Virus record (IMG/VR): IMGVR_UViG_3300048113_000008
Span: 1 to 25,047 of that record
DNA from: a virus
DNA length: 25,047 nucleotides
Direction: 5' to 3' (one strand)
The notes beneath the pieces are model-generated. The model had not been told where the DNA came from. It saw only the letters and a list, made by a program, of their open reading frames with translations, and did no database searches. Made by a program: the position numbers and the translations under genes. Positions 1 through 25,047 of the stretch are shown piece by piece (within the stretch, counting starts at the first letter, position 1; each line of letters opens with the position of its first letter).

Positions 1-362
1 CAAAACGTGGCCCGAAAGCACCCTCTAAACCATTGAATGACGAGGACTTTTTGCGTTTACTTAATATGGTAAGAATACAATGCACACAGATAGAAATATG
101 CAGTATTCTTGGTATGTCAGACACCACACTTAATAGAAGATTAAAAGATAGAGGATACGAAAATTTTGAAGACCTCTATAAAAGGCACAATGACGAGGGC
201 AGAATGTCACTTAGGCGTATGCAATGGCAAGCGGCTGAAGGCGGTAATACTTCAATATTAATTTGGCTTGGTAAACAATACCTTGGTCAAAAAGATAAAG
301 CCGAAAGCACTGTATCAGGTGAGCATGTACACGCTTATAAGTGGTTAAGCGATGACAGTTAG
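1..362 (+). CDS. terS: Terminase small subunit (5' end outside window)
   Basis: Probable small terminase subunit, which recognises phage DNA and hands it to the large subunit for packaging. The reading frame is open from base 3, with no stop before the window edge and no ATG upstream of the conserved part. The TTG at 33 is therefore unlikely to be the true start and the gene probably begins before this window. A helix-turn-helix-like stretch (TQIEICSILGMSDTTLNRRL) followed by a basic segment fits DNA binding. The middle (MQWQAAEGGNTSILIWLGKQYLGQ) resembles the helical oligomerisation segment of TerS-type proteins, which often contain a G(N/D)..MLIWLGKQ.LGQ pattern. The stop overlaps the large terminase start by 11 bases, the usual terS-terL arrangement. 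The assignment rests on motif and position. Confidence 0.8.
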   Translation, partial: KRGPKAPSKPLNDEDFLRLLNMVRIQCTQIEICSILGMSDTTLNRRLKDRGYENFEDLYKRHNDEGRMSLRRMQWQAAEGGNTSILIWLGKQYLGQKDKAESTVSGEHVHAYKWLSDDS

Positions 363-1611
363 AACAATTAAGTATAAACCAAGGTCATTAATAAAATCTT
401 ACCATACGAGAACAGAACGCTTTGCTATCATCGTTGCACACAGAAGGTTTGGTAAAACTGTTGCTGCGATTAATGATTTAATAAAAGATGCTTTAACAAT
501 TCCAAGGCCAAATGTTAGAGTTGCGTACATTGCTCCGTACTACAGACAGGCAAAAGCAATAGCGTGGGATTATCTTCTAGAGTATACTAGAGATATTGAA
601 GGCGTAGAATATAATGTTGCAGAATTACGTGCAGATTTTCCGAATGGTGCAAGATTTAGATTATTTGGTGCTGATAACCCCGACAGTTTGCGCGGATTAT
701 ACTTTGACCATGTTGTGTTGGACGAACCCGCCGACTTTCCACATCGTGCATGGCCTACTGTTATAAGACCATCACTTGCAGATCGTAAAGGTAAAGCAAC
801 ATTTATAGGCACACCAAAAGGTAGAAACCAATTTTACGACACTTTCGTTGCAGCTAAGAATGACCCCAATTGGCTTTCATTAATGCTTAAATCTTCAGAA
901 ACAGGCATTTTAGACGAAGAAGAATTAAAAGAAGCTAAAAAGGCAATGGGAGAGGATAGATTTGAACAAGAGTTTGAGTGTAGTTTTGAAGCCGCAATAC
1001 AAGGCTCATATTATGCAGCAGAATTAAAAACAGCCGCGCAAGAAAACAGAATACGAGTTGTCCCTTATGATCCGTCCGTTGGCGTAACCACCGCATGGGA
1101 TTTAGGAATTGGTGACAGTACGGCAATATGGATGGCGCAGTTTGTGGCGCAAGAAGTTCGGTTAATAGATTATTACGAGAACTCTGGTGTGGGGTTGGAT
1201 CATTATGCAAAAGAACTCAGTAGTAGGGGTTATCACTACTCTAGTCACATCCTACCCCACGATGTACAAGTTAAAGAGCTTGGCACTGGCAAGTCAAGGC
1301 TTGAAATATTAGGCACATTAGGTTTAACAGACATTACAATCGCACCAAAACTAAGTATTGAGGATGGAATACAATCAGCAAGGTCAATGCTAAACAGATG
1401 CTGGTTTGATGCAGAAAAGTGCGAGAGAGGCGTAGAGGCTTTAAAGCAATATCGTAGAGAATTTGACGAAAAGCTTAAAACGTGGAGAGGTAGACCTTTA
1501 CATGATTGGACGTCACACGGTTCAGATGCATTTCGATATTTAGCGGTAGGTAAGCAAGAAAACAAAAATTGGGGTGAACCTATAAGAAGAAATTTGCAAG
1601 GAATAGCATAA
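352..1611 (+). CDS. terL: Terminase large subunit (packaging ATPase/nuclease)
   Basis: Large terminase, the motor that pumps DNA through the portal and cuts the concatemer. All expected elements are visible in 419 residues. The Walker A-like AHRRFGKT lies at 29-36, Walker B VVLDEPA at about 121-127, and the coupling motif FIGTPKG at about 151-157. A C-terminal RNase H-like nuclease has candidate acidic residues D250 (in AWDLGIGDS), D273/E276 (in DYYENSG), D304 (in LPHD) and D392 (in HGSDAFRY). The length is normal for the family, and the ATPase and nuclease domains both look intact. It starts at ATG 352, overlapping the end of the small subunit. The portal gene, its partner in the motor, is unusually far away, about 17 kb downstream. 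Confidence 0.96.
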   Translation: MTVRTIKYKPRSLIKSYHTRTERFAIIVAHRRFGKTVAAINDLIKDALTIPRPNVRVAYIAPYYRQAKAIAWDYLLEYTRDIEGVEYNVAELRADFPNGARFRLFGADNPDSLRGLYFDHVVLDEPADFPHRAWPTVIRPSLADRKGKATFIGTPKGRNQFYDTFVAAKNDPNWLSLMLKSSETGILDEEELKEAKKAMGEDRFEQEFECSFEAAIQGSYYAAELKTAAQENRIRVVPYDPSVGVTTAWDLGIGDSTAIWMAQFVAQEVRLIDYYENSGVGLDHYAKELSSRGYHYSSHILPHDVQVKELGTGKSRLEILGTLGLTDITIAPKLSIEDGIQSARSMLNRCWFDAEKCERGVEALKQYRREFDEKLKTWRGRPLHDWTSHGSDAFRYLAVGKQENKNWGEPIRRNLQGIA

Positions 1612-1647
1612 TGTGCTAATTTAATTTTAACAGCAGGAGGTTCTCGT

Positions 1648-1842
1648 ATGGCAAAAAAGAAAAAACCTACCAAAAAGAAAGGCTTGTACGATAATATTCA
1701 TGCTAAAAGGCGCAGAATAAAAGCAGGAAGTGGTGAGCGCATGAGAAGTGCGGATGATCCCAAAGCTCCTTCAGCAAAAAATTTTAAAGACGCTGAGAAA
1801 ACTGCTAAAAAACCTAAAAAGAAAAAGAAAGGTAAGAAATAA
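1648..1842 (+). CDS. Lysine-rich small basic protein (64 aa)
   Basis: Unrecognised small protein with a strongly basic composition: the first 14 residues (MAKKKKPTKKKGLY) and the last dozen are mostly lysine, with a more mixed middle. A strong Shine-Dalgarno, AGGAGG at 1635-1640, sits 7 bases before the ATG, so translation should be efficient. It follows terL after a 36-base gap and its stop overlaps the ATG of the next 15-codon gene. The charge would suit binding of DNA, RNA or an acidic protein surface, for example in packaging or inside the head, but that is inference from composition only. No domain is visible. Low-complexity A-rich DNA can produce Lys-rich frames by chance; the strong ribosome site and tight coupling argue against that here. 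Confidence 0.75.
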   Translation: MAKKKKPTKKKGLYDNIHAKRRRIKAGSGERMRSADDPKAPSAKNFKDAEKTAKKPKKKKKGKK

Positions 1843-1889
1843 TGCCCGGCTATCACAAAGGTAAAAAGAAAAAAGGTAGGAAAAAGTAA
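1842..1889 (+). CDS. 15-residue Lys/Gly microprotein
   Basis: Very short gene encoding MPGYHKGKKKKGRKK. Its ATG shares one base with the upstream stop (TAATG) and its own stop shares one base with the ATG of the 301-residue gene that follows (again TAATG). It fills exactly the space between the two genes. This precise chaining, plus a non-random peptide beginning MPGYH with a K/R/G tail, supports a translated microgene rather than spacer. It may have its own role (nucleic-acid or capsid binding) or may mainly serve to pass ribosomes downstream. From memory, similar short Lys-rich peptides occur in marine phage genomes, but this was not checked. Confidence 0.6.
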   Translation: MPGYHKGKKKKGRKK

Positions 1890-2794
1890 TGCCCCATGTT
1901 TCTGGTCATAACCCCGGCGCAGGGTCAGGTATAAGCTCTTCTTTACGCCCAAAAAGAAGGCCAGATGTTATTCCTACTGGCGGTAAAAATGTTTCACCAG
2001 TTATGTTTGGCGGTGATCCACAAAACAGAATTGGTATATCTGGTCCTAAAGGTGGTGGAGAGGCAGCTAAAGCACAGGTCAAAGTTGGCAGTGATATTTA
2101 TAAGCAATATAATAACGATGGTCGCTATGGGTATTACAATGACGAAGGGTATTATGTGCCTGCAGATATAGATATGCGAGACGGTGGAGGTGCTGATGCC
2201 AACGATACTTTTTTTGAAGGCGGTGGGTTTTTATCACTGCTTGGTAACATTGCAAAAATAAGGCCATATGGTCAAGAAAACACGCCACGTGAGCAAATTG
2301 GTTTTCGTAATGTTGAAGATATGTTTGACCGTGGTGGTCCTCAGCATCGTGACGGTAAATACAGAGGCGGTATGCAAATAAGTATGTTGGGAAATTTGGC
2401 AGACCAAATTGGTGGCGTAGATCAAGGTACAAGAACTAGATATAACTACGATACAACGTCAACGCCAACAGCAGCAAAATCAACTGGTGGTTTTATCAAT
2501 AATATAGAACCTAGAGAACCAATTCCTGTTTACGATTTAGATGGTAACCCACAAAATAATGCCGCACTTATGGAAAACTCAAATACAGCAATAGCAAGTG
2601 GAGTTGAGCCTTTATATCCACCGTCACAAACTTTTAATATGACAAGCAGAGCAGAAGCAATAAATGCATTAAGGCGCAAAGCTAAAACCGCACAAAGTTG
2701 GGACAATTTTATGCAAGAACACCCTGCAGAAGCAGAAGAACTTATTCAAGATGCTATGCGTAAGCAAAACCCACTATTTCCTGCCAATCCCTAA
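1889..2794 (+). CDS. Glycine/asparagine-rich protein of unknown function (301 aa)
   Basis: Not recognised. The start is fixed by the TAATG overlap with the preceding microgene. The N-terminal half is rich in Gly, Pro and Ser (HNPGAGSGISS, then GGKNVSPVMFGGDPQN) and looks disordered. It is followed by a Tyr/Asp/Gly-rich stretch (YNNDGRYGYYNDEGYYVP) and a short hydrophobic patch, FLSLLGNIAKI. The C-terminus is predicted helical (SRAEAINALRRKAKTAQ, then EHPAEAEELIQDAMRKQNP). There is no signal peptide or membrane segment. Its place between terminase and the small basic proteins, and its overlap with the next gene, suggest a virion or packaging accessory role, but nothing in the protein proves it. 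Confidence 0.75.
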   Translation: MPHVSGHNPGAGSGISSSLRPKRRPDVIPTGGKNVSPVMFGGDPQNRIGISGPKGGGEAAKAQVKVGSDIYKQYNNDGRYGYYNDEGYYVPADIDMRDGGGADANDTFFEGGGFLSLLGNIAKIRPYGQENTPREQIGFRNVEDMFDRGGPQHRDGKYRGGMQISMLGNLADQIGGVDQGTRTRYNYDTTSTPTAAKSTGGFINNIEPREPIPVYDLDGNPQNNAALMENSNTAIASGVEPLYPPSQTFNMTSRAEAINALRRKAKTAQSWDNFMQEHPAEAEELIQDAMRKQNPLFPANP

Positions 2795-3066
2795 TGGCTG
2801 AAAAAAAGAAAAAAGATGCTAGGTTAGAAAAGGCAGGAGTTTCTGGTTATAATAAGCCAAAAAGAACGCCAAGCCATCCAACAAAATCACACGTTGTAGT
2901 TGCTAAAGAAGGCGAAAAGGTAAAGTTAATAAGGTTTGGTCAGCAAGGCAAAACTGGTGATAAAACAATGACAAAACGCGCAAAGTCTTTTAAGGCAAGG
3001 CACGCAAAGAATATAAGAAAAGGCAAGATGTCTGCCGCGTTCTGGGCAAATAAGGTTAAGTGGTAA
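2794..3066 (+). CDS. Small basic protein, DUF5872-like
   Basis: Ninety residues, highly basic. The C-terminal part (KSFKARHAKNIRKGKMSAAF followed by WANKVKW) and the middle segment (RTPSHPTKSHVVVAKEG) match, from memory, a family of small basic proteins common in marine phages and some large viruses, labelled DUF5872 in domain databases; this name needs a search to confirm. The function of the family is not known to me; DNA binding or a minor virion role fits the charge. The start overlaps the stop of the upstream gene (TAATG at 2792-2796) and the stop overlaps the next gene in the same way, so it is part of the coupled series from 1842 to 5975. Confidence 0.85.
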   Translation: MAEKKKKDARLEKAGVSGYNKPKRTPSHPTKSHVVVAKEGEKVKLIRFGQQGKTGDKTMTKRAKSFKARHAKNIRKGKMSAAFWANKVKW

Positions 3067-5975
3067 TGAGTATAATTGACTATCTGCGTGATTTTAACAG
3101 CCCACAATCAGGTAAGAAAAGACGCGATTTTTTAGAAAATATGTTTGATTTTGAGGAATATGTTCCACCAAATCTACGTGCGCCTACACAATTCGTATTA
3201 GATGCTAATCCAGTTACGGGTATGGGTAATTCAGTAACAGAAAGTCGTGTTGCGTTTGACCCTACAAGATCAGCTGATGAACGTAAACGTGCAGGCATTA
3301 ACATGATGATGGAAGTCGGCTTAGCGGCGGCACCTGCAGTTCTTGGCAGAATGGGTTATTTAACACCGCCAGTTGCACTTGCAGAAACCTTTGCGGCACC
3401 CACTCCGACAAGCGAAGGTATTAGGGACGCAACAACAGGTTTGCTATCAGATTTACAATATGGCGCAAGGTCAATAGCTGAAGGCAATCCGCGAGGAGTT
3501 TTAGAAGCATTTCAAAGCGGTGGGCAACCAACATCATTAAGTGCGGCTACCGTTGGTAGTAATATGGGCCCACCATTAGACATTATTCAGTACTCACCAA
3601 CACTTCAAGCGGCAGAAAATTTAACGCAAAATAAAGGCACATTTGAGCAAATGAAATCTATGCTTTTAAAAGGCGGCGGTAAAGAAGAGGAAATAGACTG
3701 GAGTGGTTTTAATAAGCAATTTAGAAATAATCAAGTAGTTACAAAAGACGAAATTATAAAATATTTTCAAGACCAAGATGCACGTTTAGACACAGAAGTA
3801 TTAAATGCAGGTAAAGGTCTAACACATTCTTTTACTTCCGAAGATGTTGACAATGTTTTTAGCGGTATATTTGACCAAATGTTGACAAGGTTTGAAATCC
3901 ACCGAGATAGAAATAACCCACAACAAGGAATGTACGACCCAATACAAGAAGAGTTAGAAGATGGTTTTGGTAACGTAAATAATATGCCTGCAGAAGAAAT
4001 TGTTGATAGTAATAATAACGTGCGTTCATTAGATGTAAGACAAACAGCCCAAAAATATGGCGCTTATGATATGAACCCAGACGATTATAGTGATTTAGAT
4101 ATAGCAGAAATGGCTGCCGAAACAGGAATGTCGGTAGACGAAGTAAGTAAAATAATTAAAAGCGGTAATGGGTTTAATTTTGAAGGTGACGAAGGACTAG
4201 AAATATTTGAAGATGGTTTGGCATTTCTTAAAAAATATGAGCCTAATTCTTATAATAATGCAATGGAAGTGGCAGAACGTTCTATGTTTGAAATGTTTAG
4301 GCACGACCCACCTGCCTTTATAAATTCAATGGTAACAAATGATGCACCACCTTTTGGTTTGGGACAAATTGGGCGTGGTGATTATTACCCCGATGGTGTT
4401 GGAGATTTTGACGGAGGTTTAACACAGTTTAGTCAGTATTTTCCAAATGGAGCTAATAACTATACAGAAACAGTATTTAAGTATAATCCAAAAACAGGAG
4501 AAATAGAAAGGGCATTTATTTCACCGCAAGGTCACTTTGGAGGGGCAGGCCAAATAGTACACTCAAGAGTTGGTGATTTCGAAATAGAAACAGGGCTTAA
4601 TCCCGGCTTGGTAGATAATGTAAGATACATTGGAGAAGTTCAGTCAGATATTGGGCAAAGTATTCAGAGAAGTAAACGTAAGGGAAAATCTAGGGGAACA
4701 GCGGCAAATTACGAAGAAACAGCGCTTGTCCCTAAATTAATACAAGCTAATCTAAACGATGATTTTTCCAGAAGTTTTGAAAATAACGCAATGTTTAAGC
4801 AAGGTGGCGGCGATCAAGCAATTCAAAGTTATGATCTGGGAAATAACAAAACTTTTACTAATATGTCACGAAGTTTTATTGAAACAATACAACAGCTTTC
4901 GGGATATGGTTACAGAAGTGGGTATTTGAATTATACTCCAGAAGCAATTAATATTATTACAGATAACCTATTGGCGCACAATTTATTGCTTAATCACAGA
5001 GGAATAAGTAATACAGCAATGCTTGCTGATCCGTATAAATTAAAATCAATAGATGGGCTTGATTTTGATAAAATAGACCATACTGACATTTTAGATATTG
5101 TATATAACAGAAGGCAGGCAAAAAATGCAGAAGAAGCATCTGCGTTTAGTGAATTAAAAACTCAATTTTTAGAAAACGTTCACCCAGATTTTCAAGCAAA
5201 CTTAAATTTCTTAAACAAAGTCGAGCCATCAGAAGGGTTCCACATTTCAACATTTATGCACATGGTGCCTTTGTTTGGTGACTTTAAAATGTCTAACAAT
5301 TTTTTATATTTAGATCATAAGCCAGATATTGACGTAAAATTTGCAATGGAGTTTGATCAACCACTTACAGATATTTTTGAGGATTTAGATTTTAGCGCAC
5401 TGTCAAAATATAGTGACAGAGTGCGCGAAGCTCAAGTTGATAAAATAGCAGAAATGAATAGATTTGCAGAAGCGAGAGGAGATAAGGTTAATATTAATCG
5501 TAATGGATCACCAATGTTTCAATTTGCAGGACCAACTGCTAAAAATGAGAAACAGTGGGCACCATATGCTCTGCGCCACGAAATTACAAAAGCTGTTAAC
5601 GATGATGTAGATGTTATTGCCCTTCCATACAGTAAAAAAAGTATAGGTAGAGCAGGCGGAATAAGTGAAACAAGTGTAAAAGATGGTTCTGTACAATATT
5701 ACAGAGAAAATTTAGTAAATTATTTTACTGATATATTTAAAAAATTTGACCCTAAATTTGCCAAAGAAATAAAAGAAGATATTGCAAGTGGTGAATTTGG
5801 TTTAAAAACAGAAGGTGAAACAGCCGTTGGTTTTAAATTAACAAAAGAAATGAAAGATAAAATACGCGCTAGAGGCGTTCCAACTTTCGGTGTTGCAGGG
5901 GGTATCGGTTTAACAGATTATATGCTACAAGACGAGCAGCGACAGCAGCCAAATAGTCTATTGGGAGGCATTTGA
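3066..5975 (+). CDS. Large virion-type protein with EVQSD motif (969 aa)
   Basis: Very large protein of uncertain role. The start chosen is ATG 3066, which overlaps the upstream stop as TAATG; a GTG two codons earlier is less likely. The N-terminus (about 75-115) is hydrophobic and Ala/Pro-rich, and the centre is acidic. Residues about 520-532 read YIGEVQSDIGQS, and about 831-855 read WAPYALRHEITKAV then DVDVIALP. These two blocks resemble a paired motif (E.QSD..Q, then W....L+..I..A...G.D.IA.P) that I associate with very large multidomain phage proteins (polyvalent or internal proteins). The C-terminus ends in GVPTFGVAGGIGL and a polar tail. It may be an ejected or internal protein, or carry an unrecognised enzyme domain. 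It sits between the small basic proteins and the head-tail adaptor, which favours a virion component. No frameshift is seen. Confidence 0.85.
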   Translation: MSIIDYLRDFNSPQSGKKRRDFLENMFDFEEYVPPNLRAPTQFVLDANPVTGMGNSVTESRVAFDPTRSADERKRAGINMMMEVGLAAAPAVLGRMGYLTPPVALAETFAAPTPTSEGIRDATTGLLSDLQYGARSIAEGNPRGVLEAFQSGGQPTSLSAATVGSNMGPPLDIIQYSPTLQAAENLTQNKGTFEQMKSMLLKGGGKEEEIDWSGFNKQFRNNQVVTKDEIIKYFQDQDARLDTEVLNAGKGLTHSFTSEDVDNVFSGIFDQMLTRFEIHRDRNNPQQGMYDPIQEELEDGFGNVNNMPAEEIVDSNNNVRSLDVRQTAQKYGAYDMNPDDYSDLDIAEMAAETGMSVDEVSKIIKSGNGFNFEGDEGLEIFEDGLAFLKKYEPNSYNNAMEVAERSMFEMFRHDPPAFINSMVTNDAPPFGLGQIGRGDYYPDGVGDFDGGLTQFSQYFPNGANNYTETVFKYNPKTGEIERAFISPQGHFGGAGQIVHSRVGDFEIETGLNPGLVDNVRYIGEVQSDIGQSIQRSKRKGKSRGTAANYEETALVPKLIQANLNDDFSRSFENNAMFKQGGGDQAIQSYDLGNNKTFTNMSRSFIETIQQLSGYGYRSGYLNYTPEAINIITDNLLAHNLLLNHRGISNTAMLADPYKLKSIDGLDFDKIDHTDILDIVYNRRQAKNAEEASAFSELKTQFLENVHPDFQANLNFLNKVEPSEGFHISTFMHMVPLFGDFKMSNNFLYLDHKPDIDVKFAMEFDQPLTDIFEDLDFSALSKYSDRVREAQVDKIAEMNRFAEARGDKVNINRNGSPMFQFAGPTAKNEKQWAPYALRHEITKAVNDDVDVIALPYSKKSIGRAGGISETSVKDGSVQYYRENLVNYFTDIFKKFDPKFAKEIKEDIASGEFGLKTEGETAVGFKLTKEMKDKIRARGVPTFGVAGGIGLTDYMLQDEQRQQPNSLLGGI
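5963..5968 (+). promoter_or_regulatory. Shine-Dalgarno deciding the adaptor start
   Basis: GGGAGG ends 6 bases before ATG 5975, the ideal spacing. This supports ATG 5975 over the TTG one codon upstream as the adaptor start. The site lies inside the last codons of the preceding gene. Confidence 0.75.
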
Positions 5976-6592
5976 TGCCATTAAGTAATTATACAGAACT
6001 CAGGGCAAGCATTGCAGATACGTTAAACAGAGACGATTTAACGAATGCAATTCCCGATTTTATTACACTTGCAGAAGCACAATTAAATAGAGATTTAAGG
6101 CATTGGCAAATGGAGGACAGGGTTATTGCAACCGCTGACCAACAATATTTAACTTTACCAAATAATTTCATAAGTCCTATTAGGATAACTATGACTGCAA
6201 GCCCAACACATACTATGGAATTAATAAGTCCTTTCGCTATTTCAAAATTGCGTATGGAAAACTCTGATACCTTGGGACGACCTGAGTTTTACGCTGTGGT
6301 TGATGGTTCCTTTGAATTATACCCAACACCAGATGCAGATTATACAGTTGAGCTTGTTTATTATGAAAACATACCTGATATAGCCTCAAATACCACAAAC
6401 TGGCTTTTAACAAATTACCCTGATGCTTATTTGTATGGTTCACTGCTTCACAGTTCGCCATATTTACAAGAAGACCAGAGAGTAGCAGTCTGGAATACGT
6501 TGTATCTAAACGCTGTTTCTGCTATAAATTTAGAAGGAGAGCGAGCTAGAACATCTGGTTCGGGTCGTAGAATACAAATTAGGAGCTATTAA
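5975..6592 (+). CDS. Head-tail adaptor protein (SU10/P22 gp4-like)
   Basis: About 205 residues resembling the adaptor proteins that bind below the portal and link head to tail in short-tailed phages. Typical features are the N-terminal helical part (LRASIADTLNRDDLTNAIPD, then FITLAEAQLNRDLR), followed by a beta-rich part with YLTLPNNFISPIRI. The pattern FELYPTPDADYTVELVYYE and a final helical segment with PDAYLYGSLL complete it. This order (helix bundle, LP.D/N..., F.L.P.P....Y.L.YY) is characteristic of the family as I know it. The start is ATG 5975, whose first base is the last base of the upstream TGA. The portal gene lies far downstream rather than adjacent, which is notable. Confidence 0.85.
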   Translation: MPLSNYTELRASIADTLNRDDLTNAIPDFITLAEAQLNRDLRHWQMEDRVIATADQQYLTLPNNFISPIRITMTASPTHTMELISPFAISKLRMENSDTLGRPEFYAVVDGSFELYPTPDADYTVELVYYENIPDIASNTTNWLLTNYPDAYLYGSLLHSSPYLQEDQRVAVWNTLYLNAVSAINLEGERARTSGSGRRIQIRSY

Positions 6593-7024
6593 ATGGCAAG
6601 TTTTACTAAAGTAAATGACTTTGTGGTCAACCTAGCGAACGCGATGGACATGAACGCTGACACGTTTAAAGTTGCGCTTTCTAACACTGACCCAACATCT
6701 GGCACAAGTGTAGTAACAGACGGAAATGGTGTGTTGGCAAATTGTTCGCAGATATCGTATACAAATCTTTCCGACAGGACATTGGCAAACGTAACCAGTA
6801 CCCAAACAGGCGGCGTTTATAAACTATCAGCAGACGATAAAGTTTTAACTGCCTCTGGCGGTTCTGTAGCGGCTTTTAGATATGTTGTTATTTTTAACGA
6901 TACACCTACATCCCCTGCCGATCCGATCGTTGGTTATTACGATTATGGCTCATCATTAACACTTAACGATGGTGATACGTTTACAATCGACATTGGCACA
7001 AACGGCTTATTAACGCTGACATAG
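6593..7024 (+). CDS. Putative virion structural protein (143 aa)
   Basis: Probably a tail or head-tail structural protein. It begins MASFTKVNDFVVNLANAMDM and continues with TFKVALSNTDPT. A start of the type 'F.KVN.FV..LA...hN...DT.KVAL.N..P' is, from memory, common in small virion proteins of podovirus-like phages. The rest is beta-rich, with alternating Thr/Ser/Val and no charged helices, membrane segment or Cys-rich motif apart from one Cys. AGGAGC at 6581-6586 is a good ribosome site for ATG 6593. It lies between the adaptor and the collagen-like fibre, which fits a tail or connector part. The exact place in the virion cannot be decided from sequence. Confidence 0.75.
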   Translation: MASFTKVNDFVVNLANAMDMNADTFKVALSNTDPTSGTSVVTDGNGVLANCSQISYTNLSDRTLANVTSTQTGGVYKLSADDKVLTASGGSVAAFRYVVIFNDTPTSPADPIVGYYDYGSSLTLNDGDTFTIDIGTNGLLTLT

Positions 7025-7036
7025 TAGGAGCGCATC

Positions 7037-8089
7037 ATGGCAAAACTTTTTAACAGAGCCAAGATGAACACCGCAACAAGTGGCTCTGGAACTTTAACAT
7101 TAACTACAGCCGACACTGGTTATCAAACATTTGCAGATGCAGGCGTTACAAATGGCGATGTGGTTGCATACGTTATAGAAGAAGGAACAAACTGGGAAAT
7201 AGGAACAGGGACTTATTCTTCTAGTGGAACTACATTAACAAGAACACCAACTGAAAGCAGTGGTGGCGGTAGTGCTATTTCATTAGGCGGTACAGCAAAA
7301 GTTTTTATTACTGCATTATCAGATGATTTTGGCAAGGTACAACATGACGGTGTTGCTAAAATGGTGGCGCACTCTAGTGGTATAACTGTTACTGGTAATG
7401 TAACTGTTAGTGGGAATGTAGACGGTAGAAATTTAGCTACTGACGGAACTAAACTTGACGGGGTAGCATCTAGTGCAGATGTTACAAGTGCGGCATTACC
7501 TTCTGCATTAACAGGTCTATCTACAGTAACAAGTTTATCGGGTTCTGATATTATACCAGTATATGATGGTACATCTACAACTTGGAAAAAAGCAACAATA
7601 ACAAATGCTTCCTTACAAGGACCGACAGGACCAACAGGCGGCACTGGCCCAACTGGACCGCAAGGAAGCCAAGGACCATCTGGAAGTGACGGTGGAACAG
7701 GCCCAACAGGACCCACTGGCCCTTCAGGCTCAAACGGTTCTACTGGACCAACTGGACCAACTGGACCCACTGGGCCGACTGGTCCAAGAGGTCCAACTGG
7801 CCCAAGAGGGCCGACAGGACCTACTGGAAATGCCGCGACAGGTTGGAACCAAGTAGGCTCTTATGCCCAAATACACTGGGCAGGCGCAGGGCTTAGACAC
7901 GCAGGGACAACTGTTGGGTCAGGTAGTTTATACGCTTGCTGTAACTATGCTTATCTCTATGGCGGACACTCTGTAACCAACAGGCCAAGCGGCTCTTGGC
8001 GGCTAATGGGTGGTACTGGTAGATATAACGGTTCATCAAACTTAAACCGTGACGATATGTATGCGTCAGTATTTGTGAGGTATGCTTAA
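7037..8089 (+). CDS. Collagen-like tail fibre
   Basis: Tail-fibre protein of 350 residues with clear modules. Residues 1-97 ([20 protein letters not shown] start, later [18 protein letters not shown]) form an N-terminal module that I know from many marine phage fibres and that probably attaches to the tail. Residues near 128-148 carry the frequent [16 protein letters not shown] spacer. Residues 195-266 are 24 uninterrupted G-X-Y triplets, half of them GPT, expected to form a collagen triple helix and so a trimeric shaft. A C-terminal globular domain of about 80 residues (from [13 protein letters not shown], ending [10 protein letters not shown]) is the likely receptor-binding tip. TAGGAG at 7025-7030 is the ribosome site. 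The stop overlaps the start of a tail-assembly-chaperone-like gene. Two oxygenase genes follow and could act on this fibre. Confidence 0.9.
7619..7834 (+). repeat. Collagen-type G-X-Y repeat region
   Basis: Twenty-four consecutive glycine-led triplets in the fibre gene: 12 GPT, 2 GPR, 2 GPS, 1 GPQ, and the rest GGT, GSQ, GSD, GSN, GST and GNA. Proline occurs only at the X position, 17 times, and never at Y. Threonine dominates Y. At the DNA level the triplets are near-identical 9-base units with varied third bases, so length could change by slippage or recombination. Confidence 0.95.
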
Positions 8090-8514
8090 TGTCTATTCCA
8101 ATTACAGAATATCGTAATGCTAAAGTTTCAACGGAAGACGGTGGGCGCATAGATGTTGAAATAAACCACCCTGATTATGGTTGGATAGAATATACGCTTG
8201 ATGTTGAAGATACCGACATGACCATAGATAACAGCGCATTGATGACCTTAATCGGTGACGATAAGGAGCCTTATGTTGCTCCTACAGCCGAAGCAGTCGC
8301 GGCTGAAAAGGCTTTTATAATTAGGCAAGAAAGAGATTTTAGGTTGGCGCAATTAGATATTATTCTTTCTAATCCTTTACGTTGGGATGCAATGTCGGAC
8401 GAAGAAAAAGCTTCTTGGATAACCTACAGAACGGCATTATTAAATGTTCCGCAGCAATCAACTTTTCCAGACAGTGTTACTTGGCCTGCTTCCCCCGATG
8501 GTATGTTTTCGTAA
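8089..8514 (+). CDS. Tail fibre assembly chaperone-like protein
   Basis: A 141-residue protein whose C-terminal half matches the phage tail assembly chaperone pattern. It has a run containing RDFRLAQLDIILSNPLRWDAM, a helix with WITYRTALLNVPQQSTFPDS, and the ending VTWPASPDG. The 'yR..L...P.Q..FP.....WP' core is the recognisable signature (Phage_tail_APC type). The N-terminal half is beta-rich (ITEYRNAKVSTEDGGRIDVE) and may contact the fibre. Such proteins typically help fibres trimerise and are often encoded directly after them. Here the ATG overlaps the stop of the collagen-like fibre (TAATG at 8087-8091), so the fibre is the likely client. It may instead be a small structural domain carrying the same motif. 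Confidence 0.75.
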   Translation: MSIPITEYRNAKVSTEDGGRIDVEINHPDYGWIEYTLDVEDTDMTIDNSALMTLIGDDKEPYVAPTAEAVAAEKAFIIRQERDFRLAQLDIILSNPLRWDAMSDEEKASWITYRTALLNVPQQSTFPDSVTWPASPDGMFS

Positions 8515-9179
8515 TGGATATAAAGGAAATTAACTTACTAGGAAATCGATCTTTTCAAATAGATAATTTCTACGACCACCCTGCTTATATTATGGATATG
8601 GTGTTATCAGGACCACCAAATAAAGTAATGACTGAACACCCACTACATGGTGATGAGTTTTTTGATTTGCGCCATCATAGAAAAGAGCCGACGCTAGAAA
8701 AATATACAGACCAATTAGTTGAGATATTAGATAGTGAATTGCAATCTTTTGATGTTTATAAAGAGGACGGTTGCGATGTTTTGGACACTAATTTTATGCG
8801 GTGGAAAAAATCAGATTGGAATAATTACGAAGAAAATTTTTGGTTTCCGCATCAAGACGATGGTTGGGTATGTATAATATATTTAAATGAAGCTGAGACT
8901 AATGGCACAAATATATATGTTGATAAGAACGCAAGCATTCACAGCTATGGCGGTAAGAAAACAGAACAAGACCGACACCCTTGGAAACCAAAATCAGACT
9001 TTGAAATAGTTGATTATTTAGAGCCTAAATTTAACAGAGGATTTTTATTTAACGCAAAACGTATACCGCATGGTGCAGCTATAAATGATGATACATATTT
9101 TTATTCTGAAGCAGACCGTAACTACAGTCGGCACAGATTAAATCAAGCTTTATTCTTTTTTCCAAGGCCACCAAAATAA
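8514..9179 (+). CDS. 2OG-Fe(II) oxygenase-like protein, first of pair
   Basis: A 221-residue protein with the jelly-roll dioxygenase signature. HQD at 113-115 (in WFPHQDDGW) provides the first His and Asp iron ligands, followed by the strand VCIIYLNE. H186 (in AKRIPHGAA) is the distal His, and R206 or R208 is a candidate for binding 2-oxoglutarate. This spacing fits the 2-oxoglutarate/Fe(II) superfamily, and the overall sequence resembles the DUF6445 group as I recall it. The ATG at 8514 overlaps the preceding stop as TAATG; a longer frame begins upstream inside the chaperone gene but is unlikely. The stop overlaps the second oxygenase gene. The substrate is unknown; the collagen-like fibre upstream is a candidate. 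Confidence 0.85.
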   Translation: MDIKEINLLGNRSFQIDNFYDHPAYIMDMVLSGPPNKVMTEHPLHGDEFFDLRHHRKEPTLEKYTDQLVEILDSELQSFDVYKEDGCDVLDTNFMRWKKSDWNNYEENFWFPHQDDGWVCIIYLNEAETNGTNIYVDKNASIHSYGGKKTEQDRHPWKPKSDFEIVDYLEPKFNRGFLFNAKRIPHGAAINDDTYFYSEADRNYSRHRLNQALFFFPRPPK

Positions 9180-9718
9180 TGCGACAAAACTGGCAATTAT
9201 ATAAAAGAAATATTGCGCCCGACGTAGTGCAAAATATTATTGACCAAGCAGGCGAAACAACAAAAGCAGGCACGTTTAATAACGCAGACGATAGTATTCG
9301 AAGCAGTCGTGTTTGTTGGCTTACAAACGAAGATTGGCTTAAAGATTTGCTATTTCAGTATGTAGACCATTCATGCCAAAATGCTTTTTATGTAAATGTT
9401 TTTAAAAATGCAGAAATACAATACACAGAATATCATGCTTCAGAAAATGGTCACTATGATTGGCATCACGATATTGATTGGAATGCAAATGATGGTTTGG
9501 ACAGAAAGCTATCCATAACTGTTCAGTTAAGCGACATAAATGAATATGAGGGTGGTGACTTTCAATTTACAGAAGTTCCAAACCCAGAAATGGAAGATGC
9601 AAAGCAAAAAGGTACTGTTTTAATTTTTCCAAGTTATTTAATACATCAAGTTTCGCCAGTGACTAAAGGCGTAAGAAAATCACTTGTGGCATGGTTCAAA
9701 GGACCAAAGTGGCAATAG
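9179..9718 (+). CDS. 2OG-Fe(II) oxygenase, PKHD/prolyl-hydroxylase-like
   Basis: A 179-residue protein with a textbook 2-oxoglutarate/Fe(II) oxygenase core. H96 and D98 (in HYDWHHDID) are the proximal iron ligands, H156 (in FPSYLIHQVSPVTKGVR) is the distal ligand, and R166 should bind 2-oxoglutarate. Strands LSITVQLSD and GGDFQFTE are as expected. The pattern closely follows PKHD-type hydroxylases and prolyl 4-hydroxylase-like enzymes, which hydroxylate amino-acid side chains, but the substrate cannot be read from sequence. It starts at ATG 9179 by TAATG overlap with the other oxygenase, so the two are probably made together. No signal peptide is seen, so it should act in the host cytoplasm before lysis. 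Confidence 0.92.
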   Translation: MRQNWQLYKRNIAPDVVQNIIDQAGETTKAGTFNNADDSIRSSRVCWLTNEDWLKDLLFQYVDHSCQNAFYVNVFKNAEIQYTEYHASENGHYDWHHDIDWNANDGLDRKLSITVQLSDINEYEGGDFQFTEVPNPEMEDAKQKGTVLIFPSYLIHQVSPVTKGVRKSLVAWFKGPKWQ

Positions 9719-9732
9719 AAAGGGTGTAAATT

Positions 9733-10356
9733 ATGACAGCTTTCGCTCCGTTAGGGTCAACCGCAATAGGCCAAGCATCAACTAATGCAAATTATGCAAT
9801 GGGTGCAGGCAGCGGAACTTTTACCTTGTCACTGCGTGGCGCGGCATTATTGATAGCTGATATTTTCCCTTATGGTGTTTTTCAAATCGACGGTAGACCT
9901 GTTACTTTAACCGCACAAAGGCCGTTATCTGTTAATAATGGTGCTTTTACCTATACTGGGCAAAACGTTGAGTTAGACTATGGTTTTGGAATTGTAGTTG
10001 ATACAACAACATTTACATACTCTGGTCACAATGTAATTTTAGATGTTGGCTTTGGTATGGTTTTAGATACTGCCACTTTTGCAGTAACAGGACAAAATAT
10101 AGATTTTACAAAACAAATGAACATTTCAGCAGAAACTGGAGCGTTTACTTATACTGGTCAAGATGCTTTTAAAGGTGTTGGCGAAGCTTTTGCTGTTGGA
10201 ACATTTACCTACACAGGGCAAGCAGTGGATATGACGGTTCAAAGGCTGTTTCAACCACTATCAGGTGAATTTACTTATTCTTTTGCGGCAGACATTAAAA
10301 CAAGAGGTTGGTTTAGCCCAACCGTACCGCCTGCAATATGGACGGATGCGGCTTAA
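9733..10356 (+). CDS. Repeat-containing virion protein (22-residue repeats)
   Basis: A 207-residue protein built almost entirely of a repeated unit around G.FTYTGQNV.L. Phenylalanines at 30, 50, 72, 94, 116, 138, 158 and 180 mark the repeats, with spacings of 20 or 22 residues. Each unit has Thr/Tyr/Gly turns and alternating hydrophobic residues, suggesting stacked beta-strands as in a fibrous or solenoid virion protein. A short N-terminal region (MTAFAPLGSTAIGQAS) and a C-terminal cap ending WFSPTVPPAIWTDAA flank it. From memory, similar FTLTGQ repeats occur in other marine phage structural proteins. AAAGGG before ATG 9733 is the ribosome site. It has no known catalytic motif; a tail fibre or spike role is inferred from neighbours. 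Confidence 0.75.
   Translation: MTAFAPLGSTAIGQASTNANYAMGAGSGTFTLSLRGAALLIADIFPYGVFQIDGRPVTLTAQRPLSVNNGAFTYTGQNVELDYGFGIVVDTTTFTYSGHNVILDVGFGMVLDTATFAVTGQNIDFTKQMNISAETGAFTYTGQDAFKGVGEAFAVGTFTYTGQAVDMTVQRLFQPLSGEFTYSFAADIKTRGWFSPTVPPAIWTDAA
9814..10284 (+). repeat. Eight 20-22 residue protein repeats
   Basis: Degenerate coding repeats with motif FTYTGQ or variants (FTYSGH, FAVTGQ) at roughly 60-66 base intervals. DNA identity between copies is partial, so these look like old duplications kept for structure. Confidence 0.7.
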
Positions 10357-10387
10357 CGTGCTAGGTTATTATAAATAGGAGATTAAA

Positions 10388-10909
10388 ATGGCTATTACAC
10401 TCACTAAACCAACGGTTGGAGGTTCAGAAGGAACTTGGGGAAATACCATAAATACAGCACTTGATGATGTCCAAAACGCTTTTAACGGTACATCAGGAAC
10501 TGTTGCCCCAAATTTAACTAAATTAACAATTAACGCAACTGACGTAACGGCAACGGCGGCAGAGTTAAATGTTCTTGATGGTGTTACATCAACTGCCGCA
10601 GAACTAAATATTTTAGACGGTGTGACCGCCACCGCTTCAGAATTAAATGCCTTAGATGGGATTACTTCAACAGCCGCAGAATTAAATTTATTAGATGGCT
10701 CAGTTTCTAACACAGTCGTTAATACCAAGGCGGTGGTTTACGGTTCATCTGGGCAAGTACAAGCAACAACTGTTGACTTGGGAGATTGGACTATAACGCA
10801 ATCTGGAAGCAGTTTAAAATTTGCTTACCAAGGAACAAATCGTTTTTCACTAGCATCAAGTGGCGCATTAACAGTAGAAAACAATATAACAGCTTATGGA
10901 AGTGCATAA
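10388..10909 (+). CDS. Tail-fibre-like protein with 13-residue repeats
   Basis: A 173-residue protein. The N-terminus (LTKPTVGGSEGTWGNTINTA) resembles a module found at the start of many marine phage tail-fibre proteins. Residues 53-104 are four tandem copies of a 13-residue unit of the form VT.TAAELN.LDG. The C-terminal part is beta-rich (ATTVDLGDWTITQSGSSLKF, then NRFSLASSGALTVENNITAYG) and looks like the base of a fibre shaft. It is shorter than most fibres with these modules, so it may be an adapter or one segment of a multi-protein fibre. TAGGAGA at 10376-10382 is the ribosome site; the next gene starts directly after the stop. Confidence 0.8.
   Translation: MAITLTKPTVGGSEGTWGNTINTALDDVQNAFNGTSGTVAPNLTKLTINATDVTATAAELNVLDGVTSTAAELNILDGVTATASELNALDGITSTAAELNLLDGSVSNTVVNTKAVVYGSSGQVQATTVDLGDWTITQSGSSLKFAYQGTNRFSLASSGALTVENNITAYGSA
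10544..10699 (+). repeat. Four tandem 39-bp coding repeats (TAAELN.LDG)
   Basis: Four in-frame 39-base units encode V/I-T-x-T-A-x-E-L-N-x-L-D-G. Third bases vary between copies, so the peptide is more conserved than the DNA, which suggests selection on structure. Copy number could vary between relatives. Confidence 0.9.
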
Positions 10910-11728
10910 ATGCCATTACCTAGTAGCGGTTCGCAAATAAGTTTAAACCAAATTCACGTTGAGGCAGGTGGTTCTAGTGGTTCACAAGCGGCTTTAAATG
11001 ATGCTGACATTCGTGCTATGATTGGAAAATCGTCTGGGGCATCAAACGCTTTTAGTGAATATTATGGAATTACAAACTCTGCACCAACTGCAACATATAT
11101 TGGTAGACTTTTAACAACTGGGAATGGGTTTCCGAATGGTGCTTTAACTTTTAATTCTGGTACAAAAGTAGTTGTTGTAACTCTTCAATTAGCAGGGCCA
11201 AGTAATACATTTGTTAACTTCGGCTCAACAGCTATGACGCAAGCTTGTAAGATAGATAATGCTGCAAGTGGTGGGGTTTGGGCGGCGGCTCCTACTTCTG
11301 CTGTTTATTGGCTGCAAACCTCTACGTCTGGTAGTGTAAGCATATCTGGCAATGGTGGTAGTGGTAGATCAGTTTTACACGCTTGGGAAATTACTGGTTA
11401 CAATAGTGCTACACCGCACTCTACAGCAACAGCGCAAAATACAAATACGTCAAGTTTTTCTAAAACTATTTCTTTATCAACAAAATATAACGGATGCACA
11501 ATAGGTTCGGGTGTGACGGAAGATACTAACCCTGTTGGTTCGGTTACTGTAAGTAATTCCGATAGTTTGCAGCAAATAGATTTAGAAAGCGCTACTAATC
11601 ATTACAGTTGGAGAGACCAAGGAACAGCCGAAGGAACTACTAATTATAATTGTAACCAAAATAACCCTGCATCTAACATTGTGTCAGGGTCAACAATTCA
11701 ACAATTAGCCGCCGCACATTGGAAATAA
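10910..11728 (+). CDS. Tail structural protein with ISLNQI/SLNDADIR module
   Basis: A 272-residue protein starting MPLPSSGSQISLNQIHVEAG, followed by SQAALNDADIRAMIG and NAFSEYYGI. I recognise this N-terminal module (ISL.QI..E.GG.....LND.DIR.MIGK.SG....FS.YYG) from tail proteins of marine phages, including cyanophages; it probably anchors a variable distal part. The remainder is a Ser/Thr/Asn/Gly-rich beta protein with four cysteines and a Trp-containing end (AAAHWK). It starts directly after the stop of the repeat-fibre gene. It is likely part of the fibre or baseplate; the distal part may bind a receptor. No enzyme motif is visible. Confidence 0.8.
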   Translation: MPLPSSGSQISLNQIHVEAGGSSGSQAALNDADIRAMIGKSSGASNAFSEYYGITNSAPTATYIGRLLTTGNGFPNGALTFNSGTKVVVVTLQLAGPSNTFVNFGSTAMTQACKIDNAASGGVWAAAPTSAVYWLQTSTSGSVSISGNGGSGRSVLHAWEITGYNSATPHSTATAQNTNTSSFSKTISLSTKYNGCTIGSGVTEDTNPVGSVTVSNSDSLQQIDLESATNHYSWRDQGTAEGTTNYNCNQNNPASNIVSGSTIQQLAAAHWK

Positions 11729-11729
11729 T

Positions 11730-13559
11730 ATGCCATTAGTCCCATTAGATTTAAAAGCAGGATTTTACCGAAACGGGACTGAATTAGATGCTTCTAACAG
11801 ATGGCGTGACGGCAGCTTAGTAAGGTGGCGTGATGGCTCTTTGCGCCCTATTGGTGGGTGGCAAGACTTTAAAAAAGGTTTTTGCACTAATCCAATTAGA
11901 GGCGCACACGCTTGGGAAAGCAATAATGGAACAGCTTATTTTGCGGCAGGAAGCCATAACGAACTAACAGCTATGACAGGCGCAGGGGTAACTTACGATA
12001 TAACGCCAACATCAATGACAACTGGTAGAGAAGATGCAGGGCTTAATTTAGGGTTTAGTGGTGGGTTTTACGGTACTGGTTATTTTGGTACGCAACGCCC
12101 TGCTACTGGCACATATTCAGAAGCAACTAGTTGGCAATTAGATAACTTTGGGCAGTTTTTGGTCGGCATTCATTACGACACTGGAACATTGGTAGAATGG
12201 CAACTTGGCTCATCGGCTGTTGCCGCACCTGTTACAAATGCACCTACAAACAATCTTGGATTAGTTGTCACTGAGGAAAGATTTATATTTTGTCTGGGTG
12301 CAGGCGGCGATCCTAGAAAAGTTCAATGGTGCGATAAAGAAAATAATACCGTTTGGACGCCAGCGGCAACGAATGAAGCAGGAGACATTTTACTGCAAAC
12401 TACTGGGCAAATAATGCAGGGATTAAATACTAGAGGTCAAACCCTGATAATCACTGATAGTGATGCGTTTTCTGCAAAATACTTAGGGCCACCTTATGTT
12501 TATGGTTTTAATAGGGTCGGAACATCTTGCGGTGCAGTTTCGCGTATGTCGGCTGTTGATACAGACATGGGTTCTTTCTGGATGGGGCAAAAAGGCTTCT
12601 TTGGTTTTGATGGTAACTCTGTTAGAGAAATACCTTGCGAAGTTCACGACTACGTTTTTGACGATATAAATGTTAACCAACAATCTAAAATATGGGCGTT
12701 TAGCAATACAGAGTTTAGTGAAGTTTGGTGGTTTTACCCATCATCAAGTAGCTTAGAGATAGATAGATACGTTGCATTTGATTTGCTTGAGAACCATTGG
12801 TTAATTGGCAATTTATCAAGAACTGGTGGGGTTTCTAGGGGTGTATTCAGAACGCCAGTTTTAAGCGGTGAATATACTGAGAATATAACTTATAATGTAA
12901 CTGTAGCTGCAAGTGGTGGTGGCAATAAGTATTTTATATCAGATCATTCTGGTGCAGCCCCAACACTTACATTAAGAAAAGGAAACACTTATCGGTTTGA
13001 CCAATCAAATAATTCTAATATTGGTCACCCTTTCCAGTTTTCTACTACCGCAAATGGTACGCATGGCGGTGGGTCGGCTTATTCAACAAATGTTGTCACA
13101 ACAGGTTCGGCAGGATCAACTGGTAGTTATGTAGAAATTACTGTTACAGATACCACCCCTTCAACGCTTTATTATTATTGCAGTAACCATAGCGGAATGG
13201 GTGGAACAGCAAACGTGATAGAGCCTGTTTTAGTTTGGAACCACGAACAGGGTTTAAATTATGATAGCGGTGCTATTTTTTGTGAAACTGGACCAATTTC
13301 AATAGGAAGCGGTGATGCCGTTGCAAAAGTTACTGAGGTTATACCAGACGAAAAAACGCAAGGTGACGTTGATTTAAAATTTAAAACAAGATTTTATCCT
13401 AACGATACCGAAACAACTCATGGTCCTTTTAACCCAAGCAACCCAACAGCTTTGCGTTTTACTGGTAGACAAATGCGGATGCGCGTTGAAGGTGATCAAG
13501 CAGCTAATTGGCGTGTAGGTACAATGCGATTAGAAACAAAAGCAGGGGGTAGACGTTAA
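11730..13559 (+). CDS. Tail tube/stabilisation-like protein with cupredoxin insert
   Basis: A 609-residue protein. The start (PLDLKAGFYRNGTELDASNR, then WRDGSLVRWRDGSLRPIGGW) and the beta-propeller-like middle (WGQ-type segments, ILLQTTGQIMQGLNTRGQTL, FWMGQKGFFGFDGNSVREIP) are typical of the large tail-hub, gp10-like or tubular proteins of podoviruses. Residues about 385-500 form an extra cupredoxin-like domain, described separately. After it the hub resumes (VWNHEQGLNYDSGAIFCETG) and ends in a beta-strand region with RFTGRQMRMRVEGD. It probably assembles under the adaptor to close the head-tail channel. The stop overlaps the start of the next gene. Confidence 0.8.
   Translation: MPLVPLDLKAGFYRNGTELDASNRWRDGSLVRWRDGSLRPIGGWQDFKKGFCTNPIRGAHAWESNNGTAYFAAGSHNELTAMTGAGVTYDITPTSMTTGREDAGLNLGFSGGFYGTGYFGTQRPATGTYSEATSWQLDNFGQFLVGIHYDTGTLVEWQLGSSAVAAPVTNAPTNNLGLVVTEERFIFCLGAGGDPRKVQWCDKENNTVWTPAATNEAGDILLQTTGQIMQGLNTRGQTLIITDSDAFSAKYLGPPYVYGFNRVGTSCGAVSRMSAVDTDMGSFWMGQKGFFGFDGNSVREIPCEVHDYVFDDINVNQQSKIWAFSNTEFSEVWWFYPSSSSLEIDRYVAFDLLENHWLIGNLSRTGGVSRGVFRTPVLSGEYTENITYNVTVAASGGGNKYFISDHSGAAPTLTLRKGNTYRFDQSNNSNIGHPFQFSTTANGTHGGGSAYSTNVVTTGSAGSTGSYVEITVTDTTPSTLYYYCSNHSGMGGTANVIEPVLVWNHEQGLNYDSGAIFCETGPISIGSGDAVAKVTEVIPDEKTQGDVDLKFKTRFYPNDTETTHGPFNPSNPTALRFTGRQMRMRVEGDQAANWRVGTMRLETKAGGRR
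12882..13229 (+). other. Cupredoxin-like domain inside the tail protein
   Basis: Residues about 385-500 of the 609-residue tail protein. The start ITYNVTVAASGGG leads to a strand with TLRKGNTYRFDQS, then NIGHPFQFS (His433), and finally YYYCSNHSGMGG with Cys484, His487 and Met490. This is the ligand order of type-1 copper proteins (an upstream His, then C-x2-H-x2-M). The domain interrupts an otherwise continuous hub-type sequence. Whether it binds copper is not shown; some phage copies may be purely structural. Confidence 0.75.
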
Positions 13560-13906
13560 TGCCAGTTACACCTCCAGTTATAGGCACGGATATAAGGCAA
13601 TGGGGAAGAGAGCTAAATCTTTTTCTTAGCAGAAACTTAGGTAAATTGTTTTTTAAACAGTCTGACGATGTCCCTGCAGATAATGGTATTTTTCTATGGG
13701 ATGAGCAAAGAAATTATCCTGTTGTTTCTGCGCAAAATGAATTTAAGCAGGTTGCTATGAAACAAACAACGCCTAGTTCTAGTGTTGGTGCGGCAGGCGA
13801 TGCGGCAGGAATGGTAGCTTGGGATGCTAACTATATTTATATTTGTACTGGCACACATAACGGAAGCGCAGCAATTTGGAAAAGGGTAGCATTGTCTACA
13901 TATTAA
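13559..13906 (+). CDS. Small virion-associated protein (115 aa)
   Basis: Probable minor structural protein. The C-terminal segment (AAGMVAWDANYIYICTGTHN followed by GSAAIWKRVALSTY) resembles a short beta-hairpin module, 'G..G..A.D..YIY.CT....G.A.WKR..L', that I know from phage tail and fibre proteins. The N-terminal half has a helical region with IRQWGRELNLFLSRNLGKLF. It begins by TAATG overlap with the long tail protein and is followed directly by a GNAT-like gene. No membrane segment or catalytic motif is seen. It may decorate or plug the tail. Confidence 0.75.
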   Translation: MPVTPPVIGTDIRQWGRELNLFLSRNLGKLFFKQSDDVPADNGIFLWDEQRNYPVVSAQNEFKQVAMKQTTPSSSVGAAGDAAGMVAWDANYIYICTGTHNGSAAIWKRVALSTY

Positions 13907-14287
13907 ATGGCAAAAGATACATTACCACTTAATGAACTTGAAAGATGCCGCCCATGGATAGAGGCGGCTTTGGTGTATACTGGTGGTACTCATATGTGGG
14001 AAGATATAGTTGACGGTATCATGGAAAGTAGAATGCAGCTTTGGCCAAGTCAGAGGGGGTGTATTGTTACAGAAATTGTGGTATACCCTAGAAAGAAAGT
14101 GCTTAATATTTTTTTGGCGGGCGGTGAACTGGACCAAATTTTAGATATGAATGACGATGTTCGTGAGTGGGCAAAGTCTCACGGTTGCGAAGCAGCTATA
14201 ATATCTGGCAGAATTGGTTGGAAAAAACCACTTATACCAGAAGGTTGGAAATTAATGTATGCAAATTTTCAAAAGGAAATTGAATAA
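13907..14287 (+). CDS. GNAT-like / internal virion protein A-like (126 aa)
   Basis: A 126-residue protein. After an N-terminal helix (LNELERCRPWIEAALVYTGG) come a helix with WEDIVDGIMESRMQLWP and the strands CIVTEIVVYPRKKVLNIFLA. Next are a helix (LDMNDDVREWAKSHGCEAAI) and the final strands IISGRIGWKKPLIPEGW. This fold order resembles a GNAT acetyltransferase core and small proteins placed before the internal virion proteins of T7-like phages. The GNAT acetyl-CoA loop (Q/R-x-x-G-x-G/A) is not convincing, so catalysis is doubtful. Its place immediately upstream of the ejection-type genes fits an assembly or internal virion role. It starts directly after the stop of the previous gene. Confidence 0.7.
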   Translation: MAKDTLPLNELERCRPWIEAALVYTGGTHMWEDIVDGIMESRMQLWPSQRGCIVTEIVVYPRKKVLNIFLAGGELDQILDMNDDVREWAKSHGCEAAIISGRIGWKKPLIPEGWKLMYANFQKEIE

Positions 14288-14727
14288 TGGCAAAAGGTGG
14301 TAGAACAGATCAAAAGGCAAATATGCCTGCGTTTGGAGAAACTTTAGCACAGCAAACAGTTGGTGTTGGTACAGATGCGGCTTCACAAGGCTATACGCCA
14401 ATGTACGGAATAGACGTTGCAGGGTTTTCACCAATGCAAACAGCATCTTTCGAAGGTACTGATGTTATGGCAAACGCTTTTAATATGCCATCAACTGGTG
14501 GTCAATCTTATTTACCGCCAACCCAAACAGTCGGTGGAATTACTGGTTACTCATCAGGTGATGTTTTTGATGCAAATGTTGCGGCGTTAGAAAATCGTAG
14601 ACCCGCACAGGTTGATTACATTAATAGTTTTTCAATAGACCCAATTACTGGAGAAATGGGTTCTAGAACCCCTGATAATCAACCCGTTGCACTAGAAATG
14701 CAAGGTCAAGGCAGAAGAGGAAAGTAA
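14287..14727 (+). CDS. Unknown virion-region protein (146 aa)
   Basis: Not recognised. It starts by TAATG overlap with the GNAT-like gene. The sequence is polar and low in charge, with Gly, Ser, Thr, Gln and Pro throughout (for example VGVGTDAASQGYTPMYGIDV and PSTGGQSYLPPTQTVGGITG). It probably lacks a compact hydrophobic core, so it looks largely disordered. The basic ends (MAKGGRTDQK, and QGQGRRGK at the C-terminus) could bind nucleic acid or partner proteins. It lies within the block of probable ejection proteins and may be a minor internal protein; that is inference from position only. Confidence 0.7.
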   Translation: MAKGGRTDQKANMPAFGETLAQQTVGVGTDAASQGYTPMYGIDVAGFSPMQTASFEGTDVMANAFNMPSTGGQSYLPPTQTVGGITGYSSGDVFDANVAALENRRPAQVDYINSFSIDPITGEMGSRTPDNQPVALEMQGQGRRGK

Positions 14728-14728
14728 A

Positions 14729-15367
14729 ATGGCAGGCGGATCAAATCCCAACATGGTACAAGCGGCATCAAACCCATACAGTCAAGCTTCTGCCGCACAA
14801 CAAGGTGCTTTGGCAACTTACGCAAACCCTGCCGCCGCCGCCGCAAATATGATGAACCCATATAATCAGCAAGTGGTAGATACTACACTTCGTGATGTTG
14901 GCAGTGCTGCACAAATGGGGTTAAACCAAATTGGTTCTCAAGCGCAAGGAGTAGGTGCTTTTGGTGGCTCAAGGCAGGGAATTGCAGAGGCAGAGGCATT
15001 AAAAGGATTTAATCAGCAAGCACTTGATAAAGTTGGGGCTTTAAGACAGCAAGGTTACCAACAGGGAATGAACAATGCCTTTAATGCAGCGCAAGGTTTG
15101 CAAAGCGCAGGTCAGCAATCTTTTGGTTACGGGCAAGCCATTCAAAACCAACAAATGCAACAGGGCGCACTTCAGCAAGCTTTAATGCAAAATTTGGCAA
15201 ATGCAGGGTCAAAGCAATATCAAGGTTTTACAGGACAGCCACAAATGGGATTAAATACATTATTGCAAACCTTAACAGGTCAGCCTGATATGAAAGGTCA
15301 AAGCACTAGCTTTCAGCCCGGTCTATTTAATTATTTACAAACAGCGGCAATGATGCAACCGAGGTAG
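14729..15367 (+). CDS. Probable internal virion / DNA ejection protein (212 aa)
   Basis: An Ala/Gln/Gly-rich, mainly helical protein of 212 residues. The segment MNPYNQQVVDTTLRDVGSAA, followed by GVGAFGGSRQGIAEAEALKG, is a pattern I associate with a widespread podovirus protein described as an internal or DNA-transfer protein. Long glutamine-rich helices (QALDKVGALRQQGYQQGMNN, GQAIQNQQMQQGALQQAL) would suit a flexible ejected protein that rebuilds as a channel in the host envelope. It is followed 5 bases later by the transglycosylase protein and then a 632-residue internal-type protein, giving a set of three like the E proteins of P22 or gp14-15-16 of T7. It contains no cysteine. Confidence 0.75.
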   Translation: MAGGSNPNMVQAASNPYSQASAAQQGALATYANPAAAAANMMNPYNQQVVDTTLRDVGSAAQMGLNQIGSQAQGVGAFGGSRQGIAEAEALKGFNQQALDKVGALRQQGYQQGMNNAFNAAQGLQSAGQQSFGYGQAIQNQQMQQGALQQALMQNLANAGSKQYQGFTGQPQMGLNTLLQTLTGQPDMKGQSTSFQPGLFNYLQTAAMMQPR

Positions 15368-15372
15368 GTATA

Positions 15373-16710
15373 ATGAACCGATACGATTTAGAAGATATAG
15401 CAAGACGTACAGCCGCAAGTTATAATTTACCGCCAGAGATTTTTCTACGCTTGATAAATACAGAAAGCGGTTTTAATCCTAATGCTGTATCGCCAAAAGG
15501 CGCAACTGGATTAACACAACTTATGCCTGATACAGCCCGAGAAATGGGTGTAACAAATATTAATGATATTACACAAAATATTGAAGGCGGTGCTAGATAC
15601 TTAAAGAAAATGTTAGATAAGTATAATGGCAACATGGAATTGGCTCTTGCAGCATACAACGCAGGGCCGGGAAATGTTGACAAATTTAATGGTGTGCCGC
15701 CGTTTGCCGAAACCCAAAATTATTTATTTAAAATGCTTGGTAGGCAGCCTTCTCAGCCAGAGCAAATGCCAAATACAAGATCAACATCAAGAGGTGATGA
15801 GCAAGGCGGTTTATTAAATATGCTTTCTAATATGGGCAATCAAAGTGGATTGTCTACGTTTCAAAATTTAGCGCAAGCACTTGACCCTTTAATTTTACCC
15901 GAAGCACGAATGGGCGAAGTTATAAGAAGCCGAGGAGCAAAAACCCAAAAACAAAGACAAAGCAACCAAACAGCTGCCATGCTTGATAATTTAGAAGGTG
16001 GCGCACCATACGCAGCGGCAATTAGAAATGGTGCAGATGGTCAAACAGTTTACATGCAGTACCTAAAAGACAAAAAAGAAGGTGTATTAAGTAAAAAAGA
16101 TATTTTTGCTGCAACAAATGCATTGCGGAAAGAGTATATTGGCACTCCAGAAACAAAAGAGTTTGCAAAACAATCAGCCGCATTTGCAAGAATTATGGCT
16201 TCATCAGAAGCTCCAACTGGTGCCGGTGATATGGCTTTGATTTTTAACTTTATGAAGTTGCTCGATCCCGGCTCAACAGTTCGTGAAGGCGAATATGCAA
16301 CAGCTAGAGATACTGGTAATGTGACGCAAAGAACTAGAGCAATATACAATAAATTGGTTATGGGTACTACATTAACAGAAGAGCAAAGGGCAGATTTTGT
16401 AGACCGATCAGTTCGCTTATACAGAAAAGCTGAAACACAATTTAAAACGGTAACAGATCAATATACAGCACTTGCAGAACAGCAAGGTTTGCCAATTGAC
16501 CAAATAATTATTGATAAAGGTTACGTTGGAGAAATTCCTGAAATTAATAAAAATATAAAACGTGAAAGTATACCGCCAAAACCAACAAGCCCACCATTTC
16601 CAGAAGCAGAAGCTGCGAAATACCCAACTGACCAAGCTTGGCGTGAGCATTGGACAAGAAATATGACACAAACGCAACGAGAAGAATATATTGATGCAAT
16701 GTCGCAATAA
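15373..16710 (+). CDS. Virion lytic transglycosylase / internal virion protein
   Basis: A 445-residue protein with an N-terminal soluble lytic transglycosylase (SLT) domain at about 1-125. The catalytic Glu is E31 in LINTESGFNPNA. The motifs GATGLTQLMPDTA and AYNAGPGNVDKF are the standard SLT signatures. The remaining 320 residues are mostly helical and polar, with no recognised domain. The architecture (SLT at the N-terminus of a large internal protein) matches ejected proteins such as T7 gp16, which open a small hole in peptidoglycan during DNA entry. It has no signal peptide, consistent with delivery from the virion rather than export for lysis. GAGGT at 15361-15365 precedes ATG 15373. It could also contribute to lysis, since no separate endolysin is visible in the window. 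Confidence 0.92.
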   Translation: MNRYDLEDIARRTAASYNLPPEIFLRLINTESGFNPNAVSPKGATGLTQLMPDTAREMGVTNINDITQNIEGGARYLKKMLDKYNGNMELALAAYNAGPGNVDKFNGVPPFAETQNYLFKMLGRQPSQPEQMPNTRSTSRGDEQGGLLNMLSNMGNQSGLSTFQNLAQALDPLILPEARMGEVIRSRGAKTQKQRQSNQTAAMLDNLEGGAPYAAAIRNGADGQTVYMQYLKDKKEGVLSKKDIFAATNALRKEYIGTPETKEFAKQSAAFARIMASSEAPTGAGDMALIFNFMKLLDPGSTVREGEYATARDTGNVTQRTRAIYNKLVMGTTLTEEQRADFVDRSVRLYRKAETQFKTVTDQYTALAEQQGLPIDQIIIDKGYVGEIPEINKNIKRESIPPKPTSPPFPEAEAAKYPTDQAWREHWTRNMTQTQREEYIDAMSQ

Positions 16711-16722
16711 AAAGGCAAAAAT

Positions 16723-18621
16723 ATGGCTAATATAGAAGCAGCAATGGCAGCATTAGGGGCACAGCCAAAAGAGCGATTAAGAAGCATGGGCCAAGGTTTG
16801 ACACTTGGTTTTGCAGACGAACTAGAAGCACGTGCAGTTTCTTTAGCATCAGGTAGGCCTTACGAAGAAGTATTAGAAGAAATACGAGATAAGCTTTCTA
16901 GATATAGAGAGGCTTACCCAATGAGTTCTTTAGGTTATGAAGCAGGCGGTGCTATGGCACCAACAGCTATTTCTTTATTACTGTCACCATTTACTGGCGG
17001 TGGTTCCACAGCCGCAACATTACCAACATGGGCAAGAGTATTAGGCATTGGTGCGGCAGAGGGTGCTGCATACGGTTTTGGTTCTGGTGAAGGTGGATTT
17101 GGTGAGCGCATGGATAGCGCAGGTAAAGGTGCTGTAACTGGTGGCGTAGGTGGAGTTGTAGGTGGTAAAGTTGCTGATTTAGGTTTCACCGCAATGAAAA
17201 ATCTTGCAGACGCAAGCCGAAGGGTTGTTGGTCGTAGAGGTCCAAGTGTTGTTGAAAATGAAATACAAAGATTGGTACAACAAACTGGGAAATCACCAGA
17301 CGAAATTGTGCAAGATTTAATAGATGGTAGATTGTTGGCAGAAAACAGAACTTTGGCCGCCGCTATAAAATCAATGCAAACAGGTCCTGCAACAGATGTG
17401 ATACAAGATTTTGCAAAAACAAGACCTGCGTTGCAACGTGGCAAAGCGGCAGATGAGCTTGGTCAAGCATTAGATAGCAAAGACCCTGCATTTCCTGCTG
17501 TTGCCAATTACATAGCTGACGAAGATGAATTGCAAAAAGAAATAAGCAAACAGTACAAACCATTCAAAAACAAAATGCTTGATCAAGCAACATTTGACGA
17601 TTTATCTAAAATATTAGAGCGTAATCCGCAATTTGGCTCAGCACTTAATGAACTCCAAAGTCTTAAAATGCGCAAACCTTTGTACAGTATTGGCGATGAT
17701 GGAATTAAATTTATAAGACGCCCAACAGTACAAGAAGCTGAAGAAGTCTATAAGGTTATAAGAGACAGAGGCGTAAAATTATCAGCTGATCAAAAAGGTA
17801 CTGTTGCAGGTGCAACGAAAGATTTAGGAAAAAGATTAAAATCTAAGTTAGATACTGCATTTCCAAAATTGGCTGATGCCAGAAAAATGGCGCAAGCAAA
17901 AATTACAAACGCGCAAGCATATAAAGCAGGTGAAGATGCACTTTCAAAAGGTGACATTTACCGAACGATGATGGATTTAGACAGAAAATTTGATAGTCCC
18001 GAAGCTCTTGATGCTTTTAGAATGGGCTTTCTAGGTGCGATACAAACAGGTCTTACAAAAGGTAGGCAAAAAAATCTTATAAGAACATTAGCCGACGATA
18101 CCAAACAAGAAGGTATGTTGTTGCGACAGTTATTACCTGATGATGGCGAATATAATAAAGTATTAAAACAGCTTCAACTTGCGGCTGAAAGCGAAGATGT
18201 TGCCATGAAAGTAATAAATGGTAGTATAACTGGAGAAGTACTTATTTCTAAAGCAGCGCAAAATTCTAAAATAACAGCGGGTGATATGCTTGGAGTATTT
18301 TCTGGCAACCCAGATGCTTATTTTAGAGCAGTTAGCAAATTTGCAAATAAATTTTCTCGTGATTTGACAGATGATGAAAACCTTAGAATAGCACAGATAT
18401 TAGTTTCAGAAGACCCAGACTTGGTAAGAAACGCAATTATTGATGAAAGCGGAGCGCAAAAATTAGTCGATTGGTTTGCAAATAATAGATACAGAGTTGC
18501 TAAAGGTGCTGCATTGGGTGGTGCTACATTTGCAACTGGTGGCGCAGATGAAATAATAAGCGGTATGCGTGGCGAAGATCGCAAAGGTATGGGTTTATTT
18601 GAAAGTTTTGGAGCGTACTGA
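16723..18621 (+). CDS. Large internal virion protein (632 aa)
   Basis: Probable ejected internal protein. The N-terminus (QGLTLGFADELEARAVSLAS, then RPYEEVLEEIRDKLSRYREA) and a long hydrophobic, Gly/Ala-rich region are recognisable. That region is at about residues 75-155, with AARVLG-type helices and GKGAVTGGVGGVVGGKVADL. This matches a family seen in many marine podoviruses and proteobacterial prophages, as I recall it. The Gly/Ala-rich stretch could insert in the host membrane during ejection. The rest is helical with charged residues (about 170-600), and a second short Gly/Ala-rich segment lies near residue 595 (AALGGATFATGGADEIISGM). It follows the transglycosylase gene and overlaps the portal start by one base (TGATG). 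Confidence 0.82.
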   Translation: MANIEAAMAALGAQPKERLRSMGQGLTLGFADELEARAVSLASGRPYEEVLEEIRDKLSRYREAYPMSSLGYEAGGAMAPTAISLLLSPFTGGGSTAATLPTWARVLGIGAAEGAAYGFGSGEGGFGERMDSAGKGAVTGGVGGVVGGKVADLGFTAMKNLADASRRVVGRRGPSVVENEIQRLVQQTGKSPDEIVQDLIDGRLLAENRTLAAAIKSMQTGPATDVIQDFAKTRPALQRGKAADELGQALDSKDPAFPAVANYIADEDELQKEISKQYKPFKNKMLDQATFDDLSKILERNPQFGSALNELQSLKMRKPLYSIGDDGIKFIRRPTVQEAEEVYKVIRDRGVKLSADQKGTVAGATKDLGKRLKSKLDTAFPKLADARKMAQAKITNAQAYKAGEDALSKGDIYRTMMDLDRKFDSPEALDAFRMGFLGAIQTGLTKGRQKNLIRTLADDTKQEGMLLRQLLPDDGEYNKVLKQLQLAAESEDVAMKVINGSITGEVLISKAAQNSKITAGDMLGVFSGNPDAYFRAVSKFANKFSRDLTDDENLRIAQILVSEDPDLVRNAIIDESGAQKLVDWFANNRYRVAKGAALGGATFATGGADEIISGMRGEDRKGMGLFESFGAY

Positions 18622-20729
18622 TGAAATTAAATAAATTAGACGAAACGCAGATTGAAGGTATAGTTTCTAAAGCAATACAAGATGCAGTAGATTTTATAGA
18701 TGATGAAATAGAGCCTCAACGTATTAAAGCACAAAGATACTTTGATGCAGAAGTTGATATTGGTCATGAGCAGGGTAGAAGTGGTGTAGTTGCCACTAAA
18801 TGTCGTGAGGTTGTGCGAGGCCTAAAGCCATCAATACAGCGTATATTTCTAAATAACGAAAAGCCAGTTGAGTTTGTGCCTAGAGGCCCAGAAGATGTAA
18901 AAGCTGCAGAACAGGCAACATCTTATATTTCGTATAAATTTCATCAGCACAACGGCTATCGTATTTTAAACGATGTATTTCAAGATGCGATGGTCAAAAA
19001 AACTGGTATTGCTTATGTGTATTATAATGAGCAAATGCGCCCAGAAATACATACATATACTGGTTTAAATGACGAAGAGTTTGCTTTGGTTGTTGAGGAT
19101 GATGATGTTGAGGTGATAGAACACGAAGAAACCACAACGGAAATAGTAGAAGAAGGAATGGGTGTCGCTGAAACAATACACGATGTAAAAATATCAAGAA
19201 TGCAATCTATGGGTGATTTGTGTATTGAAAGTTTGCCTCCCGAAGATTTTTTTATTGATCGTAATGCTAGAAGCATAGATGATTATTATGTTTGTGGGCA
19301 CACAAGCGAAAAGCGTATTGCTGATTTATTGGCAATGGGTTTTGATTTAGAAGAATTGCGTGGTTTAGAAGGCAATGACTACAGTAGTTTAGATGATGAA
19401 ACTGAATTTGAGCGAAGAGGCTATGCGGTAGACCACGACGATAATGAAAACATATCAGTATCTTCAAAAAAAATAACGGTTACAGTTGCTTATATGGAGC
19501 TTGATATAGAAGGCACTGGTATGCCAAGATTATATCAATTTACCTGTGCGGGTGGTTTATATAAATTGCTTGATTATACAGAAGCTGATTATGCACCATA
19601 TGCCATTTTTGAGTGTGACCCCGAAAGTCACGCGTTCTTTGGCACATCTTTAGTTGATTTAGTTCTACATGACCAAGATGCCGCCACTGCAATGTTGCGT
19701 GGAGTGCTTGATAATGTTGCACTTACAAACAATCCTGGCTTACAAGTTGTGGAAGGCCAAGCGGCAATAGACGATTTACTAAATAACGAGATTGGTAGAA
19801 TTGTAAGAGTTACAAACCCTAATGCAATTCGTGAAATGGTAGTTCCGTTTACCGCAGGCTCTACGTTACCTGCATTGCAGTATTTTGATCAGCTAGTAGA
19901 TAATAAAACTGGTGTTTCAAAAATGGCACAAGGGTTAGACCCAGATGTATTAAAAAGTACTACAGCAACAGCCATTGCTGCATCACAAGAAGGTCAAACA
20001 GGCCAAGCAGAGGTTATTGCTAGAAACTTTGCTGAAGGCGGCATGAAGCAAATGTTTAAGTTAATGCTTAAATGCATGATTAAAAATACTAACAAGCAAG
20101 AAATGATGCGATTAAATGGTGACTTTGTTCCGATTGATGCAAAAGATTGGGACGCTGACATGGATATGTCGGTAAATGTTGGTATTGGTACTGGTAGAGA
20201 GAACGACAAAATGGCCGTTCTTCAGCAAATGCTCCAAATACAGCAAACTATTTATCAGCAATATGGCAATCAAAATGGGTTAGTATCGTTGACCCAAATA
20301 AGAAATACAATAGCTGATATTATGGGAATGGCAGGAATAAGAAACAGCGACCGCTATGTTGCACCAATGACAGTTGAAATAGAGCAGGCAATGTTACAAA
20401 TGCAAATGCAGCAACAGGCACAAATGGCACAAATGCAACCGCAGCAAGCAGACCCGAACCAAATGTTTATGCAAGCCGAGGCTATGAAATCTCAAATGGA
20501 TATGCAAAAAGCGGCTATGAATAATCAGTATAAAATGCACGAACTGGGTATGAAAGACGATCTAGAGCGTGACAAAATGGTGCAAGAGCTTGCAGTTAAG
20601 GTAGCTGAAATATTAGGTAAGTACGGAACTGCGGTTGATGTAGAAGAAATTAAATCAGAGCAAAATGCTGTTAGAGAGCATAATGCTGAAATGATGGGAA
20701 TGAATGGTGGATATAGAGCAGAAGGCTAA
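18621..20729 (+). CDS. Portal protein (P22/SU10-like)
   Basis: Portal protein of 702 residues, forming the dodecameric ring at one vertex through which DNA is packed and ejected. Recognisable parts include the N-terminal helix (ETQIEGIVSKAIQDAVDFID) and the region VATKCREVVRGLKPSIQRIF. They also include the wing segment around FVPRGPEDVKAAEQATSYIS, DAMVKKTGIAYVYYNEQ, and LPPEDFFIDRNARSIDDYYV. The stem/crown area has DNKTGVSKMAQGLDPDVLKS. This is the P22-type portal layout. The C-terminus (about 585-690) is Met/Gln-rich and helical, with a possible coiled-coil barrel. The gene overlaps a small gene at its 3' end (20704-20729). It stands beside scaffold and capsid, not beside terminase. Confidence 0.93.
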   Translation: MKLNKLDETQIEGIVSKAIQDAVDFIDDEIEPQRIKAQRYFDAEVDIGHEQGRSGVVATKCREVVRGLKPSIQRIFLNNEKPVEFVPRGPEDVKAAEQATSYISYKFHQHNGYRILNDVFQDAMVKKTGIAYVYYNEQMRPEIHTYTGLNDEEFALVVEDDDVEVIEHEETTTEIVEEGMGVAETIHDVKISRMQSMGDLCIESLPPEDFFIDRNARSIDDYYVCGHTSEKRIADLLAMGFDLEELRGLEGNDYSSLDDETEFERRGYAVDHDDNENISVSSKKITVTVAYMELDIEGTGMPRLYQFTCAGGLYKLLDYTEADYAPYAIFECDPESHAFFGTSLVDLVLHDQDAATAMLRGVLDNVALTNNPGLQVVEGQAAIDDLLNNEIGRIVRVTNPNAIREMVVPFTAGSTLPALQYFDQLVDNKTGVSKMAQGLDPDVLKSTTATAIAASQEGQTGQAEVIARNFAEGGMKQMFKLMLKCMIKNTNKQEMMRLNGDFVPIDAKDWDADMDMSVNVGIGTGRENDKMAVLQQMLQIQQTIYQQYGNQNGLVSLTQIRNTIADIMGMAGIRNSDRYVAPMTVEIEQAMLQMQMQQQAQMAQMQPQQADPNQMFMQAEAMKSQMDMQKAAMNNQYKMHELGMKDDLERDKMVQELAVKVAEILGKYGTAVDVEEIKSEQNAVREHNAEMMGMNGGYRAEG

Positions 20730-20955
20730 GAGGTCTAACTTTTTACTGACCAACGAGTTTTTTATAGAAACCTTTGAGGATTTGCGAGAAGAGCAAAAAA
20801 CTGTTTTCGCAAGTAGTGAGGCTTCAGATATTGAAGCACGAGAAGAGGCGCATAGTATCATACGCGCTTTAAATTTAATCAAAGCTAGGCTGCAAACAAA
20901 TGTTGATAGTTTAGCGTTAGAAGAAAGAAAGGCAAAGCACCGTGGAAACGACTAA
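20704..20955 (+). CDS. Small helical protein between portal and scaffold (83 aa)
   Basis: An 83-residue charged helical protein, not recognised by name. It contains ETFEDLREEQKTVFASSEAS and then EAREEAHSIIRALNLIKARL, suggesting a helical hairpin. It starts at ATG 20704 inside the last 26 bases of the portal gene and ends 14 bases past the start of the scaffold gene, so it overlaps both neighbours in other frames. Small helical proteins are often found at this position in phage head operons, but I cannot give this one a function. The composition (no Cys, no Trp) and the double overlap favour a real coupled gene over a chance frame. Confidence 0.75.
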   Translation: MVDIEQKAKRSNFLLTNEFFIETFEDLREEQKTVFASSEASDIEAREEAHSIIRALNLIKARLQTNVDSLALEERKAKHRGND

Positions 20956-21964
20956 GCCAGAAGATGGTTCAATAAATAGCATTGTAGACAATTTAATTTT
21001 TGAGCCACCAACTAATCCTGAACCAGAAGCAAAAGAAGCTGTTGAAGCAACTGAAGATACTCAGACCGAAACAGTAGAGGATGTTGAAGTAGTAGAGGAT
21101 GTCGATGAAGTGTCAGACATCGATGAAGAATTAACTGATACTGAGGATGAGCTAGAAGACGATGCAGCCGTTCCCCTAGAACTTAATGACGATCTGGAGA
21201 TTGAATATAAATCTAACGGAGAAATCAAAAAGAAAACCTTAGGAGAGCTAAAGCAAAGCGCCGCCGGACAAGATTATATCCAAAAGGGCATGGCAGACAA
21301 CGCGTCTACCAAAAAAGAACTTGAAAATGCAAGGCAAGAATTTGCTCAACAGCAACAACAAGTGGCCCAAGAACGCCAAGCTTTAATGCAAATGGCGCAA
21401 CAAATGCAATCTGGTGAAATTCCGCAAATACCACAATTACCATCTGAGGAACTTAAAACAAGTGACCCAGTAGGATGGACTATTGCGGCTGAAGAATATC
21501 GTCAGGCATTAGATACACGCAATAAATGGGAAAATAACGTAAGGGCAATGGCAGAACGTGAGGCTGTTCAAAAGCAAAACGAAGAAAAGCAATTTTTGTC
21601 TCAGCAAGCTATGAGATTACAAGATTGGATGCCTGAGTTTTCTGATCCACAAAAGCGAAGTTTATTCATTCAAGACATGACTACAAAGGCTGAAAAACAT
21701 TACAAGCTCACACAAGAGCAAATGAGTACTGTGAAAACAGCCGATGAAGTTATGATTTTAACGGATGCTCTTAAATATCGTGAATTAATGGCAAACAAAT
21801 CTAATGCGACTAAAAAAGCAAAAGATGCCAGAACCACCGTTGTAACTCCATCTGCGCGTAAATCTAATAATGCAGGTAAAGCGTCAAGAGCAAAAACAAG
21901 TAGGGCAAACATGCAAAAAACTGGCAGCATTGATGATGTTGCTAAGTTTATTGGTAATCTTTAA
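20942..21964 (+). CDS. Capsid scaffolding protein
   Basis: A 340-residue protein with the hallmarks of a scaffold: an acidic N-terminal half (about 25-90, almost continuous Glu/Asp/Val), a segment with IKKKTLGELKQSAAGQDYIQ, and a Gln-rich coiled coil (about 125-160). The C-terminus is basic (ATKKAKDARTTVVTPSARKS), the part that usually contacts the capsid protein. The start is GTG 20942 (encoding METTKPEDGS), since no ATG occurs in frame before residue 110; AAAGG at 20928-20932 is a modest ribosome site. It sits directly before the capsid gene with 23 bases between, the standard order. It is expected to leave the head before or during packaging. Confidence 0.9.
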   Translation: METTKPEDGSINSIVDNLIFEPPTNPEPEAKEAVEATEDTQTETVEDVEVVEDVDEVSDIDEELTDTEDELEDDAAVPLELNDDLEIEYKSNGEIKKKTLGELKQSAAGQDYIQKGMADNASTKKELENARQEFAQQQQQVAQERQALMQMAQQMQSGEIPQIPQLPSEELKTSDPVGWTIAAEEYRQALDTRNKWENNVRAMAEREAVQKQNEEKQFLSQQAMRLQDWMPEFSDPQKRSLFIQDMTTKAEKHYKLTQEQMSTVKTADEVMILTDALKYRELMANKSNATKKAKDARTTVVTPSARKSNNAGKASRAKTSRANMQKTGSIDDVAKFIGNL

Positions 21965-21974
21965 CTCTTGTCTT

Positions 21975-21979
21975 AGGAG
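21975..21979 (+). promoter_or_regulatory. Shine-Dalgarno of the major capsid gene
   Basis: AGGAG ends 8 bases before ATG 21988 in the short gap after the scaffold stop. It is a strong site, fitting the need for high capsid expression. No convincing promoter boxes are seen in the 23-base gap. Confidence 0.7.
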
Positions 21980-21987
21980 ACTTAATC

Positions 21988-22983
21988 ATGGCCGTTACAG
22001 CCAACACAAACGAAACTTATGATGTTACAACCATAAGAGAGGACTTATCTGAAGCGATGGCCTCAATCACGCCAACAGAGACATTACTGATGTCTACTAT
22101 TGGATCACGCAACGTTGACAACACTTACTTTGAGTGGAGTGAAGTTGATCTTGCCGCAACTGGCGCAAACAGACAGATAGAGGGTGACGTTGGTTTATCT
22201 AACACAGCACCAACTAATGCTGTTCGTAAAGGTGGGTATACACAAATTTCAGCTAAAGTTGTAGAAGTTTCTTCAACAAACCAAGCTGTTAATGGTGTTG
22301 CAAACGCACAAACAGTTGCAAAACAAGTTGCATATAAGCTTTCTGAGCTTAAGCGCGATATGGAAGCAATGATGCTTGATAACGTGGCTGCAAATGCAGG
22401 TGCATCTGGTACAGCAAGACAAACTGCAGGATTGCCTGCGTATCTCACAACTAACGTATCTCGCGGTGGTGGTGGTGGTGCAAATGGTACAACCTCAGGT
22501 GCAGGTACTTCTGGTTTTGTAAATGCAGGTGCAACCGATGGAACTTTGCGCCCAATAACAGAAGCACTTTTAAAAGGCGTTATTGCTGATTGTTGGAACT
22601 CAGGTGCTACACCAAAAATTGTTATGTGTGGTTCAGCGCAAAAGCAAAAAATATCAACCTTTACTGGTAACGCAACTCGTTTCAAAGAGGCAGAAGATAG
22701 CAAATTGAATGCAGCTATTGATGTTTACGTAAGCGATTTTGGTGAAGTGCAAATTGTACCTAACCGACATATGCGTTCTAGAACAGTATCAAGTGTAGCT
22801 TATACACCTGATGTTCTTGTTCTTGATCCGTCATATGCAGAGGTTGCTTACTTGCAAACAGCGAAGCAAGAAGCTCTTGCTAAAACTGGTTTGTCTGAGC
22901 GTAGACTTATTTCTTGCGAGTATGGCTTACAAGTTACTTCAGAAAAAGCGCACGGTATCGTTGCAGATATTAACGCTTCATAA
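21988..22983 (+). CDS. Major capsid protein (SU10-like, DUF5309 type)
   Basis: Major head protein, 331 residues. The N-terminus (VTTIREDLSEAMASITPTET followed by LLMSTIGSRNVDNTYFEW) and the segment RKGGYTQISAKVVEVSSTNQ, with a long spine-like helix at about 112-135 (VAKQVAYKLSELKRDMEAMM), fit the SU10/DUF5309 capsid group of HK97-fold proteins as I know it. Its C-terminal part (VYVSDFGEVQIVPNRHMRSR, then DVLVLDPSYAEVAYLQTAKQ) is also typical. A Gly-rich loop around residues 158-178 is the likely E-loop-type or surface insertion. It follows the scaffold gene and is followed by a hairpin that could terminate transcription. No decoration protein gene is recognised nearby. Confidence 0.95.
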   Translation: MAVTANTNETYDVTTIREDLSEAMASITPTETLLMSTIGSRNVDNTYFEWSEVDLAATGANRQIEGDVGLSNTAPTNAVRKGGYTQISAKVVEVSSTNQAVNGVANAQTVAKQVAYKLSELKRDMEAMMLDNVAANAGASGTARQTAGLPAYLTTNVSRGGGGGANGTTSGAGTSGFVNAGATDGTLRPITEALLKGVIADCWNSGATPKIVMCGSAQKQKISTFTGNATRFKEAEDSKLNAAIDVYVSDFGEVQIVPNRHMRSRTVSSVAYTPDVLVLDPSYAEVAYLQTAKQEALAKTGLSERRLISCEYGLQVTSEKAHGIVADINAS

Positions 22984-22988
22984 AAATA

Positions 22989-23013
22989 GGTGGGGCAGAA
23001 ATGCCCCATTCTT
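22989..23013 (+). terminator. Hairpin after capsid gene, possible terminator
   Basis: Perfect 7-bp inverted repeat TGGGGCA/TGCCCCA at 22991-22997 and 23002-23008, closed by a GAAA (GNRA) loop, with possible G-U pairs extending the stem. It begins 8 bases after the capsid stop. The following TTCTT is a weak U-tract, so termination may be partial. It could lower expression of the small downstream genes relative to the capsid, or protect the 3' end of capsid mRNA. Confidence 0.55.
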
Positions 23014-23019
23014 AAGGAG
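23014..23019 (+). promoter_or_regulatory. Shine-Dalgarno deciding the start at 23026
   Basis: AAGGAG ends 6 bases before ATG 23026, directly after the hairpin. This supports the shorter start over an in-frame GTG at 22990, which lies at the base of the hairpin. Confidence 0.75.
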
Positions 23020-23025
23020 AATATT

Positions 23026-23283
23026 ATGCGAATTAAAATAACAACCGATAGAAACCCTTGGGCAAACGGAAGCCCTTGCGCAAAAGGTCAAGAAATAGAT
23101 TTAGACGATGCTGAAGGTCAATTACTTGTAGATGCAGGTTTTGCATTAGAGCTTGGTGCTTCAAAACCAAAAAGGGCAAGAACTGAAAAAGGTCATTTAA
23201 AGGCTGACGATCCAAGCACACCAGATATTAATGAAGCTTGGGAAGGCGGTAAAGCACCAAAGAAAAAGAAAGCTAAAAAATGA
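23026..23283 (+). CDS. Small protein with lysine-rich tail (85 aa)
   Basis: Unrecognised 85-residue protein. The N-terminal part (MRIKITTDRNPWANGSPCAK, then GQEIDLDDAEGQLLVDAGFA) looks like a small folded beta/alpha module. The C-terminus is basic (KAPKKKKAKK), recalling the Lys-rich microproteins near the terminase. Its place directly after the capsid gene suggests a minor head or head-completion protein; that is inference. The ATG at 23026 is chosen because of the AAGGAG before it. The stop overlaps the next ATG (ATGA). Confidence 0.75.
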   Translation: MRIKITTDRNPWANGSPCAKGQEIDLDDAEGQLLVDAGFALELGASKPKRARTEKGHLKADDPSTPDINEAWEGGKAPKKKKAKK

Positions 23284-23555
23284 GTGTACAAACAAAATAT
23301 TTTGATGAGGACGGTAAAATTGTAATTAACCGCAGTCAAGATATTCAGCGCATTTTAGATTTTAACAAAGAGCGCAACATAGATGGGCATAACAGCAAGT
23401 CAGATATGAGACTGGCAGGGTCAATTCCGTTTGTTGTTATTGAAATGTGGATGAAAGAATGTGGCGCAAAAATAGGTAGCGAGGAGCTTAACGCATACAT
23501 TAAGAAAAAATTAATGTCAGGTGATTATGGCAAGCTTGTAGCTAATGGGTATTAA
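23280..23555 (+). CDS. Conserved hypothetical phage protein (91 aa)
   Basis: A 91-residue soluble protein. The pattern SQDIQRILDFNKERNIDGHN, then SDMRLAGSIPFVVIEMWMKE, then a short end with IKKKLMSGDYGKLV, reminds me of a small family found near the capsid genes of several podoviruses ('D...iL..NK...N......SD.R...SIP..V...W..E.G'). I cannot name a function; neck, head-completion or regulatory roles are open. It starts at ATG 23280, overlapping the upstream stop by 4 bases, and its stop overlaps the next gene (TAATG). No membrane segment is seen. Confidence 0.8.
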   Translation: MSVQTKYFDEDGKIVINRSQDIQRILDFNKERNIDGHNSKSDMRLAGSIPFVVIEMWMKECGAKIGSEELNAYIKKKLMSGDYGKLVANGY

Positions 23556-23950
23556 TGAGTGATAAACTACCAAAGGTAAGCATTGCTGTAGTCGGGGTTG
23601 TTATAGCTCAGATAGGTGGTTTTATTTGGTGGACTGCACAGCAAGCATCAACAATATCTAATCTTGAAGAAACAGTAAATATTTTGACTGTTGAAAATAA
23701 CGCTACCGATAAGACTAATCTAATTAGGGATGTGCAACGTAATACTGATAACCTTCAAGAAATTATTGATATATTGTCAGAGGTCTATGAAGAAATTGAA
23801 GATGCTGACAACGAGATTTGGGAAGATATCGACATGATTAACGAAGATATGGGCGGTATGGCTAGTCACATGATGGAGATTATTAAGCTACAATCTCGTA
23901 TTGCTATATTAGAAAAGACAGTAGAGTTTTCTCGCAATGATGGAATGTAA
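23555..23950 (+). CDS. Membrane-anchored coiled-coil protein (131 aa)
   Basis: One N-terminal membrane helix (about residues 7-28, VSIAVVGVVIAQIGGFIWWT) followed by about 100 charged residues with heptad-like patterns (NLEETVNILTVENNATDKTN, then LIRDVQRNTDNLQEIIDILS). This is the topology of an inner-membrane protein with a helical periplasmic (or cytoplasmic) part, as in i-spanins, but no sequence match is recognised. It is the first of several membrane-associated genes at the end of the window. It starts by TAATG overlap. Lysis (spanin-like), superinfection exclusion or virion anchoring are possible. Confidence 0.8.
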   Translation: MSDKLPKVSIAVVGVVIAQIGGFIWWTAQQASTISNLEETVNILTVENNATDKTNLIRDVQRNTDNLQEIIDILSEVYEEIEDADNEIWEDIDMINEDMGGMASHMMEIIKLQSRIAILEKTVEFSRNDGM

Positions 23951-23952
23951 TT

Positions 23953-24411
23953 ATGGACCCAATAACTATTTTAGCGGGCATAAAAACAGGCCTCGCTGCA
24001 GGCAAAACCATAGCGGGATTAAGCAAACAAATCGGGCAGTTTTTTGACGCAACTGACCACGCTAAGAAAACGTTACAGAAAAAAGGTGTATCAAGCAAAA
24101 GCGCAAATTCTACGGCGTTGGATCGTTGGGCGAAACTTAGACAGGCTGCAGAAGCTGAAGAAGAGCTCAAAGAGTGGATTACCCAAACTTACGGACGGTC
24201 AAAATACCTAGAACTATTAAAAATTCGTAGAGAAGTATTAGCAGAAAAACGTGAAGCAGAAGCACAAGCAAGGCGTGACGCTATTCAGCAACAAGAACTT
24301 ATGATTACGGTAGTAGGTATAATTGTTTTACTTCTTATGACGTTTGTAGGTGCTGCGGTTTATTTACATTATATGGGTTGGCTTAATATTATGGACTATA
24401 TTCCTTGGTAA
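23953..24411 (+). CDS. Protein with C-terminal membrane helix (152 aa)
   Basis: A 152-residue protein. The N-terminal part has GIKTGLAAGKTIAGLSKQIG, then a basic helix, then a long charged helix (about 55-115, with RQAAEAEEELKEWITQTYGR). A single strong membrane helix lies at about 117-140 (MITVVGIIVLLLMTFVGAAV), followed by a short aromatic tail (WLNIMDYIPW). The arrangement suggests a cytoplasmic coiled domain tethered to the inner membrane. From memory, similar proteins occur after the capsid genes of other marine podoviruses without an assigned function. It starts 2 bases after the previous stop. It may belong to a lysis or membrane cassette. Confidence 0.82.
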   Translation: MDPITILAGIKTGLAAGKTIAGLSKQIGQFFDATDHAKKTLQKKGVSSKSANSTALDRWAKLRQAAEAEEELKEWITQTYGRSKYLELLKIRREVLAEKREAEAQARRDAIQQQELMITVVGIIVLLLMTFVGAAVYLHYMGWLNIMDYIPW

Positions 24412-24587
24412 TTTACACACTTGTCTGGTTTCACTTTATTCGCACAGATCATTTGCAGTATTATCAGTTTGATAATTATTCTACTTTCGAACAATGTAAT
24501 AGCGAAAGAAAAAAAGCATCTGTATTAGTTACAAGTACAAATATGCTTTTAGAGTGCGTTATGATGGATGTATCTAGTAGAGATTAA
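24405..24587 (+). CDS. Small protein with TTG start (60 aa)
   Basis: Sixty residues starting at TTG 24405, the only usual start codon in this frame after the stop at 24384. It overlaps the last 7 bases of the upstream gene. It has a hydrophobic N-terminus (VIYTLVWFHFI), then DNYSTFEQCNSERKKA and VLVTSTNMLLECVMMDVSSR. Two cysteines, C31 and C51, could form a disulfide, which would suit export. The composition (F.s...C.......a......eC) resembles small phage proteins of this type that I have seen, but I cannot name a family. The codon pattern and the fixed overlap suggest it is real. A short signal-like segment is plausible but not certain. Confidence 0.65.
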   Translation: MVIYTLVWFHFIRTDHLQYYQFDNYSTFEQCNSERKKASVLVTSTNMLLECVMMDVSSRD

Positions 24588-24678
24588 ACGAAATAGGTTT
24601 GTGGTGTATACAGCAGAAGGTAAAGTTGTTATACAAACAAGTGACTTAAAGATTGCAAGAGGGTTTTTAAATGAGTGA
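24568..24678 (+). CDS. Overlapping 36-residue microprotein
   Basis: Frame from ATG 24568 to TGA 24678 encoding 36 residues that begin MYLVEIKRNRFVVYTAEG and end in KIARGFLNE. The sequence alternates charged and hydrophobic residues like a short beta-sheet protein and does not look random. It fills the otherwise empty 83-base gap between 24587 and 24671, overlapping the upstream gene by 20 bases and the downstream gene by 8. No strong Shine-Dalgarno is seen, so coupling to the TTG-start gene is likely. I recall similar MYLVEIK-type small phage proteins; this was not checked. Confidence 0.65.
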   Translation: MYLVEIKRNRFVVYTAEGKVVIQTSDLKIARGFLNE

Positions 24679-25018
24679 ATTTAAAAAAGCTGACAGTAAT
24701 GGTGATGGCGTAATACAGCCTGATGAGTGGGAAAAGTTAAAACTTGAAGAGCGAAGGCTTGAAATTAACGACAGAGATTTAAAGCGTGATGCAGAAAGAA
24801 GATACACAGGCTTTGCATTAGCAGGAATGTTAATTTATCCGTTTATTATATTACTTGCTAGTGTCTTAGGTTTTGATAAAGCGGCTACATTAATTACAGA
24901 TATTGCGTCAGTTTATGTTATTGCTGCATCTGGTGTAGTAGCGGCATTTATGGGCTTCAATGCATACTCTGCGAAATCAGATAAAAAAACATCTATGAGC
25001 ATGGAGGGTGAAAAATGA
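24671..25018 (+). CDS. EF-hand protein with two membrane helices (115 aa)
   Basis: A canonical EF-hand loop lies at residues 8-19 (DSNGDGVIQPDE: D1, N3, D5, G6, I8, E12), followed by a charged helix. Two membrane helices follow, at about 46-66 (TGFALAGMLIYPFIILLASV) and 76-97 (TDIASVYVIAASGVVAAFMG), and a polar tail. The topology of a small protein with two membrane helices fits a holin-like protein, with calcium binding near the N-terminus as an added feature. I recognise EF-hand plus membrane-helix proteins as frequent in marine phages, without a known function. It overlaps both neighbours (8 bases upstream, ATGA with the downstream gene). Confidence 0.85.
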   Translation: MSEFKKADSNGDGVIQPDEWEKLKLEERRLEINDRDLKRDAERRYTGFALAGMLIYPFIILLASVLGFDKAATLITDIASVYVIAASGVVAAFMGFNAYSAKSDKKTSMSMEGEK

Positions 25019-25047
25019 TAGCACAACTATTAGGTCCAGTTGCAAGT
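25015..25047 (+). CDS. Start of a further gene, cut by the window end
   Basis: ATG 25015 overlaps the TGA of the EF-hand gene by 4 bases. The eleven visible residues are MIAQLLGPVAS. GGAGGG at about 25003-25008 is a suitable ribosome site. The hydrophobic start resembles small membrane or virion proteins (M.AQLLGP...) following such cassettes in other phages, but 11 residues cannot support a function. Confidence 0.6.
   Translation, partial: MIAQLLGPVAS

Follow-up and report, generated by a model that had tools for sequence, protein, structure and literature searches.

Does a marine phage modify its own collagen-like tail fibre? The question is raised by a 25 kb IMG/VR virus record of a marine, podovirus-like phage, whose portal shares 46% identity with that of Octadecabacter Antarctic DB virus 2. 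We refer to the whole analysed stretch of 25,047 nucleotides as the window. An earlier note, made from the letters alone, had described a fibre with collagen-type repeats, a chaperone-like gene and two 2OG/Fe(II) oxygenases, here called OX1 and OX2, in one coupled unit, and had proposed that one or both enzymes modify the virion fibre. Our comparison of relatives lends support to this proposal, both through the co-occurrence of the enzymes with collagen-like fibres and through a match between each enzyme and a stalk residue. We consider it likely that the unit is a fibre cassette in which both enzymes modify the stalk, with OX2 directed at X-position proline and OX1 at the sequon GxRGPT, most simply at its arginine.

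Organisation of the fibre cassette

The cassette and its parts are as follows.

7037..8089, + strand: collagen-like tail fibre, 350 aa (PF01391, 1.1e-10; PHROG tail fibre families), composed of an N-terminal anchor (aa 1-194), a collagen stalk and a C-terminal tip (aa 267-350)
7619..7834, + strand: collagen stalk, 24 G-X-Y triplets, aa 195-266; 17 of the X positions are Pro, no Y position is
7787..7789, + strand: codon of Arg251, first GPRGPT sequon (GxRGPT), proposed OX1 site
7805..7807, + strand: codon of Arg257, second GPRGPT sequon (GxRGPT), proposed OX1 site
8089..8514, + strand: tail fibre assembly chaperone (PF16778 Phage_tail_APC, 2.2e-14; phrog_4628, 2.5e-25)
8514..9179, + strand: OX1, putative 2OG/Fe(II) oxygenase, DUF6445-like, 221 aa, with invariant HxD...H...R; tracks Arg at Y
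9179..9718, + strand: OX2, 2OG/Fe(II) oxygenase of predicted prolyl-4-hydroxylase fold, 179 aa (PF13640, 8e-15); tracks Pro at X

TAATG is found at all three junctions between fibre, chaperone, OX1 and OX2, as the earlier note had read them, and the Phage_tail_APC match agrees with its chaperone-like gene. OX2 shows no coupling to the gene that follows. No glycosyltransferase turned up in the cassette, nor in the other window genes that were scanned. As regards an L230/LH3-type cassette, a PLOD-type enzyme is absent near the window fibre and the stalk is devoid of Lys. At the far end of the window (24671-25018), a small protein gives an EF-hand match (3.8e-6).

The stalk consists of exactly 24 G-X-Y triplets in succession, with no interruption. 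Shuffling the fibre protein 5000 times yielded longest G-X-Y runs that averaged 3.2 triplets and reached a maximum of 7, versus the 24 observed. With an uninterrupted repeat above chance and a PF01391 match, the window fibre is collagen-like, and the triplet number given earlier holds. The X positions are occupied by 17 Pro, 4 Ser, 2 Gly and 1 Asn, whereas the Y positions hold Thr in 15 of 24 triplets and no Pro. This distribution of proline is the one previously stated. It also bears out the exclusion of classical collagen prolyl 4-hydroxylation at Y, for which the window fibre offers no Y-position Pro as substrate. The sequon GxRGPT occurs twice in the stalk, at Arg251 and Arg257.

OX2 and, more tentatively, OX1 as 2OG/Fe(II) oxygenases

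OX2 is clearly a 2OG/Fe(II) oxygenase. It matches PF13640 at 8e-15, and its iron ligands H96-x-D98 and H156 and its 2OG-binding R166 are invariant in 21 relatives. In its AF2 prediction (pLDDT 95), OX2 models as a prolyl-4-hydroxylase-type fold, and the best PDB matches are P. putida P4H (PDB 4iw3, the top match with a TM of 0.76), PHD2 (HIF prolyl hydroxylase) and PBCV-1 vCPH. A role as peptidyl-proline hydroxylase is suggested by comparison, in that Pro at X tracks OX2 among related loci.

For OX1, an identity as oxygenase is reasonable, yet weaker than for OX2, because OX1 itself has no match in Pfam and belongs to PHROG phrog_1644, which is labelled 'minor coat protein'. We set this label aside as it looks wrong; the relatives keep the oxygenase ligands. 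H113-x-D115, H186 and R208 are invariant across seven sequences, down to 30% identity, and relatives of OX1 match DUF6445 as well as PF13640, the latter weakly, with values (2e-4 and 0.005) that fall short of the curated cutoff. OX1 gave no signal in profile comparisons, either against OX2 or against PDB sequences. The AF2 model of OX1 was poor (mean pLDDT 45) and for this reason was left out of the fold search. Both sets of ligands that had been called intact are conserved; the oxygenase identity attached to them is clear for OX2 and less certain for OX1.

Oxygenases and collagen-like fibres occur together in related loci

The comparison set comprised some 90 related gene clusters. To survey co-occurrence, as the earlier note had suggested, loci were recruited by flanking genes (adaptor; structural protein), a choice that is therefore blind to collagen and oxygenases, and 44 non-redundant intervals were compared. 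An oxygenase is present in 11 of the 12 collagen-bearing intervals versus 0 of the 32 collagen-less ones (Fisher p=1.6e-9), far from the equal frequency that would have spoken against a link. All 11 oxygenase-bearing intervals have a fibre of at least 8 triplets, and one of the 33 intervals without an oxygenase (L132) has a 9-triplet glycine-rich ORF. Near collagen-less relatives share a ten-residue sequence of the fibre anchor but carry different tips, with glycine-rich or DUF6065 genes beside them, and a Pfam check of ten proteins from collagen-less intervals detected no 2OG domain. In L173, an APC-bearing module without collagen is also without the enzymes. DUF6065 proteins were seen in fibre modules with and without collagen (L018 2719-3504; L155 6729-7421; L168 5152-5853).

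Recruiting viral relatives by OX2 alone, a first survey found collagen adjoining in 37 of 47 loci; in the other ten the oxygenase lies within 1 kb of a contig end. When the count is restricted to viral OX2 loci with at least 3 kb of upstream DNA, a collagen-like ORF adjoins in 44 of 44, upstream of OX2 in 42 and just downstream in 2. The order and spacing of the cassettes vary, with OX1 before or after OX2 and OX2 up to 3.2 kb off.

Many GPT-rich phage collagens lack a nearby enzyme, and the enzymes are therefore not required for such fibres. Among 39 fibres without the PLOD-type fusion described below, all with at least 6 kb of downstream sequence and many recruited by the GPT pattern, 23 have none of the three enzymes within 6.5 kb downstream. 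Nor does the collagen link extend to the oxygenase family as a whole, an idea that we rejected: cyanophages encode distant homologues of OX1 and OX2 (about 30-38%) in other contexts, without collagen, and SAR116 bacterial OX2 homologues (45-48%) have no collagen within reach.

Several further arrangements were seen. Additional 2OG oxygenases (PF13640 or PF13759) lie in collagen cassettes (L018 4018-4587; L063 7038-7673; L050 7002-7577; L052 3702-4358) and possibly have substrates of their own. In Sphingobium, Novosphingobium and related sphingomonads, GPx-repeat ORFs that carry Pro at X come after the bacterial OX2 homologue, as in L566 8795-10171 and L577 9565-11634; these loci are a possible cellular counterpart, with the caveat that their GC-rich repeats appear on the other strand too. 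Chromosomal collagen-like ORFs near OX2 homologues are found in L601 (Terriglobia), which also matches the PLOD-type profile, and in L604 (Gammaproteobacteria).

A fusion enzyme of related cassettes as a positive control

Related cassettes contain a third enzyme of about 590 aa, a fusion of GT25, PLOD-glycosyltransferase and lysyl hydroxylase. Within it are matches to human COLGALT1 (7e-17), to the glycosyltransferase domain of LH3 (1e-56) and to mimivirus lysyl hydroxylase (4e-10). As collagen lysyl hydroxylation and glycosylation are the known activities of these homologues, the fusion provides the method with a positive control. Its relatives are present on 451 IMG/VR stretches and in isolates such as Roseobacter phage CRP-6, which has the fusion alone and a fibre poor in Pro, and the Synechococcus phages S-CAM9 and S-PRM1, which have OX2 as well; the genes are annotated there as hypothetical or as generic oxygenase. 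Examples of the fusion gene are:

L018, 5265-7031
L405, 7998-9767 (Roseobacter phage CRP-6)
L408, 9872-11713 (S-CAM9)

Fibres adjoining the fusion are rich in Lys at Y (GQKGEV, GAKGQK). All 68 non-redundant fibres of this kind have at least 5% Lys at Y, and their lysines are distributed as 1507 at Y versus 1 at X. Only 2 of 39 fibres without the fusion reach 5% Lys at Y, and 15 OX2-only fibres have none. Lys without a nearby fusion occurs in L353 and L336, and also in L391, where less downstream sequence is available. The absence of Lys is weakened as a special mark of window-type fibres, as enzyme-less collagens recruited by GPT are almost Lys-free too. In L018, the fusion gene is followed by an FkbM-type methyltransferase (PF05050; 7024-7572) that might methylate an attached sugar, and similar genes come after the fusion in L049, L240, L256 and L275.

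Arginine and proline of the stalk track OX1 and OX2

We scanned 40 features, namely 20 residues at positions X and Y, without prior choice among them. The top feature of OX1 is Arg at Y, which was found in 15 of 16 cases with OX1 versus 4 of 76 without (p=3e-16). For OX2 among PLOD-bearing loci, the top feature is Pro at X (p=3e-10): a content of at least 10% is reached by 47 of 48 fibres with OX2 versus 0 of 20 without. L236 has kept OX2, yet its fibre has 0 Pro in 148 triplets. The earlier note, having excluded Y-position proline, had left X-position Pro, Thr, Arg or another protein as targets. X-position Pro and Arg emerge as the top features of OX2 and OX1, respectively, whereas BclA-type glycosylation of Thr lost ground, with no glycosyltransferase found in the cassette or the scanned window genes.

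In bacterial and phage collagens at large, positive residues are found preferentially at Y (PMC3368898, PMC13138384), and they include Lys and Arg even in phage collagens that lack these enzymes (PMC3368898). Having Lys or Arg at Y is therefore not diagnostic by itself; what carries weight is the connection with the enzyme and with the sequon. In OX1-bearing fibres, 44 of 44 Arg lie within G[A/S/P]RGPT (GxRGPT), while in shuffled triplets GPT follows Arg in 43% of cases, with a maximum of 70% (5000 shuffles). Fibres without OX1 have Arg in mixed contexts. One of the few such fibres with Arg is that of S-CAM9, in which 3 of 4 Arg stand outside the sequon; an OX1 homologue lies elsewhere in that genome.

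Alternative explanations

The Arg, Pro and Lys matches might reflect shared ancestry instead of a fit between enzyme and substrate, given that the cassettes are related and that the absence of OX2 is concentrated in a few PLOD clades. On the OX2 tree, OX1 changes 9 times. In eight independent pairs, taken on well-supported (starred) branches, Arg follows OX1 in 7.8 on average and never does the opposite (p=0.008), a value to be read with the proviso that co-transfer of fibre tip and OX1 could overstate the independence of the pairs. For PLOD and Lys, all 5 of 5 pairs are in agreement (p=0.06, as five pairs cannot reach 0.05). The PLOD tree has three changes of OX2, and Pro went along in all of them (3 of 3). 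The OX1/Arg match survives the tree test, and the OX2/Pro match rests on these few changes. Moreover, the close fibres L035 and L074, with 73% identity in the N-terminal anchor and 58% in the tip, differ in both OX1 and Arg. We judge ancestry to be quite an unlikely source of the matches. It is also unlikely that the oxygenases are passengers of a recombining fibre module and target a host protein, surface or metabolite. Such passengers would suit the modular swapping of fibre regions, the distant oxygenase homologues outside fibre loci and the Pro-free fibre of L236, but they predict neither a residue-by-residue match nor a fixed GxRGPT sequon. Moreover, the collagen link holds despite the varied gene order and spacing, and the collagen-less module of L173 lacks the enzymes although it bears an APC gene.

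Other alternatives keep the stalk as the substrate and move the target residue. OX1 may recognise RGPT, spare the Arg and hydroxylate the Pro or Thr that comes next, or a neighbouring residue. The sequon does remain invariant past Arg, through GPT, in all 44 instances; however, OX2 fibres abound in GPT whether OX1 is present or not, and Arg alone tracks OX1 strongly in all comparisons. We doubt this reading, while granting it a real chance. Threonine itself, hydroxylated or primed for a glycosylation like that of BclA in Bacillus (PMC8968730), is a candidate because it fills 15 of 24 Y positions. Yet Thr is frequent at Y whether or not the enzymes are present (median 0.46-0.65 across all enzyme classes) and the window's cassette shows no glycosyltransferase, and we hold Thr as the real target to be very improbable.

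Proposed mechanism

We favour modification of the stalk by both enzymes. What we observed is the cassette structure, the co-occurrence, the residue match and the predicted fold of OX2; the reactions, their timing and order and their benefit are our inference. Translational coupling would allow the enzymes to reach newly made chains while the triple helix is still open. Drawing on host iron, oxygen and 2-oxoglutarate, OX2 would hydroxylate proline at X, mainly in GPT triplets, and OX1 would act at GxRGPT, most simply by arginine hydroxylation. A triple helix can gain stability from hydroxyproline at X when Thr comes next. The likely benefit would be a stalk that is more stable or better hydrated.

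Across the related phages, these pairings may constitute a modular code, in which the enzymes come and go with their residues, namely Pro at X for OX2, the Arg of GxRGPT for OX1 and Lys at Y for the fusion, and in which OX1 is a collagen arginine hydroxylase. We regard this broader reading as evenly balanced between right and wrong. To our knowledge, arginine hydroxylase activity is known in no collagen.

Comparison with known systems

Bacteria and viruses have been said to lack enzymes for collagen prolyl hydroxylation (PMC3368898), and a recent review states the same of bacteria (PMC13138384). A Baltic survey counted prolyl 4-hydroxylase among the abundant viral genes and called its viral use cryptic (PMC9301287). 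The cassettes described here would give a concrete answer, with the phage's own fibre as substrate. If the proposal is correct, they also offer compact enzymes for hydroxylated collagen in bacteria, possibly with a new residue specificity, and the enzymes of related phages would probably give glycosylated collagen too. Our literature search, which left subscription papers mostly outside reach, found no description of collagen hydroxylation or modification in phages. Virus-encoded collagen modification as such is already known from mimivirus and reported for PBCV-1; collagen-arginine hydroxylation by OX1 would be new, if true.

The top fold match of OX2, Pseudomonas putida P4H (PDB 4iw3), has EF-Tu as its partner in complex. 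The fold therefore does not fix the substrate, which is a warning for OX2. The P4H of B. anthracis reportedly takes proline at X as a substrate (PMC8968730). A bacterial enzyme that is reported to hydroxylate X and Y prolines of collagen-like peptides resembles the proposed system in being prokaryotic, but it favours Y and was tested on PPG peptides, whereas the Y positions of the window stalk are Pro-free. The collagen-like tail fibres of E. coli prophages (EPcl proteins) share with the window fibre a collagen-like domain with Pro mainly at X, but no modifying enzymes are reported for them (PMC3368898).

Among viruses, the viral collagen prolyl hydroxylase of PBCV-1, vCPH (PDB 5c5t), has the prolyl-4-hydroxylase fold in common with the OX2 model, although it belongs to an algal (chlorella) virus and shares only 15-18% identity with OX2 in the fold alignment; collagen modification in PBCV-1 is reported in work cited by PMC9301287. 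Mimivirus L230 combines collagen lysyl hydroxylase and glucosyltransferase, with activity shown (Luther 2011, cited in PMC4691112). It differs in coming from a eukaryotic giant virus, whereas the window carries two stand-alone oxygenases, no lysyl hydroxylase and no stalk Lys. The likeness lies in the principle, a virus-encoded 2OG oxygenase that modifies the virus's own collagen-like protein, as we propose for OX1 and OX2, and in the homologous domain fusion carried by cassettes related to that of the window.
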